A DNA stretch of 64,000 bases from Pseudomonas sp. GV071 (GTDB lineage Bacteria > Pseudomonadota > Gammaproteobacteria > Pseudomonadales > Pseudomonadaceae), in assembly GCF_003050835.1 (NCBI RefSeq), contig NZ_QAOJ01000003.1, forward strand, positions 398,081 through 462,080, read 5' to 3'. Numbering within the stretch: position 1 is the stretch's first letter; each line of letters opens with the position of its first letter. A model generated the notes under the pieces. That model was not told the DNA's origin. It did not search any database and was given only the letters and a program-made list of their open reading frames with translations. The translations under genes were made by a program, and so were the position numbers. Shown piece by piece: positions 1 to 64,000 of the stretch.

Positions 1-432
1 GTTGAGCTCGGCAATTTCGCCGTGCAGCTTGTGGCAGTAAGGGCAGGTGGTGTCGGTAAACACGGTGATATGGGTTTTGGCTTCGCCAACGGCCGGGTAG
101 ATGACCATTTCGCTGGTGGGAATGGCGTTGATGGTTTTGGCGATGCCTTCGCTTTCAGCTTTTTCGGTGAGGTTGATCGGCTTGCCGCCGTTGACGTCGA
201 ACAGGTAGCCCTGCATCACATACTTGCCGTCGGCGCTGGCGTAGAGCACGCGACCGCCTTGCATGCGCACTTCGTACAGGCCGCTGAGCGGGCTGGCGGC
301 GATGCTTTCGATGGGCACATCCATTTGCAGGTTTTCCAGCGTCTTGCGGATCGCCTGGTCGGGTTCATCGGCCAAGGCAACGCAGCTGCTCAAGGCGATA
401 AGGGCAGCAGCAATAATTCGGGTGGCGCGCAT
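1..432 (-). CDS. dsbC: Thiol:disulfide interchange protein DsbC (C-terminal part missing)
   Basis: This is a periplasmic disulfide isomerase that corrects mispaired disulfides and is kept reduced by DsbD. The readable part is 144 codons and runs off the left edge of the window. It opens with a signal peptide of about 21 residues ending CVALADEP. The N-terminal dimerisation domain follows. The thioredoxin-type active site CPYC lies at residues 130-133. An AGGAG ribosome site precedes the ATG at 432. It is codirectional with xerD upstream, the order usual in Pseudomonas, where hom normally follows. The rest of the thioredoxin fold is outside the window. Confidence 0.95.
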   Translation of the reverse strand, partial: MRATRIIAAALIALSSCVALADEPDQAIRKTLENLQMDVPIESIAASPLSGLYEVRMQGGRVLYASADGKYVMQGYLFDVNGGKPINLTEKAESEGIAKTINAIPTSEMVIYPAVGEAKTHITVFTDTTCPYCHKLHGEIAELN

Positions 433-552
433 TGGATACTCCTGGCAAACGCGGCTTAACAGCGAGGGCGAAGCCTACCATACAAGCCCGTCCCAGGCCG
501 ACCGCAGCGGGTCGGAAGGTGCTACGGACTGTGTAGCCTGTGGCGAGAAGGG

Positions 553-1449
553 TCAGCCGCGGGGGTGATGGCGGGCGTGCAGTTCCTGCAGGCGGGCGCG
601 GGCAATGTGGGTGTAGATCTGGGTGGTCGACAGGTCGCTGTGGCCGAGCAGCATCTGCACCACCCGCAGGTCGGCGCCATGGTTGAGCAGGTGAGTGGCA
701 AAGGCGTGGCGCAGGGTGTGCGGCGACAGCGCCTTGCCGATGCCGGCGACCTTGGCGTGGTGTTTGATCCGGTACCAGAAGGTCTGGCGGGTCATCTGTT
801 CGCCACGCTGGCTGGGGAACAGCACATCGCTGGGCCGGCCTTCGAGCAACTGCGGGCGGGCCTCGCGCACGTAACGCTCGATCCACACAATCGCCTCCTC
901 GCCCATCGGCACCAGGCGCTCCTTGCTGCCCTTGCCGAATACCCGCAGCACGCCCTGGCGCAGGTTGACCTGCTCCAGCGTCAGGCTGATCAGCTCGGTC
1001 ACCCGCAGGCCACAGGCATACAGCACTTCGAGCATGGCGCGGTCACGCAGGCCGATGGGCTCGGCGGTTTCCGGCGCCGCGAGCAAAGCGTCGACGTCGG
1101 CTTCGGACAGGCTTTTCGGTAACGGCCGGCCCAGCTGCGGCATCTCCACCTGCAGGGTGGGGTCGATGGCGATCAGGTTCTCCCGCAGCAGGTAGCGGTA
1201 GAAGCCGCGCACGGCAGAGAGAAAGCGCGCGGTGGAACGGGCCACGTATTTCTGCTCAAGGCGCCAGGCCAGGTGATCGAGCAATACATCGCGGCCGATC
1301 TCCGCCAGGTTCAGCCCGCGCTCCTGCAGCCAGCCGTTGAAGTGCGCAAGGTCGCTGCGGTAGGCCGAACGGGAATGCTCGGACAAGCCTTTTTCCATCC
1401 ACAGGGTGTCGAGGAACTGGTCGATGAGAGGGTGATCAAGAACCGGCAT
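553..1449 (-). CDS. xerD: Tyrosine recombinase XerD
   Basis: Site-specific recombinase that works with XerC at dif to resolve chromosome dimers, under FtsK control. The 298 residues are the normal XerD length. The N-terminal SAM-like core-binding domain covers about residues 5-90. The catalytic domain shows the expected set: Arg in ACGLRVTEL, Lys in GKGSKERLV, His and Arg in SPHTLRHAFATHLL, His in LLGHSDLS and the nucleophile Tyr in TTQIYTHI. It lies next to dsbC as in other pseudomonads and is divergent from the antiporter at 1534. XerC is the only close alternative; the dsbC neighbourhood favours XerD. Confidence 0.96.
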   Translation of the reverse strand: MPVLDHPLIDQFLDTLWMEKGLSEHSRSAYRSDLAHFNGWLQERGLNLAEIGRDVLLDHLAWRLEQKYVARSTARFLSAVRGFYRYLLRENLIAIDPTLQVEMPQLGRPLPKSLSEADVDALLAAPETAEPIGLRDRAMLEVLYACGLRVTELISLTLEQVNLRQGVLRVFGKGSKERLVPMGEEAIVWIERYVREARPQLLEGRPSDVLFPSQRGEQMTRQTFWYRIKHHAKVAGIGKALSPHTLRHAFATHLLNHGADLRVVQMLLGHSDLSTTQIYTHIARARLQELHARHHPRG

Positions 1450-1533
1450 AAATTGACTGTGTCTGGCGGGCGGGAGCGCGCTAGTCTTTCACAGCCTCGC
1501 CTTGCATCACAGGCTCACCGCCAAGGAAAAACG

Positions 1534-3333
1534 ATGACTGAGCAACATATTCTGTTGGCCCTGGGTGGCATCGGTGCCGCCGCCCTCGCGTGTCAGTGGC
1601 TGGCCTGGCGCCTGCGCCTGCCGGCGATTCTGTTTCTGCTGCTGAGCGGCATTCTGGCCGGCCCGGTGCTGGGCTGGCTGGACCCGCAGGCGCTGTTCGG
1701 CGAGTTGCTGATGCCACTGGTGTCGCTGTCGGTGTCGCTGATTCTGTTCGAGGGCAGCCTGACCCTGCGCTTCAGCGAATGGAAAGAAATCGGCACGGTG
1801 GTGCGCCGCCTGGTGACGGTGGGCGCGCTGTCGACCTGGGTAGTGATTGCGGTCACCAGCCATTACCTGCTGGGCCTGGAGTGGAACCTGGCAGTGCTGT
1901 TCGGCACCCTGACACTGGTGACCGGCCCGACGGTGATCGTACCGATGCTGCGGGTGGTGCGGCCCAAAGCCTCGATCGCCAACATCCTGCGCTGGGAAGG
2001 CATCGTTATCGACCCGATTGGCGCGCTGCTGGCGGTGGTGGTGTTCAGCTACATCATCAGCAAGGACGGCGACGGGTTGCTCAGCGGCTCGGGGACCTTT
2101 TCCGGGGTGATTGCCTGCGGCGTGCTGTTCGGCCTGGCCGGCGGCTGGCTGTTTGGCCAGGTGCTGCGCCGACATTGGCTGCCGGAATACCTGCAGAACT
2201 TCGCCTCGCTGGCGGCGGTACTCGGGGTGTTTATCACCGCCAACGAAATCATGCATGAGTCCGGGCTGTTGGCCGTGACGGTGATGGGGGTGGTCCTGGC
2301 CAATATGAAAGGCGTGGACGTGAAGGAGATCCTGCACTTCAAGGAAAACCTCAGCGTGCTGCTGATTTCCGGGTTGTTCATTCTGCTGGCGGCGCGTCTG
2401 GACCTGCACGCGCTGATCGCGTTCGGCCCGGCGGTGATTCTGTTGCTGGTGGTGATTCAGTTCATTGCCCGGCCGTTGAACGTGGCGATTTCCACCTACC
2501 GCTCGCACCTGGACTGGCGCGAGCGGGCGCTGCTGGCCTGGATCGCGCCGCGCGGCATTGTCGCGGCAGCGGTGTCGGCGATTTTTGCCATCCGCCTGAG
2601 CGAAGCAGGCCATCACGGCGCCGAGTTGCTGGTGCCGCTGACCTTTGCGGTGATCATCGGCACCGTGGTGCTGCAGAGCGCCACGGCCCGACCGCTGGCC
2701 CGTCTGCTCAAGGTCGCGGAACCGGCACCCAATGGGTTTCTGATTGTCGGCGCTCACCCGCTGGCGCGAACGATTGGCAAGGCTCTGCAGCAGTTGGGCA
2801 GCCGAGTATTGCTGGCGGATTCGAGCTGGGAAAACGTCAGCGCCGCGCGCATGGACAACCTGCCCACCTACTTTGGCAACCCGGCGTCGCAACATGCCGA
2901 GGCCCATCTGGATCAGGTTGGCCTGGGCTTCTTGCTGGCACTCTCCCCGGCCGGCGAATTGAACACCCTGGCGTGTATGCGCTTTCGCCACGAGTTCCAC
3001 CGGCAAAATCTGTACGCCGTGGCCAGCGGCCTGGAGAACAAACGCAGCGACAAACACCGCGCCAGCAACGAGCACCGCGGCAACGTCTTCGCCAGCGAAG
3101 GCCTGACCTATACCAAGCTCGCCAACAAGCTCAACAAGGGCGCCGAGATTTACCACACCACCCTCACCAGCGGCTTCACCTGGGCGGACTATCAGGCCCT
3201 GCATGGCGAGCGCGCGTTGCTGCTGTTTGCCCGCGACAATCAGCACCATGTGCACGTCGCCACCCCCGCCGAAAACCTGCACCCGCTGGCCGGTTGGGTG
3301 CTGGTGGCCATGATCGACCCGCAGCCGGAATAG
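1534..3333 (+). CDS. CPA1-family cation:proton antiporter with soluble C-terminal domain
   Basis: Predicted inner-membrane Na+/H+ (or K+/H+) antiporter of 599 residues. About the first 400 residues hold 12-13 hydrophobic segments of the NhaP/CPA1 type. These include the glycine-rich SGILAGPVLGW near the start and LTLVTGPTVIVPML. The last 190 or so residues are soluble and begin with a Rossmann-like stretch (LIVGAHPLARTIGKAL) that resembles a degenerate TrkA-N/RCK domain, which in this family gates transport. The ATG at 1534 is chosen over upstream in-frame codons because GGAAAAAC lies just before it and the N-terminus then starts with a membrane helix. The ion specificity cannot be read from the sequence. 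Confidence 0.88.
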   Translation: MTEQHILLALGGIGAAALACQWLAWRLRLPAILFLLLSGILAGPVLGWLDPQALFGELLMPLVSLSVSLILFEGSLTLRFSEWKEIGTVVRRLVTVGALSTWVVIAVTSHYLLGLEWNLAVLFGTLTLVTGPTVIVPMLRVVRPKASIANILRWEGIVIDPIGALLAVVVFSYIISKDGDGLLSGSGTFSGVIACGVLFGLAGGWLFGQVLRRHWLPEYLQNFASLAAVLGVFITANEIMHESGLLAVTVMGVVLANMKGVDVKEILHFKENLSVLLISGLFILLAARLDLHALIAFGPAVILLLVVIQFIARPLNVAISTYRSHLDWRERALLAWIAPRGIVAAAVSAIFAIRLSEAGHHGAELLVPLTFAVIIGTVVLQSATARPLARLLKVAEPAPNGFLIVGAHPLARTIGKALQQLGSRVLLADSSWENVSAARMDNLPTYFGNPASQHAEAHLDQVGLGFLLALSPAGELNTLACMRFRHEFHRQNLYAVASGLENKRSDKHRASNEHRGNVFASEGLTYTKLANKLNKGAEIYHTTLTSGFTWADYQALHGERALLLFARDNQHHVHVATPAENLHPLAGWVLVAMIDPQPE

Positions 3334-3446
3334 GCGTCCGACGGCTGGCGTGAAAATGCCGGAGTCACCCTATCTTTGGGTGGGTGACAGGCCGGCATTC
3401 GGCAGCCATGATTTCAACTCGCCACTACTGCCGCCGGACGTTTGCC

Positions 3447-4109
3447 ATGGCCACTCAACAGAACTCCCGCCTCGGTCAAATACTGCTGAACAAAGGACTG
3501 ATCAGCGCCGACCAACTCGCTCAAGCCATCCAGTTACAAGCCAGCAGCCACAAACGATTGGGGGAAATCCTCATCGAGCAGGGGCTGGTCAGCGAACGCC
3601 AACTCAGCAAGGCACTGAAAAAGCAAAGTAGCCTGCGTGTTGCCGCCACCTTGGTGGCCGCCCTGCTCAGCCCGTTCCAGATGGCCAGCGCCGACCTGCA
3701 TAGGCCGGCGCCGAGCAGCCTGAGCCGGACGCTGCAGCCGCTGAATGACTCAGAGATGAGCAACGTCAGCGCCCAGGGCCTGGACGATGTGCTGCAGGGT
3801 TTGTTCCTGCAAGCCGAAAGCGGCGACGGCATCGGCACCGCCGCCAAGCTGGCAAAACTGGTGATGCCAGTGCTCAACAGCCTGGAAGCGGAAACCTCGA
3901 TGAAAGACGTGCGCTACGACACCAGCAAACTGACCTCGGTGCTCAACGCCGATGGCAGCGTGAACGTGCGCCTGCCGAGCTCCATTGGTGAACTGCGCTT
4001 CGACAACGTGCGGGTGGCGGGGGCTGGTGCGGGGCAGAGTATGGGGAGTGTGACGCTCCAAGACATCGACCTGTCGCAGGCCTCTTTACGCATCAGCATG
4101 CGGCCGTAG
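3447..4109 (+). CDS. Small MshEN-domain protein with one membrane segment and an exported tail
   Basis: A 220-residue protein. Residues 8-31 (RLGQILLNKG to AIQLQ) and 37-60 (RLGEILIEQG to ALKKQ) are two near-identical 24-residue motifs separated by five residues. This is the layout of the c-di-GMP-binding MshEN domain normally found at the N-terminus of GspE/PilB-type ATPases. Here no ATPase follows. Instead residues 64-82 form a hydrophobic segment, then about 140 residues, probably exported, carry LNDSEMSNVSAQGL, a motif I associate with pilus-related exported proteins. The start is uncertain (ATG at 3408 is also in frame; both ribosome sites are weak). Its TAG stop is the first part of a dispersed repeat. 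c-di-GMP binding is inferred from motif only. Confidence 0.8.
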   Translation: MATQQNSRLGQILLNKGLISADQLAQAIQLQASSHKRLGEILIEQGLVSERQLSKALKKQSSLRVAATLVAALLSPFQMASADLHRPAPSSLSRTLQPLNDSEMSNVSAQGLDDVLQGLFLQAESGDGIGTAAKLAKLVMPVLNSLEAETSMKDVRYDTSKLTSVLNADGSVNVRLPSSIGELRFDNVRVAGAGAGQSMGSVTLQDIDLSQASLRISMRP

Positions 4110-4266
4110 GTTGGGTTGAGCGTAGCGAAGCCCAACGATACCCAAAACTCGCCCAAACCTGCCGTCAAACCGGCAGCCAAGAGCCCCTAAACGTCCTATT
4201 AAGCAGCAGCGTTACGGCCAATTGCGCCGTATCGTTGGGCTTCGCCTTTGGCTCAACCCAACCTAC
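4106..4266. repeat. MITE-like inverted-repeat element, site 1
   Basis: Two inverted arms of about 35 bases (4106-4140 and 4231-4266) enclose about 90 bases. The outer ends read GTAGGTTGGGTTGAGC. Each arm can also fold on itself (GTTGGG with CCCAAC). The left end supplies the TAG stop of the MshEN gene and the right end, on the minus strand, supplies the TAG stop of the thioesterase gene. It sits between convergent genes and could act as a two-way terminator. A copy of nearly the same size lies at 12115. Confidence 0.85.
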
Positions 4267-4670
4267 ACGTCGGGCAACACCGGCACCGGCTGTTTGTTGT
4301 CGTCGATGGCGACAAAGCTGAACACGCCGGTGATGGCCTTCTCGCGACCATCGCTGTACATGCTTTCGACAAACACCTCGACCTCGACCTTGAGGCTGGT
4401 GTTGCCGACCTTCACCACACGCCCCACCAGCTCGACGATCGAACCAGCGGCAATCGGGTGTTTGAAGTCGATACGATCGGACGATACGGTCACCAGCGGC
4501 AGCCGGCAGAAACGTGTGGCGGCGATAAACGACACCTCATCCATCCACGCCAACGCGGTGCCGCCGAACAGGGTGTTGTGGTGGTTGGTGGTCGGCGGGA
4601 ACACGGCCTTGGCGACGCGGGTTTCCGAGCGCTCCGTACGTCGCTGAATCTCTTGCTCTCTAGGGGTCAT
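4263..4670 (-). CDS. Acyl-CoA thioesterase, hotdog fold
   Basis: Predicted cytoplasmic acyl-CoA thioester hydrolase of 135 residues, a single hotdog domain of the YciA/BACH type. The motif NHHNTLFGGTALAWMDEV carries the Asn and Asp expected near the active site, and SSDRIDFKHPI follows as in the family. The ATG at 4670 (MTPREQEI) gives the usual length; a longer in-frame extension toward 4934 overlaps rplS and is not credible. The stop codon lies in the right arm of the repeat at 4106-4266. It is followed upstream by the rplS operon on the same strand, from which a terminator separates it. Chain-length preference is unknown. Confidence 0.88.
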   Translation of the reverse strand: MTPREQEIQRRTERSETRVAKAVFPPTTNHHNTLFGGTALAWMDEVSFIAATRFCRLPLVTVSSDRIDFKHPIAAGSIVELVGRVVKVGNTSLKVEVEVFVESMYSDGREKAITGVFSFVAIDDNKQPVPVLPDV

Positions 4671-4711
4671 GCCATAAATTCCGGATGCGGACTGACTAAA
4701 TCGCGGGCAAT

Positions 4712-4739
4712 AAAAAAGCAGCCCGTAGGCTGCTTTTTC
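4712..4739 (-). terminator. Rho-independent terminator of the rpsP-rplS operon
   Basis: On the minus strand the stem AAGCAGCC / GGCTGCTT with a 4-base loop is followed by a run of T. It lies 16 bases past the rplS stop codon. The run of A on the other side lets it work in both directions, but there is no plus-strand gene entering it. Confidence 0.88.
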
Positions 4740-4755
4740 TACAAGGAGACTGGGA

Positions 4756-5106
4756 TTAAACCAGTTTTTCCTTGATGCGAGCTGCTTTACCAGACAGGTC
4801 ACGGAGGTAGTAAAGCTTGGCTTTACGTACGTCACCGCGACGCTTGACGGCCAGGCTGTCAACCAGCGGGCTGTAGGTCTGGAAGGTACGCTCAACGCCA
4901 ACACCGTTGGAGATTTTGCGAACGGTGAAAGCACTGTTCACACCACGGTTACGCTTGGCGATTACAACGCCTTCGAACGCTTGCAGACGCGAACGGTCGC
5001 CTTCTTTCACTTTAACTTGAACGACTACGGTGTCGCCCGGAGCGAAAGTAGGGATCTCTTTGCTCATCTGCTCGGCTTCGAGGGCCAAGATAATTTTGTT
5101 AGTCAT
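4756..5106 (-). CDS. rplS: 50S ribosomal protein L19
   Basis: Ribosomal protein at the 30S-50S interface. The 116 residues match the family length. Recognisable blocks are [32 protein letters not shown] and the C-terminal [17 protein letters not shown]. It is the last gene of the rpsP-rimM-trmD-rplS operon, 42 bases after trmD, an order conserved across gammaproteobacteria. A terminator follows at 4712-4739. An AGGAGCAGAGC ribosome site precedes the ATG. Confidence 0.98.
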
Positions 5107-5148
5107 GCTCTGCTCCTAAGACAAGCCAATGGGCCTGCCATCGATACG

Positions 5149-5901
5149 TTAACTATCGTCCCGTTGCCGGATGTATTCCGCCAACAGCTTTTTCTCTTCT
5201 CCAGAAAGCGAGCGGCTTTCCAGAAGATCAGCGCGTCGTTCGCTGGTCCGACCAAGGGACTGCTGCAAACGCCAGCGCCGGATGTGTGCGTGATTGCCGC
5301 TAAGCAACACGTCGGGAACGCGCTTATCCGCATACACCTCCGGTCGGGTGTAGTGCGGGCAGTCGAGCAAGCCATCCGTAAAGGAGTCTTCCTCGGCCGA
5401 ATCCGCATGACCCAGCGCACCAGGTAGCAGACGCGTTACCGCATCGATCAGAACCATTGCCGGTAGCTCACCACCGGAAAGGACGTAATCCCCGATCGAC
5501 CACTCTTCATCAACGTGCGCTTCAATGAACCGCTCATCGATGCCTTCATATCGTCCGGCAATGAGGATCAAGGTCTCCTCTTTTGCCATCTCTCGCACGG
5601 CTGACTGGGTCAGCTGGCGGCCTTGCGGCGACAGGTAAATAACCTTCGCCTGCGCTCCAGCGGCTTGCTTGGCATCAGCCAAGGCGCCCTCCAGAGGCTT
5701 GATCTTCATCACCATGCCGGGGCCACCGCCGAAAGGACGATCATCCACCGTCTGGTGGCGATCTTCGGTGTAGCTTCGGGGATTCCAACAGGTCAGCTGC
5801 AACAGCCCCTGTTTCACCGCACGACTGGTAATGCCGTATTCGCTGATGGCAGCAAACATTTCCGGGAACAAACTGATGACTTCAACACGCAGGCTAGCCA
5901 T
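5149..5901 (-). CDS. trmD: tRNA (guanine-N1-)-methyltransferase TrmD
   Basis: Methylates G37 next to the anticodon in tRNAs reading CNN codons, using S-adenosylmethionine, and so prevents +1 frameshifting. The 250 residues give the full SPOUT fold. The knot region is visible as [25 protein letters not shown] and [19 protein letters not shown], which hold the cofactor and the catalytic Asp region. It is the third gene of the rpsP operon, between rimM and rplS, with a short gap on each side. Nothing unusual is seen. Confidence 0.98.
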
Positions 5902-5919
5902 ATCTCTACTAACCGTTGC

Positions 5920-6456
5920 TTAGAAGTCCGCATCCCAGTCAACCCGCATTTCGCCGGCTGCCAGATCGACCGAGAGAACGCAGTGCGCCGTGTACGGCAG
6001 CAAACGTTCGCGATCATCCAGGCTGCCCGCGCAGGGCTTGACCACCATCACATCGTTAGCGCCGGTCTCCAGCAGGTGGTCAATGGACCCGAGCAATTGC
6101 CCGAGTTGGTCGATCACCTTCAGACCTTTGAGCTGGTACCAGTAGTACTCGCCATCGGTCAGATCTGGGAGCAGGCTGCGGGGCACACAAATGTCGAAAC
6201 CCGCGAGAAGGCGAGCTTCTTCACGGTCGTCGAGACCCTTCAGCTTTGCTACGAGGACCTTGTTCTGCGAACGGCCCTGGGCTAACTCAACCTGACGTAC
6301 ATCACCGTCGCGTTTCAGCGTCCAGCGTTTGTAGTCCAGCAGGTTGTCAATCGGATCGGTAAAGGAGAAGACCTTCACCTCGCCGCGAACACCATGCACC
6401 GAAACAATCTTACCGATGACGATCAAGTCATCAGCAGGAGCGGGCGTCGCGTTCAT
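5920..6456 (-). CDS. rimM: Ribosome maturation factor RimM
   Basis: Binds ribosomal protein S19 and helps mature the 30S head. The 178 residues contain the N-terminal RimM barrel (LIVIGKIVSVHGVRGEVKVF, about residues 10-30) and the C-terminal PRC-barrel with DGEYYWYQLKGLKV and the DDRERLLPY ending. It starts 5 bases after the rpsP stop, so the two are probably translationally coupled, and it precedes trmD in the standard operon order. Confidence 0.97.
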   Translation of the reverse strand: MNATPAPADDLIVIGKIVSVHGVRGEVKVFSFTDPIDNLLDYKRWTLKRDGDVRQVELAQGRSQNKVLVAKLKGLDDREEARLLAGFDICVPRSLLPDLTDGEYYWYQLKGLKVIDQLGQLLGSIDHLLETGANDVMVVKPCAGSLDDRERLLPYTAHCVLSVDLAAGEMRVDWDADF

Positions 6457-6461
6457 GCGGC

Positions 6462-6713
6462 TTAGGCTGCTGCCTTAGCGGCATCCTTGAGCAGCTGAGC
6501 AACGCGCTCAGACGGCTGTGCACCCTGGCCGAGCCAGTAGGTAGCACGCTCTTGGTCTACGGACAGACGGATCTCTGCACCGGAAGCGATTGGGTTGAAG
6601 AAACCAATACGCTCAACAAAACGACCGTCGCGCGCATTGCGGCTGTCGGTCACGGTGAGGTGGTAAAACGGGCGCTTCTTGGAGCCGCCACGGGCAAGAC
6701 GGATGGTTACCAT
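6462..6713 (-). CDS. rpsP: 30S ribosomal protein S16
   Basis: Small-subunit assembly protein of 83 residues. [19 protein letters not shown] and the block [14 protein letters not shown] are family signatures. First gene of the rpsP-rimM-trmD-rplS operon. A sigma70-type promoter lies about 75 bases upstream on the minus strand (6787-6814). Confidence 0.98.
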
Positions 6714-6786
6714 GTGAACATCGTTCCTGTAGTCGGTGCTGCAAAACTAAAAATACATGCCAGGCACTAGGCCCGAAAGGCCGCAT

Positions 6787-6814
6787 ATTCTAAGGATTAT
6801 CGGGATTTTTGCAA
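6787..6814 (-). promoter_or_regulatory. Predicted sigma70 promoter of the rpsP operon
   Basis: Read on the minus strand: TTGCAA at 6814-6809, a 16-base spacer, then TAGAAT at 6792-6787. It is followed by the GC-rich GCGGCCTTTCGGGCC, a possible stringent-response discriminator or small hairpin, and then the rpsP leader. Prediction by eye only. Confidence 0.6.
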
Positions 6815-6930
6815 ATCTCTTTTTGCCCTGCCCCGATGACAGACGCTCACAGGCCCCGAACAGGCGATCCATTTGCGTGGAGAACGCCCAGGCAGCGCCT
6901 GTTTCCAGAGCTGCCCGCGCGAAAACGGAT

Positions 6931-8319
6931 TTACATCTTGGGCATGCCGCCGCCTGCACCGCCGCCGGGGAACATCCCCCCCATGCCGCGCATCATCTTG
7001 GCCATGCCGCCTTTGGCGGTGACCTTCTTCATCATTTTCTGCATCTGCTTGTGCTGCTTGATCAGACGCCCGATGTCTTGCACCTGGGTGCCGGAGCCCA
7101 TGGCGATGCGGCGCTTGCGCGAACCGCTGATGACGTCCGGATCGCGGCGCTCCTGAGGAGTCATCGAGTTGATGATCGCCTCCATCTGCTTGAACTGCTT
7201 TTCGGCCGCCCCCTGGGCGTTGCCCATCTGCGACAGGTTCATGCCACCGATGTTGGGCAGCTTGTCCATCAGGCCGCCGAGACCGCCCATGTTTTTCATC
7301 TGTTGCAGCTGGTCGCGGAAGTCTTCGAGGTCGAAGCCTTTGCCCTTCTTCAGCTTCTTGGCCAGCTTGTCGGCCTTGTCGCGGTCGAGGGTTTGCTCGG
7401 CTTGCTCGATCAGACTGAGCACGTCGCCCATGCCGAGAATGCGCGAGGCGATACGGTCGGGGTGGAACGGCTCGAGCGCTTCGCTCTTCTCGCCCATACC
7501 GATGAACTTGATCGGCTTGCCGGTAATGGCGCGCACCGACAGCGCGGCACCGCCACGGGCATCACCGTCGACCTTGGTCAGCACCACGCCGGTCAGCGGC
7601 AGGGCATCGCCGAAGGCCTTGGCGGTGTTGGCGGCGTCCTGACCGGTCATGGCATCGACCACGAACAGGGTTTCGACCGGGTTGATCGCGGCGTGTACGG
7701 CCTTGATTTCGGCCATCATTTCTTCATCGATGTGCAGACGACCGGCGGTGTCGACGATCACCACATCGATGAATTTGATCTTGGCTTCGCGAATCGCCGC
7801 TTCGGCAATCGCCACCGGCTTCTGGGTGATATCGGACGGGAAGAAGGTCACGCCGATATCGTTGGCCAGGGTTTCCAGCTGCTTGATCGCGGCTGGACGG
7901 TATACGTCGGCCGACACCAGCATCACGGTTTTCTTTTTGCGTTCTTTAAGAAAGCGCGCCAGCTTGCCGGCGGTGGTGGTTTTACCCGCGCCCTGCAGAC
8001 CGGCCATCAACACCACGGCAGGTGGGGTGGAGTTCAGCGCCAGGTCTTCGTTGGCGGCGCCCATCAAGTCTTCGAGTTCGAGACGGACGATCTTCACGAA
8101 CGCCTGACCCGGGGTCAGGCTTTTGGAAACCTCGGTACCGACGGCGCGTTCTTTGACCTTATTTACGAAGTCTTTCACCACCGGCAGCGCGACGTCGGCT
8201 TCCAGCAAGGCCATGCGCACTTCGCGCAGGGTGTCCTTGATGTTGTCCTCGGTCAGCTTGGCCTTGCCGGTGACATGGCGCAGGGTCTGCGAGAGGCGAT
8301 CGGTTAGATTTTCGAACAT
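6931..8319 (-). CDS. ffh: Signal recognition particle protein Ffh
   Basis: GTPase that binds 4.5S RNA and signal sequences and delivers ribosomes to FtsY at the membrane. The 462 residues show the helical N domain, the G domain with GLQGAGKTTTAGKLA (P-loop), DTAGRLHIDEEM and TKVDGDARGGAAL, and a methionine-rich M domain from about residue 325. The M-domain carries SGSRKRRIAMGSG, the RNA-binding loop, and ends in a Gly/Met-rich tail (FPGGGAGGGMPKM). It lies upstream of the rpsP operon on the same strand, separated by 217 bases, and is divergent from the YpjD-like gene. Confidence 0.98.
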   Translation of the reverse strand: MFENLTDRLSQTLRHVTGKAKLTEDNIKDTLREVRMALLEADVALPVVKDFVNKVKERAVGTEVSKSLTPGQAFVKIVRLELEDLMGAANEDLALNSTPPAVVLMAGLQGAGKTTTAGKLARFLKERKKKTVMLVSADVYRPAAIKQLETLANDIGVTFFPSDITQKPVAIAEAAIREAKIKFIDVVIVDTAGRLHIDEEMMAEIKAVHAAINPVETLFVVDAMTGQDAANTAKAFGDALPLTGVVLTKVDGDARGGAALSVRAITGKPIKFIGMGEKSEALEPFHPDRIASRILGMGDVLSLIEQAEQTLDRDKADKLAKKLKKGKGFDLEDFRDQLQQMKNMGGLGGLMDKLPNIGGMNLSQMGNAQGAAEKQFKQMEAIINSMTPQERRDPDVISGSRKRRIAMGSGTQVQDIGRLIKQHKQMQKMMKKVTAKGGMAKMMRGMGGMFPGGGAGGGMPKM

Positions 8320-8475
8320 GCGCGTTCCTTTCAGGCGGTCTGGCGCCAGGGTGAGCTTGCAACAAGGGCGCGATTATAACCAAGACACCTCGACCCGGAC
8401 ACCGCTGGCGGTCTTTCGTGAAACGCGCGTTTTATGCCACACTCTCGCCCTTTCGGGCTCGCCTTACACGGACTT

Positions 8476-9276
8476 ATGCACCCTCTGCTGCCAAGCCTCG
8501 CCGCTGCCTTCCTCTATATGGGCGCCACTGTTTACCAAGGTCTGCGCCTTTCCCAGCGTCAGTTGCCGTCCAAACGCGTGCTCGCCCCCCTGGTGTTGCT
8601 GGCGTTGCTCTTCCACGGCGCCACCCTGTTCAGCCAACTGCATGCCGAAGCCGGCGTGGCATTGGACTTCTTCAACGCCGCCAGCCTGATCGCCTATGCC
8701 GCCATTTTGCTGACCATCGTCGCCAGCGTGCGCATTCCGGTGCTCAACCTGTTGCTGTTGTTTCTGCCGCTGGGCTGCCTGACGGTGCTGCTCGCGCAGT
8801 TCGTGCCGGCCGGCACGGTGCCGGTGATCAACGAGAAACCGGGGATCATCGCCCATATCCTGCTGTCGATCCTGGCCTACGGCATGCTCACCATCGCCGC
8901 CTTCCAGGCGCTGCTGTTGCTGCTGCAAGACCACCAACTCAAGCACAAGCACCCCTCCGGCCTGATCAAGAACTTCCCGCCACTGCAAACCATGGAAAGC
9001 CTGCTGTTCGGTTTCCTCTGGGCCGGCTGGGCACTATTGAGTCTGTCGCTGATTTCCGGCTGGCTGTTTCTCGACAACCTGTTCGCTCAGCACCTGGTGC
9101 ACAAAACCTTCCTCGCCTGTGTGGCCTGGCTGATTTTTGCCGTGCTGCTGTGGGGCCGTCACCAACGCGGCTGGCGCGGGCACAAGGCGATTCGCTGGAC
9201 CCTGGCGGGCTTCTGCCTGCTGATGCTGGCGTACTTCGGCAGCAAGCTGGTACGTGAATTCATCCTGCATATCTAG
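8476..9276 (+). CDS. YpjD/CcsA-like cytochrome c assembly family membrane protein
   Basis: Inner-membrane protein of 266 residues with about eight hydrophobic segments, matching the CcsA/ResC superfamily member YpjD that neighbours ffh in many gammaproteobacteria. Typical stretches are IIAHILLSILAYGMLTIA and FLWAGWALLSLSLISGW. True CcsA proteins handle haem; whether this one does is not known. The ATG at 8476 is preferred to one at 8434, which adds a hydrophilic leader. It is divergent from ffh and followed after 8 bases by the CNNM gene, so the two probably form an operon. Confidence 0.85.
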   Translation: MHPLLPSLAAAFLYMGATVYQGLRLSQRQLPSKRVLAPLVLLALLFHGATLFSQLHAEAGVALDFFNAASLIAYAAILLTIVASVRIPVLNLLLLFLPLGCLTVLLAQFVPAGTVPVINEKPGIIAHILLSILAYGMLTIAAFQALLLLLQDHQLKHKHPSGLIKNFPPLQTMESLLFGFLWAGWALLSLSLISGWLFLDNLFAQHLVHKTFLACVAWLIFAVLLWGRHQRGWRGHKAIRWTLAGFCLLMLAYFGSKLVREFILHI

Positions 9277-9284
9277 GTCGCCCC

Positions 9285-10580
9285 GTGTCTGAGCTGAATC
9301 CGCAGTACCTGTTTGGCCTGCTGGTTTTTCTGGTCCTCTGCTCAGCGTTTTTCGCCAGCGCAGAAACCAGCCTGCTCAGCCTGAACCGCTACCGCCTGCG
9401 CTACCTGGCCAAACAAGGCCGGCGCGGTGCCAAGCGCGCCAGCACCCTGCTCAATCGCCCACAGCTGCTGCTCGGCGTGCTGCATTTCTGCAACACCCTG
9501 GTCATCGTGCTGGCCGCCACTGTTGCTGCCGTATTGGCCAGCACCTTGTGGGGCGACCTGGGCCTGATCCTCTCTACGCTTGGCCTGACCCTGGCCCTGC
9601 TGCTGTTCGCCGATATCACCCCACGCACCCTCGCCGTGCTGCGTCCGGAAGCCTTTGCTTTCCCGTTCAGTGCGCCAGTGCGCTTGCTGGTCGAACTGCT
9701 CGCGCCGCTGGTGTGGCTGCTCAATGCCATCAGCAACGGCCTGCTGCGCCTGTGCCGCATCGACCCAACGCGCAAGCGCCAGGATGGCCTCAGTGCAGAG
9801 GAACTGCGCAGCGTAGTGCGCGAGGCCACCCACGAGCTGCCGCAGAACCGCCAGAGCATGCTGCTGAGCATTCTTGACCTGGAAACGGTGACGGTTAACG
9901 ACATCATGATTCCGCGCAACGAGGTCACCGGGATCAACCTCGACGACCCGCTGGACGACATCATCACCCAGCTGCGCACCACCTCGCACACGCGCCTGCC
10001 GGTGTTTCGCAACGACCTCAACCAGGTCGAGGGCGTGGTGCACATGCGCCAGATCGCTCGCCTACTGACCCACGATCAACTGACCATCGACGCTCTCAGC
10101 GCCGCCGCTCACGAGCCGTACTTCGTCCCGGAAAGCACGCCGCTGTCGACCCAGTTGCTGAACTTCCAGAAGCACAAGCGCCGCATCGGCATCGTCGTCG
10201 ACGAATACGGCGACGTGCAGGGCATTGTCACTCTGGAAGACATCCTCGAAGAGATCGTCGGCGACTTCAGTAACCAGGACGCCCTGCGCAGCCCCGACAT
10301 CCACCCGCAGGAAGACGGCACCCAGGTGATCGATGGCGCCGCCTATATCCGCGAAGTGAACAAGGCCCTGGGCTGGAGCCTGCCGTGCGATGGGCCGAAA
10401 ACCCTCAACGGGCTGATCACCGAAGCACTGGAAAACATCCCCGACAGTGCGGTGTGCCTGAAGATCGGCCCGTACCGTTTGGAAATCCTGCAGTCCACCG
10501 ACAACCGGGTGAAAAGCGTGCGCGTCTGGCGCCCTGCCCCGCGGGCAAATACCGAGACGCCGGCGGAAAACGCCGATTAG
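9285..10580 (+). CDS. CNNM/CorB-type transporter with CBS pair and CorC_HlyC domain
   Basis: Predicted 431-residue membrane protein of the YfjD/UPF0053 group, proposed to act in Mg2+ or Co2+ export. The DUF21 domain (about residues 1-190) has several membrane helices and starts with SAFFASAETSLLSLNRYRLR. Two CBS repeats follow (DIMIPRNEVTG ... RLPVFRNDLNQVEGVVHM; RIGIVVDEYGDVQGIVTLED). The C-terminal CorC_HlyC domain ends the protein. Translation starts at GTG 9285. It lies 8 bases after the YpjD-like gene, an arrangement conserved beside ffh. Confidence 0.88.
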   Translation: MSELNPQYLFGLLVFLVLCSAFFASAETSLLSLNRYRLRYLAKQGRRGAKRASTLLNRPQLLLGVLHFCNTLVIVLAATVAAVLASTLWGDLGLILSTLGLTLALLLFADITPRTLAVLRPEAFAFPFSAPVRLLVELLAPLVWLLNAISNGLLRLCRIDPTRKRQDGLSAEELRSVVREATHELPQNRQSMLLSILDLETVTVNDIMIPRNEVTGINLDDPLDDIITQLRTTSHTRLPVFRNDLNQVEGVVHMRQIARLLTHDQLTIDALSAAAHEPYFVPESTPLSTQLLNFQKHKRRIGIVVDEYGDVQGIVTLEDILEEIVGDFSNQDALRSPDIHPQEDGTQVIDGAAYIREVNKALGWSLPCDGPKTLNGLITEALENIPDSAVCLKIGPYRLEILQSTDNRVKSVRVWRPAPRANTETPAENAD

Positions 10581-10801
10581 CTGAAGGTGTAATTGTCAGC
10601 AGCGCCGCCGCGCTTTTATAGTCGCCCCCTCACTCGCCTCGCCTGCCATCCGCAGGCTAGCCGGTGCCGTACGCAAGGCCTCACAAAGCCCCTTGCAGCT
10701 ACGGCACACCGTCAGCGTTTTTACCCCTGCGCGCTCCCACAATAATCTGCTGCGGCCGTGGCTTTGCCCATGGACCCGGCCCTGCCCATCGAAGGCGAAC
10801 C

Positions 10802-12118
10802 ATGACCAGCGCTACTGCAACTTCAGCCCGCGACGAAGCCAAGCCGGTGAACTCCACCGCCCGCGTCGCCACCGCCAGTTTTATTGGCACCGCCATCGAG
10901 TTTTACGATTTCTACGTGTACGCCACCGCAGCGGCACTGGTGATCGGCCCGGTGTTTTTCCCCGCCACCTCCACCACCGCGCAAACCCTGGCGGCATTCC
11001 TCAGTTTTGGTATCGCCTTTCTCGCCCGCCCGCTGGGTTCGGCGCTGTTCGGCCACTTTGGTGACCGCGTCGGGCGCAAGTCGACCCTGGTCGCATCCCT
11101 GCTGCTGATGGGCGTGTGCACCACGCTGATCGGCGTGCTGCCGGGTTACAGCAGCATTGGCGCCTGGGCACCGATTCTGTTGTGCCTGCTGCGCTTCGGT
11201 CAGGGCCTGGGGTTGGGCGGCGAATGGGGTGGCGCCGCATTGCTGGCCACCGAAAATGCGCCGCCAGGCAAACGCGGCTGGTTCGGCATGTTCCCGCAGC
11301 TTGGCCCGTCCATTGGCTTCCTCGCCGCCAACGGTTTGTTCCTGACCCTGGCCATGACCCTCAGCGATGAGCAGTTCAAGGACTGGGGCTGGCGCATTCC
11401 GTTCCTGCTCAGCGCCGTATTGGTGATGGTGGGCCTGTACGTGCGCTTGAAGCTGGAAGAGACGCCGGTATTTGCCAACGCCGTGGCCCGTCACGAACGG
11501 GTGAAAGTGCCGCTGTTCGAACTGTTCGGCCAGTACTGGGCACCGATGCTGCTGGGCGCCGGCGCCATGGTGGTGTGCTACGCGCTGTTTTATATCTCCA
11601 CGGTGTTTTCCCTGAGCTATGGCATTTCCAGCCTGGGTTACACACGGGAAACCTTCCTCGGCCTGCTGTGCTTTGCCGTGGTGTTCATGGCCTTGGCCAC
11701 GCCGCTGTCGGCCTGGGCCAGTGACCGTTACGGGCGCAAGCCGGTGCTGATCGTCGGCGGCGTGCTGGCGATTCTCTCGGGCTTTCTGATGGAACCGCTT
11801 CTGACCCATGGCTCGACCTGGGCGGTCGCGCTGTTCTTGAGCATTGAGTTGTTTCTGATGGGTGTGACCTTCGCACCCATGGGCGCTCTGCTGCCCGAGC
11901 TGTTCCCGACGCGCGTGCGCTATACCGGCGCGTCTGCGGCGTACAACCTGGGCGGCATTGTTGGCGCCTCGGCAGCACCGTTCTTCGCCCAGCAGTTGGT
12001 GGCGATGGGTGGGTTGAGTTGGGTGGGCGGGTATGTGTCGGCGGCAGCGTTGCTCAGCGTGATTGCTGTGCTGTGCCTAAAAGAGACCAGTAAGACGGAT
12101 CTGCAGCAGATCGCGTAG
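10802..12118 (+). CDS. MFS transporter, metabolite:H+ symporter (MHS) family
   Basis: Inner-membrane symporter of 438 residues with 12 predicted helices. The features of the MHS (ProP/shikimate-type) family are clear: FIGTAIEFYDFYVYATAAAL in helix 1, FGDRVGRKSTL in the loop after helix 2, and LCLLRFGQGLGLGGEWGGAA. SDRYGRKPVL forms the matching loop in the second half. The substrate is probably an organic acid, betaine or similar, but cannot be read. The ATG at 10802 is chosen because an upstream extension is not protein-like and GGCGAACC precedes it. The TAG stop is the left end of the repeat at 12115. Confidence 0.88.
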   Translation: MTSATATSARDEAKPVNSTARVATASFIGTAIEFYDFYVYATAAALVIGPVFFPATSTTAQTLAAFLSFGIAFLARPLGSALFGHFGDRVGRKSTLVASLLLMGVCTTLIGVLPGYSSIGAWAPILLCLLRFGQGLGLGGEWGGAALLATENAPPGKRGWFGMFPQLGPSIGFLAANGLFLTLAMTLSDEQFKDWGWRIPFLLSAVLVMVGLYVRLKLEETPVFANAVARHERVKVPLFELFGQYWAPMLLGAGAMVVCYALFYISTVFSLSYGISSLGYTRETFLGLLCFAVVFMALATPLSAWASDRYGRKPVLIVGGVLAILSGFLMEPLLTHGSTWAVALFLSIELFLMGVTFAPMGALLPELFPTRVRYTGASAAYNLGGIVGASAAPFFAQQLVAMGGLSWVGGYVSAAALLSVIAVLCLKETSKTDLQQIA

Positions 12119-12277
12119 GTTGGGTTGAGCCAACGGCGAAGCCCAACGATATGCACAACCCAGCCCCAACCTCGTTATCAAACAGGACGTGCGAGTACTT
12201 ATAGGGTCCTGTTTGATAGCGGAGTGGAGGCTGAATACGGCGTATCGTTGGGCTTCGCTGCGCTCAACCCAACCTAC
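12115..12277. repeat. MITE-like inverted-repeat element, site 2
   Basis: Arms at 12115-12151 and 12243-12277 match those of site 1, and the total size (163 bases) is almost the same as site 1 (161). The interior holds a second inverted repeat, TATCAAACAGGAC with its perfect complement, 13 bases. The outer TAG on the left is the stop codon of the MFS gene and that on the right is the stop codon of purT. Confidence 0.87.
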
Positions 12278-13455
12278 AGCTCTACGACAACGGCCTGGGC
12301 GGCGCGGGTCGCTTTGGCGCGCGCAGCATCGGTCGATTCATCACGCGCCAGGGCAACGCCCATGCGGCGCTGACCATTCACTTCCGGCTTGCCGAACAGA
12401 CGCAACGCGGTGTCCGGCTCGCTCAGGGCAGCGCCCAGGTTGCTGAATGCGGTCTGGGGCGACTTGCCTTCCACCAACACCACGGCCGAGGCCGATGGGC
12501 CGAGTTGGCGAATCGCTGGAATCGGCAAGCCAAGAATCGCGCGGGCGTGCAGGGCGAATTCCGACAGATCCTGAGAAATCAGGGTAACCAGGCCGGTGTC
12601 GTGCGGACGCGGGGAGATTTCGCAGAACCACACCTGGTCGCCTTTGACGAACAGCTCGACGCCAAACAGACCACGACCACCCAGCGAACCGGTCACGGCC
12701 AGGGCAATACGCTCAGCTTCGGCGCGGGCCTTGTCGCTCATCACCTGCGGCTGCCAGGACTCTTGATAGTCGCCTTTGACCTGACGGTGACCGACCGGCT
12801 GGCAGAAGGTGGTGCCGCCGACGTGGCGGACGGTGAGCAGGGCGATCTCGTAGTCGAAGTCGATAAAGCCTTCCACGATCACCCGGCCCTTACCGGCACG
12901 GCCACCAGCCTGGGCGTAGTCCCAAGCGGCTTGCAGATCAGCGGCGCTTTTCAGTACCGACTGACCTTTACCCGAGGAGCTCATGATCGGCTTGATCAGG
13001 CACGGGAAACCCAGCGCTTCGGTAGCGGCTTTGGCCTCTTCGAAGCTGTCAGCAAAACGGTACGGCGAGGTCGGCAGGCCCAGCTCTTCAGCGGCCAGGC
13101 GACGAATGCCTTCACGGTTCATGGTCAGCTGCGCGGCGCGGGCTGTAGGGATCACGGTGTAGCCTTCGGTTTCCAACTCGGCCAGGGTGGCGGTGGCGAT
13201 GGCTTCGATCTCTGGCACGATGTAGTGCGGCTTTTCCAGCTCGATCACCGCACGCAGGGCGGCGCCGTCGAGCATATCGACCACGTGGCTGCGGTGGGCC
13301 ACCTGCATGGCCGGTGCGTTCGGGTAACGGTCCACGGCGATCACTTCAACGCCCAGGCGCTGCAGCTCGATCACCACTTCCTTGCCCAGCTCACCCGAGC
13401 CACACAGCAAGACGCGCGTCGCGCTGGGCGACAAGGGGGTTCCGATACGAGGCAT
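12274..13455 (-). CDS. purT: Formate-dependent phosphoribosylglycinamide formyltransferase
   Basis: Makes formyl-GAR from GAR, formate and ATP in purine synthesis, an alternative to PurN. The 393 residues are the normal length. The N-terminal [21 protein letters not shown] and the ATP-grasp blocks [17 protein letters not shown] and [15 protein letters not shown] are diagnostic. The ATG at 13455 (MPRIGTPLS) has GGAAAG upstream; the further in-frame extension is not used in the family. The gene is convergent with the MFS transporter and its stop codon lies in the repeat at 12115-12277. Confidence 0.97.
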
Positions 13456-13492
13456 GAGGCTTTCCTTCACGTGCAGTTTAAAAGTTAGGTAT

Positions 13493-13698
13493 TCAAACGG
13501 GTTTGCTGGGTTCAATCAGCAGCCCGCTGGCGCGCGCGCGTTGCAGGCAGTAGCCGAGCACCAGGCGGCGCTCGGCGTTGTCCATGCGGCCCCAGCGGAT
13601 GATTTCATCGGCGGTGCGTTGGCAGCCGGTGCACACGTCGTCGTCATCCAGCGCGCAGACGCTGACGCAGGGCGAGCGCACCGGGCGTTCGGCTTCCA

Positions 13699-13699
<1 letters not shown>
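13493..13699 (-). CDS. DUF1289 domain-containing small protein
   Basis: A 68-residue protein with the DUF1289 pattern: [18 protein letters not shown] gives four cysteines in a compact N-terminal half, followed by [12 protein letters not shown]. The cysteines suggest a small zinc or iron-sulfur site, but no function is established. Its ATG overlaps the TGA of the gamma-carbonic anhydrase gene (ATGA at 13697-13701 on the minus strand), which implies coupled translation. Confidence 0.87.
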
Positions 13700-14223
<524 letters not shown>

Positions 14224-14258
14224 CGGCGGTTCCTCACGGCGTTTGGCTTTCTGTTCAC

Positions 14259-14861
14259 TCAGCTCAGGCTGATGTAATGGTCCGGCGGCTGATGCAGGCT
14301 GATGCCGGCGTCGTAGAGCAGGTTGACCAGTTCGACCACCATGATCGCTGTCAGCCCCCAGATTTTGTATTCGCCGTAACGGTAGCTGGGCACGTACCAG
14401 TCGCGCCCGCGGTAGTCGATACGGTGGGTGACCTCGCGCGGGTCATTGCGAAAGAACTCCAGCGGCACGCTGAACACCGAGGCGATTTCACCATCGTTGG
14501 CCTGGTACTCGACGAAGTCCGGCACCACGCCAACGAAAGGCGTGACTTGAATGCCGTGGCGCGACACCAGGCTACTCAGCGGCCCGATCACTTCCACCAG
14601 GCCAGGCGGCAGGCCGATCTCTTCGTGCGCTTCACGCAGGGCGGTGGCGACCAGGTCCTGGTCTTCCGGATCGCGGCGGCCACCGGGGAAGGCCACTTCG
14701 CCGCCATGGGTCGAGAGCCCACTGGCACGCAGGGTGAGCACCAGTTCAGGGGTGTCACTGCGGGTTATCGGCACCAAAACGGCGGCTTCTGGAAAGCTCC
14801 GGTCGGTGCCCAGAACGACTGGCTGGTAGTCGCGCACGCGCTGGAGCATCTCATCGAGCAT
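14259..14861 (-). CDS. CoA pyrophosphatase, Nudix hydrolase
   Basis: Predicted to hydrolyse CoA and its derivatives to 4'-phosphopantetheine and 3',5'-ADP. The 200-residue protein has the NuBA/UPF0035 signature [18 protein letters not shown] directly joined to a Nudix box that starts [10 protein letters not shown] and ends REAHEEIGL. The ATG at 14861 (MLDEML) is the start that fits family length; a much longer in-frame extension has no family features. It is divergent from the second Nudix gene and heads the run to the gamma-carbonic anhydrase and DUF1289 genes. Confidence 0.9.
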
Positions 14862-15035
14862 GGGGCATTCTCGGTCTTTTGTTCTGCCCGGCATGATGGC
14901 ATGAAAGGGCAAAGCTGCCCAAGTCCTGCGCCCCATTGCTCGACAGGCGCTCGGCAGTTGCCGGCACGCCTTGCTCATGAACGCCGGGCACGCGAAGATG
15001 CGCGACACAGCCGCAACCATGCCCCAGGAGACGGG

Positions 15036-15608
15036 ATGAACTACTGCAGCCAGTGCGGCCACAGCGTGTCGCAGCGAGTGCCGGACGGCGACAGCCGCCT
15101 GCGTTATGTGTGCGATGAATGCCAGACCATCCATTACCAGAACCCGCGCATTGTCGCCGGCTGCCTGCCGGTGTGGGGCCAGCAGGTATTGCTCTGCCGC
15201 CGCGCCATCGAGCCGCGCCGGGGTTTCTGGACGCTGCCCGCCGGGTTTATGGAGAACGGCGAAACCATGGCCGAAGCAGCCATGCGCGAAACCGAGGAAG
15301 AAGCCTGTGCGCGGGTGCGCAATCTGCAGTTGTATGGCCTGTATGACCTGCCGCATATCAGCCAGGTGTATGTGTTTTTCCGCGCCGAACTGGTCGACCT
15401 GGATTTTGCCGTGGGCGAGGAAAGCCTGGAGGTGAAGCTGTTCGATGAAGCCGACATCCCTTGGTCCGAGCTGGCTTTCCCGACCGTAGGCCGTACCTTA
15501 GAATGCTTCTTCGCCGACCGGGTCGCCCAACACTTCCCGGTGCGCAACGAGCCACTAGAAGCTCTGCGCCCACACTTCCCGGCTGCTTATAAACAGAGCA
15601 GCGAGTAA
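15036..15608 (+). CDS. Nudix hydrolase with N-terminal zinc ribbon
   Basis: A 190-residue protein. An N-terminal zinc ribbon (YCSQCGHS and VCDECQTI) precedes the Nudix fold, whose box runs from [13 protein letters not shown] to RETEEEA. This layout resembles NudC-like NADH pyrophosphatases, but the protein is shorter and lacks the NudC N-terminal domain, so the substrate is open. The ATG at 15036 follows GGAGACGG. It is divergent from the CoA pyrophosphatase across a 174-base gap and precedes the L,D-transpeptidase. Confidence 0.88.
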
Positions 15609-15659
15609 ACACACAACATTCCGGGCTGCCGCACGCGGCCTGACACTGGAACTGCATCG

Positions 15660-16163
15660 ATGCGTTGGTTGTTAGCTGTTGTCTGCCTGTCGTTTGCGAT
15701 GCTCTCGCACGCCACCACCACCGTCACCCTGGACGGCAAGACCGTGGACAAAGTCTTGGTGATGAAAGCCGAGCACAAGCTGCTGCTGCAAAACAAAGGT
15801 GAAACGCTGAAAAGTTACCGCATCTCGCTGGGCAAAAAACCCAAAGGGCCGAAACAGCGCGAAGGCGACAGCCGCACCCCCGAAGGCTACTACTGGATCG
15901 ACTGGCGCAAGACCAGCGACAAGTACAACCTGGCCATGCACATCTCCTACCCCAACATCAAAGACCAGGCCAACGCGCGCAAAGAAGGCGTACCGCCGGG
16001 CGGCATGATCATGATCCACGGCACGCCAATCGATGACGAATACCCGGAGTGGTATTTCCATACCCTGGATTGGACCGAGGGCTGTATCGCGATGAAGAAC
16101 GACGATATGCGCGAGGTGTGGAGCTTGGTTAAAGACGGCACGTTGATAGAGATTCGCCCTTAA
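15660..16163 (+). CDS. L,D-transpeptidase family protein (YkuD domain)
   Basis: A 167-residue exported protein with a signal peptide (about residues 1-19, MRWLLAVVCLSFAMLSHA). The YkuD catalytic motif is present as MIHGTP and TEGCIAM, which give the conserved His and the nucleophile Cys. Family members form 3-3 peptidoglycan cross-links or attach lipoproteins. The domain is compact, close to the ErfK/YafK-like single-domain type, with no peptidoglycan-binding module. A terminator follows at 16194. Confidence 0.9.
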   Translation: MRWLLAVVCLSFAMLSHATTTVTLDGKTVDKVLVMKAEHKLLLQNKGETLKSYRISLGKKPKGPKQREGDSRTPEGYYWIDWRKTSDKYNLAMHISYPNIKDQANARKEGVPPGGMIMIHGTPIDDEYPEWYFHTLDWTEGCIAMKNDDMREVWSLVKDGTLIEIRP

Positions 16164-16193
16164 CGCCGAGTGCTTGTAGAGATTTTTGAGCAT

Positions 16194-16224
16194 AAAAAAA
16201 GGCGCCGATTTCGGCGCCTTTTTT
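16194..16224. terminator. Bidirectional rho-independent terminator
   Basis: Perfect stem GGCGCCGA / TCGGCGCC with A-run on one side and T-run on the other. It lies between the convergent L,D-transpeptidase gene and the NIF3-like gene and can serve both. Confidence 0.92.
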
Positions 16225-16226
16225 GT

Positions 16227-16544
16227 TCAGAAAACCAGATCCGACAAACGCCAGACTTCAAACGCCGGCGTCTCATACGGGTGCGCCTTACGTAGTGCCT
16301 TCACCGCGTCGTGAATCAGCTCATCGGCCACCACCAGCTCCACCTTCCACTCCGCCACCTGCTCAAGCACGCCGGCCTGACCAATGAAGGCGTTGCTGCC
16401 CGCCAGCGGGCGAAACTGCCCTTGTCCCAGGCTCTGCCAGCAACAACTGTCGTAATTCCCTATGCGTCCCGCACCCGCTCCAAAAACAGCATTCTTAACC
16501 ACGTCCAGATGGCTTTCCGGAACATAAAAACACAGCTTGTACAT
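16227..16544 (-). CDS. YqfO/NIF3-like small protein
   Basis: A 105-residue protein matching the short stand-alone version of the domain inserted in NIF3/YqfO proteins. Signatures are KLCFYVPESHLDVVKNAVF at the start, GAGRIGNYDSCCW and AHPYETPAFEVW near the end. The fold is PII-like; function is not established. The ATG at 16544 follows a GGAG ribosome site; the longer in-frame start at 16598 is less likely. It is convergent with the L,D-transpeptidase gene. Confidence 0.85.
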   Translation of the reverse strand: MYKLCFYVPESHLDVVKNAVFGAGAGRIGNYDSCCWQSLGQGQFRPLAGSNAFIGQAGVLEQVAEWKVELVVADELIHDAVKALRKAHPYETPAFEVWRLSDLVF

Positions 16545-16713
16545 CGCGGTCTCCACGGAGCATTTGCCAGGCCTGCCTACACAAGATCCTGACGCCAATT
16601 AATCATCGCGCAGTGATGGCATATTGCCTCAATCGAACCTAAGCGCGCAATTTCACAGTGCTTGTTGGAGTGCGATGCAGCGCCAAGTGTTCAGCGGGGG
16701 TTAGAGAAGTGGC

Positions 16714-17019
16714 TCATAAATCCGACCAGAAGCGCCGCCACTTGGCCCTCCACGACGGTGCCGGAGGGGTATGACTGCCATCGCAGAACGGCAGTTTTTT
16801 CGACTGCCCACAGCGGCACAGCAACAGGCGTTGCTCGCGCTTGGCGGTGAAGATCAGGGCGTTTTCACAGGAAGACAGGCAGTCCGGCAATTGCGCCGAC
16901 TGACCGCAGGTGCACAACCGCAAGGTGGCACCTGCTGCAAGCAGGCGCACCTCGGGAAGTACAGGGGAATTGCGGGTCGTGCCGGAAGCAGGCTTGCCCT
17001 GCTCCCGTTGATCGCTCAC
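16714..17019 (-). CDS. CDGSH iron-sulfur domain protein with two motifs
   Basis: A 101-residue protein with two aligned 16-residue iron-sulfur motifs. The second (residues 68-83, CRCGQSKKLPFCDGSH) is a canonical CDGSH motif with three Cys and one His as [2Fe-2S] ligands. The first (residues 36-51, CTCGQSAQLPDCLSSC) keeps the three cysteines and spacing but has Cys in place of His. The C-terminus is basic and Trp-rich. It lies 13 bases upstream of the purL stop on the same strand, so it may be transcribed with purL. Role unknown; the family is linked to iron-sulfur transfer and redox sensing. Confidence 0.9.
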   Translation of the reverse strand: MSDQREQGKPASGTTRNSPVLPEVRLLAAGATLRLCTCGQSAQLPDCLSSCENALIFTAKREQRLLLCRCGQSKKLPFCDGSHTPPAPSWRAKWRRFWSDL

Positions 17020-17032
17020 TACGGTGAGACCG

Positions 17033-20000
17033 TCAGTTCACCCAGACGCGGGCGTTACGGAACATGCGCATCCAGCCGCCGTCCTCGTCCCACTCTTCCG
17101 GTTTCCACGAGTTCTGCACGGCGCGGAACACGCGTTCCGGGTGCGGCATCATGATGGTCACGCGGCCGTCGCGGCTGGTCAGGCCGGTGATCCCACGCGG
17201 CGAACCGTTGGGGTTGGCCGGGTAGTTTTCGGTGACCTTGCCGTGGTTGTCGATAAAGCGCAGTGACACGCAACCGGACAGATCCGCCTCCAGCAGCGCT
17301 TCCTCGCTTTCGAACTCGGCATGGCCTTCACCGTGGGCGATGGCGATTGGCATGCGCGAACCGGCCATGTCACGCAGGAAGATCGACGCCGACTCCTGCA
17401 CCTGAACCATGGCCACACGGGCTTCGAACTGCTCGGAACGGTTACGCACGAAGTGCGGCCAGAACTCGCTACCCGGAATCAGTTCGTGCAGGTTGGACAT
17501 CATCTGGCAACCGTTGCACACGCCGAGGGTGAAGCTGTCCTTGCGCTCGAAGAAGGCGCTGAAGGCATCACGGGCACGGGTGTTGAACAGCACCGACTTG
17601 GCCCAGCCTTCACCGGCGCCCAGCACGTCGCCGTAGGAGAAGCCACCGCACGCAACCAGGCCTTTGAACGCTTCCAGGCTGACGCGACCGGCGAGGATAT
17701 CGCTCATGTGCACGTCGATGGCGTTGAAGCCGGCGCGGTCGAAGGCCGCGGCCATTTCCACCTGACCGTTGACGCCCTGCTCACGCAGAACCGCCACTTG
17801 CGGACGCACGTTCTTCTTGATGTAGGGCGCCGAGATGTCCTGGTTGACGTCGAAACCCAGTTTGACCGAGAGGCCAGGGTTGGCTTCGTCCAGCAGTACG
17901 TCGTACTCCTGCTCGGCGCACTCGACGTTGTCGCGCAGACGCTGCACCTGGTAGCTGGTGGCCGCCCACTCGCGCTGCAGCAGACGACGCTCGCCAGTGA
18001 ACACCGGCTGGTCGTTGAAGCTGATGTTGATTTCGGCATTGTTCAGCGGCTGACCGATCACGGCCACGCAGTCGCCCAGACCGGCCGCGCTGAATTGCGC
18101 CAGCACTTCCGGGGTGGAGTCCTGACGTACTTGAATCACCGCGCCCAACTCTTCGTTGAACAGCACAGCGGCCAGTTCTTCGCGGTTATGGGCCACGGTG
18201 TCGAGGACGATGTTCAAGCCACAGTGACCGGCGAAAGCCATTTCCAGCACGCTGACCAGCAGGCCACCGTCGGAGCGGTCGTGGTAGGCCAGCAGGTTGC
18301 CGTCGGCGTTCAGGCCCTGGATCACGGCAAAGAAAGCCTTGAGGTCTTCAGCATCGTCGACGTCCGGTGCCTGGCGCGCCAGTTGGCCGTACACCTGGGC
18401 CAGGATCGAGGCGCCCATGCGGTTCTGGCCACGGCCGAGGTCGATCAGAATCAGGTCGGTCTCACCCTTGTCCATGCGCAGTTGCGGGGTCAGGGTTTTA
18501 CGGATGTCGAGCACCGGGGCGAAGCCGGTCACGATCAGCGACAGCGGCGAGGTCACGGACTTGTCGGTGCCCTCTTCGCTCCAGCGGGTTTTCATCGACA
18601 TCGAGTCTTTGCCCACCGGAATGGTGATACCGAGCTCCGGGCAAAGCTCCATACCAACCGCTTTCACGGTGTCGTACAGACGGGCGTCTTCACCCGGGTG
18701 GCCGGCGGCGGACATCCAGTTGGCCGACAGTTTGATGTCGGAAATCTTGCCGATGCGCGAGGCCGCGATGTTGGTCAGGGTTTCGCCAATCGCCATGCGA
18801 CCGGACGCCGGGGCGTTGAGCAGAGCCAGCGGCGTGCGCTCACCCATGGCCATGGCTTCACCGGTGTAGACGTCGAAGCTGGTGGCGGTGACGGCGCAGT
18901 CGGCTACCGGCACTTGCCACGGGCCAACCATCTGGTCGCGGGCAACCAGACCGGTGATGGTGCGGTCGCCGATGGTGATCAGGAAGCTTTTGCTGGCGAC
19001 GGCCGGGTGGTGCAACACGCGCTCAACGGCTTCTTTGAGGTCGAGGCTGGCGGCGTCGAAATCGTCGCCCAGCTCTTGCTCGCGAACGGCCGAACGGTGC
19101 ATGCGCGGGGCTTTGCCCAGCAGTACTTCCAGCGGCATGTCGACGGCGTTGTTGCCGAAATGGCTGTCGGCGACGGTCAGCTGCGGTTCGGCCAGGGCTT
19201 CACCTACCACGGCAAACGGGCAGCGCTCGCGCTCGCAAATAGCTTTGAAGGCTTCAAAGTCGGCGGCATCGACGGCCAGCACGTAACGTTCCTGCGATTC
19301 GTTGCACCAGATCTCGTGCGGGGCCATGCCCGGCTCGTCGTTCGGTACCGCGCGCAGTTCGAAGCGGCCACCACGGCCACCGTCGTTGACCAGTTCCGGG
19401 AAGGCGTTGGACAGACCGCCAGCGCCAACGTCGTGGATAAAGCTGATGGGGTTCTTGTCGCCCAGCTGCCAGCAGCGGTCGATCACTTCCTGGCAACGAC
19501 GCTCCATTTCCGGGTTTTCCCGTTGCACGGAGGCAAAATCCAGGTCGGCCGAGCTGGCGCCAGTGGCCATCGACGAGGCAGCGCCGCCGCCCAGGCCGAT
19601 CAGCATGGCCGGGCCACCGAGAACGATGAGCTTGGAGCCCACGGTAATTTCGGCTTTCTGTACGTGTTCAGCGCGGATGTTGCCCATACCGCCGGCGAGC
19701 ATGATCGGCTTGTGGTAGCCGCGTACTTCGTCGCCATGGGGGGTGCTGATTTTTTGCTCGAAGGTACGGAAGTAACCGGTCAGGGCCGGACGACCGAACT
19801 CGTTGTTGAACGCGGCGCCGCCGAGCGGGCCTTCGATCATGATGTCCAGCGCGGTGACGATGCGCTCAGGCTTGCCGTATGGGGTTTCCCACGGTTGTTC
19901 GAAGCCCGGGATCTGCAGGTTGGACACGGTGAAACCGGTGAGGCCCGCTTTTGGCTTGGCGCCGCGACCGGTAGCACCTTCGTCGCGGATCTCGCCGCCG

Positions 20001-20929
20001 GAACCGGTGGACGCACCGGGGAACGGCGCAATGGCAGTCGGGTGGTTGTGGGTTTCCACCTTCATCAGGATATGCACCGGCTCTTGTACCGCGCCGTACT
20101 GGCGGGTTTCAGAGTTCGGGAAGAAACGCCCGGCGACCGAACCTTCGATCACGGCGGCGTTGTCTTTATAAGCAGAGAGAACGCCTTCGCCGTGCATCTG
20201 GAAGGTGTTCTTGATCATGCCGAACAGGCTTTTTTCCTGGTTCTCGCCGTCGATATCCCAGCTGGCATTGAAGATTTTGTGACGGCAATGCTCGGAGTTG
20301 GCCTGGGCGAACATCATCAGTTCGATGTCGTGCGGGTTGCGCCCCAGTTTTACGAACGCGGCGACTAAATAGTCGATTTCATCGTCAGCCAGGGCCAGAC
20401 CGAGGTCGCTGTTGGCTTGTTCGAGGGCCGCGCGGCCGCCGTTGAGAACGTCCACAGCGGTCAGCGGCTTGGGTTCGGCGTGACTGAACAGACCAGCGGC
20501 CTGTTCCAGGTTGCCGAGCACCAGTTGGGTCATGCGGTCATGCAGCGCGCTCGCGACTTGCTCGGCCTCAGCCTCGCTCAGCTCACCAGCAACGTAGTAG
20601 GCAATGCCGCGTTCCAGGCGCTGGATCTTCGCCAGGCCGCAGTTGCGGGCGATGTCGCTGGCCTTGCTGGACCACGGGGAGATGGTGCCAAAACGCGGCA
20701 GCACCAGGAACAGACGGCCGCTTGGCTCTTGCACCGGCACACTGGGGCCGTACTTGAGCAAGCGGGCGAGCACTTTCTCTTCGTCGCCGGTGAGCAGACC
20801 GGTCACCTCGGCAAAGTGGGCAAACTCGGCGTACACCGCTGTAACAGCGGGGACTTTGGCAGTCAGTTGGTCGAGCAACTTGCCGTGGCGGAAGGCAGAA
20901 AGGGCAGGAGCGCCGCGCAGGATCAACAT
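17033..20929 (-). CDS. purL: Phosphoribosylformylglycinamidine synthase (FGAM synthase)
   Basis: Large single-chain enzyme that converts FGAR, glutamine and ATP to FGAM, the fourth step of purine synthesis. The 1298 residues are the normal gammaproteobacterial length. The synthetase part carries [20 protein letters not shown] and [13 protein letters not shown]; a second half-domain follows. The C-terminal class I glutaminase (about residues 1040-1298) has the nucleophile in [10 protein letters not shown] and the His/Glu pair near [10 protein letters not shown] and MMPHPERV. It is divergent from mltF. No PurR-type operator was recognised by eye in the 166-base gap. Confidence 0.98.
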
Positions 20930-21035
20930 CTCGGGGAAAGCCTCGGGAAGGGGGATGCTTTGAGGCCGTGCATTCTAACCCAAAGCTCCCGCCAAGGCAC
21001 TCGTGACGGGGACCCAGTCGACAGTTTTGCGCTAG

Positions 21036-22562
<1,527 letters not shown>

Positions 22563-22570
22563 AACAAGCG

Positions 22571-22633
22571 CATCGCGGCTGAAGCCGCTCCTACGGATTG
22601 TGCGATCTCGCAGGACCGGCTTCAGCCGCGATG
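22571..22633. repeat. REP pair between mltF and tadA
   Basis: Two inverted copies of the Pseudomonas REP palindrome: CATCGCGGCTGAAGCCGC at 22571-22588 and GGCTTCAGCCGCGATG at 22618-22633, 29 bases apart. They sit between convergent genes and may help end transcription from both sides. Confidence 0.85.
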
Positions 22634-22637
22634 TTTT

Positions 22638-23123
22638 TTAATCCGGCTTTGCCCGGCGCTGTTTGAAGAACTCGCTCAACACCGCACTGCACTCCTCTGC
22701 CAAGACCCCACCCTCCACCAGCACCCGGTGGTTAAGAAAGATCTGATCGAAGAACTTGCCGCGGCTCTGCACGATGCCGGCCTTGGGTTCGGTCGCGCCA
22801 AACACCACGCGATTGACCCGCGCATGCACCAGCAAACCGGCGCACATGCTGCACGGTTCCAGAGTCACGTACAGGGTGCTGCCCGGCAGCCGGTAGTTTT
22901 CCACGGCGCTGGCCGCCGCGCGGATGGCGACCATCTCGGCATGGGCGCTGGGGTCATGGGTGGTGATCGGGCAGTTAAAACCGCGCCCGATCACCTCACC
23001 GTCCTGAACCAGCACCGCACCCACCGGCACCTCACCCAGGCTCGCGCCCTGTGCGGCGAGCGCCAGGGCTTCGCGCATAAACTGCGTGTCCTGACTGCGG
23101 TCGATGATCTGCGGTTTTCTCAT
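22638..23123 (-). CDS. tadA: tRNA-specific adenosine deaminase
   Basis: Deaminates A34 of tRNA-Arg(ACG) to inosine. The 161 residues contain the cytidine-deaminase zinc site: HAEMVAI supplies the His ligand and proton-shuttle Glu, PCSMCAGLLVHARV the two Cys. GASLGEVPVGAVLVQDG is the family N-terminal block. It starts 18 bases after the multicopper oxidase gene on the same strand and is likely cotranscribed with it. It is convergent with mltF across a REP pair. Confidence 0.96.
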   Translation of the reverse strand: MRKPQIIDRSQDTQFMREALALAAQGASLGEVPVGAVLVQDGEVIGRGFNCPITTHDPSAHAEMVAIRAAASAVENYRLPGSTLYVTLEPCSMCAGLLVHARVNRVVFGATEPKAGIVQSRGKFFDQIFLNHRVLVEGGVLAEECSAVLSEFFKQRRAKPD

Positions 23124-23141
23124 TGTTTACTCAACCACGCC

Positions 23142-24512
23142 TTACTCAACAAGAATGGAAGCCATCAGGCCGGTTTCCATATGGTCGATCACGTGGCAGT
23201 GAAACATCCACACCCCGGGGTTATCCGCCACCAGCGCCACCCGCGCATTCTCGTTCTTGCCGAGCAGGTAGGTGTCGGTGAAGTACGGAATGATCTTCTT
23301 GCGGTCCGAGCTGAGCACTTTGAAGCTCATGCCGTGCAAGTGGATCGGGTGCTGGTACTGCGCCATGTTGCGGAACTCGAGAATATAGCTCTGCCCCAGC
23401 TTCATCTTGGCGATGGGCCGGTCGGCGCAGGTCTTGTCGTTGATGTCCCAGGCCTTGCCGTTGATCTGCCAGAACGCCGGCGCGCGGCCATTGGTGGTCA
23501 CAGACACGGCACCGACCCATTCGAACTTGAAGTCGAGCACTTCGGCATTCTGCAGATCTGGCTCGGCAATCGGGTTGGCTGGAATCTGCGGCGGCCATTC
23601 GCTGGCCGGCGCCTCTTCGCTGGCCACCGAACGGAAGGTCGCCAGCCGTACCGGGCCGTTGCGCAACGGCAACTCGACGCCCGCTTCCGGCACCTTGATC
23701 GCCAGGCACAAACGCATGCCCGGCCCAATCCAGTATTCCTTGCCGAACAGCCGTGGCTCGATCGGGTTACCGTCCAGCGCGTACAGACGCGCATCGGCGC
23801 CCGGCAGGTTGAGGCGGTAGGTCACGGTGTTGTCGAGGTTGAAAATGCGCAGGCGCACGATCTGCCCGGCCGGCAGATCGATGGTCGGCAAGTGCTCGGC
23901 ATTGATCGTCGAGTAGCTGCCGGCGGTACCGCCACGGGCGGCCTCACGGGGAATGCTGAACGGCGTGAACGCGCCTTCGGCATCGATATGCCAGGTCTTC
24001 AGGCTGAGCGAACGCTCATGGGTGAAACCGGTAGGCTCGCGCTCTTCCACCACCAGCGGGCCCACCAGGCCATGGCCCAGTTGCTGGCTGCTCAACACAT
24101 GCGGGTGGTACCAGTAGTTGCCGGCGTCCGGCGTCTTGAACTGGTAATCGAAATACTCGCCGGGCAACACCGGCAACTGCGACACATAGGGCACACCGTC
24201 CATTTCCAGCGGCAGGCGAATGCCGTGCCAATGGATGGTGGTGGGCTCACTGAGCTTGTTGATAAAACGCACCCGCAGCCACTCACCCTGACGGCTGCGC
24301 AACTCGACGCCCGGCGCCGAACCGTTGTACGCCCAGGCCGGGGTTTTGTGGCCAGCCACCAACTCCAGATCCATGGGCGCGGCGATCAACTCGTAGTCAT
24401 GGGTGGTGCTGCCCAATGGCCGTCCCAGCCAATAACGCACTCCACCGGCACCAAAGCCCACCGCGGTCAAACCGAGCAGGCCACCGAGAATCTGTCGACG
24501 TGTAAAAGACAT
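23142..24512 (-). CDS. cumA: Multicopper oxidase, CumA-like, Tat-exported
   Basis: A 456-residue periplasmic laccase-type oxidase. The N-terminus MSFTRRQILGGLLG is a twin-arginine signal. All copper ligand blocks are present: TIHWHGIRL, NYWYHPH, PIHLHGMSF and MFHCHVIDHMETGLM. The last contains the Cys of the type 1 centre and an axial Met. The position between guaA and tadA is that of P. putida cumA, once linked to Mn(II) oxidation; the true substrate is uncertain. ATG 24512 is preferred to the in-frame GTG at 24524 because GAGGTG is placed as its ribosome site. Confidence 0.9.
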   Translation of the reverse strand: MSFTRRQILGGLLGLTAVGFGAGGVRYWLGRPLGSTTHDYELIAAPMDLELVAGHKTPAWAYNGSAPGVELRSRQGEWLRVRFINKLSEPTTIHWHGIRLPLEMDGVPYVSQLPVLPGEYFDYQFKTPDAGNYWYHPHVLSSQQLGHGLVGPLVVEEREPTGFTHERSLSLKTWHIDAEGAFTPFSIPREAARGGTAGSYSTINAEHLPTIDLPAGQIVRLRIFNLDNTVTYRLNLPGADARLYALDGNPIEPRLFGKEYWIGPGMRLCLAIKVPEAGVELPLRNGPVRLATFRSVASEEAPASEWPPQIPANPIAEPDLQNAEVLDFKFEWVGAVSVTTNGRAPAFWQINGKAWDINDKTCADRPIAKMKLGQSYILEFRNMAQYQHPIHLHGMSFKVLSSDRKKIIPYFTDTYLLGKNENARVALVADNPGVWMFHCHVIDHMETGLMASILVE

Positions 24513-24583
24513 GGGTACAGACACCTCTAGATAGGGGACTTTCTAGAACAACACGCTGGCCCATCAGGCTTGAATTTTTGATA

Positions 24584-24604
24584 GCCGGTCTCTGACGGAC
24601 CGGC
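24584..24604. other. Intergenic hairpin
   Basis: A perfect 7-base stem, GCCGGTC / GACCGGC, with a 7-base loop lies between the cumA start and the guaA end. It has no T-run and may be a fragment of a dispersed palindrome. Confidence 0.5.
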
Positions 24605-24628
24605 TTGCGGGACGAGTCCCTAGTCGTC

Positions 24629-24711
24629 GACCAGGCGGCGTTGCGTCCTCGCTTTAATGCTCACGTACTACAGTACGCTGCGCTTAAAGCTGCGGGGCGC
24701 CTTGCCTGGTC
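24629..24711. repeat. Covarying palindromic element A (downstream of guaA)
   Basis: An 83-base palindrome. The outer stem is GACCAGGC-GGCG with CGCC-TT-GCCTGGTC, the middle stem GCTTTAA / TTAAAGC and the tip CGTAC-TACA-GTACG. It shares AGGCGGCGTTG, ATGCTCA, the TACA loop, CTGCGCTT and CGCCTTGCC with element B at 26406, but the stem bases at the tip differ in a compensating way. It lies 26 bases past the guaA stop. Confidence 0.8.
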
Positions 24712-24736
24712 TTAGCCTAGGAACTCTCGGGGAAAC

Positions 24737-26314
24737 TCACTCCCACTCGATTGTTGCTGGCGGCTTGCTCGACACATCGTAGGTAACCCGCGAGATGCCT
24801 TCGATCTCGTTGATGATCCGGCCGCTGACCGTTTCCAACAACTCATACGGCAGGTGCGCCCAACGGGCGGTCATGAAGTCGATGGTTTCCACCGCGCGCA
24901 GGGCCACGACCCAGGCGTAACGACGGCCGTCACCGACCACGCCTACCGATTTCACCGGTTGGAACACGACGAACGCCTGGCTGACCTTGTGGTACCAGTC
25001 GGCTTTGCGCAGTTCTTCGATAAAGATATGGTCGGCGCGACGCAGCAGGTCGGCGTATTCCTTTTTCACTTCACCGAGGATGCGCACGCCCAGGCCCGGG
25101 CCCGGGAACGGGTGACGGTAGACCATGTCGTACGGCAGGCCGAGTTCCAGGCCCAGACGACGCACTTCGTCCTTGAACAGTTCGCGCAGTGGCTCGACCA
25201 GCTTCAGGTTCATTTCTTCCGGCAGGCCGCCGACGTTGTGGTGCGACTTGATCACGTGGGCCTTGCCGCTCTTGGCGCCAGCCGATTCGATCACGTCCGG
25301 GTAGATAGTGCCCTGGGCCAGGTACTTGATGTTGTCCAGCTTGCAGGACTCGGCATCGAACACGTCGATGAAGGTACGGCCGATGATCTTGCGCTTCTTC
25401 TCCGGGTCGGCTTCGCCGGCCAGGTTGCCCAGGAACTGCTCTTCAGCGTTGGCGCGGATCACTTTGACGCCCATGTTCTCGGCGAACATGGCCATCACTT
25501 GCTCGCCTTCGTGCAAGCGAAGCAGGCCGTTGTCGACGAACACGCAGGTCAGTTGGTCGCCGATGGCCTTGTGCAGCAGCGCCGCAACAACCGAGGAATC
25601 GACACCACCGGACAGCCCGAGCAGTACGTTGTCGGTACCGACCTGGGCACGCACCTGGGCAATGGCGTCTTCAGCGATTTTCGACGGGGTCCACAAGGCT
25701 TCGCAGCCGCAGATGTCGAGGATGAAACGCGAGAGGATACGCCCGCCCTGTTTGGTGTGGGTCACTTCCGGGTGGAACTGCACGCCGTAGTAACGACGGT
25801 CATCGTTGAACATGCCGGCAATCGGGCAGCTCGGGGTGCTGGCCAGGATGTGGAAGTCTTCCGGCATCTTGGTGACCTTGTCACCGTGGCTCATCCACAC
25901 GTCGAGACCGAACAGGCCGTCGGCGTCGACGTGGTCTTCGATGCCATCGAGCAGGCGGCTTTTGCCGACCACATCGACGCGGGCATAACCGAATTCACGC
26001 AGCTCGGAACCTTCGACTTTGCCGCCCAGTTGCTCGGCCATGGTCTGCATGCCGTAGCAGATACCGAAAACCGGCACGCCGAGATCAAACACCGCCTGCG
26101 GGCAACGCGGGCTGTCGGCAACGTGGACCGACTCGGGGCCGCCAGCGAGAATCACGCCCTTGGGCGCGAATTCGCGAATCGCTTCGTCGTCCATGTCGAA
26201 CGGATGCAGCTCGCAGTACACGCCGATCTCGCGCACGCGGCGGGCGATCAGCTGGGTGTACTGGGAACCGAAGTCGAGGATCAGGATGCGGTGAGCGTGA
26301 ATATCGAGGGCCAT
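24737..26314 (-). CDS. guaA: GMP synthase (glutamine-hydrolysing)
   Basis: Converts XMP, glutamine and ATP to GMP. The 525 residues are the normal length. The N-terminal class I glutaminase has its nucleophile Cys in [10 protein letters not shown] and the His/Glu pair in [11 protein letters not shown]. The ATP-pyrophosphatase has the P-loop [15 protein letters not shown] near residue 234. The C-terminal dimerisation domain ends in TIEWE. It follows guaB on the same strand with a 233-base gap holding palindromic element B, so the two may not be simply cotranscribed. Confidence 0.98.
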
Positions 26315-26366
26315 GATTCAGTCTCGTCTAAGTCAATCAGTAACAGTCGTGATTCAGAAACAACTC

Positions 26367-26395
26367 GGGGCTGAATAAAACAGCCCCGGTTTTTT
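26367..26395 (+). terminator. Hairpin with T-run between guaA and guaB
   Basis: GGGGCTG / CAGCCCC with a 7-base loop is followed on the plus strand by GG and a run of T. No plus-strand gene enters it, and on the minus strand, the direction of guaB and guaA, it lacks a T-run. It may be a chance hairpin or part of the neighbouring element. Confidence 0.35.
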
Positions 26396-26405
26396 AATCT
26401 TTTTC

Positions 26406-26547
26406 AAAAATCGATTTGCCACGTCGCGAGCGAAGAAGAGGCAAGGCGGAAGGGAGTGAGAAAGCGCAGTTGGCTGTAGCCAATGAGCATTTCGAACTTC
26501 CTTCCAACGCCGCCTGTTCGAGCGCAGCAGCGGCAAATCGATTTTTT

Positions 26548-26548
<1 letters not shown>
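26406..26548. repeat. Covarying palindromic element B (between guaB and guaA)
   Basis: About 143 bases bounded by the inverted ends AAAAATCGATTTGCC and GGCAAATCGATTTTT. Read on the minus strand it contains AGGCGGCGTTGGAAGG paired with CCTTCCGCCTTGCC and a tip hairpin TTGGC-TACA-GCCAA set between ATGCTCA and CTGCGCTTT. The core is homologous to element A at 24629. One end touches the guaB stop codon. Confidence 0.8.
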
Positions 26549-28095
<1,547 letters not shown>

Positions 28096-28122
28096 TTAGA
28101 TGAAGCAGGAGTTTCTATCGAC

Positions 28123-28189
28123 CTTGTAGGAGCCAGCTTGCTGGCGAAGCTCTTTAGATTGCATTCGCTAGCAAGCTAGCTCCTACAAG
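28123..28189. repeat. REP-like inverted pair upstream of guaB
   Basis: CTTGTAGGAGCCAGCTTGCTGG at its left end (28123 on) is mirrored by CTAGCAAGCTAGCTCCTACAAG at its right end (to 28189). The right arm supplies the TAG stop codon of the zinc-ribbon gene at 28183. Split here: left arm 28123-28146, right arm 28166-28189. Confidence 0.8.
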
Positions 28190-28734
28190 TCCACGACAAC
28201 CTGCCTAACCCCATACCCCAACCGTTCCCCAAACTCTTCTATAAAGGAAGGCACAAACCCCGCCTCCCCCCAGTTATTGAAGATAAAGCCCAGATTGGAA
28301 AACCCGCACGGCTGCAAAAACAGAAAGCCGTTGATGTCATCTTCAAAGCCGCACAGCGGGCAGGTGAAGTTGTCGCTGACCTTGGGCATCCACTCTTCCA
28401 GGCTGTCGAACAGCGCCTCACCGACTTCCTTGCGACACTTGGGGCAGCCGGCTTCTTCGAGGAAGTTCCTGGTCGGCGTATAGATGCAGCGCTTGCTCAC
28501 CACCTCCAGGCCATGCACCGGCCGGCCGAACGGCAAACGCTCCGGGTGCAGGGCGATGCGCTTGGCGCCAGGCGCGATGGCGTAGGCCATGCGGTTGCCT
28601 GTGCGCCCACAGGTACTCAGTTCGGCAGCGACGATATTGCGCTGCACCAGCCAGCGCAGCATCAGCCGCGCCCGCGCCTCATGGTTGGGAAAGGTGGATA
28701 CCTGCGGCACCAGAATCAGTTGTTGCTCAGCCAT
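28183..28734 (-). CDS. Conserved protein of unknown function with zinc-ribbon cysteines
   Basis: A 183-residue protein I cannot assign to a function. It holds AGCPKCRKEVGEALF and NFTCPLCGFEDDI, two CxxC pairs about 30 residues apart, which suggest a zinc ribbon. Other blocks are STCGRTGNRMAYAIAPGAKR and FLQPCGFSNLGFIFNNWGEA. There is no signal peptide or membrane helix. The ATG at 28734 (MAEQQLILVPQ) is chosen over an upstream one that adds five residues. The stop codon lies in a REP-like repeat. Divergent from xseA. Confidence 0.75.
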   Translation of the reverse strand: MAEQQLILVPQVSTFPNHEARARLMLRWLVQRNIVAAELSTCGRTGNRMAYAIAPGAKRIALHPERLPFGRPVHGLEVVSKRCIYTPTRNFLEEAGCPKCRKEVGEALFDSLEEWMPKVSDNFTCPLCGFEDDINGFLFLQPCGFSNLGFIFNNWGEAGFVPSFIEEFGERLGYGVRQVVVDL

Positions 28735-28817
28735 GACCGGCCCCGAAATCAAAACGGCGTGCAGTTTAACAGGCGACGGCTTTGGCTCGCGGCGCGTATG
28801 CCTCTATCATGCCCGCC

Positions 28818-30197
28818 ATGATCAAAGACCCGTTCCAACGCCTCGGCCTCGACCGCGAAGTGCTCACCGTCAGCCAGCTCAACGGCCGCGCCCGTGTGCT
28901 GCTGGAGGATGTGTTCAGCAATATCTGGGTGGAAGGCGAAATCTCCAACCTGGCCAAGCCCGCCTCCGGCCATGTGTATTTCACCCTCAAAGACAGCAAC
29001 GCCCAAGTGCGTTGTGCGCTGTTCCGGCAGAACGCCGCCCGCGTGCGCCAGGCGCTGCGTGATGGCCTGGCCGTGAAGGTGCGCGGCAAGGTGTCGTTGT
29101 TCGAAGGCCGTGGCGACTACCAGCTGATTCTCGACAGCGTGGAGCCCGCCGGCGATGGCGCCCTGCGCCTGGCCTTCGAGGCGCTGAAGGAAAAGCTCAG
29201 CGGCGAAGGCCTGTTTGCCGCCGAGAACAAAGTCGCCCTGCCCGTTCACCCGCAACGCATCGGCATTGTCAGCTCGCCGACCGGCGCGGTGATCCGCGAC
29301 ATCATCAGCGTGTTCCGCCGCCGTGCACCGCAGATCCAGCTGACCCTGATCCCCACCGCCGTACAGGGCCGTGAAGCCACCGGGCAAATCGTCCGCGCCT
29401 TGCAGATTGCCGACCGCCAAGGCTTCGACGCGCTGATCCTGGCCCGTGGCGGCGGTTCGCTGGAAGACCTCTGGTGCTTCAACGAAGAATTGGTGGCGCG
29501 CGCCATTGCCGCCTGCCAGACACCGATCATCAGCGCCGTCGGCCATGAAACCGATGTGTCGATCAGCGACTTCGTGGCCGACGTGCGCGCGCCCACTCCT
29601 TCTGCCGCCGCCGAGCTGCTGGCGCCGGATGCCAATGAGCTGGTGCAGCGCCTGAACAGCCTGCACCGCCGCCTGGTGATGCGCATTCACAACCGCATCG
29701 AGCGCGAACGCCTGCGTCTGGACGGTATCAGCCGTCGCCTGCGCCACCCCGGCGAACGCCTGCGCCAGCAAGCGCAACGTCTCGACGATCTGGACATGCG
29801 CCTGCGCCGCGCCTTCGAGCGCAATCTGCAGCAGCGCCAGGACCGCGTCGCCCGCCTGAATATGCGCCTCGCCGCGCAGCACCCGGGCCGTGCCCTGGCG
29901 TTGCTGCGCCAGCGTCTCGATGGCCTCAGTGAACGTTTGCCGCGCGCCATGCGCGAGGCGCTGAAAGATCGCCGTCAGCAATTGCACACGCAGGCGCAAA
30001 CGCTGAACGCCATCAGCCCTCTGGCGACCCTTGGCCGCGGCTACAGCATTCTGCTCGACGATAAAGGCCAGGCGATTCGCAACGCCGCGCAGACCAGACC
30101 CGGCCAGCGCCTGAAGGCGCGCCTGGGCGAAGGCGAGCTGGAGGTGCGGGTGGAAGACAACCACCTGACCCCGGTGACCCTGTCGCTGCTCGACTGA
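28818..30197 (+). CDS. xseA: Exodeoxyribonuclease VII large subunit
   Basis: Catalytic subunit of the ssDNA exonuclease that acts with many XseB copies. The 459 residues are the usual length. The N-terminal OB-fold (VLTVSQLNGRARVLLEDVF, NIWVEGEISNL) is followed by the catalytic core with LARGGGSLEDLWCFNEE and SAVGHETDVSISDFVADVRA. A long Arg-rich coiled-coil then leads to a C-terminal segment. The ATG at 28818 (MIKDPFQRL) is used; one at 28809 adds three residues. An M23 peptidase gene follows after 27 bases, so an operon is likely. Confidence 0.97.
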   Translation: MIKDPFQRLGLDREVLTVSQLNGRARVLLEDVFSNIWVEGEISNLAKPASGHVYFTLKDSNAQVRCALFRQNAARVRQALRDGLAVKVRGKVSLFEGRGDYQLILDSVEPAGDGALRLAFEALKEKLSGEGLFAAENKVALPVHPQRIGIVSSPTGAVIRDIISVFRRRAPQIQLTLIPTAVQGREATGQIVRALQIADRQGFDALILARGGGSLEDLWCFNEELVARAIAACQTPIISAVGHETDVSISDFVADVRAPTPSAAAELLAPDANELVQRLNSLHRRLVMRIHNRIERERLRLDGISRRLRHPGERLRQQAQRLDDLDMRLRRAFERNLQQRQDRVARLNMRLAAQHPGRALALLRQRLDGLSERLPRAMREALKDRRQQLHTQAQTLNAISPLATLGRGYSILLDDKGQAIRNAAQTRPGQRLKARLGEGELEVRVEDNHLTPVTLSLLD

Positions 30198-30224
30198 CTT
30201 CCCACTTTTTATTCAGGCTTGCCC

Positions 30225-31055
30225 ATGCGCGTTTTGCTGTTCTGTTTGCTCTGCCTCGCCCTGCCCGCCCACGCCGACAGCTACATCAGCCGACTGCTGA
30301 ACAAACCGGTGCCCGGCGGCGTGGCGGTGGTCGACCTCGGCGCCGGCAACGGTACACCGACGGCCAGCTACCAAGGCAAACCAGTGCTGGTGGTGCATGA
30401 ACAGGGACAACGCTGGCTGGCGATTGTCGGGGTGCCGCTGAGCAGCAAGGCTGGCAGCCAGAGCCTCGTCGCCAAGGATGCCAGCGGCAACCGCACCCTC
30501 AGTTTCACCGTGGGCAGCAAGCATTACGCCGAGCAGCGCATTACCTTGAAGAACCAGCGCCAGGTCAACCCGAACCCGGCCGATCTCAAACGCATCGAGA
30601 AAGAACTGGCCGAGCAAACCCGCGCCTACCAGCGCTTCAGCCCCGGCACGCCAAGCAACCTGCTGCTGGACAAGCCGGTCAACGGCCCGCTGTCGAGCCG
30701 CTTCGGTGTACGGCGTTTTTTCAATGGCGAGGAACGCAATCCGCACGCAGGGCTGGATTTTGCCGTGGCTGCCGGCACACCGATCAAGACGCCGGCGGCG
30801 GGTAAGGTAATTCTGATCGGCAACTACTTCTTCAATGGCAATACGGTGTTCGTCGATCACGGCCAGGGTTTTATCAGCATGTTCTGCCACATGTCGAAAA
30901 TCGACGTGAAGCTCGGTCAGCAGTTGGCCCGTGGCGGCGTAGTCGGCAAGGTCGGTTCCACCGGCCGAGCCACCGGGCCGCACATGCACTGGAATATCAG
31001 CTTGAATGACGTGCGCGTGGACCCGGCAATTTTTATCGGTGCCTTTGAGCCGTAA
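30225..31055 (+). CDS. M23 family metallopeptidase (LytM-like), exported
   Basis: A 276-residue periplasmic peptidase or peptidase-like regulator. Signal peptide about residues 1-18 (MRVLLFCLLCLALPAHA). The LytM domain in the C-terminal half keeps the zinc ligands: NPHAGLDFA (His and Asp) and GPHMHWNISL (HxH), with FCHMSKIDV between. The N-terminal half is an immunoglobulin-like region of the type seen in such endopeptidases. The ATG at 30225 is preferred to the in-frame TTG at 30219. It follows xseA closely, as in other pseudomonads. Confidence 0.92.
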   Translation: MRVLLFCLLCLALPAHADSYISRLLNKPVPGGVAVVDLGAGNGTPTASYQGKPVLVVHEQGQRWLAIVGVPLSSKAGSQSLVAKDASGNRTLSFTVGSKHYAEQRITLKNQRQVNPNPADLKRIEKELAEQTRAYQRFSPGTPSNLLLDKPVNGPLSSRFGVRRFFNGEERNPHAGLDFAVAAGTPIKTPAAGKVILIGNYFFNGNTVFVDHGQGFISMFCHMSKIDVKLGQQLARGGVVGKVGSTGRATGPHMHWNISLNDVRVDPAIFIGAFEP

Positions 31056-31078
31056 CACCGTGAACCCACCATTCATGA

Positions 31079-31156
31079 ATCGTTGGGCTTCGCTTTGCTC
31101 AACCCAACCTACGCCACTCGCCTGTAGGTCGGGTTGAGCCAGCGGCGAAGCCCAAC
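31079..31156. repeat. Repeat arms of the GTTGGGTTGAGC family, site 3
   Basis: Two arms of the family seen at 4106 and 12115, but placed tail to tail: the inward-reading form at 31079-31112 and the outward form GTAGGTCGGGTTGAGC at 31124-31156, only 11 bases apart. The second arm has one change (GTCGGG). They lie between the M23 peptidase and the MscS-family gene, both on the plus strand. Confidence 0.8.
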
Positions 31157-31175
31157 AACCCGCTGGCACAGGACG

Positions 31176-32444
31176 ATGATGACCATGGAACAGCACTACG
31201 ACGCCGCCGTGCAGTGGCTGGAACGTTTTCCCTACCTGTACAGCCTGACCGCCCTGATCATGCTGCTGTGCGCAGCGTTTCTGGCCAACTGGCTGATCAA
31301 GCGGGTGCTGGTGCGCGGCTTCTACCGCCTGCTGCGCGCCTCGCACCTGGGCCAGGACAAGGCGCTGGCGCGCTCGCACATCATTTCCCGCCTGGCCAAC
31401 GTGGTGCCGGCGCTGATTCTGGCCAACGGCGTGGAGCTGATTCCCGACCTGCCGCACGCCCTGATCACGGTGACCCGCAATGTCTGCGGCGCCTTTATCG
31501 TGCTGACCATTGCCCTGGCCGTCGCCGGCATGCTGACGCTCGCCAATTCCTTGTACGAACGCCGCCCCGACGCCCACTTGCGACCGATCAAGGGCTACTT
31601 CCAAGTGGTGAAAATCGTCATCTACGCCGTCGCCACGGTGCTGATGATCGCTACCCTGGTGGACCGCTCGCCGCTGATTCTGCTCTCCGGTCTCGGCGCC
31701 ATGGCCGCTGTGCTGCTGCTGATTTTCCAGGACACCTTGCTGTCGCTGGTGGCCAGCGTGCAGATCTCCTCCAACGACATCATCCGCGTCGGCGACTGGA
31801 TCGAGATGCCGCAATTGAATGCCGATGGCGACGTGATCGATATCGCCCTGCACACGGTAAAAGTGCAGAACTGGGACAAAACCATCACCACCATTCCCAC
31901 CAAGCGCTTTATCACCGACTCATTCAAGAACTGGCGCGGCATGCAGGAAGCCGGCGGCCGACGGATCAAGCGCAGCCTGCACCTGGACCAGAACAGCGTG
32001 CACTTTCTGAGCCCCGAGGAAATCGAGCACCTGCGCCAGTTCAAGCTGCTGGCGCCGTACCTGAAGAGCAAGGAAAGCGAGCTGATGAGCTGGAACAGTC
32101 AGCTGGAAGAACCGCTGCGGGTGGCGGTGAACACCCGCCGGGTCACCAACATCGGCACCTTCCGCGCCTATGTGGAGAACTACCTGCGCCAGCACAACGG
32201 CATCCGTCAGGACATGACCTTGCTGGTGCGCCAGCTCAGCCCATTGGCCGACGGCCTGCCGCTGGAGCTGTATTGCTTCACCAACACCACCGCCTGGGTG
32301 CCCTACGAAGCGATCCAGTCGGACATCTTCGACCATATGCTGGCGATTCTTCCGGAGTTCGGTTTGCGCGTGTTCCAGCATCCAAGCGGGGCGGATATGC
32401 GTGCCGCATTGAGCAGAAGCGGGCTACCCGAAACAAACGAGTAA
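31176..32444 (+). CDS. Mechanosensitive ion channel, MscS family, YbdG-like
   Basis: A 422-residue membrane channel. Five hydrophobic segments occupy about the first 190 residues; the pore-lining helix is followed by the conserved beta-domain VQISSNDIIRVGDWIEMPQ, which marks the MscS family, and then a soluble C-terminal half. The TTIPTKRFITDSFKNWRGM and length match the YbdG type of miniconductance channel. Three in-frame ATGs (31176, 31179, 31185) compete; GGAC lies just before the first. Confidence 0.9.
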   Translation: MMTMEQHYDAAVQWLERFPYLYSLTALIMLLCAAFLANWLIKRVLVRGFYRLLRASHLGQDKALARSHIISRLANVVPALILANGVELIPDLPHALITVTRNVCGAFIVLTIALAVAGMLTLANSLYERRPDAHLRPIKGYFQVVKIVIYAVATVLMIATLVDRSPLILLSGLGAMAAVLLLIFQDTLLSLVASVQISSNDIIRVGDWIEMPQLNADGDVIDIALHTVKVQNWDKTITTIPTKRFITDSFKNWRGMQEAGGRRIKRSLHLDQNSVHFLSPEEIEHLRQFKLLAPYLKSKESELMSWNSQLEEPLRVAVNTRRVTNIGTFRAYVENYLRQHNGIRQDMTLLVRQLSPLADGLPLELYCFTNTTAWVPYEAIQSDIFDHMLAILPEFGLRVFQHPSGADMRAALSRSGLPETNE

Positions 32445-32448
32445 CCCT

Positions 32449-32514
32449 GTGGGAGGAGCTTTAGCCGCGATGTTTTTAACAGATCAAAGGCGTCGCGGCT
32501 TAAGCCCCTCCCAC
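32449..32514. repeat. REP pair upstream of leuA
   Basis: GTGGGAGGAGCTTTAGCCGC at 32449-32468 and GCGGCTTAAGCCCCTCCCAC at 32495-32514 form an inverted REP pair just after the MscS-family stop codon. Confidence 0.8.
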
Positions 32515-32648
32515 AATGACTGCGCAATAATTGTGAACACCACTGTGCTGCCGAGAGAATAAATCTCGCAAAAACCCAAGTATCGCCACGAACCACCAAT
32601 TTTTCGTCCAAGCTTGCCATATTCAACCCAAGCAAATAGGGTTAACGC

Positions 32649-32726
32649 ATGAAAACGCCCCATACCCTCATTCTGCTGCGCCAACACGCCTGCCTGTGCC
32701 TGGTCAGTCCGCGACTGCAAAGCTGA
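32649..32726 (+). CDS. Candidate Leu-rich leader peptide of leuA
   Basis: A 25-residue open frame starting MKTPHTLILLRQ, with six Leu codons, ends 90 bases before leuA. AGGG is placed 7 bases before its ATG as a ribosome site. It reads Leu-Ile-Leu-Leu and later Cys-Leu-Cys-Leu. The position suggests leucine-dependent attenuation of leuA, but I see no clear terminator with a T-run in the remaining leader (32727-32816). The family is not known to me; expression is unproven. Confidence 0.5.
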   Translation: MKTPHTLILLRQHACLCLVSPRLQS

Positions 32727-32816
32727 CTGCTCACCTCGCCCCGCACTACTCTTTATCAAAAGCAGTTTCACCGGTCGGCCACCCTCATCTGGCCACGCTA
32801 CTTAAAGGACTTCGCC

Positions 32817-34493
32817 ATGAGCATGCTCAAAGATCCGTCGAACAAATACCGCGCCTTCACCCCGATCAACATTCCCGACCGCACCTGGCCGAGCAAGGTG
32901 ATCGACAAGGCGCCGATCTGGCTGAGCACCGACCTGCGTGATGGCAACCAGTCGCTGATCGAGCCGATGGATGCCGACAAGAAAATGCGTTTCTTCAAGA
33001 CCCTGCTGGCCGTGGGCTTGAAGGAAATCGAAGTGGGCTTTCCGTCCGCCTCGCAAACTGACTTCGACTTCGTGCGTGAGCTGATCGAAGGCGGCCACAT
33101 TCCCGATGACGTCACCATTCAGGTACTGACCCAGGCCCGTGAAGACCTGATCGAGCGCACCTTCGAGTCGCTCAAGGGCGCCAAGAAAGCCATCGTTCAC
33201 TACTACAACGCCTGCGCGCCGAGCTTCCGCCGCATCGTCTTCAACCAGGACAAGAACGGCGTGAAAGAAATCGCCGTGCACGCCGGGCAGATCATCAAGC
33301 GCCTGGCCGACGCCGCGCCGGAAACCCAGTGGGGTTTCGAGTACTCGCCGGAAGTTTTCAGCTCCACCGAAATCGATTTTTCCGTCGAGGTGTGCAACGC
33401 GGTAATCGCCGTGTTCCAACCCACCCCGGCCAAGCCGCTGATTCTCAACCTGCCGGCGACCATCGAAAACGCCACGCCGAACAACTACGCCGACCAGATC
33501 GAATGGTTCTGCCGTCATGTTGATCGCCGTGACAGCGTGCTGATCAGCCTGCACACCCACAACGACCGTGGCACCGGCGTGGCCGCCACCGAGTTGGGCC
33601 TGATGGCCGGCGCCGACCGCGTGGAAGGTTGCCTGTTCGGCAACGGCGAGCGCACCGGCAACGTCTGTCTGGTGACCGTGGCGCTGAACCTCTACACCCA
33701 GGGCATCGACCCACAGCTGGATTTCTCCGACATCGACACCGTGCGCAAGGTGGTGGAAGACTGCAACCAGCTGCCGGTGCACCCGCGTCACCCCTATGTC
33801 GGCGACCTGGTCCACACCGCGTTCTCCGGCTCGCACCAAGATGCGATCCGCAAAGGTTTCACCCAGCAGAAAGCCGATGGTGTGTGGGAAGTGCCGTACC
33901 TGCCGATCGACCCGGCCGACATCGGCCGCAGCTACGAGGCGGTGATTCGCGTCAACAGCCAGTCGGGCAAAGGCGGCATCACCTTCCTGCTCGAACAGGA
34001 ATATGGCATTAGCCTGCCGCGCCGCATGCAGATCGAATTCAGCCAAGTGGTGCAGAAAGAAACCGATCGCCTCGGCCTGGAAATGACCGCCGAGCAAATC
34101 TACGCCCTGCTGCAGAACGAGTACCTGCAAGCCGACAGCCCGTATGTGCTGAAGAGCCATCGCCTGCAGGAAGAGAACGGCATCTGCAACGTCGATATCG
34201 ACGTCACCGTCAGCGGTGAACTGCGCCGCAAACACGGCACTGGCAAAGGCCCACTGGAAGCCCTGGTCGCCTCGCTGCCGCGCAACCTGGAGATCATCGA
34301 TTACCACGAACACGCCATCGGTGCAGGTGCCAATGCCAAGGCCGCTGCCTATATCGAAGTGCGCCTGGACGGTGGCCGTCCGGTGTTCGGCGTCGGCATC
34401 GACGAAAACATCACCACCGCCAGCTTCCGTGCCCTGTTCAGCGCCCTCAACCGCGCGCTGAAACAGGCCGAGGAAAACAGCCAGGCGGCGTGA
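32817..34493 (+). CDS. leuA: 2-isopropylmalate synthase
   Basis: First enzyme of leucine synthesis, joining 2-oxoisovalerate and acetyl-CoA. The 558 residues are the length of the Pseudomonas-type (LeuA2) enzyme. The HMGL-like barrel carries [16 protein letters not shown] and the metal-site motif [24 protein letters not shown] follows. The C-terminal LeuA dimer/regulatory domain with leucine-binding role covers about the last 130 residues. AAAGGA precedes the ATG. A candidate leader peptide lies upstream and a terminator downstream. Confidence 0.97.
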
Positions 34494-34511
34494 TTTCCAA
34501 GCGGTAAGCAA

Positions 34512-34543
34512 AAAGGGCGCCCGGTAACGAGCGCCCTTTTTTT
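34512..34543 (+). terminator. Rho-independent terminator of leuA
   Basis: Stem AAGGGCGC with GCGCCCTT around a short loop, followed by seven T. It lies 18 bases past the leuA stop codon. Confidence 0.92.
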
Positions 34544-34583
34544 GTCTGCGCAGTTTGCTAGCCGCGCGTAGAAAAGCAAAAAC

Positions 34584-34604
34584 TCGAGGCTTCAGCCTCG
34601 ATGT
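34584..34604. repeat. Single REP-like palindrome
   Basis: CGAGGCTTCAGCCTCG is a short palindrome resembling one REP arm. It lies between the leuA terminator and the pilin operon; the rest of the 244-base gap shows no feature I can name. Confidence 0.5.
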
Positions 34605-34737
34605 TTGTTGATCGCGCCAGCCCAGGCCTTTGTATCGATCAGCGTACAAAACACCAACCAAACCGATACCCGCAGACATTCTGGCAATACAAACGCTCGG
34701 CACACTCGCGCCTCCATTTCCTACTTGCGTGAAGCCT

Positions 34738-35268
34738 ATGTCTGTATCGGCTGATTTCACTGTTGCCGCGATTTACCGCAGACACCCCAAGGCGCAAGGC
34801 GCGTTCACCCTGATCGAGATGCTGATTGTGGTGGTATTGCTGGCGATTTTTGCCGCCATCGCCATCCCCAGCTTCAGCCGCCTGACCCACAACAACCAGG
34901 CGCTGACCGCCGCCAACGAACTGTATTCGGTGCTGCAGTACGCCCGCAGCGAAGCACTTAGCCGTGGCCGTGGTGTCACCGTCAGCGTGACCGCCAGTGA
35001 CGCCTGGGCCGGCGAGATCACGGTGAAAGCCGGCAGTGAAACCTTGCGTCACTACGCCAAGGGCCTGTTCGGCAAAGCCAGCGCCAGCAGCTCGCTGACC
35101 ACCCTGACCTTCTGCCCCGGCTTCGTCGCCGCCAGCACCTGCAGCAACGGCGCGCTCAGCAGTCCGCCGACCATCACCGTGGGCTATGCCGACGACAGCT
35201 CGGTGACCACCCGCACAATCAAGGTACTTGCCAGTGGCCAGATCTCCCGCCCCGCCCTCAGCCAGTAA
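34738..35268 (+). CDS. fimU: Type IV minor pilin FimU/FimT-like (GspH family)
   Basis: A 176-residue minor pilin, probably part of the pilus-tip priming complex. The class III signal is clear: basic leader, then Gly-Ala-Phe-Thr-Leu-Ile-Glu (GAFTLIEMLIVVVLLAIF), with PilD cleavage expected after the Gly. The mature head is Ser/Thr-rich with a cysteine pair (TFCPGFVAASTCSNG). First gene of the minor pilin operon. The position next to pilV favours FimU over the similar FimT. ATG 34738 is chosen; upstream in-frame codons add a non-pilin extension. Confidence 0.88.
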   Translation: MSVSADFTVAAIYRRHPKAQGAFTLIEMLIVVVLLAIFAAIAIPSFSRLTHNNQALTAANELYSVLQYARSEALSRGRGVTVSVTASDAWAGEITVKAGSETLRHYAKGLFGKASASSSLTTLTFCPGFVAASTCSNGALSSPPTITVGYADDSSVTTRTIKVLASGQISRPALSQ

Positions 35269-35812
35269 ATTTCCCCGCCCTGCGGCCGTGGCCGGTTTCA
35301 GCATGATCGAAGTGCTGATCGGCCTGCTGGTGCTGTGCATCGGCGTGCTCGGCATGGTCTCGCTGCAGACCCACGGCTTGCAGCTTTCGCAAAGCGCCAA
35401 CCAACGCAGCACCGCGGTGATGCTGGCCCAGGACCTGGTGGAGATGATGCGCAGCAACCCCGACGCCACGCTCAACGCCGCCAACCTGTTCAGCAACACC
35501 TCCGGTTACTACAAGGCCGCCGGCAGCGAGTTCGCCAGCACCAGCGTGGCCAACTGCGCCGGTCTCGATCGCAGTGCCGGCGGCAGCGCCATCGCCAGCC
35601 AGGACCTGGGCTGCTGGCTGCAGGAAGTGCAAAGCCTGCTGCCAGTCACCAGCGGCCTGCTCAAAGGCAACTTCACCATCTGCCCGAGCAAGCAGGAAAA
35701 CAGCTGCGCCAGCGGTTCCAGTTCGGTGGTGATGATCCAGATGGCCTGGCAAGACAAGAGCGGCGACTGCACCGATGGCATCTGCTACTACCGCCTGCGA
35801 GCCGAACTATGA
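35234..35812 (+). CDS. pilV: Type IV pilus minor pilin PilV
   Basis: A 192-residue minor pilin. The leader ends in PAAVAGFSMIEVLIGLLVL, with cleavage expected after the Gly and the conserved Glu at +5. The start is uncertain: GTG 35234 (AAGG nine bases upstream) or TTG 35228, and either makes it overlap the fimU end by about 35 bases. The head contains several cysteines. Its TGA overlaps the pilW ATG. Confidence 0.9.
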   Translation: MARSPAPPSASKFPRPAAVAGFSMIEVLIGLLVLCIGVLGMVSLQTHGLQLSQSANQRSTAVMLAQDLVEMMRSNPDATLNAANLFSNTSGYYKAAGSEFASTSVANCAGLDRSAGGSAIASQDLGCWLQEVQSLLPVTSGLLKGNFTICPSKQENSCASGSSSVVMIQMAWQDKSGDCTDGICYYRLRAEL

Positions 35813-36531
35813 ACCAGAGTCTTATCCGTCAGCGCGGCCTGTCGTTGATCGAGCTGATGGTCGCCATGCTGATCAGCACGTTCATGATCCTTGGCGCCAC
35901 CCAGGTGTACATCGATAACCAGCGCACCTACCAGTTCCAGCAAGGCCAGAGCAGCAACCAGAATCTGGGGCGGATGATTCAGCTGCTGCTCGAACAGCAA
36001 CTGGCGCGTACCGGCTACCGGGCTGAACCGCTGCTGACCACCAGCCTCTCCAGCGCCTTCCCGGCCCTGGCCAGCAGCAACGGTTGCCCGGCGTTCAGCG
36101 CCGGCCAGACGTTGCTGTTGAGCAGTGACAACGCTGGCGTGTGTTTCCGCTACCAGGGCTCGGCCGATGGCGCCGACCTCAATTGCCTGGGCAACAAGAT
36201 CGCTGCCGGGGTGGCGGTGCTTAGCCGCATCAGTTTTGTCAGCAGCACCACCGCCGGTGCCGGCAGCCTGACCTGCTCGGTCGGCGGGGTGAGCACCACC
36301 CTGGTCGACGGCCTGGCCGACTTCGTGCTGTTCAAGCTGCCCAGCAGCAGTGGCTCGGCCCAGGGCCTGCGTTATGCCGCGCTGCTCACCAGCAGCAAGA
36401 CCCTGCGCGATGGGGTTGCCACCAGCGTGCTCGATCAGTGGCAAAGCCTGAGCGGCAAGACCCGCAGCAGCGACCAGTACCTGTACCAGATCAGCCAGGG
36501 CAGCGTGGCCCTGAGGAACCTGATGCCATGA
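35809..36531 (+). CDS. pilW: Type IV pilus minor pilin PilW
   Basis: A 240-residue minor pilin and member of the tip complex with PilV, PilX, FimU and PilY1. The short leader QRGLSLIELMVAMLISTFMI has the Gly cleavage site and Glu at +5. The ATG at 35809 overlaps the pilV TGA (ATGA), and its own TGA overlaps the pilX start. Much longer in-frame extension upstream is a shadow across pilV. Confidence 0.92.
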   Translation: MNQSLIRQRGLSLIELMVAMLISTFMILGATQVYIDNQRTYQFQQGQSSNQNLGRMIQLLLEQQLARTGYRAEPLLTTSLSSAFPALASSNGCPAFSAGQTLLLSSDNAGVCFRYQGSADGADLNCLGNKIAAGVAVLSRISFVSSTTAGAGSLTCSVGGVSTTLVDGLADFVLFKLPSSSGSAQGLRYAALLTSSKTLRDGVATSVLDQWQSLSGKTRSSDQYLYQISQGSVALRNLMP

Positions 36532-37097
36532 GCACCCACCTCCCCTCCAAGCAACAGGGCGCCGCCCTGCTGGTCGCCCTGGTGATGCTGCTGTTGATCA
36601 CTTTGCTGGCCACTTCCAGCCTGCGCGACAGCACGTTGCAGAACCGCATGAGCGGCAGCGTCGCCGAACGCCAGCATGCCGCCAATGCCGCCGAGTCGGC
36701 CTTGCGTGAAGGCGAACGGCGCCTGCAGGCGCTGGCCAATACCGGGGTCAGCAGCCAGGGTGCGGCGGACTGCAGCGCCAGCATCGGCGCCCTCGCTGGC
36801 AGCGTCGGCAACCTGTGCGTGCTGTCCACCGACCGCTTCGCCACCAGCACTGTCGCTGGCACCGACTGGTGGACTGCCGCCACCTATGCCACCGACTACC
36901 TGGGCTCCGACGGCGCCTCCAGTTTCAACAGCACGCCGCGTTGGAATGCTGCCTACATCGGCACCTCGACCACTGACCTGGAAACCCTGCAACAGGGTAA
37001 AGGCACCTACTTCTACCGCGTCAGCGCGGCCGCTCGGGCCGACGGAAAACGCTTTCCCGTTGTCCGCCAGAGCGTCTACAGGATTACCGTGCAATGA
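36528..37097 (+). CDS. pilX: Type IV pilus minor pilin PilX
   Basis: A 189-residue minor pilin. The leader QQGAALLVALVMLLLITLLA is typical of PilX and lacks the Glu at +5 that most pilins carry, as expected for a tip-proximal GspK/PilX-type pilin. A PilX_N block (NRMSGSVAERQHAANAAES) follows. Both ends overlap neighbours by ATGA. Confidence 0.9.
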   Translation: MSTHLPSKQQGAALLVALVMLLLITLLATSSLRDSTLQNRMSGSVAERQHAANAAESALREGERRLQALANTGVSSQGAADCSASIGALAGSVGNLCVLSTDRFATSTVAGTDWWTAATYATDYLGSDGASSFNSTPRWNAAYIGTSTTDLETLQQGKGTYFYRVSAAARADGKRFPVVRQSVYRITVQ

Positions 37098-40000
37098 CTT
37101 ATCGCCGCCCTTCGCTGTCCCTGCTTTCGCCTCTGTTGTTCCTGGCTGCGCTGCATGTCAGCCCGGCGGCGGCCACCGCGCTGAACCTCAGCCAGGTGCC
37201 ACTGTTCCTCACCGAAGGGGTGGCGCCGAACATCATGGTCACCATCGATAACTCGGGGAGCATGAAGTGGGCGTTCGCGCCGGACGGCATGAACCCCACC
37301 ACCGGTTCAACGTACAACGGCTACACCGCCGAGCAGGTGCGCACCAGCCGCCGAGCCAAATCCGCGGCATTCAACCCGCTGTACTACAACCCGGCGGTCA
37401 CCTACACCGCGCCCTACAGCGTTACCTACAGCAACGGCACGACCACCACCACGCCGCTGACCACCAGTTTCACGGCGGCCTACGTCAACGGTTTCAAGAG
37501 CGCGCGCGGTAGCCTCAACCTGTCCAGCGGTTACATGGTCAGTTGGGACTACGACACCAGTCGTGGCACCACGGCGGCTTCCAGCAGCAACTCGACCTAC
37601 TGGTCGTACAGCAACTACGCCAGCTACTCGAGCCCGGACAAGGTCTACTACCTGGCGGCCAACCCGTCGGCCGATTTCGGCTCGACCACGACCACCAGCA
37701 CGTCCTCAAGTAGCGCAGCCACCAGTTACAGCACCAGCACCACGTCCACCAGCTCCCAGAGCATCAGCAGCGGCGGCTCCTACAAGGTGACCAAGTCAGG
37801 CAGCACCTGCAGCGTCACCTTCACCAACCCCAGCACGGCGTCGACCACCGACACCAGCACCGATAGCACCACCAGTGCTACCACCAAGGTCGTGACCACC
37901 ACCACCGTCAATTACTCGGCTGGCACCTGCACCCTGAAAACCAGCGGCAGCACCAGCACCTACACGGTGTCTGCGACCAAGACCACCGGCACCAGTGCCG
38001 TCACCACGGTAACCACCGTGGACCGCACCAAGCTCGCCGTGCCGGCCTACTACTACGTGTATAACAGCGCGCTGTCGGGCTGTACCGCGAGCCTTCAAGA
38101 CGACAACTGCTACAAGCTGGTGACCGTCAGCGCCACTTCGGGCACTGGCAGTACGGACGAGCGGCAAAACTTCGCCAACTGGTACAGCTTCTACCGTAAC
38201 CGCGAACTGGCCACCCAGTCGGCGGCCAACCTGGCGTTCTCCGAGCTGTCTTCCGATACCCGCTTGAGCTGGCAAGCACTAGGTACCAGCGACACCTGCA
38301 TCACCAGCAGCTCGTACCTGAGCAGCTACAACTGCCGGGGCCTGGACAGCAGCAGTACCAGCACCTACGACAACCGCCTGGGCGACTTCTCCGGCAGCCA
38401 CCGGGCCCAGTTTTTCACCTGGCTGGGGGACATCTATTTCAACCAGAGCACGCCGCTGCTCGGCGCCATCGACCGGGTCGGCAGTCTGCTCACCGCCACC
38501 GGCAAATACGGGCCTTACGCGAAGGTCATTGGCACCACCGAAAGCCCGGTGTACGCCTGCCGCGCCAGCTATAGCATCACCCTCACCGACGGCATCTGGA
38601 ACACAGCCGGTAGCCATGGCGAGTACGACAACAGCAGCCGTACCCTGCCCGACGGCAACCGTTACAGCCCGGTTGCGCCCTTCAAAGACAGCACCAGCAA
38701 TACCCTCGCCGACCTCGCCTTCAAATACTGGGCCACCGATGCACAGACCACGGTGGCCAACGAAGTGCCGACTTACACCAAGGAAAGTGGCAGCGGCCAG
38801 TACTGGAATCCGAAGAATGACCCCGCCACCTGGCAGCACATGGTCAGCTACTTCGTCGGCCTGGGCCTGACCAACACCCTGACCAACCCGGCCTGGGGCG
38901 GCGACACCTATTCCGGCGATTACAGCGCCCTGGTCGCCGGCACCAAGAGCTGGCCGGCGGCTTCGTCGGGCAGCGCCAACAACGTCTATGACATGTGGCA
39001 TGCGGCGATCAACTCGCGCGGCGAATTCTTCAGCGCCGACAGTCCGGACAGCCTGCTCACTGCCCTGCAAAGCATCGTTACGCGGATCAACGAAACCAGC
39101 ACTGCCAGTGCCAGCCAGGCGATCAGCTCGCCGCTGACCGACAGCGACTACAGCTCCGCCAACAGCTACATCCCGAGTTTCTCCAGCGAAGACTGGAGCG
39201 GCACCCTGATCAAATACGAGCGCACCACCAGCGCCACCACCGAAGCCTGGAATGCGCAGACTATCCTGGATGCGGCCTACCCCAGCGGCAACACCGCCTA
39301 CGCCAACCGGCCGATCTACATCGCCGGCGGCACCGCCAGCAGCGGCCTGCAGAGTTTCGCCTGGGCCAACCTGAGCACCGCGCAGCAAACCACCCTGAAC
39401 AAGGCGCTGGACAGCACCGTCGACAGCAACGGCACAAAACGCCTGAGCTGGCTGCGTGGCGACCGCAGCAACGAAGGCACCCTGCTACGCAGCCGTGGCC
39501 ATATCCTTGGCGACATCGTCGACTCCACCCCGGTGCTGGTGACCACCCCAAGCAGCCCGGTGGCGAAGATGAATGCCCTGGTCGGCGACACCTCGTACAC
39601 CGACTTCAAAACCACCTGGGCCAGCCGTGCCACGCGGGTGTACGTCGGCGCCAACGACGGCATGCTGCATGCCTTCGACGACACCGGCAAAGAGACCTTC
39701 GCCTTTATCCCCAGCAGCGTGATCAGCAACCTGTACAAGCTGATGGACCCCGACTACACCAGCGGTGCCCACCAGTACTACGTCGACGGCACACCGACGG
39801 TGGCCGATGTGTACTTCAGCAATGCCTGGCACACGGTCTTGGTCGGCACCCTGCGTGGCGGTGGTCGGGCCTTGTTTGCCCTGGACATAACTGACCCTGC
39901 CAACGTCAAACTGCTGTGGGAAAAAAGCTTCAGCGACAGCGCCTATGCCGAGCTCGGCTACACCTATGCCAAGCCGGTGATCGCCCGTCTGCACAGCGGC

Positions 40001-41050
40001 GACTGGGCGGTGATTGCCGCCAACGGCGCCAACAGTGCCAACGACAAGGCCGTGCTGTACGTAATCAACGTCAAAGACGGCGCACTGATAAAAGCCCTCA
40101 CCGCCACCGACAGCGCCACCGGGGCCAACGGTCTGTCCTCGCCCTATGTCGCCGACATCGACGGCGACCTGATCGCCGACTACGTGTACGCCGGTGACCT
40201 GCACGGCAACCTCTGGCGCTTCGACCTGATCGGCAGCGGCGGCAACCTCACCGACGTCGCCATCAGCAGCGGTTTCCGCGTGGCCTTCAACGGCACGCCA
40301 CTGTTCACCGCCAGCGCCGCCACCTACACCAGCAGCGCCAGCAACCAGACGCAGCCGATCACCGCCAGCCCCTATGTGATTGCCCACCCCTCCGGCACCG
40401 GTCACTTGGTGATTTTCGGCACCGGCAAATACATGGAGGCCGCCGACGCCGCGGCCGACACCACCAAAGCCATGAGCGTGTACGGCATCTGGGACACCCA
40501 GACCGCCGGCGAATACGTCACCAACACGCCAACCATCACCAGCAGCAAGCTGCAGGCGCAAACCTTCGGCAGCAGCACCAGCATCACCTACACCTCTACC
40601 AGCGGCGGAAGTGTCACCACCACCGCCAACACCCTGAGCAGCAACGCGGTGAGCTGGTTCAACAACGACGGCAGCATCAAGACCTATGGCTGGTACCTGG
40701 ACTTGCCGCTGACCGGCGAGATGGTGGTGGTGAAACCGCTGACCGTGAGCAACAGCGTGCTGATCACCTCCCTGGCACCCAACGACGACCCGTGCCAGAG
40801 CGGTGCCTCCACCTACCTGACACTGATCGACCCGTACACCGGCGGCGCCTCCACCGAGACCACCCTGGAGCTGGGGCAGACCACCAACTACTCGCGCATC
40901 CAGCTCAACTCACTGATCGGTGGCGCCAGCGTGCTGTCCCTCGACGGCCAGATCAGCCTGCACAACAGCGACAGCGGCAGTGGCGGCGTCGGCGTCAGCG
41001 GGCAAACCAATCAACGTCAAAGCTGGCGCGAAGTGCGCCTGCAGGAATGA
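37094..41050 (+). CDS. pilY1: Type IV pilus tip adhesin/assembly protein PilY1
   Basis: A 1318-residue exported protein. Signal peptide about residues 1-27. A von Willebrand A-like region starts with the metal-site motif DNSGS at residues 52-56. About residues 195-315 are an extreme Ser/Thr-rich stretch. The C-terminal beta-propeller carries a calcium-binding loop at residues 1021-1029 (DIDGDLIAD), matching the site needed for pilus extension control. An RGD tripeptide lies at 788-790 in WLRGDRSNEG. It overlaps pilX and pilE by ATGA. Confidence 0.95.
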   Translation: MTYRRPSLSLLSPLLFLAALHVSPAAATALNLSQVPLFLTEGVAPNIMVTIDNSGSMKWAFAPDGMNPTTGSTYNGYTAEQVRTSRRAKSAAFNPLYYNPAVTYTAPYSVTYSNGTTTTTPLTTSFTAAYVNGFKSARGSLNLSSGYMVSWDYDTSRGTTAASSSNSTYWSYSNYASYSSPDKVYYLAANPSADFGSTTTTSTSSSSAATSYSTSTTSTSSQSISSGGSYKVTKSGSTCSVTFTNPSTASTTDTSTDSTTSATTKVVTTTTVNYSAGTCTLKTSGSTSTYTVSATKTTGTSAVTTVTTVDRTKLAVPAYYYVYNSALSGCTASLQDDNCYKLVTVSATSGTGSTDERQNFANWYSFYRNRELATQSAANLAFSELSSDTRLSWQALGTSDTCITSSSYLSSYNCRGLDSSSTSTYDNRLGDFSGSHRAQFFTWLGDIYFNQSTPLLGAIDRVGSLLTATGKYGPYAKVIGTTESPVYACRASYSITLTDGIWNTAGSHGEYDNSSRTLPDGNRYSPVAPFKDSTSNTLADLAFKYWATDAQTTVANEVPTYTKESGSGQYWNPKNDPATWQHMVSYFVGLGLTNTLTNPAWGGDTYSGDYSALVAGTKSWPAASSGSANNVYDMWHAAINSRGEFFSADSPDSLLTALQSIVTRINETSTASASQAISSPLTDSDYSSANSYIPSFSSEDWSGTLIKYERTTSATTEAWNAQTILDAAYPSGNTAYANRPIYIAGGTASSGLQSFAWANLSTAQQTTLNKALDSTVDSNGTKRLSWLRGDRSNEGTLLRSRGHILGDIVDSTPVLVTTPSSPVAKMNALVGDTSYTDFKTTWASRATRVYVGANDGMLHAFDDTGKETFAFIPSSVISNLYKLMDPDYTSGAHQYYVDGTPTVADVYFSNAWHTVLVGTLRGGGRALFALDITDPANVKLLWEKSFSDSAYAELGYTYAKPVIARLHSGDWAVIAANGANSANDKAVLYVINVKDGALIKALTATDSATGANGLSSPYVADIDGDLIADYVYAGDLHGNLWRFDLIGSGGNLTDVAISSGFRVAFNGTPLFTASAATYTSSASNQTQPITASPYVIAHPSGTGHLVIFGTGKYMEAADAAADTTKAMSVYGIWDTQTAGEYVTNTPTITSSKLQAQTFGSSTSITYTSTSGGSVTTTANTLSSNAVSWFNNDGSIKTYGWYLDLPLTGEMVVVKPLTVSNSVLITSLAPNDDPCQSGASTYLTLIDPYTGGASTETTLELGQTTNYSRIQLNSLIGGASVLSLDGQISLHNSDSGSGGVGVSGQTNQRQSWREVRLQE

Positions 41051-41475
41051 ATATGCAGCAATCGCAACGAGGCTTCACCCTGGTCGAGCTGATGGTGACG
41101 GTGGTGATTCTGTCGATTCTCGCCGCCATCGCCATCCCCAGCTACACCCGCTACATCACCCGCGCGCATCGCAGTGAAGCGCAGGCTCTGCTCAGCGAAG
41201 CGGCGGCGCGTGAGGAGCGCTATTACGCGCAGAACAATGCGTTCACCAGCACCGTCGCCAACCTGGGGTTGCGCAGCAGCACCGGCTTGAGTGACAACGG
41301 CTATTACCAGTTGAGCATCAGCACCAGCGACGACACCCAGGGCGGTTACCTGCTCAGCGCCACCCCGCAAAGCAGCCAGGCGAATGACACTGAGTGCGCG
41401 GTGATGAAGTTGAATGCATTGGGCGAACGCAGCGTGACGGGTACGGCCAGCGATAGCAGCACCTGCTGGAAATAA
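41047..41475 (+). CDS. pilE: Type IV pilus minor pilin PilE
   Basis: A 142-residue pilin. RGFTLVELMVTVVILSILAA gives the Gly cleavage site and Glu at +5 near the N-terminus; the C-terminal pair of cysteines (TECAVM and STCWK) would form the disulfide loop. It overlaps the pilY1 stop by ATGA and ends the operon. There is no pilY2 between pilY1 and pilE, unlike P. aeruginosa. A terminator follows. Confidence 0.92.
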   Translation: MNMQQSQRGFTLVELMVTVVILSILAAIAIPSYTRYITRAHRSEAQALLSEAAAREERYYAQNNAFTSTVANLGLRSSTGLSDNGYYQLSISTSDDTQGGYLLSATPQSSQANDTECAVMKLNALGERSVTGTASDSSTCWK

Positions 41476-41502
41476 CGCGGTCCCACATAGACCTGCGACA
41501 CC

Positions 41503-41532
41503 AAAAAAAGCCCCGCGATTGCGGGGCTTTTT
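41503..41532. terminator. Bidirectional terminator between pilE and the coiled-coil gene
   Basis: Stem AGCCCCGC / GCGGGGCT with A-run and T-run on either side. It lies between convergent genes. Confidence 0.92.
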
Positions 41533-41548
41533 GTTTCTTGCGACAGGT

Positions 41549-42379
41549 TTATTGCCGGGCGTTGAGCTGTTGCTGCAGGTTCTGCACCTGGCTTTGCAGG
41601 GTGCTGATGTTGCGGGTCATCTGCGCGCGGAAGGCGTCGAACTCGCTGGTGTTGGTGCTGGCAGCGGCCGGGCGGTTTTCCTGTTCGCTTTTGAGCACCA
41701 GCAGGTCCTGTTCCAGGCGGCCGATGGCAACGTTGGGGTTGCCTTGTTTCTTCAGTGCGTCGATATCCGCGCCGAGGCTTTTCAGCTGCGCATCGATCTT
41801 GCTGGTATCGCCTTGGGCCGCTTTGAGGGCGGCCTGGTCAGAGGCCAAGGTTTTCAGCTTGCCGTCAAACTGCCCGGTGGCGTCTTGCTGGGTTTTCAGG
41901 TCGGCGGCCAGTTGCTCATCACGCTTGCCCTGGTCAGCCTGTTTGCTGCTCAGGGTTTGCAGTTGTTTGCTCAGGTCGGCGACTTTGCTTTCCAGCCCCT
42001 TCACCTGCAGACGCAGCGCTTCGCTGCCGCTGGTGACGTTGGACTCGGTGGCCACCACCTTGCCGGAAATATCCTGAATGCGCCCGGCGGCATCTTCGCT
42101 GATGCGCGCAAAGCTTTCCTGGGTGGCGACCAGTTGCTGGCTCATCAGCTCGATCTGCTGATGGCTCCACCAGCCCAGCACACCAAAGGCGATCATCAGC
42201 GCGGCAACCAAGGTCCACAGCGGCGCGGTGCTCGGGCCTTTGCTCTTGGTCGGAGCAGCGGCATAGGCCGGCGCATGGCGGCCATGGTCGTGGTGGTGGT
42301 CAGCCGGAAATTCGTGGTCGCGTGCGTCCGTGGTCAGGCTGGGGACGTTGTCCAGTTCATCGAGAGCGTCGTTACGCAT
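41549..42379 (-). CDS. Single-pass membrane protein with long coiled coil, function unknown
   Basis: A 276-residue protein. The N-terminal 50 residues are cytoplasmic by charge and include a His-rich patch (DHHHDHGRH). One membrane helix follows (about residues 53-71, PLWTLVAALMIAFGVLGWW). The remainder is almost wholly heptad-like coiled coil rich in Gln, Lys and Ala (VKGLESKVADLSKQLQTL and similar), ending QNLQQQLNARQ. I do not recognise a named family. It is convergent with the pilin operon. The His patch could bind metal, but that is inference. Confidence 0.8.
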   Translation of the reverse strand: MRNDALDELDNVPSLTTDARDHEFPADHHHDHGRHAPAYAAAPTKSKGPSTAPLWTLVAALMIAFGVLGWWSHQQIELMSQQLVATQESFARISEDAAGRIQDISGKVVATESNVTSGSEALRLQVKGLESKVADLSKQLQTLSSKQADQGKRDEQLAADLKTQQDATGQFDGKLKTLASDQAALKAAQGDTSKIDAQLKSLGADIDALKKQGNPNVAIGRLEQDLLVLKSEQENRPAAASTNTSEFDAFRAQMTRNISTLQSQVQNLQQQLNARQ

Positions 42380-42724
42380 GGTTCAACCTATAGGGCACGC
42401 AGTGAAGGGGTAGCTACAGCAACAGCGCCGCAGTATACCGAGCGCAGCGGCGGCACCCAATGGTGCATAACGCACCGCCGTTGCGCGTGTAAAGCAGCCG
42501 AGACAGCCATCGACCGCCCACAGGCCGCTCAGTTCCGGGTTTTGTGAACTGGTACAGCATTTGCTTTAAGCGTAACGGGGAGTAACAAAGCGTCTAGACC
42601 GGCCCAAGCCGGCGAGCGCGATGGCCATAGAGCCAGGTTGCTCACACCGGAAAACTGCGCCCGACCTGCGCAATTGTTTTCGTACTCAGGCCCGCTTCAG
42701 CTTGAGTTCACGGGGAGAAATCGA
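42380..42724. other. Intergenic region of 345 bases without a gene
   Basis: This divergent gap lies between the coiled-coil gene and the small gene at 42725. It should hold promoters for both. I see AAGTCAATT-like stretches but no convincing -35/-10 pair, no terminator and no repeat family member. CACCCAATGGTGCATAACG and the GCGGTGC / GCACCGC pair near 42450-42480 form a weak inverted repeat. Confidence 0.4.
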
Positions 42725-42997
42725 ATGGAACTGACCAAGTCTGTACTCGATTGCATGCAAACCCTGCGTCGCCGTCTGCGCCAGGAACAACAGGTAGATA
42801 TCCGTCTTAGCCAACCCGACTCCGTGATGCAGATGCTGATCGCCTGCGCGGCGTCCGATGTGGACGACACCCGGCAAATGGGCCTGAAGCTCAGCGACCT
42901 GACCCACATCCGTTTAGCCCCACCACCCGCTCCGGTGCTCAGCGAAGCCGAGCTTATCGCCAAGTACACGCGCTACGCCGGTCCGCTGCGCGGTTAA
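42725..42997 (+). CDS. Small conserved-type protein of unknown function
   Basis: A 90-residue protein, MELTKSVLDCMQTLRRRL at the start and YTRYAGPLRG at the end. It is soluble, mostly helical by eye, and lacks a signal peptide. A good GGGAGA ribosome site lies before the ATG at 42725. The stop codon overlaps the stop of the convergent epimerase gene by four bases. I do not recognise the family. Confidence 0.7.
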   Translation: MELTKSVLDCMQTLRRRLRQEQQVDIRLSQPDSVMQMLIACAASDVDDTRQMGLKLSDLTHIRLAPPPAPVLSEAELIAKYTRYAGPLRG

Positions 42998-43986
42998 GCC
43001 TTGCCCACCACCTTCCACCAGGTGCAGAACTCATCGAGCGCCGTCCAGATGCTGGTCTGCGGCGCGTAGTCGAGTTCGCGCTGGGCACGGCTGATGTCCA
43101 GGGAGAAATCCTTGGACATCACCGCCACGCCCAGACGAAACAGGCTCGGCTCAGGGCGGCCCGGCAACAGCTTGCAGATCGTTTCGTTGAGGGTGGCGGC
43201 GGTGTACGCCAGGCCGACCGGTACGTGCTTGGTCACTGGCGGCAGGTCGAGCTGGCGCAGCACGTAATTGACCACATCCCACAGCGGCACCGGCGCGCCG
43301 TTGCTGATGTTGTAGACCTTGCCCAGCGCCGGCCCGGCCGCCAGCAGGCTGGCGAACAGCGCCTCGTTGAGGTTGTGCATGCTGGTGAAGTCGACGCGAT
43401 TCAGGCCATTGCCAATGATCGCCAGACGCCCTTTGCGCTGCATCTCGATCAGCCGCGGGAAGATACTGGTGTCGCCGGCACCGGTGACAAAACGCGGGCG
43501 CAGGGCGATCACTTCCAGGCCAAATTCCTGCGCGGCCATGACCTCCTGCTCGGCGATGTATTTGGTTTCGCCGTAGTGGTCGACGAACGTCTTCGGCACC
43601 TGCTCTTCGCGCAGGCCGACATGGGCCTTGCCATCGAAATACACCGAGGGCGAAGACAGGTGCACCAGGCGCCGCACCTTCTGCCCCAGGCAGGCCTCGA
43701 TGACGTTCTGGGTCAGCACCACGTTGCCGTTGTAGAAGTGCTCACGTTTGCCCCAGGTGCCCACCGCACCGGCGCAATGCACCACCATTTCCACGTCGTG
43801 ACAGAGGCTGCGTACCAGGCTGGGGTCACTGAGGTCGCCCTGGACGAACTCGGCACCGCGCTTGATCAAATGCTCCACGGCTTCCGGCCGGCGGCCATTG
43901 ATGCGCACCGCCAAGCCCTGCTCCAGCGCAAATCTTGCAAAGCGCCCGCCAATAAAGCCACTCGCCCCGGTTACCAGAATCTTCAT
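42994..43986 (-). CDS. NAD(P)-dependent epimerase/dehydratase (3-beta-HSD-like)
   Basis: A 330-residue extended short-chain dehydrogenase. The cofactor motif is ILVTGASGFIGGRFA at the N-terminus; the active site has Ser in HLSSPSVYF and YGETK (YxxxK). The C-terminal half resembles 3-beta-hydroxysteroid dehydrogenase/isomerase-like proteins used on sterols, sugars or flavonoids. The substrate cannot be read. It overlaps the small gene at 42725 tail to tail. The 124-base gap on its 5' side holds no other gene. Confidence 0.88.
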   Translation of the reverse strand: MKILVTGASGFIGGRFARFALEQGLAVRINGRRPEAVEHLIKRGAEFVQGDLSDPSLVRSLCHDVEMVVHCAGAVGTWGKREHFYNGNVVLTQNVIEACLGQKVRRLVHLSSPSVYFDGKAHVGLREEQVPKTFVDHYGETKYIAEQEVMAAQEFGLEVIALRPRFVTGAGDTSIFPRLIEMQRKGRLAIIGNGLNRVDFTSMHNLNEALFASLLAAGPALGKVYNISNGAPVPLWDVVNYVLRQLDLPPVTKHVPVGLAYTAATLNETICKLLPGRPEPSLFRLGVAVMSKDFSLDISRAQRELDYAPQTSIWTALDEFCTWWKVVGKA

Positions 43987-44110
43987 CGCCCACCGCCGTG
44001 TTTTTGTAATGGCCGTGACTGTAGCAAGGCGCGGCGCGCTTGTAGTGTGGCGTGGTGAGCCAAGGTTCTGACTTGGACAACGCGCTGCCCACGTAGGGCG
44101 AATATCCGCC

Positions 44111-45004
44111 CTACGATTGCACCAACACCTCGGCCGTGGCCCGTTGCAAATGCCGGGTCAATTCACCGAGCAACTCCCCACCATTACGCCAGTGGTGCCA
44201 ATACAGCGGCACATCGATCGGTTGCCCCGGTTGCAACTCGCATAACGCGCCACTGGCCAGCGACTCGCGCACTTGCAACTCCGGCACCAAGCCCCAGCCC
44301 ATACCGGCTTCAGTCAGGCGAATAAACCCTTCAGACGACGGACACAGGTGGTAAGCAAACGCCCCCTCCACGCCCAGGCTGGCGAGGTAGCGGTGCTGGA
44401 GAAAATCATCCGGGCCGAAGACGATGGCCGGCGCCCGCGCCAAGCTCTGGGCCGTCACCCCAGCACTGAAATGCCGGGCGATAAAGTCGGGGCTGGCCAG
44501 GGCGCGATAGCGCATGGCGCCGAGGGCCAGGCTGCGGGCGCCGGCCACCGGTTTGTCGGTGGCGCACACGCAGGCGGCCACATCGCCACCGCGCATGCGT
44601 TTGAGGCCGACTTCCTGGTCTTCCACCACCAGTTCCAGCAGCACCCGGTGCTCGGCACAGAACGCGGTCACCGCCTGCGCCCACCAGGTCGCCAGGCTGT
44701 CAGCGTTGAGGGCGATGCGCAGGCGCTCCGGCGCGGCGCCTTCATCCAGAGCCGGCACCTGGCCGGAGAGGTCACGTTCCAGCAGCCGCACCTGCTGCAC
44801 ATGGTTGAGCAGGCGCCGGCCGATTTCGGTCGGGGCCGGTTTGCCACCGCGCACCAGCACCGGCTGGCCGACCCGCGCCTCCAGCAGCTTGATCCGCTGC
44901 GATACCGCCGACTGCGACAGCCCCAGCACCTGCGCGGCGCGCTCGAAGCCGGCCTGTTCGACCACGGCGGCCAGGGCGGAAAGCAGTTTGTAATCGAACA
45001 CCAT
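44111..45004 (-). CDS. argP: LysR-type regulator ArgP (IciA/LysG)
   Basis: A 297-residue LysR regulator that, in enterobacteria, activates the exporter gene argO in response to arginine and lysine. The N-terminal winged helix (DYKLLSALAAVVEQAGFERA, LGLSQSAVSQRIKLLE) is followed by a LysR effector domain. The start ATG at 45004 is preferred to the in-frame TTG before it; AGGAGA is the ribosome site. It is divergent from the ACT protein and argO across 95 bases, which fits direct control of that pair. Confidence 0.92.
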   Translation of the reverse strand: MVFDYKLLSALAAVVEQAGFERAAQVLGLSQSAVSQRIKLLEARVGQPVLVRGGKPAPTEIGRRLLNHVQQVRLLERDLSGQVPALDEGAAPERLRIALNADSLATWWAQAVTAFCAEHRVLLELVVEDQEVGLKRMRGGDVAACVCATDKPVAGARSLALGAMRYRALASPDFIARHFSAGVTAQSLARAPAIVFGPDDFLQHRYLASLGVEGAFAYHLCPSSEGFIRLTEAGMGWGLVPELQVRESLASGALCELQPGQPIDVPLYWHHWRNGGELLGELTRHLQRATAEVLVQS

Positions 45005-45099
45005 CAATTCTCCTAATGTGAGATCAGCAGGATTCGTTTTCCTTATACAGCCTCAGCCAGCAGACTCGCCACACGAATCACCCCTCAGGATCTATGCAC

Positions 45100-45501
45100 A
45101 TGGCTGGCGAAACCAACCTCGCGCTGTTGCTGCGCAACATGCGCCCCCACCTCAACCCAGGCGAGTACGTATTTTGCTGCGTCGCCGATCAGGCCTTGCT
45201 GCTGGGCACGCCGGTGCTGGGCAGCTTCCAGGAACCCGAAGGCCTGACCGTGATCCTCGCCCGCGAGCAGGCCGATGCCCTGGGGCTGCTGTACGACTAT
45301 GTCGCCGCCTGGATCACCCTTACCGTGCAGTCGGACTTGGCCGCCGTCGGCCTCACTGCAGCCTTCGCCACAGCGTTGGGCAAGGCCGGCATCAGCTGCA
45401 ACGTGATTGCCGGGTATCACCATGACCATCTGTTTGTCGCCAGTGCCGATGCCGAACGAGCCATGGCCGCGTTGCAGCAACTGGCCGAGCAGGCGGAGTG
45501 A
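45100..45501 (+). CDS. ACT-domain-like protein between argP and argO
   Basis: A 133-residue protein of the small ACT-type family (ThrB-like or aspartate-kinase-like regulatory fold), with YVFCCVADQALLLGTPVLGS, GLTVILAREQADALGL and FATALGKAGISCNVIAGYHHDH. The last stretch is the typical ACT beta-alpha-beta edge. ACT domains often bind amino acids. ATG 45100 is preferred to 45094 because AGGA is better spaced. Its end overlaps the region just before argO, so the two are probably cotranscribed. Confidence 0.8.
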   Translation: MAGETNLALLLRNMRPHLNPGEYVFCCVADQALLLGTPVLGSFQEPEGLTVILAREQADALGLLYDYVAAWITLTVQSDLAAVGLTAAFATALGKAGISCNVIAGYHHDHLFVASADAERAMAALQQLAEQAE

Positions 45502-45506
45502 CTCCT

Positions 45507-46109
45507 ATGTGGCAGAGCTACGTGAATGGCTTGTTGGTGGCCGCCGGGCTGATCGTCGCCCTCGGCGCGCAGAATGCCTTCGTTTTGGCGCAAAGCCTGC
45601 GCCGTGAACACCACCTGCCGGTGGCCGCGCTGTGCGTGTTATGCGATGCGGTGTTGGTGGTTGCCGGTGTATTCGGCCTGGCCACCTTGCTGGCGCAAAG
45701 CCCGGTATTGCTGGCGGTGGCACGTTGGGGCGGCGCAGCCTTTCTACTCTGGTACGGGGTCAGGGCACTGCGCCGGGCCTTCAAGCCCGAGGCCCTCAGC
45801 GAAGCGGCGAATGCCGGGCCGCGTTCACGCAAGGCGGTGCTGATGACGGCCCTGGCGGTGACCTTGCTCAACCCTCACGTGTACCTCGACACCGTACTGC
45901 TGATTGGCTCGCTCGGCGCGCAACAGGCCGCGCCAGGCGCCTATGCGGCGGGAGCGGCAAGTGCATCGCTGTTGTGGTTCTTCACCCTGGCCCTCGGCGC
46001 GGCGTGGATGGCGCCATGGCTGGCGCGGCCGGCGACCTGGCGGGTGCTGGATGTGTTGGTGGCCGCCATGATGTTCGTCGTTGCAGGGCAACTAATCACC
46101 GGGGCGTGA
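45507..46109 (+). CDS. argO: LysE/ArgO-type basic amino acid exporter
   Basis: A 200-residue inner-membrane protein with about six helices. The family signature LGAQNAFVLAQSLRREHHL lies in the first helix region, and LAVTLLNPHVYLDTVLLIGS in the middle. Family members export arginine and lysine or canavanine. GTG 45498 is also in frame; GGAG spacing favours ATG 45507. It follows the ACT gene closely and is divergent from argP, its likely activator. Confidence 0.92.
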   Translation: MWQSYVNGLLVAAGLIVALGAQNAFVLAQSLRREHHLPVAALCVLCDAVLVVAGVFGLATLLAQSPVLLAVARWGGAAFLLWYGVRALRRAFKPEALSEAANAGPRSRKAVLMTALAVTLLNPHVYLDTVLLIGSLGAQQAAPGAYAAGAASASLLWFFTLALGAAWMAPWLARPATWRVLDVLVAAMMFVVAGQLITGA

Positions 46110-46320
46110 GTCCACCCTCAGTGCCGGGCGCTTTGGTACCCCGCCGCAGGGGCTCTGGCCGGGCCTTAACCCACACAGTTGCTGCGTGGTTATGCCACAG
46201 ACCCGGTGCTATCATCCGACCCCTGCGTCGCAAAGAGTACAAACTCCCCGTCGCATGTTTGGCCGCCCGTGATCGGCCTTGCGCCTATACCGCAACTGAC
46301 CCTGATTAGGAGAATCACCC

Positions 46321-46902
46321 ATGGCTTTCGAATTGCCTCCGCTGCCGTATGCCCACGACGCGCTGCAGCCGCACATCTCCAAGGAAACCTTGGAATTCCA
46401 CCACGACAAACACCACAACACCTACGTCGTGAACCTGAACAACCTGGTGCCTGGCACCGAGTTCGAAGGCAAAACCCTGGAAGAGATCGTCAAGACCTCT
46501 TCGGGCGGCATCTTCAACAACGCCGCTCAAGTGTGGAACCACACCTTCTACTGGAATTGCCTGGCACCTAACGCCGGCGGCCAACCGACTGGCGCTCTGG
46601 CTGATGCAATCAACAACGCCTTCGGTTCGTTCGACAAATTCAAAGAAGAATTCAGCAAGACTTCCATCGGCACCTTCGGCTCCGGCTGGGGCTGGCTGGT
46701 GAAGAAGGCTGACGGCTCCCTGGCCCTGGCCAGCACCATCGGCGCCGGCTGCCCGCTGACCAGCGGCGACACCCCGCTGCTGACCTGCGACGTCTGGGAA
46801 CACGCTTACTACATCGACTATCGCAACCTGCGTCCGAAGTATGTTGAGGCGTTCTGGAACCTGGTGAACTGGGACTTCGTCGCGAAAAACTTCGCGGCGT
46901 AA
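46321..46902 (+). CDS. sodB: Superoxide dismutase, iron type
   Basis: Cytoplasmic enzyme that removes superoxide. The 193 residues are typical of FeSOD. Metal ligands are His27 (LEFHHDKHH), His74 (VWNHTFYW), Asp157 and His161 ([12 protein letters not shown]). Gln70 in NNAAQVWNH is the residue that marks the iron form over the manganese form. AGGAGA is the ribosome site. A terminator follows at 46920. It lies between argO and bifA, as in P. aeruginosa. Confidence 0.97.
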
Positions 46903-46919
46903 GCTCGGCCCATGCTCTG

Positions 46920-46948
46920 AAAAAACCCGGTTCCGACCGGGTTTTTTT
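46920..46948 (+). terminator. Rho-independent terminator of sodB
   Basis: Stem AAACCCGGT / ACCGGGTTT followed by a T-run. It lies 18 bases past the sodB stop. Confidence 0.92.
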
Positions 46949-47151
46949 ATGGGCGCTTCACAGCCTGCTTGAGTAGCGGTTTACGCAGACGGGCCATTTA
47001 TCGCAATCTGCGCCACCGAACGCGAGAAAAATGCTCAGCGGTCTAAAGTTGTGAAGAGCCTCGACCGACATAGTTTCAGCGCCTGAGCCCGGTTTAAAAA
47101 AGCGCTGGCCGCCCGCCGCCGCTCTTTGATATTTTCCACCGTGATGGCCCT

Positions 47152-47179
47152 TTGACTGCTTCCTCACGATTGCTAATAC
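47152..47179 (+). promoter_or_regulatory. Sigma70 promoter of bifA
   Basis: TTGACT at 47152-47157, a 16-base spacer and TAATAC at 47174-47179, about 44 bases before the bifA start. The rest of the 320-base gap (46903-47222) holds only the sodB terminator and no other gene that I can support. Confidence 0.65.
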
Positions 47180-47222
47180 TCCGTCGGTATGACGCCTGTG
47201 GTCTCGATTAAGGAATGGTCAT

Positions 47223-49280
47223 TTGAAGCTGGAACTCAAACACAGCCTGTCGCTGAAACTGCTCCGCGTGGTGTTGTTGTCAGCGCTAGTGGTCGGGGTG
47301 CTGTTGAGCTGCGCGCAGATCATGTTCGACGTCTACAAGACGCGACAGGCGATTGCCGATGACGCCCACCGCATTCTCGATATGTTTCGCGACCCCTCGA
47401 CCCAGGCGGTTTACAGCCTCGATCGGGAAATGGGCATGCAGGTTATCGAGGGCCTGTTCCAGAACGAATCCGTGCGTGTTGCCTCCATTGGCCATCCCAA
47501 CGAGCCAATGCTGGCGGAGAAAACCCGCGAACCGATGGTGCGTGCCACCCGCTGGCTGACCGACCCGATCCTTGGCGATGAAGCCACTTTCACCACGCAA
47601 CTGGTTGGCCGCGGCCCCTACAGCGAATACTACGGCGACCTCGCCATCACCCTCGACACCGCCCGCTACGGCCAGGACTTCATCACCAGTTCGGTGATCA
47701 TTTTCGTTTCCGGCGTGCTGCGCGCCCTGGCCATGGGACTGGTGCTGTACCTGGTCTACCACTGGCTGCTGACCAAGCCGCTGTCGAAAATCATCGAACA
47801 CCTCACCAACATCAATCCCGACCGCCCCAGCGAGCACAAGCTGCCGATGCTCAAGGGCAATGAAAAGAACGAGCTGGGGCTGTGGATAAACACTGCCAAC
47901 CAGTTGCTCTCCTCCATTGAACGCAACACCCATCTCAGGCGCGAAGCCGAAGACAGCCTGTTACGCATGGCCCAATACGACTTCCTCACCGGCCTGCCCA
48001 ACCGCCAGCAACTGCAAACCCAGCTGGACCAGATTCTTGGCGACGCCGGCCGCCTGCAACGTCGGGTGGCGGTGCTGTGTGTGGGACTGGATGACTTCAA
48101 AGGCATCAACGAGCAGTTCAGCTACCAGACCGGTGACCAGTTGCTGCTGGCCTTGTCCGATCGCCTGCGCAGCCACAGCGGTCGCCTTGGGGCCCTGGCC
48201 CGTTTAGGCGGCGACCAGTTCGCCTTGGTGCAAGCCGATATCGAACAACCCTATGAGGCCGCAGAGCTGGCGCAAGCCGTGCTCGATGATCTGGAAGCGC
48301 CGTTCCTGCTCGACCAACAGGAAGTGATGCTGCGCGCCACCATCGGCATCACCCTGTTCCCCGAAGACGGCGACAGCACCGAGAAGCTGCTGCAAAAAGC
48401 CGAACAGACCATGACCCTGGCCAAAAGCCGCTCGCGCAACCGCTACCAGTTCTATATCGCCAGCGTCGACAGCGAAATGCGCCGCCGCCGCGAGCTGGAA
48501 AAAGACCTGCGCGAAGCCCTCACCCAAGGCCAACTGCACCTCGTCTACCAACCGCAAGTGGACTACCGCGACCACCGCATCGTCGGCGTCGAAGCGCTGT
48601 TGCGCTGGCAGCATCCACAACACGGCCTGGTGCCGCCGGATACCTTCATTCCACTGGCCGAACAGAACGGCAGCATCATTCCGATTGGCGAATGGATTCT
48701 CGACCAGACCTGCCGCCAGTTGCGCGAATGGCATGACCAGGGCTTCACCGACCTGCGCATGGCCATCAACCTGTCCACGGTGCAGTTGCACCACGCCGAG
48801 TTGCCGCGGGTAGTGAACAACCTGATGCAGGTGTACCGCCTGCCGCCGCGCAGCCTGGAACTGGAAGTGACCGAAACCGGCCTGATGGAAGACATCACCA
48901 CCGCCGCCCAGCACCTGCTCAGCCTGCGCCGCTCCGGCGCGCTGATCGCGATTGACGACTTCGGTACCGGCTACTCCTCACTGAGCTACCTGAAGAGCTT
49001 GCCGCTGGACAAGATCAAGATCGACAAGAGCTTCGTGCAAGACCTGCTCGACGACGAGGACGACGCCACCATCGTGCGCGCCATCATTCAGCTCGGTAAG
49101 AGCCTGGGCATGCAGGTGATTGCCGAAGGCGTGGAAACGCTGGAGCAAGAGGCGTACATCATTGCCCAGGGCTGCCATGAGGGTCAGGGCTACCTGTACA
49201 GCAAACCACTGCCGGCGCGGGAGCTGACCTTGTTCCTCAAGCAGTCGCGCCGAATCAGCAACGCCAGCATCACCCTGTAA
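47223..49280 (+). CDS. bifA: c-di-GMP phosphodiesterase BifA (GGDQF-EAL)
   Basis: A 685-residue inner-membrane protein that lowers c-di-GMP and so favours swarming over biofilm in P. aeruginosa. Two membrane helices (about residues 9-32 and 160-185) bracket a periplasmic domain. The diguanylate cyclase domain has GGDQF (residues 329-333) in place of GGDEF and is expected to be inactive or regulatory. The EAL domain starts with EALLRWQHPQHG near residue 456 and keeps DDFGTGYSSLSYLKSLP, so it looks active. Start codon is TTG with AAGGAATGG upstream. The neighbours sodB and lemA match the P. aeruginosa locus. Confidence 0.95.
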   Translation: MKLELKHSLSLKLLRVVLLSALVVGVLLSCAQIMFDVYKTRQAIADDAHRILDMFRDPSTQAVYSLDREMGMQVIEGLFQNESVRVASIGHPNEPMLAEKTREPMVRATRWLTDPILGDEATFTTQLVGRGPYSEYYGDLAITLDTARYGQDFITSSVIIFVSGVLRALAMGLVLYLVYHWLLTKPLSKIIEHLTNINPDRPSEHKLPMLKGNEKNELGLWINTANQLLSSIERNTHLRREAEDSLLRMAQYDFLTGLPNRQQLQTQLDQILGDAGRLQRRVAVLCVGLDDFKGINEQFSYQTGDQLLLALSDRLRSHSGRLGALARLGGDQFALVQADIEQPYEAAELAQAVLDDLEAPFLLDQQEVMLRATIGITLFPEDGDSTEKLLQKAEQTMTLAKSRSRNRYQFYIASVDSEMRRRRELEKDLREALTQGQLHLVYQPQVDYRDHRIVGVEALLRWQHPQHGLVPPDTFIPLAEQNGSIIPIGEWILDQTCRQLREWHDQGFTDLRMAINLSTVQLHHAELPRVVNNLMQVYRLPPRSLELEVTETGLMEDITTAAQHLLSLRRSGALIAIDDFGTGYSSLSYLKSLPLDKIKIDKSFVQDLLDDEDDATIVRAIIQLGKSLGMQVIAEGVETLEQEAYIIAQGCHEGQGYLYSKPLPARELTLFLKQSRRISNASITL

Positions 49281-49292
49281 ACCCAGCCCCAT

Positions 49293-49325
49293 AAAAAACG
49301 CCCGCAATCGCGGGCGTTTTTTATT
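49293..49325 (+). terminator. Rho-independent terminator of bifA
   Basis: Stem AACGCCCGC / GCGGGCGTT followed by a T-run, 12 bases past the bifA stop. Confidence 0.92.
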
Positions 49326-49334
49326 TTGCCCCCT

Positions 49335-49401
49335 CGTAGGAGCGGCTTCAGCCGCGATGCTCTTGACCTTGAAAAGCATCGCGCGCCCAGCCGCTCCTAC
49401 C
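49335..49401. repeat. REP pair between bifA and the GIDE gene
   Basis: CGTAGGAGCGGCTTCAGCC at the left and CCCAGCCGCTCCTACCG at the right form an inverted REP pair between convergent genes. Confidence 0.85.
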
Positions 49402-49415
49402 GGGCGCCGATAGCG

Positions 49416-50315
49416 TTAACCGTGGTAGTTCTGTAGCAACCAGTTAATGGCCAACGCCCCGAGCAAACACGCCAGCGCACCAAAAGCGGCCTGCCAGTAA
49501 AAGGCGCGGGCCAACTCATCTTCCCCGGCGTTGGACAGAATGAACGGTTGCGACGTCTCTGGCCGGCCCATGAAGTTCACCGCCGGGCGTGCGCTGGTTT
49601 GCCGGTGTCGGTCTTCGGCTTCCAACTGCGCGGCCAAACGCACGCGGTTCCACTCGGTGTCATCCAGCTGGCCATCGCTGTTGCTGTCAAAGCGCTGCAG
49701 CAGGCCATTGAAGTCGCCCTTCCACTCGCGGATCACTTCACTCTGCGCGGCGTTCAGGTCCAGGCCCTGACGGCCACCGCCGGAGGTTTTGAAGTCGCCG
49801 ATGGCGTACAACGGCTGGCCCACGTGCAGACGCTCTTCGGTGTAGCGGTAGGAATCGTTGTGGCTAAAGAAGGCAAACAACCCCGACTTGGCCGGCCCCA
49901 TCGGGTAGCGGCTGTTGCCGTACCAGACCTTGCGCGTTGTCGGGCGAACCTGGGCGCCGCTGGGGTCGATCAGGCATTCGCCGGTAGCGTCGGCCATCTG
50001 CAGCCAGCCTTCGCTGGTGCGGCTGTCGACCACGCTCCAGGAGCGGCTTTTGCCATTGTCGCGGGACTCCTCAACCTTGATCCGCCACCACAGGCACGGC
50101 GTGCCGGTGAGCGGTGCAAGCTGTTGCGGCACGGTGGGCACCTCGTGCAGCACGCCGTAGAACTCGACATAGCCTTGCGCGGCCGAACGGATCTTCGAGG
50201 TCGGCGTGTCGAGCATATGGCGCGCCGCGCTGATGCGGTTGATGCACCACCAGGCGCCGCCGCCACAACCGACGACGGCAAAACACATGAGGAAAATGAA
50301 CTGCTGGATATCCAC
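49416..50315 (-). CDS. GIDE-domain membrane protein with a calcium EF-hand
   Basis: A 299-residue protein with a hydrophobic helix at each end (about residues 5-24 and 271-292). The middle has the GIDE/MULAN-type domain (GTPCLWWRIKVEES, WYGNSRYPMGPAKSG), named after mitochondrial ubiquitin ligases, but without a RING finger. Residues 210-221 (DSNSDGQLDDTE) are a perfect 12-residue EF-hand loop: Asp1, Asn3, Asp5, Gly6, Glu12. It starts 10 bases after lemA and is likely cotranscribed with it. Function is unknown; the pairing with LemA is recurrent in bacteria. Confidence 0.82.
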   Translation of the reverse strand: MDIQQFIFLMCFAVVGCGGGAWWCINRISAARHMLDTPTSKIRSAAQGYVEFYGVLHEVPTVPQQLAPLTGTPCLWWRIKVEESRDNGKSRSWSVVDSRTSEGWLQMADATGECLIDPSGAQVRPTTRKVWYGNSRYPMGPAKSGLFAFFSHNDSYRYTEERLHVGQPLYAIGDFKTSGGGRQGLDLNAAQSEVIREWKGDFNGLLQRFDSNSDGQLDDTEWNRVRLAAQLEAEDRHRQTSARPAVNFMGRPETSQPFILSNAGEDELARAFYWQAAFGALACLLGALAINWLLQNYHG

Positions 50316-50324
50316 GGCGCCTGC

Positions 50325-50897
50325 TTAGCTGAACAGCGCTTTGACGTCGACATCGGCCTTTTCCGCGTCGCTGAATTCCAGCAGGTCGGCAGGCTTGAAG
50401 GCGAACAGGCGGGCAACGATCACATCGGGAAACTGCTCGACGCGCACGTTGTTGATGTTGGCTGCTTCGTTGTACAGCTCGCGGCGATCGGCGATACCGT
50501 TCTCCAGGCCGCTGATGCGCTGCTGAAGGAACTGGAAGCTCTCGTTGGCTTTCAGTTGCGGGTAGTTTTCCGCCAACGCGAACAGCTGGCCGAGCCCGGC
50601 ACGCAGGCCGCTTTCGGCGTGGCCAACGGCGCTCACGTCGCCCTTCTCGCGGGCACTGGCCACCGCGTTGCGGGCGCTGATCACCTGTTCCAGCGTGGTG
50701 CGCTCATGCTGCATGTACTGCTTGCAGGTTTCCACCAACTTGGGCAACTCGTCGTGTCGCTGCTTGAGCAATACATCGATGTTCGACCAGGCCTTGGTCA
50801 CGCCATGCTTGACCCGCACCAGACCGTTGTAAATCGACACGCCATACACCGCGCCAAAGAACAGCACCACCAATAGCACCACCGCTGTAACGCTCAT
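50325..50897 (-). CDS. lemA: LemA family protein
   Basis: A 190-residue protein with one N-terminal membrane helix (about residues 4-22). The rest is an alpha-helical bundle with the LemA signature: YNGLVRVKHGVTKAWSNIDV, LLKQRHDELPKLVETC and AENYPQLKANESFQFLQ. LemA proteins are widespread but their role is not known. First gene of the pair with the GIDE/EF-hand protein. Confidence 0.92.
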   Translation of the reverse strand: MSVTAVVLLVVLFFGAVYGVSIYNGLVRVKHGVTKAWSNIDVLLKQRHDELPKLVETCKQYMQHERTTLEQVISARNAVASAREKGDVSAVGHAESGLRAGLGQLFALAENYPQLKANESFQFLQQRISGLENGIADRRELYNEAANINNVRVEQFPDVIVARLFAFKPADLLEFSDAEKADVDVKALFS

Positions 50898-51008
50898 CGC
50901 AGGAACTCCTATCCAAGCTGCATTCGAGATGCTGGCATTCTAGCCACGAACCACTGTGCAAAGCAGAACTGGTGCACGGCTAAAACAATAAATAACGGCA
51001 TAAGGGCT

Positions 51009-51038
51009 TTGCACAAAATGCAAATCTTTCGCATTATG
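51009..51038 (+). promoter_or_regulatory. Promoter of icmP with a Fur-like box between -35 and -10
   Basis: TTGCAC at 51009-51014, a 17-base spacer, and CATTAT at 51032-51037. The 19 bases at 51020-51038 match a Fur box at 11 of 19 positions by my count against the standard consensus, and contain the inverted AATGC / GCATT pair. Binding there would block RNA polymerase, so iron repression of icmP is predicted. Confidence 0.55.
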
Positions 51039-51100
51039 TTCGAGTTTTGCGGCCGAGAAGGCTGCGCAGTCACCCACTTCACGATGCAAAGGACCTCGCC

Positions 51101-52444
51101 ATGATTCGTATGCCTCTGGCTACCGCCAGTCTGCTGGCCATCGCTATTTCTCTCGCCGGTTGCGGCGACGACAAGAAAGAGCAAGCCACTCAAGCAGCCG
51201 CTCCTGCTGCCAGCACCGCTGCTACCGCTCCTGCTGCTGCCGCTACTGGCAAAGTCGATGAGGCTGCCGCCAAGGCCGTCGTCAACCATTACGCCGATAT
51301 CGCCTTCGCGGTATTCAGCGACGCCGCCACCACTGGCCACGCGCTGCAGAAAGCCGTAGACGCGTTCATTGCCAAGCCGTCCGCCGAAACCCAGAAAGCC
51401 GCCCAGGCTGCCTGGCTGGCCGCACGCGTTCCGTACATGCAGAGTGAAGTGTTCCGCTTCGGCAACACCATCGTTGATGACTGGGAAGGTCAACTGAACT
51501 CCTGGCCGCTGGACGAAGGCCTGATCGACTACGTGGCCGCTGACACCCCGGCTGCCCAAGGCAACCCGGCTGCCACCGCCAACATCATCGCCAACAAGAC
51601 CATCCAGGTCGGCGACGACAAGATCGACGTGGCCGAAATTACCGGTGAAAAACTGGCCAGCCTGAACGAGCTGGGCGGTTCCGAAGCCAACGTTGCCACC
51701 GGCTACCACGCCATTGAATTCCTGCTGTGGGGCCAAGACCTGCACGGCACCGGCCCAGGTGCTGGCGAGCGTCCGGCTACTGACTACGCCACTGGCAAAG
51801 ATTGCACCCACGGCAACTGCGACCGTCGTGCCGAGTACCTGAAAGCGGCCACCGATCTGTTGGTCAAAGACCTCGACAGCATGGTTGAGCAGTGGAAAGC
51901 CGGCGTTGCCGACAACTACCGCGCCACCCTGGTGGCTGACGCCCCGGAAAACGGCCTGCGCAAAATGCTCTTCGGCATGGGTTCGCTGTCCCTCGGCGAG
52001 CTGGCTGGCGAGCGTATGAAAGTAGCGCTGGAAGCCAACTCCACCGAAGACGAACACGACTGCTTCAGCGACAACACCCACAACTCGCACTTCTACAACG
52101 GCAAAGGTATTCGTAACGTCTACCTGGGCGAGTACAAGAAAGTCGACGGCACCACCCTGACCGGCCCAAGCCTGTCCTCATTGGTTGCCAAGGCTGACGC
52201 CGCTACCGACACCGTGGTCAAAGACGACCTGGCCGCCACCGAAGGCAAGCTGCAAGCAATGGTCGACAGCGCCAACAAAGGCGTGCACTTCGACCAGTTG
52301 ATCGCTGCCGACAACGCTGCCGGCAACCAGATCGTTCGCGACGCCATCGCCTCCCTGGTGAAACAGACCGGCGCCATCGAGCAAGCGGCCGCCAAACTGG
52401 GCATCAACGACCTGAAGCCAGACACCGCTGATCACCAGTTCTAA
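51101..52444 (+). CDS. icmP: Imelysin-family lipoprotein IcmP
   Basis: A 447-residue outer-membrane-type lipoprotein (lipobox LAGC with Cys near residue 20), followed by an Ala/Thr-rich linker and the peptidase M75/imelysin fold. The signature GYHAIEFLLWGQD holds the GxHxxE motif. P. aeruginosa IcmP was isolated as an insulin-cleaving metalloproteinase; many homologues instead act in iron uptake (EfeO-like). ATG 51101 has GGACCTCGCC before it. It heads an iron-linked cluster with a DUF1111 protein, a second imelysin and DUF1513. Confidence 0.92.
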   Translation: MIRMPLATASLLAIAISLAGCGDDKKEQATQAAAPAASTAATAPAAAATGKVDEAAAKAVVNHYADIAFAVFSDAATTGHALQKAVDAFIAKPSAETQKAAQAAWLAARVPYMQSEVFRFGNTIVDDWEGQLNSWPLDEGLIDYVAADTPAAQGNPAATANIIANKTIQVGDDKIDVAEITGEKLASLNELGGSEANVATGYHAIEFLLWGQDLHGTGPGAGERPATDYATGKDCTHGNCDRRAEYLKAATDLLVKDLDSMVEQWKAGVADNYRATLVADAPENGLRKMLFGMGSLSLGELAGERMKVALEANSTEDEHDCFSDNTHNSHFYNGKGIRNVYLGEYKKVDGTTLTGPSLSSLVAKADAATDTVVKDDLAATEGKLQAMVDSANKGVHFDQLIAADNAAGNQIVRDAIASLVKQTGAIEQAAAKLGINDLKPDTADHQF

Positions 52445-52472
52445 TCGCCAAAATCTGGCTCACTGAACTGGA

Positions 52473-52508
52473 AACGGATGCGCCCACAAAGCGCATCCGT
52501 TTTTTTTC
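52473..52508 (+). terminator. Rho-independent terminator of icmP
   Basis: Stem AACGGATGCGC / GCGCATCCGTT with a 7-base loop and eight T after it. It lies 29 bases past the icmP stop. Confidence 0.93.
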
Positions 52509-52531
52509 GCCTGTTTTTTTGCGCCCCTCTC

Positions 52532-52605
52532 CCGTAGAAGCGGCTTCAGCCGCGATTGGCCAAGCCTGAAACCGGCAAAACATCGCGGCTAAAGCCGCTC
52601 CTACG
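52532..52605. repeat. REP pair after icmP
   Basis: CCGTAGAAGCGGCTTCAGCC at the left and GCGGCTAAAGCCGCTCCTAC at the right form an inverted REP pair. With the terminator it separates icmP from the DUF1111 operon. Confidence 0.85.
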
Positions 52606-52737
52606 ACAAACGCGTTCCCTTCACAGCTTTTTTACACTGTGACAATTAACCTCCCCGGCAAACGCTAATCCCTCTTATTTGAAATGGCCCAGGCTGCTAA
52701 GCTTGCGCGCTTGTTTTCGTGGTCTGGAACACCCTTG

Positions 52738-54156
52738 ATGCCCCGCGCGCGACTTCCCCTGCTGCTTGCCTTGAGTCTGGTTGCCTTGAGCGCCTGTGAC
52801 GACTCGCCGCGTTTTACCCAGGCCGAGCCGGGCGAAGCGCTGTCCGGCGGGCAGACCACGGTGACCTCGCAAAACCGCGAAGCCTTTATGCAGCCTTCCG
52901 AGAACCTCTCGCACGAGCGCCAACTGGACTTCGCCGTCGGCAACAGCTTTTTCCGCAGCCCCTGGGTTATTGCCCCCTCCACCACCACTGCCCGCGACGG
53001 CCTCGGCCCGTTGATGAACACCAACGCCTGCCAGAACTGCCATATCAAAGACGGCCGCGGCCACCCGCCGGAAGGCGATGGTGATGTCAGCGCGGTGTCG
53101 ATGCTGGTGCGCGTGTCGTTGCCGCCGACTGCCGAAATGGCGCAGGTCATAGAAAAGGCCGGTGTGGTGCCCGAACCGGTGTACGGCACCCAGTTGCAGG
53201 ACATGGCGATCCCCGGCATCGCCCCGGAAGTGCGGGTGCGCATGGACTACGAAACCAGCCAGGTGATGCTCAAGGACGGCACCCAGGTTGAACTGCGCAA
53301 ACCGCTGCTGAAACTCAGCAACTGGGGCTATGGCCCGATCAGCCCGGATGCGCAATTCTCGGTACGCATCGCCCCGCCCATGATCGGCCTGGGCCTGCTC
53401 GAAGCCATCCCCGACGAGGCCATTCTGGCCAACGCCAGCGCGCAGAAAGCTGCCGACAACGGCGTCGCCGGCCAGCCCAACTATGTCTGGGATGACGCCC
53501 TGCAAAAAACCGTACTGGGCCGCTTCGGCCTGAAGGCCGGGCAACCCTCGCTCAACCAGCAGAACGTGCACGCCTTCTCCGCCGACATGGGCCTGACCAC
53601 CAGCCTGCGCCCGTTCGACGAATGCACCGCCAGCCAGACCGCCTGCAAAACCGCCACCAATGGCGGCGTGCCGGAAGTCAGCGACCACCTGCTGAGCCAG
53701 GTGCTGTTCTACACCCGCAACCTCGCCGTACCGGCACGGCGCAAGGTCGACGACCCGCAGGTGCTCACCGGCAAAGGCCTGTTCCACCAGGCCGGCTGCC
53801 AGCAGTGCCACACCCCGCAGTACACCACCCGCAGCGACGCCGCCGAGCCGGAGTTGGCCAACCAGGTGATCCGCCCGTACAGCGACTTGCTGCTGCATGA
53901 CATGGGTCCGGGTCTGGCCGACAATCGCGCCGAATATAAAGCCAGCGGCAGCCAATGGCGCACTCCGCCGCTGTGGGGCATCGGCCTGACCCAGACGGTC
54001 AGTGGCCACACTCAATTTCTGCACGACGGTCGCGCGCGCAACCTACTGGAGGCCATCCTCTGGCACGGCGGCGAAGCGCAGGCGGCAAAACAGCAGGTTC
54101 TCGCTTACGATGCCGAGCAGCGCAGTGCACTGCTGGCTTTCCTGAATTCTCTCTAA
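52738..54156 (+). CDS. DUF1111 di-haem lipoprotein (thiol oxidoreductase-like)
   Basis: A 472-residue lipoprotein (LVALSACDDS). Two c-type haem sites are present: CQNCH in TNACQNCHIKDGRG and CQQCH in QAGCQQCHTPQY. The family relates to di-haem peroxidases, and its C-terminal block GHTQFLHDGRARNLLEAI is typical of DUF1111. ATG 52738 is chosen since the signal peptide begins there; an ATG at 52684 would add 18 non-signal residues. It is followed after 15 bases by a second imelysin, then DUF1513, so the three form an operon. A role in periplasmic iron oxidation is inferred. Confidence 0.88.
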   Translation: MPRARLPLLLALSLVALSACDDSPRFTQAEPGEALSGGQTTVTSQNREAFMQPSENLSHERQLDFAVGNSFFRSPWVIAPSTTTARDGLGPLMNTNACQNCHIKDGRGHPPEGDGDVSAVSMLVRVSLPPTAEMAQVIEKAGVVPEPVYGTQLQDMAIPGIAPEVRVRMDYETSQVMLKDGTQVELRKPLLKLSNWGYGPISPDAQFSVRIAPPMIGLGLLEAIPDEAILANASAQKAADNGVAGQPNYVWDDALQKTVLGRFGLKAGQPSLNQQNVHAFSADMGLTTSLRPFDECTASQTACKTATNGGVPEVSDHLLSQVLFYTRNLAVPARRKVDDPQVLTGKGLFHQAGCQQCHTPQYTTRSDAAEPELANQVIRPYSDLLLHDMGPGLADNRAEYKASGSQWRTPPLWGIGLTQTVSGHTQFLHDGRARNLLEAILWHGGEAQAAKQQVLAYDAEQRSALLAFLNSL

Positions 54157-54171
54157 AGGAGCCCTAGCCTT

Positions 54172-55251
54172 ATGTTTGGCAAGAACACGTTCCGTACCAA
54201 ACTGCTGTTCAGCAGCATCGCCGCCCTCGCCCTGGGCGCTTGCTCGCCAGCCGACCAGCAAGCGGAAATTTCCACGGCGCTGGCCAAACAAGTGATCCTA
54301 CCGACTTACAGCCGCTGGGTAGAAGCCGACCGCGCGTTGGCCGCCAGTGCCCTGGCGTTCTGCTCCGGCAAAGCCGATCTGGAAAAGGCCCGCGCCGATT
54401 TCCTCGCCGCACAGAAAGCCTGGGCTGAACTGCAGCCGCTGATGATTGGCCCACTGGCCGAAGGCAACCGCGCCTGGCAGGTGCAGTTCTGGCCGGACAA
54501 AAAAGACCTGGTCGGCCGTCAGGTCGAGCAGTTGGTCAAAGCTCAGCCAACCATCGACGCCGCCGCCCTGGCCAAGTCGAGTGTGGTGGTGCAAGGCCTG
54601 TCGGCCTACGAATACATCCTCTACGACAGCAAGCTGGACTTGGCCAACGCTGAAACAAAAGCGCGCTACTGCCCACTGCTGGAAGCCATCGGCCAACGTC
54701 AGCAGTCGCTGTCCGAAGAAATTCTCGGCCGTTGGGACAGCAAGGACGGCATGATCGACCAACTGAGCAAGTTCCCCAACCAGCGTTATGCCGACTCCCA
54801 CGAAGCCATCGCCGAACTGCTGCGCGTACAGGTCACTGGCCTCGACACACTGAAGAAAAAGCTCGGCGCGCCGCTCGGTCGGCAAACCAAAAACCTGCCG
54901 CAGCCATTCCAGGCTGAAGGCTGGCGCAGCAACACCTCGCTGAAAAGCATCGCCGCCAGCCTGGCCAGCGCCGAGAACCTCTGGAAGGGTGTGGATAACC
55001 ATGGCATTCGCGGCCTGCTGCCAGCCGAACAGAAGCCGCTGGCCGAGAAGATCGACGCCGCTTACGTGGAGTCCAAACGTCAGCTCGACGCCCTCGACCG
55101 CCCGCTGACCGAACTGCTCGCCGACGAAGCCGGGCGCAAAGCGCTGAACGACTTCTACGACAGCCTCAACGTGGTTCATCGCCTGCATGAAAGCGAGCTG
55201 GCGAAAGCCCTCAACGTGCAACTCGGCTTCAACGCCAACGATGGTGACTAA
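54172..55251 (+). CDS. Second imelysin-family lipoprotein
   Basis: A 359-residue lipoprotein (ALALGACSPA lipobox) with the imelysin fold. The motif region reads VQGLSAYEYILYDSKL, so Ser stands where the GxHxxE His is expected. It is not a peptidase by motif and, as in iron-transport imelysins, may bind metal or partner proteins. AAAGGAG precedes the ATG. It lies between the DUF1111 and DUF1513 genes. Confidence 0.87.
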   Translation: MFGKNTFRTKLLFSSIAALALGACSPADQQAEISTALAKQVILPTYSRWVEADRALAASALAFCSGKADLEKARADFLAAQKAWAELQPLMIGPLAEGNRAWQVQFWPDKKDLVGRQVEQLVKAQPTIDAAALAKSSVVVQGLSAYEYILYDSKLDLANAETKARYCPLLEAIGQRQQSLSEEILGRWDSKDGMIDQLSKFPNQRYADSHEAIAELLRVQVTGLDTLKKKLGAPLGRQTKNLPQPFQAEGWRSNTSLKSIAASLASAENLWKGVDNHGIRGLLPAEQKPLAEKIDAAYVESKRQLDALDRPLTELLADEAGRKALNDFYDSLNVVHRLHESELAKALNVQLGFNANDGD

Positions 55252-55252
55252 C

Positions 55253-56353
55253 ATGCTCCGCCGCCATGTCCTGGGCCTCGGCAGCCTGCTGCTCGGCGCA
55301 CTGACGCTGGGCGGCTGGACTGTCAGCCGCAACGCCAAGAACCCGCTGGTGCTGTCCGCCCGCGACGACAGCCACGGCAAGCACTACGCCGTCGGCTATC
55401 GCCTGGACGGCAGCCAGGTGTTCGCCACCGAGGTGGCCCAGCGCTGCCACGACGTGGTCGAACACCCAAGCGAGCCGATTGCACTGTTCGTTGCCCGGCG
55501 CCCCGGTACCGAAAGCTACCTGATCGACCTGCGTGACGGCCGCCTGCTGCAAACCGTGAAGTCACAGCCCAACCGCCACTTCTATGGCCACGGCGTGTTC
55601 CATAAAAGCGGTGAGTGGCTGTACACCACCGACAACGACACCACCGACCCCGGTCGTGGCCTGCTCACGGTGTACCGCTACGACAACGGCCAGTTGCACC
55701 ACAGCGGCGAACTCAGCACCCATGGCCTGGGCCCGCACCAGGTGTCGTGGATGCCCGACGGCGAAACCTTTGTGATCGCCAATGGCGGCATCCGCACCGA
55801 AGCAGAAAGCCGCAAAGAAATGAACCTCAACGCCATGGAACCCAGCTTGGTGTTGCTGCAACGCGACGGCACGCTGATTTCCAAGGAAACCCTCAGCCAG
55901 CAGATGAACAGCGTGCGCCACCTGGCGGTAGCCCGCGACGGCACCATCGTCGCCGGCCAGCAGTTTATGGGCGACGCCCACGAGCCGGCTGAACTGCTCG
56001 CCATCAAGCGCCCTGGGCAACCGTTCCAGGCGTTCCCGCTGGAGGCCGACCAGCGCGATGCCATGGCCCATTACACCGCCAGCGTGGCCGTGCACGATGA
56101 CCTGCGCCTGGTGGCGTTGACCGCGCCACGGGGTAATCGCTTCTTTATATGGGACCTGGATACCGGCGCCGTTCGTCTGGATGCGCCGCTACCCGACTGC
56201 GCCGGAGTGGGCGCGGTGAAGGACGGTTTTGTCGTCACCTCGGGCCAGGGTCGCTGCCGCTTCTACGACTGCCGCAGCGCCCAGATCAATGCCGAGGCAT
56301 TGGATCTGCCGGCCGGGCTATGGGACAACCATCTGCACCTGAAACTGGCTTGA
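55253..56353 (+). CDS. DUF1513 beta-propeller protein, probable Tat substrate
   Basis: A 366-residue protein of the DUF1513 family. The N-terminus MLRRHVLGLGSLLLGAL contains a twin-arginine-like RRHVLGL. The remainder has repeated blades (GKHYAVGYRLDGSQVFATEV, GHGVFHKSGEWLYTTDND, HGLGPHQVSWMPDGETF). ATG 55253 is used; ATG 55241 would lack a ribosome site. Last gene of the DUF1111-imelysin-DUF1513 operon. Confidence 0.85.
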   Translation: MLRRHVLGLGSLLLGALTLGGWTVSRNAKNPLVLSARDDSHGKHYAVGYRLDGSQVFATEVAQRCHDVVEHPSEPIALFVARRPGTESYLIDLRDGRLLQTVKSQPNRHFYGHGVFHKSGEWLYTTDNDTTDPGRGLLTVYRYDNGQLHHSGELSTHGLGPHQVSWMPDGETFVIANGGIRTEAESRKEMNLNAMEPSLVLLQRDGTLISKETLSQQMNSVRHLAVARDGTIVAGQQFMGDAHEPAELLAIKRPGQPFQAFPLEADQRDAMAHYTASVAVHDDLRLVALTAPRGNRFFIWDLDTGAVRLDAPLPDCAGVGAVKDGFVVTSGQGRCRFYDCRSAQINAEALDLPAGLWDNHLHLKLA

Positions 56354-56378
56354 CCGGTTCTAGAAACAACCGACGTCC

Positions 56379-56465
56379 GTAGGTTGGGTTGAGCGCAGCG
56401 AAGCCCAACGAGCCATACACCACCGAACCGCCCCGTTGGGCTTCGCTGCGCTCAACCCAACCTAC
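56379..56465. repeat. Repeat arms of the GTTGGGTTGAGC family, site 4
   Basis: Arms at 56379-56410 and 56434-56465 face each other as at sites 1 and 2, but only 23 bases lie between them. The flanking genes are codirectional and the repeat does not supply a stop codon here. Of the rest of the 332-base gap (56354-56685), I see only the MCP ribosome site and no other gene. Confidence 0.85.
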
Positions 56466-56685
56466 CCTCGACCGGCGTCATGGCCATTCGCCAGAATGTT
56501 CCTACGCACTCAAGTGCAACCGCTTGCGGCCGACTATATTCAAACAACACCTGTGCACTCCGGGCCATCCCGCTCGACGGACAGCTTCGGCGTGTCTGTC
56601 GTCAGTGAGCTACATGGAAGTCAAGACGCCTCGCACCTAGAGCAAACCGGTGTTTAGTTTTTCCCGTCCCCGAGAGGCGTACCCC

Positions 56686-58311
56686 ATGTTTCTACAAAAC
56701 TCCCTGCGTGCGCAGATTCTTGCCCTGTTGGGTGGCAGCCTGCTGCTCACCGTGATCATTGCCCTGGCCTGTTTCAGCTTCCTGTCCAGCGGCATCCAGA
56801 ACTACCGCGGTCTGCTCGATGGCCCGCTGCAAGAGTCACAACTGGTCGACCAGGCCAACCTCGAATTCAAATCCCAGGTCCAGGAATGGAAAAACGTCCT
56901 CCTGCGTGGCAAAGACCAGGCGGCTCAGGACAAGTACTGGGGCCAGTTCGAAGACCAGGAACGCAAGGTGCAGGACATTCTCGGCAAACTGGTGGGCGAA
57001 GCCGGTGACGACGCCACACTGAAAAGCCAGGTGGAAAAGCTGCGCAGCGAGCACCAGGCCCTGGGCGCCTCCTACCGCAAAGGCAAAGCCGCCTTTATTG
57101 CAGCCGGTGCCGACCCCACTGCCGGCGACAAAGCCGTGCAGGGCATCGACCGCGCCACCAGCGATCAGATGGGAGCGCTGGTCACCCAACTGCACCAGCG
57201 CAGCGAAGAGCAGGCCAAAGCCATCAGCGCCAGCGCCGAGCGCACCGTGTGGCTGGGCACTGTGGTGTTGCTGGGCGCCAGCGTGCTGATCGCCCTGCTC
57301 AGCCTGTGGCTGGTCAACCGTAACCTGATCAACCCGATCAAGAGCCTGATCGAACACATCGGCCGTCTCAGCCAAGGCAACTTTGGCCAACGTGTGGACA
57401 CCAGCCGCCGCGACGAACTGGGCAACCTGGCGGTCGCCGCCAATACCCTGCGCGACTTCCTCGCTGACACGTTCACCCGCCTGCAACGCAGCACCAGTGA
57501 GCTGGACAGCGCCAGCGGCGAGCTGAACGCCATTGCCACCCTGATGGCCCAGGGCACTGCCGAGCAGTTCTCACGCACCGACCAGGTGGCCACCGCCATG
57601 CACGAGATGTCGGCCACCGCCCAGGAAGTGGCCCGCCACGCCGCCGACGCCGCCCGCGCCGCCGACGATGCCGACCATTCTTCGCAGCAGGGCAGCAAGG
57701 TGATGAACTCGACCATCCAGACCATCACCACGATGCGCGGCGAAATCGCCAATACCGCCGACGTGATCCGTCGCCTGGAAGCCGACAGCGGCCGCATCGG
57801 CAAGGTGCTGGAGGTAATCCGCGGCATCGCCGACCAGACCAACCTGCTGGCCCTCAACGCCGCCATCGAAGCCGCCCGCGCCGGGGAAGCCGGGCGCGGT
57901 TTTGCCGTGGTCGCCGATGAGGTGCGCACCCTGGCGCAACGCACCGCGCAGTCCACCGCCGAGATTCACCAGATCATCGACACCGTGCAGACCGGCGCCC
58001 TCAACGCCGTGAAAGCCATCGAAAGTGGCCAGAGCCGCAGCGAGGAAGGTGTGCAGCAAGTGACCGAGGCCGGCAGCATGCTGGCCAACATCACCCAGGC
58101 GGTAGAAGCGATCCGCGACATGAACCGGCAGATCGCCACGGCCGCCGAGGAACAAACCTCAGTGGCCGAAGACATTTCGCGCAACCTCACCGAAATCACC
58201 GCGATTGCCACCACCAACCAGGAGAACGTGGTGCGCACCGAAACGGCCAGCGTCAACCTGCGTGGCCTGTCCGGGCAGTTGAGTGATGTGACCCAACGTC
58301 TGAGCGCCTGA
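56686..58311 (+). CDS. Methyl-accepting chemotaxis protein
   Basis: A 541-residue chemoreceptor. A membrane helix at about residues 10-32 leads to a periplasmic four-helix-bundle ligand domain, then a second helix (about residues 190-212) and a HAMP domain with [20 protein letters not shown]. The cytoplasmic tip has [19 protein letters not shown] and [13 protein letters not shown], which bind CheA and CheW. The ATG at 56686 follows GAGAGGCG. The ligand is unknown. Between the iron-linked operon and the RND pump. Confidence 0.93.
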
Positions 58312-58397
58312 CTCCGAAGAGCAACGGCCCCTCTCCCCAGCCCTCTCCGGCACGCAGGCGAGGGGGCTGATCGGAGTGCGGCGTCAGCTACCCGTCA

Positions 58398-58423
58398 CCC
58401 CTCTCCCGCTTGCGGGAGAGGGG
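58398..58423. repeat. Palindromic repeat CCCTCTCCCGC
   Basis: CCCCTCTCCCGC and its complement GCGGGAGAGGGG form a perfect hairpin of 12 bases. A broken, similar stretch (CCCTCTCCGG-type) lies at 58327-58366. Both lie in the 252-base gap before the RND operon; such CTCTCCC palindromes are a common dispersed repeat. Confidence 0.7.
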
Positions 58424-58563
58424 ATGGGGGAGAGGGTCAAGGCCATACGCAGCCCCTCGCAATCATTTGCAAACCCCGGTTTTTGACTTGGCCGCCGCAG
58501 TGGGACTAAGGTACGCGCCTTGCCTATTCCACAGGCCCATTTTCCCTGCCAAGGAACCGGAAT

Positions 58564-59703
58564 ATGTTGCTCCGCCGTATGCTCGTCATGCTCGGTCTGT
58601 TCGCCCTCGTTGTGGCTGCGCTGGCCGGTCTGAAAATCCAATCCGTCTCCGCTCAAATCGCCCAATTCAGCGCGCCGAAACCGGCCATCAGTGTGTCGGC
58701 CGCCAACAGCGAACAGGTGCAGTGGCAGAACCGTCTGCCGGCCATCGGCACCCTCAAGGCCCTGCAAGGCATCGACCTCACCGTGGAATCCAGCGGCACC
58801 GTGCAGGACGTGCTGTTCCGCTCCGGTGAAAAAGTGAGCCTGCACCAGCCGCTCATTCAGCTCGACAGCGATGTCGAATCCGCCACCCTCGCCACCTCTC
58901 AAGCCGAGCGTGACCTGGCGCAGGTCGAATTCGACCGTGCGCGCAGCCTGCTGACCCGTCAGGCGTTGTCCAAAAGCGAATACGACCGCCTGGCCGCCGA
59001 GCTGCTCAAAGCCAACACCCGCGTGGCCCAGCTGAAAGCCATCATGGCCAAGAAGCGCATCCTCGCGCCGTTTGCCGGCACCATCGGTATCCGTCAGATC
59101 GATGTCGGCGACTTCGTCTCCAGCGGCACCATCATTGCCACGCTGCAAGATGTCAGCAGCCTATACGTCGACTTCTACCTGCCCGAGCAATCGGTACCGC
59201 AGCTCAAGCTCGGCCAGCGTGTGCGTTTTTCGGTCGCCGCCTTCCCGAAAGAAAGCTTCGAAGGCGAGATCAACGCCATCAACCCGAAAGTCGAGAACAG
59301 CACCCGCAACGTGCAAGTGCGCGCCATTCTGAGCAACCCGGAAAGCAAGCTGCTACCCGGCATGTTCGCCAACCTGGAAGTGCTGCTGCCCAGCGAAGAT
59401 GCCCGTGTAGTGGTGCCGGAAACCGCGCTCACCTACACCCTCTACGGCAACTCCGTGTACGTGATCGGCAACAAGAAGGACGACCAGGGCGTCGAGGAAA
59501 AAGACGACAAAGGCCAGCCCGTGCTGGTGGTGGAGCGCCGCTTCGTGGAAACCGGCGAGCGCCGTGACGGCAAGGTGATCGTGCTCAAAGGCCTGAAGGC
59601 CGGCGAGCAAGTGGTGACTGCCGGCCAGCTCAAGCTGGACAACGGCTCCCACGTGGCCGTCGTGACCGATGACGCCCTTATGAACAGCCCGGCGGCCAAT
59701 TAA
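58564..59703 (+). CDS. mexV: RND efflux periplasmic adaptor, MexV-like
   Basis: A 379-residue membrane-fusion protein. An N-terminal hydrophobic anchor (about residues 1-28) precedes the biotin-lipoyl fold (GTLKALQGIDLTVESSGTVQ), an alpha hairpin, and beta-barrel and membrane-proximal domains (PEQSVPQLKLGQRVRFSVAA). It lies 29 bases before the RND permease, with which it forms the MexVW-type pair next to the icmP cluster, as in P. aeruginosa PA4374-PA4375. The name follows locus and length; substrates are not established here. Confidence 0.88.
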   Translation: MLLRRMLVMLGLFALVVAALAGLKIQSVSAQIAQFSAPKPAISVSAANSEQVQWQNRLPAIGTLKALQGIDLTVESSGTVQDVLFRSGEKVSLHQPLIQLDSDVESATLATSQAERDLAQVEFDRARSLLTRQALSKSEYDRLAAELLKANTRVAQLKAIMAKKRILAPFAGTIGIRQIDVGDFVSSGTIIATLQDVSSLYVDFYLPEQSVPQLKLGQRVRFSVAAFPKESFEGEINAINPKVENSTRNVQVRAILSNPESKLLPGMFANLEVLLPSEDARVVVPETALTYTLYGNSVYVIGNKKDDQGVEEKDDKGQPVLVVERRFVETGERRDGKVIVLKGLKAGEQVVTAGQLKLDNGSHVAVVTDDALMNSPAAN

Positions 59704-59732
59704 CCGGCCACCGCGCGCCAAGGAAGCACTTC

Positions 59733-62700
59733 ATGGCTTTTACAGACCCGTTCATCCGTCGCCCGGTGCTGGCCACCGTGGTCAGTCTGCTGATCATTCT
59801 CCTGGGCTTCCAGGCCTTCAGCAAACTGACCATCCGCCAGTACCCGCAGATGGAAAACGCCCTGATCCAGGTGACCACCTCCTACCCCGGGGCCAACGCC
59901 GAAACCATTCAGGGCTACATCACCCAACCGCTGCAACAGAGCCTGGCGAGCGCCGAAGGTATCGACTACATGACCTCGGTCAGTCGGCAGAACTACTCGG
60001 TGATCTCGATCTACGCGCGCATCGGTTCGGACAGCGACCGTCTGTTCACCGAGCTGTTGGCCAAGGCCAACGAGGTGAAAAACCAGCTGCCGCAAAACGC
60101 CGAAGACCCGGTACTGAGCAAAGAAGCGGCCGACTCGTCGGCGCTGATGTACGTGAGTTTCTACAGCGATGAGCTGAGCAACCCGCAGATCACCGACTAC
60201 CTGTCGCGGGTTATCCAGCCCAAGCTCGCTACCCTGCCCGGCATGGCTGAAGCCGAGATTCTCGGCAACCAGGTGTTCGCCATGCGCATCTGGCTGGACC
60301 CGGTGAAACTCGCCGCCTACGGCATCACCGCCCAGGACGTGAACGACGCGGTACGCAAAAACAACTTCCTCTCCGCCGCCGGCGAGACGAAGGGCGAATA
60401 CGTGGTCACCAGCGTCAACGCCAGCACCGACCTGAAGTCCGCCGACGCGTTTGCCGCCATCCCGGTGAAAACCCAGGGCGACAGCCGTGTGCTGCTGGGT
60501 GATATCGCCCGGGTGGAAATGGGCGCGGAGAACTACAACTCCATCAGCTCGTTCGACGGCATTCCCTCGGTGTACATCGGCATCAAGGCCACCCCCAGCG
60601 CCAACCCGCTGGACGTGATCAAACACGTGCGCGCCGCCATGCCGGACCTGGAAGCGCAACTGCCACCGAACCTGAAAGTGTCCATCGCCTACGACGCCAC
60701 CCAGTTCATCCAGGCCTCCATCGACGAAGTGGTGAAAACCCTGTTCGAAGCGGTGCTGATCGTGATCGTGGTGGTGTTCCTGTTCCTCGGCGCCCTGCGT
60801 TCGGTGCTGATCCCGGTGATCACCATTCCGCTGTCGATGATCGGCGTGATGTTCTTCATGCACCTGATGGGCTACTCGATCAACTTGCTCACCCTGCTGG
60901 CCATGGTGCTCGCCATCGGCCTGGTGGTGGACGATGCCATCGTGGTGGTGGAAAACATCCACCGCCATATCGAGCAAGGCAAAACCCCGTACAACGCCGC
61001 CATTGATGGCGCCCGCGAAATCGCCGTGCCGGTGGTTTCGATGACCATCACCCTGGCCGCCGTGTACGCCCCCATCGGTTTCCTCGAAGGTCTTACCGGC
61101 GCGCTGTTCAAAGAGTTCGCCCTGACCCTGGCGGGTGCAGTGATCATCTCCGGCATCGTCGCCCTGACCCTGTCGCCGATGATGTGCTCCAAGCTGCTGC
61201 GCCACGAAGAAAACCCCACGGGCCTGGCGCACAAGCTGGACTCGATTTTCGACAGCCTCAAGGTCCGCTACCAGCGCATGCTGCACGGCACCCTGAACAC
61301 CCGGCCGGTGGTAGTGGTATTCGCCATTCTGGTGCTGTGCCTGATTCCGATCCTGCTGAAAATGACCAAGAACGAACTGGCCCCCGACGAAGACCAGGGC
61401 ATCGTGTTCATGATGGCCAGCGCGCCGCAGCCGACCAACTTGAACTACCTGAACGCCTACACCCAGCAGTTCGTGAAGATCTTCAAGGAGTTCCCCGAGT
61501 ACTACTCCTCGTTCCAGATCAACGGCTACAACGGTGTGCAAGCGGGTATCGGCGGTTTCCTGCTGAAGCCCTGGGACGAGCGCGAACGCACGCAAATGGA
61601 GTTGCTCCACGACGTGCAGAGCAAGCTCGGCGAGATTCCCGGCCTGCAGATTTTCGGCTTCAACCTGCCCTCCTTGCCGGGCACCGGTGAGGGTCTGCCG
61701 TTCCAGTTTGTGATCAACACACCGAACGACTACGAGTCGCTGCTGCAGGTGACCGAGCGGATCAAAAAGCGCGTGGAAGCCTCGGGCAAGTTCGCCTTCG
61801 TCGACGTTGATCTGGCCTTCGACAAGCCGGAAATCGTAGTCGACATCGACCGCGCCAAAGCCGCGCAGATGGGCGTGAACATGGAAGACCTCGGCGGCAC
61901 CCTGTCGACCCTGTTGGGTGAAGGCGAGATCAACCGCTTCACCATCGACGGGCGTAGCTACAAGGTGATTGCCCAGGTCGAACGCGCCTACCGCGACAAC
62001 CCGAACTGGCTCAGCAACTACTACGTGAAGAACAACAAGGCTGAGATGGTGCCTCTGGCCACCCTGATCACGGTGCACGACAGCGCGCGTCCAACCCAGC
62101 TCAACCAGTTCCAGCAACTCAACTCGGCGATCATCCAAGGCTTCCCGATCGTCAGCATGGGTGAAGCGATTGAAACGGTGCGCAGCATTGCCGAAGAAGA
62201 AGCCCCGCGCGGCTTCGCCTTCGACTACGCCGGCGCCTCGCGGCAATACGTGCAGGAAGGCAGCGCGCTGTACGTAACCTTTGCCTTGGCACTGGCGCTG
62301 ATCTTCCTGGTGCTGGCGGCGCAGTTCGAAAGCTTCCGCGACCCGCTGGTGATTATGGTCACGGTGCCGCTGTCGATCTGCGGGGCGTTGATTCCGTTGT
62401 TCCTCGGTTACTCGAGCATGAACATCTACACCCAGGTGGGCCTGGTGACGCTGATTGGTCTGATCACCAAACACGGCATCCTGATCGTCGAATTCGCCAA
62501 CCAATTGCGCCGCGAACAGGGCCTGTCCCGCCGCGCCGCCATTGAAGAAGCGGCTGCGATTCGCCTGCGTCCGGTATTGATGACCACCGCGGCCATGGTG
62601 TTCGGCATGGTGCCGTTGATTCTGGCCACCGGTGCCGGTGCGGTGAGCCGTTTCGACATCGGCCTGGTGATCGCTACCGGGATGTCGGTAGGCACCCTGT

Positions 62701-62816
62701 TCACCCTGTTTGTGCTGCCGTGCGTGTACAGCTTGCTGGCCAAGCCGGATACCAAAACCGAGGGAGAGCCGGCGGTGAGCAACGACAACGGCCCCACCCA
62801 TCCATTGATTTCCTGA
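59733..62816 (+). CDS. mexW: RND efflux permease, MexW-like
   Basis: A 1027-residue inner-membrane pump of the HAE1/RND family. Two repeats of six helices with large periplasmic loops after helices 1 and 7. The proton-relay motif VVDDAIVVVENIHR in helix 4 and the FTDPFIRRPVLATVVSLL start are typical. AAGGAAGC is the ribosome site. No outer-membrane channel gene follows, so an OprM-type partner elsewhere is implied. Confidence 0.95.
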   Translation: MAFTDPFIRRPVLATVVSLLIILLGFQAFSKLTIRQYPQMENALIQVTTSYPGANAETIQGYITQPLQQSLASAEGIDYMTSVSRQNYSVISIYARIGSDSDRLFTELLAKANEVKNQLPQNAEDPVLSKEAADSSALMYVSFYSDELSNPQITDYLSRVIQPKLATLPGMAEAEILGNQVFAMRIWLDPVKLAAYGITAQDVNDAVRKNNFLSAAGETKGEYVVTSVNASTDLKSADAFAAIPVKTQGDSRVLLGDIARVEMGAENYNSISSFDGIPSVYIGIKATPSANPLDVIKHVRAAMPDLEAQLPPNLKVSIAYDATQFIQASIDEVVKTLFEAVLIVIVVVFLFLGALRSVLIPVITIPLSMIGVMFFMHLMGYSINLLTLLAMVLAIGLVVDDAIVVVENIHRHIEQGKTPYNAAIDGAREIAVPVVSMTITLAAVYAPIGFLEGLTGALFKEFALTLAGAVIISGIVALTLSPMMCSKLLRHEENPTGLAHKLDSIFDSLKVRYQRMLHGTLNTRPVVVVFAILVLCLIPILLKMTKNELAPDEDQGIVFMMASAPQPTNLNYLNAYTQQFVKIFKEFPEYYSSFQINGYNGVQAGIGGFLLKPWDERERTQMELLHDVQSKLGEIPGLQIFGFNLPSLPGTGEGLPFQFVINTPNDYESLLQVTERIKKRVEASGKFAFVDVDLAFDKPEIVVDIDRAKAAQMGVNMEDLGGTLSTLLGEGEINRFTIDGRSYKVIAQVERAYRDNPNWLSNYYVKNNKAEMVPLATLITVHDSARPTQLNQFQQLNSAIIQGFPIVSMGEAIETVRSIAEEEAPRGFAFDYAGASRQYVQEGSALYVTFALALALIFLVLAAQFESFRDPLVIMVTVPLSICGALIPLFLGYSSMNIYTQVGLVTLIGLITKHGILIVEFANQLRREQGLSRRAAIEEAAAIRLRPVLMTTAAMVFGMVPLILATGAGAVSRFDIGLVIATGMSVGTLFTLFVLPCVYSLLAKPDTKTEGEPAVSNDNGPTHPLIS

Positions 62817-62833
62817 CGCTAACCGTCAGCCAT

Positions 62834-62863
62834 GAAAAGCCCCGCCGCCGCGGGGCTTTTTTT
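62834..62863 (+). terminator. Rho-independent terminator of mexVW
   Basis: Stem AAGCCCCGC / GCGGGGCTT around a short loop with a T-run, 18 bases past mexW. Confidence 0.92.
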
Positions 62864-62909
62864 GTAGGATTGGCCACCGCCCTGCCCTCACAAGAACAAG
62901 GAAGCCCGC

Positions 62910-63737
62910 ATGTCCAAGACCGTTCTGATCACCGGCTGCTCCAGTGGCATCGGCCGCGCCCTGGCCGACGCCTTTCAGGCCGCTGGCTACCGCGTATGGG
63001 CCAGCGCGCGCAAAGCCAGCGACCTGGCCGCGCTCACCGCAGCCGGCTTCACTGCGGTGGAGCTGGACGTCAACGACAGCGCCGCCGTGGCGCAGCTGGC
63101 GTTACGCCTAGGCGATGAAATCGGTGGCCTCGATGTACTGATCAACAACGCCGGCTATGGCGCCATGGGGCCGCTACTGGACGGTGGTCGCGACGCTCTG
63201 CAACGCCAGTTCGACACCAACGTGTTCGCCCTGATCGACATCACCCGAGCGCTGTTTCCGCTGCTGCGCCGCAGTCAGGGGGTGGTGGTGAATATCGGCA
63301 GTGTGTCGGGGGTGTTGGTCACGCCATTCGCGGCGGCCTACTGCGCGTCGAAAGCGGCGGTGCATGCGTTGAGCAATGGCTTGCGCATGGAGTTGGCGCC
63401 GTTTGGGGTTCGGCTGCTGGAGGTGCAGCCGGGGGCGATTGCTTCGAGCTTTGGCGCCAATGCCTCGCGTGAGGCGGAGCAGTTGATTGCCGAGGATTCG
63501 CCGTGGTGGCCGATCCGCGAAGGGATTCGGGCGCGGGCGCGGGCCTCGCAGGACAACCCGACGCCGGCCAGCGCTGTGGCACAGGATATTCTCGCTGCGG
63601 TGCAGCGGGCCAAGCCGCCACGGTTGTTGCGCGTGGGTAATGGCGGGCGGGCGTTGCCGTTGATTGCGACGTTGTTGCCGCAGGGGGTGGTGGAGTGGGT
63701 GTTGAAGAAGAAGTTTGGGTTGGCGGGGAAGCTGTGA
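62910..63737 (+). CDS. Short-chain dehydrogenase/reductase
   Basis: A 275-residue classical SDR. Cofactor motif VLITGCSSGIGRALADAF, then NNAGYGAMG, the Ser in NIGSVSGV and the active-site YCASK (YxxxK). The substrate is unknown. AAGGAAGCCCGC provides the ribosome site for ATG 62910. It follows the mexVW terminator, so it has its own promoter. Confidence 0.92.
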   Translation: MSKTVLITGCSSGIGRALADAFQAAGYRVWASARKASDLAALTAAGFTAVELDVNDSAAVAQLALRLGDEIGGLDVLINNAGYGAMGPLLDGGRDALQRQFDTNVFALIDITRALFPLLRRSQGVVVNIGSVSGVLVTPFAAAYCASKAAVHALSNGLRMELAPFGVRLLEVQPGAIASSFGANASREAEQLIAEDSPWWPIREGIRARARASQDNPTPASAVAQDILAAVQRAKPPRLLRVGNGGRALPLIATLLPQGVVEWVLKKKFGLAGKL

Positions 63738-64000
63738 GGCTGAGCACCTCGGCGTTTTGATGGTTTGCTTTTGGGGCTCGTTGGTTTTCTTTATCGCGTG
63801 CGCGTGGCGTTTTATTTCGCGCCTTACGCGCGACTCACTTTTTAGCAGTCGCCCTAAAAAGTAAGCAAAAACGGCTTGCCCCAACCTCGGCCCTACGCTG
63901 CGCTTCGGGTCCCCTTGTAAGCTAAATTCAACCTGCTTCAGACCGTGGTTCCCTTTGGTTACGAGACCGTGAGGGAGCATGGGTCGAAGCAGGTTTCTCT
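63738..64000. repeat. Intergenic repeat-like tail at the window end
   Basis: The 263 bases hold no gene I can support. The stretch with CGCGCCTTACGCGCGACTC, then CCTAAAAAGTAAGCAAAAACG and CAACCTCGGCCCTACGCTGC has the look of a dispersed Pseudomonas intergenic repeat, from memory only. An inverted pair GAAGCAGG / CCTGCTTC near 63931 and 63985 bounds the last part. Confidence 0.4.

Follow-up and report, generated by a model that had tools for sequence, protein, structure and literature searches.

The gene at nt 3447–4109 (+ strand) of the window, that is, of the whole 64,000-nt stretch of DNA analysed, encoded a 220-residue protein, an ortholog of PA3740 of P. aeruginosa, in which an MshEN domain, a signal-peptide-like segment and a tail predicted to be exported followed one another. 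We propose, with a probability of about one half, that the MshEN domain binds c-di-GMP and, being fused to a likely Sec signal peptide, controls the export or release of the tail. The sequences contain MshEN motifs and signal-peptide-like features in close spacing, different tails behind them, and related tails that lack MshEN and have a signal-peptide-like start of their own; cleavage, the coupling of ligand binding to export, its sign and the job of the tail are inferred. The c-di-GMP receptor part is not new, since c-di-GMP binding and a swarming phenotype have already been reported for PA3740; what is new seems to be the architecture.

The MshEN domain and its relatives

The two MshEN motifs, of 24 residues each and separated by a 5-residue spacer, occupied residues 8–31 (nt 3468–3539, + strand; R8, L9, G10 to Q31; RLGQILLNKGLISADQLAQAIQLQ) and 37–60 (nt 3555–3626, + strand; R37, L38, G39 to Q60; RLGEILIEQGLVSERQLSKALKKQ), and they carried the full pattern tested, RLGxx(L/V/I)(L/V/I)xxG(L/V/I)(L/V/I)xxxxLxxxLxxQ, occurring twice with the 5-residue spacer. 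The model NF053729 (MshE-related c-di-GMP motif) matched residues 8–60 over all 53 model positions (E 9e-20) with 70.2 bits against a cut-off of 38 for the 220-residue protein, far above chance, and at E ≤ 0.001 it matched this protein only in the genome. No ATPase family, including GspE/PilB, was found among the Pfam hits at E values up to 10, and the NCBIfam PilB model matched via MshEN only (residues 9–63, E 0.006). These searches bear out the first-pass annotation, in which the N-terminal part had been read as the MshEN layout of two 24-residue motifs with a 5-residue spacer, lying outside any ATPase and making up the whole cytoplasmic part.

Chains of MshE, PilB and PilF matched the MshEN part in a PDB search with a profile of 40 homologues. 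The same part of the AlphaFold model, which was of low overall confidence, superposed on c-di-GMP-bound V. cholerae MshE (5htl_B) with an rmsd of 0.7 over 55 columns at 44% identity, the Foldseek E-value of this match being only 0.03. The two 24-residue motifs, the 5-residue spacer and the fold (5htl) are shared with the MshE/PilB-type ATPases. Isolated V. cholerae MshEN, residues 1–62, binds c-di-GMP at 0.35 uM (PMC5013675), so a domain this short can suffice.

In the alignment of the Pseudomonas family (136 rows in all, 133 covering the sites), R8, Q31, R37 and Q60 were each present in 132/133 rows and both motif arginines were kept in 132/133, the single exception being P0126, a eukaryote-labelled gene model. 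In P0126 a Pseudomonas segment and tail stood behind an unrelated N-terminus, probably as a result of contamination. Among 34 non-redundant members collected more widely, namely the 47 proteins described below and three from protein searches, reduced at 70% identity, R8 was present in 32/34, Q31 in 32/34, R37 in 20/34 and Q60 in 34/34. Homologues without the RLG arginines, which in the first-pass annotation had counted against binding, therefore occurred at the margin of the family: the first arginine was replaced in a few, by Met in Duganella and by Cys in Serpens (L102) and one Pseudomonas sp., and the second was absent from 14 of the 34, with Lys in 4 of these 14. Together with two relatives carrying tandem MshEN domains (L235 and L236), in which some motifs lacked the arginine and MshEN was partly degenerate, these losses would suit a passive N-terminal extension, comparable to the extended signal peptide regions of autotransporters, in which MshEN merely slows folding or targeting and many members retain c-di-GMP binding only as a vestige. 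We regard this as very improbable, because R8, G10, Q31, G39 and Q60 were each present in at least 32/34 members and peptides of PA3740 bind c-di-GMP (PMC8789108); the counterparts of these five residues have been named as binding residues (PMC5013675).

The P. aeruginosa homologue (P0089) shared 69% identity and the same architecture with the protein described here. PA3740 has been presented as a swarming motility protein containing MshEN associated with a previously uncharacterised domain, and its LxxxLxxQ stretch as a c-di-GMP-binding motif (PMC5013675). The peptides found to bind were octamers, with LKKALKKQTNLR as the putative motif, so that the evidence, known via citing papers, concerns linear peptides (PMC8789108); the stretch corresponds to residues 53–64 here and ends at R64, where the likely signal peptide begins. 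In other published passages PA3740 is aligned as an MshEN example (PMC9765702), called "probably functional" (PMC12943098), found to be up in a relA spoT mutant (PMC7122816), placed at -1.35 in a motAB motCD table (PMC3174259), and called a PilZ protein whose deletion left the biofilm unchanged in one setting (PMC8335546). A signal peptide is not mentioned in these passages on PA3740, nor is MshEN joined to a signal peptide described in the passages of literature naming both. Outside the pilus ATPases, MshEN also occurs in the inner membrane protein NfrB of E. coli, whose model matched the protein here via MshEN. In NfrB, unlike the protein here, MshEN lies C-terminal to a glycosyltransferase, joined by two putative helices, and a fragment with MshEN (residues 414–745) was purified soluble (PMC8669469).

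The hydrophobic segment between MshEN and the tail

R64 (nt 3636–3638, + strand) lay four residues past Q60 and was followed by the signal-peptide-like segment of residues 65–82 (nt 3639–3692, + strand), with a hydrophobic core at 65–74, P76, and A80-S81-A82 at its end. The end reads ASA|D, with Pro76 six residues ahead of Ala82, and by rule the segment had the features of a Sec signal peptide, namely a positive n-region, a hydrophobic core, a helix breaker and small residues at -3 and -1, with a predicted signal peptidase I site at A82|D83; the assessment was based on the (-3,-1) rule and not on a trained predictor. Thus, of what the first-pass annotation had described, the single hydrophobic segment and the likely export of the tail hold, whereas the plain membrane segment gives way to a signal-peptide-like one. 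In the Pseudomonas-family rows covering the sites, P76 and A82 were present in 133/133 and A80 in 123/133, and 133/133 combined Ala at -1 with a small residue at -3. P76, F77 and Q78 were kept in 134–135 of all 136 rows, and the conservation of the segment inside Pseudomonas exceeds what an ordinary signal peptide would need.

A (-3,-1) site 5–11 residues past the position of P76 was present in 34/34 members below 70% identity, compared with a mean of 17.1 and a largest value of 26 in 2000 shuffles; a test with a wider window separated less (34 real versus a mean of 28.5). P76 was kept in 32/34 of these members and R or K at position 64 in 34/34; because the 34 were collected with profiles containing the segment, selection accounts in part for their common R/K64, P76 and Ala. 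In the MshEN ATPases (n = 68, redundant; 26 at 70% identity), in contrast to the protein here with its R64 and P76 and without an ATPase, the position +4 after the last Gln was never R or K and was Pro in 51, and Pro at +16 occurred in 1/68.

A search of genome contigs with segment and tail gave 61 loci. One of these, L101 of Pseudomonas boanensis, carried an apparently broken gene copy, as did genome G086. With L101 and L103 set aside, 57/59 loci carried both RLG motifs, the last Gln and R64, the two others being L092 and the Serpens locus with Cys for the first Arg. The tail was present in 56/298 genomes and 6/19 genera of the family, one copy being broken. L103, from Noviherbaspirillum autotrophicum, encoded a 154-residue protein with the same type of tail (type A, see below) behind a plain N-terminal signal-peptide-like start, and inspection of the DNA revealed no MshEN in its reading frame. 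A protein search with L103 gave 14 hits, comprising six MshEN-less proteins, a single Duganella protein that has MshEN, and sequences of the Pseudomonas type; by reading, the protein sequences of the six (135–157 aa) resembled L103, although the start of P0140 was shortened. Because the MshEN-less homologues begin with an ordinary signal peptide, the segment corresponds to one. That the hydrophobic segment is a Sec signal peptide rather than a plain anchor is well supported by these comparisons, and signal peptidase I would likely cut after A82.

The first-pass annotation had taken the protein for a minimal receptor that could pass a cytoplasmic c-di-GMP signal across the membrane. In such a bitopic one-component receptor, the main rival to export control, the segment would be an uncleaved transmembrane anchor and c-di-GMP binding inside would alter the state of the periplasmic tail. 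AlphaFold drew a single continuous helix over residues 50–82, of low confidence, with pLDDT dropping from 64 to 32 along it; the spacing between domain and segment, constant in most members, would suit helix-to-helix signal transfer, and an anchor is also favoured by how very strongly Pseudomonas conserves the segment. Against it stand the signal peptidase I-compatible site in 34/34 distant members and 133/133 Pseudomonas-family rows, and the MshEN-less homologues beginning with the same kind of signal peptide. A transmembrane receptor is therefore unsupported as stated, since its halves must stay joined, yet the segment bears the conserved marks of a cleavable signal peptide, and we consider this reading somewhat improbable.

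For control of export, the preferred reading, the following course may be envisaged. The preprotein would be made in the cytoplasm, and its c-di-GMP-bound MshEN would keep the signal peptide on the cytoplasmic side of the membrane, or delay it there, although the sign could be opposite. The tail would then cross through Sec, signal peptidase I would likely cut after A82, and the tail would be freed in the periplasm or beyond, while a short MshEN-signal-peptide stub would stay in the membrane. The last MshEN helix, carrying Q60, was predicted, with falling confidence, to run into the positive start of the signal peptide (K58, K59, R64); ligand binding and export would thus likely compete or be coupled via one charged stretch. 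In autotransporters and TpsA proteins, extended signal peptide regions provide a long cytoplasmic extension before the signal peptide, and to our knowledge none of these has a ligand-binding fold, whereas the extension here is a domain of the c-di-GMP-binding type.

The unit in front of different tails

With the family profile, a class-wide search matched 153/274 genomes, many via the MshEN of ATPases. It added four loci with MshEN leading into a signal-peptide-like segment; the tail was of type A in L114 and of other kinds in L115, L116 and L117. The profile of MshEN plus segment gave 51 matches (E ≤ 1e-18) in 45/390 genomes of the order; that all 51 reached model position 78–91 is partly selection, because such a threshold favours matches spanning the segment. 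The 47 proteins read consisted of 44 of the 51 matches and L115–L117, five matches from Pseudomonadaceae and two 98-aa frames of G1250 and G1283 being left out. At the phylum level, 9 matches among those listed spanned the segment at E ≤ 3.3e-25; one frame of ATPase size (G888) likewise extended to position 86, and the other listed matches mostly stopped near 55–69.

Because these profiles contained the segment, a search with the MshEN model alone was run in 244 genomes of the order, and 43 matches were listed in frames of up to 402 aa. By eye, 35 of the 43, a redundant set, ran directly into a signal-peptide-like segment, 30 of them found before and 5 new (L234, L235, L236, L239 and L241); the rest were three ATPase pieces (L229, L230 and L232) and five other continuations (L231, L233, L237, L238 and L240). 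As R/K at +4 was present in 3/5 and Pro at +15 or +16 in 2/5 of the new members, the R64/P76 signature is common, not universal. The tandem MshEN domains of L235 and L236 preceded a signal-peptide-like segment, behind which a short tail ended in LNIVKRF. In L239 (G1026:C138:1-1400), MshEN was followed by a lipobox, LVAC|G, and by a tail that, by reading, contains an FN3-like stretch; this lipobox would be cut too, which argues against an uncleaved anchor.

The tail of the protein here, residues 83–220 (138 residues; nt 3693–4106, + strand), is predicted to be exported and belongs to type A, which is remotely DUF6160-like. Sorted by eye, the 34 members comprised 22 tails of type A, 8 of type B, 2 of type C, one of type D (L117) and one of type E (L212). 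Type B tails were short, ended in an aromatic residue and formed a loose group; those of L195, L199, L200 and L207–L211 finished in a short hairpin-like stretch with the final aromatic residue, reminiscent, in sequence only, of an outer-membrane strand. By hhalign, type C resembled type A (probability 98), whereas types B and D had no similarity to it (0.1 and 5); the tail of L212 had a sub-threshold FN3 match, and six genomes contained both type A and type B. The unit thus stands in front of several different tails: remotely DUF6160-like ones, short ones with no relation to these, and one whose gene adjoins those of a fimbrial chaperone and usher (see below). In a tree of MshEN (54 columns), types A, B and C formed one group with two ATPases, while the other 24 ATPases were joined by L117 and L212, so the fusions of L117 (fimbrial) and L212 (FN3-like) may be independent. 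The MshEN-signal-peptide unit may accordingly have several origins; this tree did not reject a single one for the 34 members (p 0.40).

Membership of the tail in DUF6160 (PF19657) was considered and rejected, as the scores, 16.8 bits for the full length and 18.4 bits for the tail alone, were below the gathering cut-off of 27. Residues 88–110 aligned with the model at this sub-threshold score, and the tail motif LQPLNDSEMSNVSAQG (residues 96–111; nt 3732–3779, + strand) covered most of them. A 34-row tail profile gave a probability of 94 over 45 columns against DUF6160, the reversed control giving 3; pairwise BLAST with the DUF6160 proteins P0137/P0138 was weak (E 0.076), and comparisons of small profiles gave probabilities of 17 and 7. 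The likeness to the exported DUF6160 proteins is thus remote, lying at both ends of the tail and below the Pfam cut-off. P0137 and P0138, both of this genome, had plain N-terminal signal-peptide-like starts and no MshEN. Elsewhere in this genome, four matches to the DUF6160 model, two of them above the cut-off, lay within 3 kb at L010 (G000:C13:1-20000), and L011 (G000:C3:300000-312000) encoded a DUF6160 exported protein with neighbours that we take to be MalT-like regulators, a C39-peptidase-like gene and a FadL-like protein.

The tail also had a conserved C-terminal block, residues 174–218 (VRLPSSIGELRFDN...MGSVTLQDIDLS...; nt 3966–4100, + strand), and in 40 Pseudomonas rows L176-P-S-S, G181-E and I207-D-L were invariant. 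Two AlphaFold jobs aimed at the tail fold gave mean pLDDT values of 50 and 53, and the PDB profile search with the whole alignment gave one weak tail match, 3rwx (E 0.018). Given this high conservation within Pseudomonas, the tail is more than a passive passenger.

At L220 (G487:C22:1800-10500), the gene with the MshEN-segment unit was the first of a series on one strand that included a PapD-type chaperone and a TcfC/CooC-type usher, the downstream same-strand neighbours matching PF00345 (chaperone), PF16967 and PF15976. From this gene order the L220 gene may encode a fimbrial subunit; for its tail, no fimbrial subunit domain was found in Pfam and no PDB sequence match lay below E 0.25, and there was no further case among the 9 genomes of the order of G487. 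A fimbrial subunit has to be freed by signal peptidase, and if L220 encodes one it cannot remain anchored, as a bitopic receptor would require.

Genomic context and biological meaning

The first-pass annotation had also supposed that P. aeruginosa has a gene at the same locus; besides the identity of P0089, the locus of strain PA7 (L083) supports this, an antiporter, a thioesterase and rplS adjoining the gene as in the window. At 61 Pseudomonas loci, some of which reach contig ends, tblastn placed rplS near 55/61, the antiporter near 27 and the thioesterase near 36. Among other families, flgN adjoined the gene in 13/13 loci of f172, one of which, read further, also had flgA, a CheW-receiver protein and CheR; trxB was present in 12 loci of f277 (13 rows, L213 being L174 again), and in two loci of f252 a neighbour was weakly PilZ-like, below the threshold. 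With the run of G487 included, two of these contexts involve surface structures or motility, which is suggestive only.

The genes for bifA and type IV pili, which the first-pass annotation had brought into connection with the gene, do lie in the same window, a minor-pilin-like gene and PilY1 at 34.6–41.1 kb and a GGDEF-EAL gene (BifA-like) at 47.2–49.3 kb; a PilB-like ATPase was not found within the 64-kb window by a motif script. A linkage to them was rejected as evidence, as the genes are 30–43 kb away and the neighbours elsewhere differ (rplS, flgN, trxB).

These contexts and the variety of tails also bear on a further possibility, that the membrane-bound MshEN stub left after cleavage is the real c-di-GMP effector, with the flagellum or a cyclase as a conceivable target, and that the tail only performs a separate task in the envelope. 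Different tails behind the same unit, the reported swarming phenotype of PA3740 (PMC5013675) and the adjoining flgN of f172 would agree with such a localisation tag, whereas the high conservation of the tail in Pseudomonas and the existence of genes with the same tail but without MshEN speak against it, and we hold it to be quite unlikely.

Upstream of the gene lay a conserved element, CCTATC-TTTGGGTG-GGTGACA (also written CCTATC..GGGTGACA; nt 3369–3389, + strand), and a second conserved block, CATGATTTCAACTCGCCACTA (nt 3407–3427, + strand), with the pattern CATGATTxCA..GCCA. In the upstream regions of the window and 58 loci, CCTATC was present in 54/59 and ATGATTxCA in 48/59. An AmrZ site was considered, since AmrZ and PA3740 share one published table; the pattern of the first element had one exact match in the genome, and this uniqueness argues against the site of a common regulator. 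The leader RNA (nt 3330–3450) folded unusually well (-55.4 kcal/mol, z -3.8), and the predicted leader folds of ten relatives varied. Rfam gave no match at the upstream blocks (nt 3369–3427), the sole Rfam match being far under the cut-off and elsewhere.

Adhesion and motility are controlled by c-di-GMP at many levels, and the targets of c-di-GMP known to us are transcription, RNA, assembled machines and enzymes. If export control as proposed here is true, a receptor embedded in a signal peptide region would allow c-di-GMP to act on individual proteins at the stage of their export. A testable role would then also be available for PA3740, the other part of which was an "uncharacterised domain" in 2016, and for dozens of small unnamed proteins.
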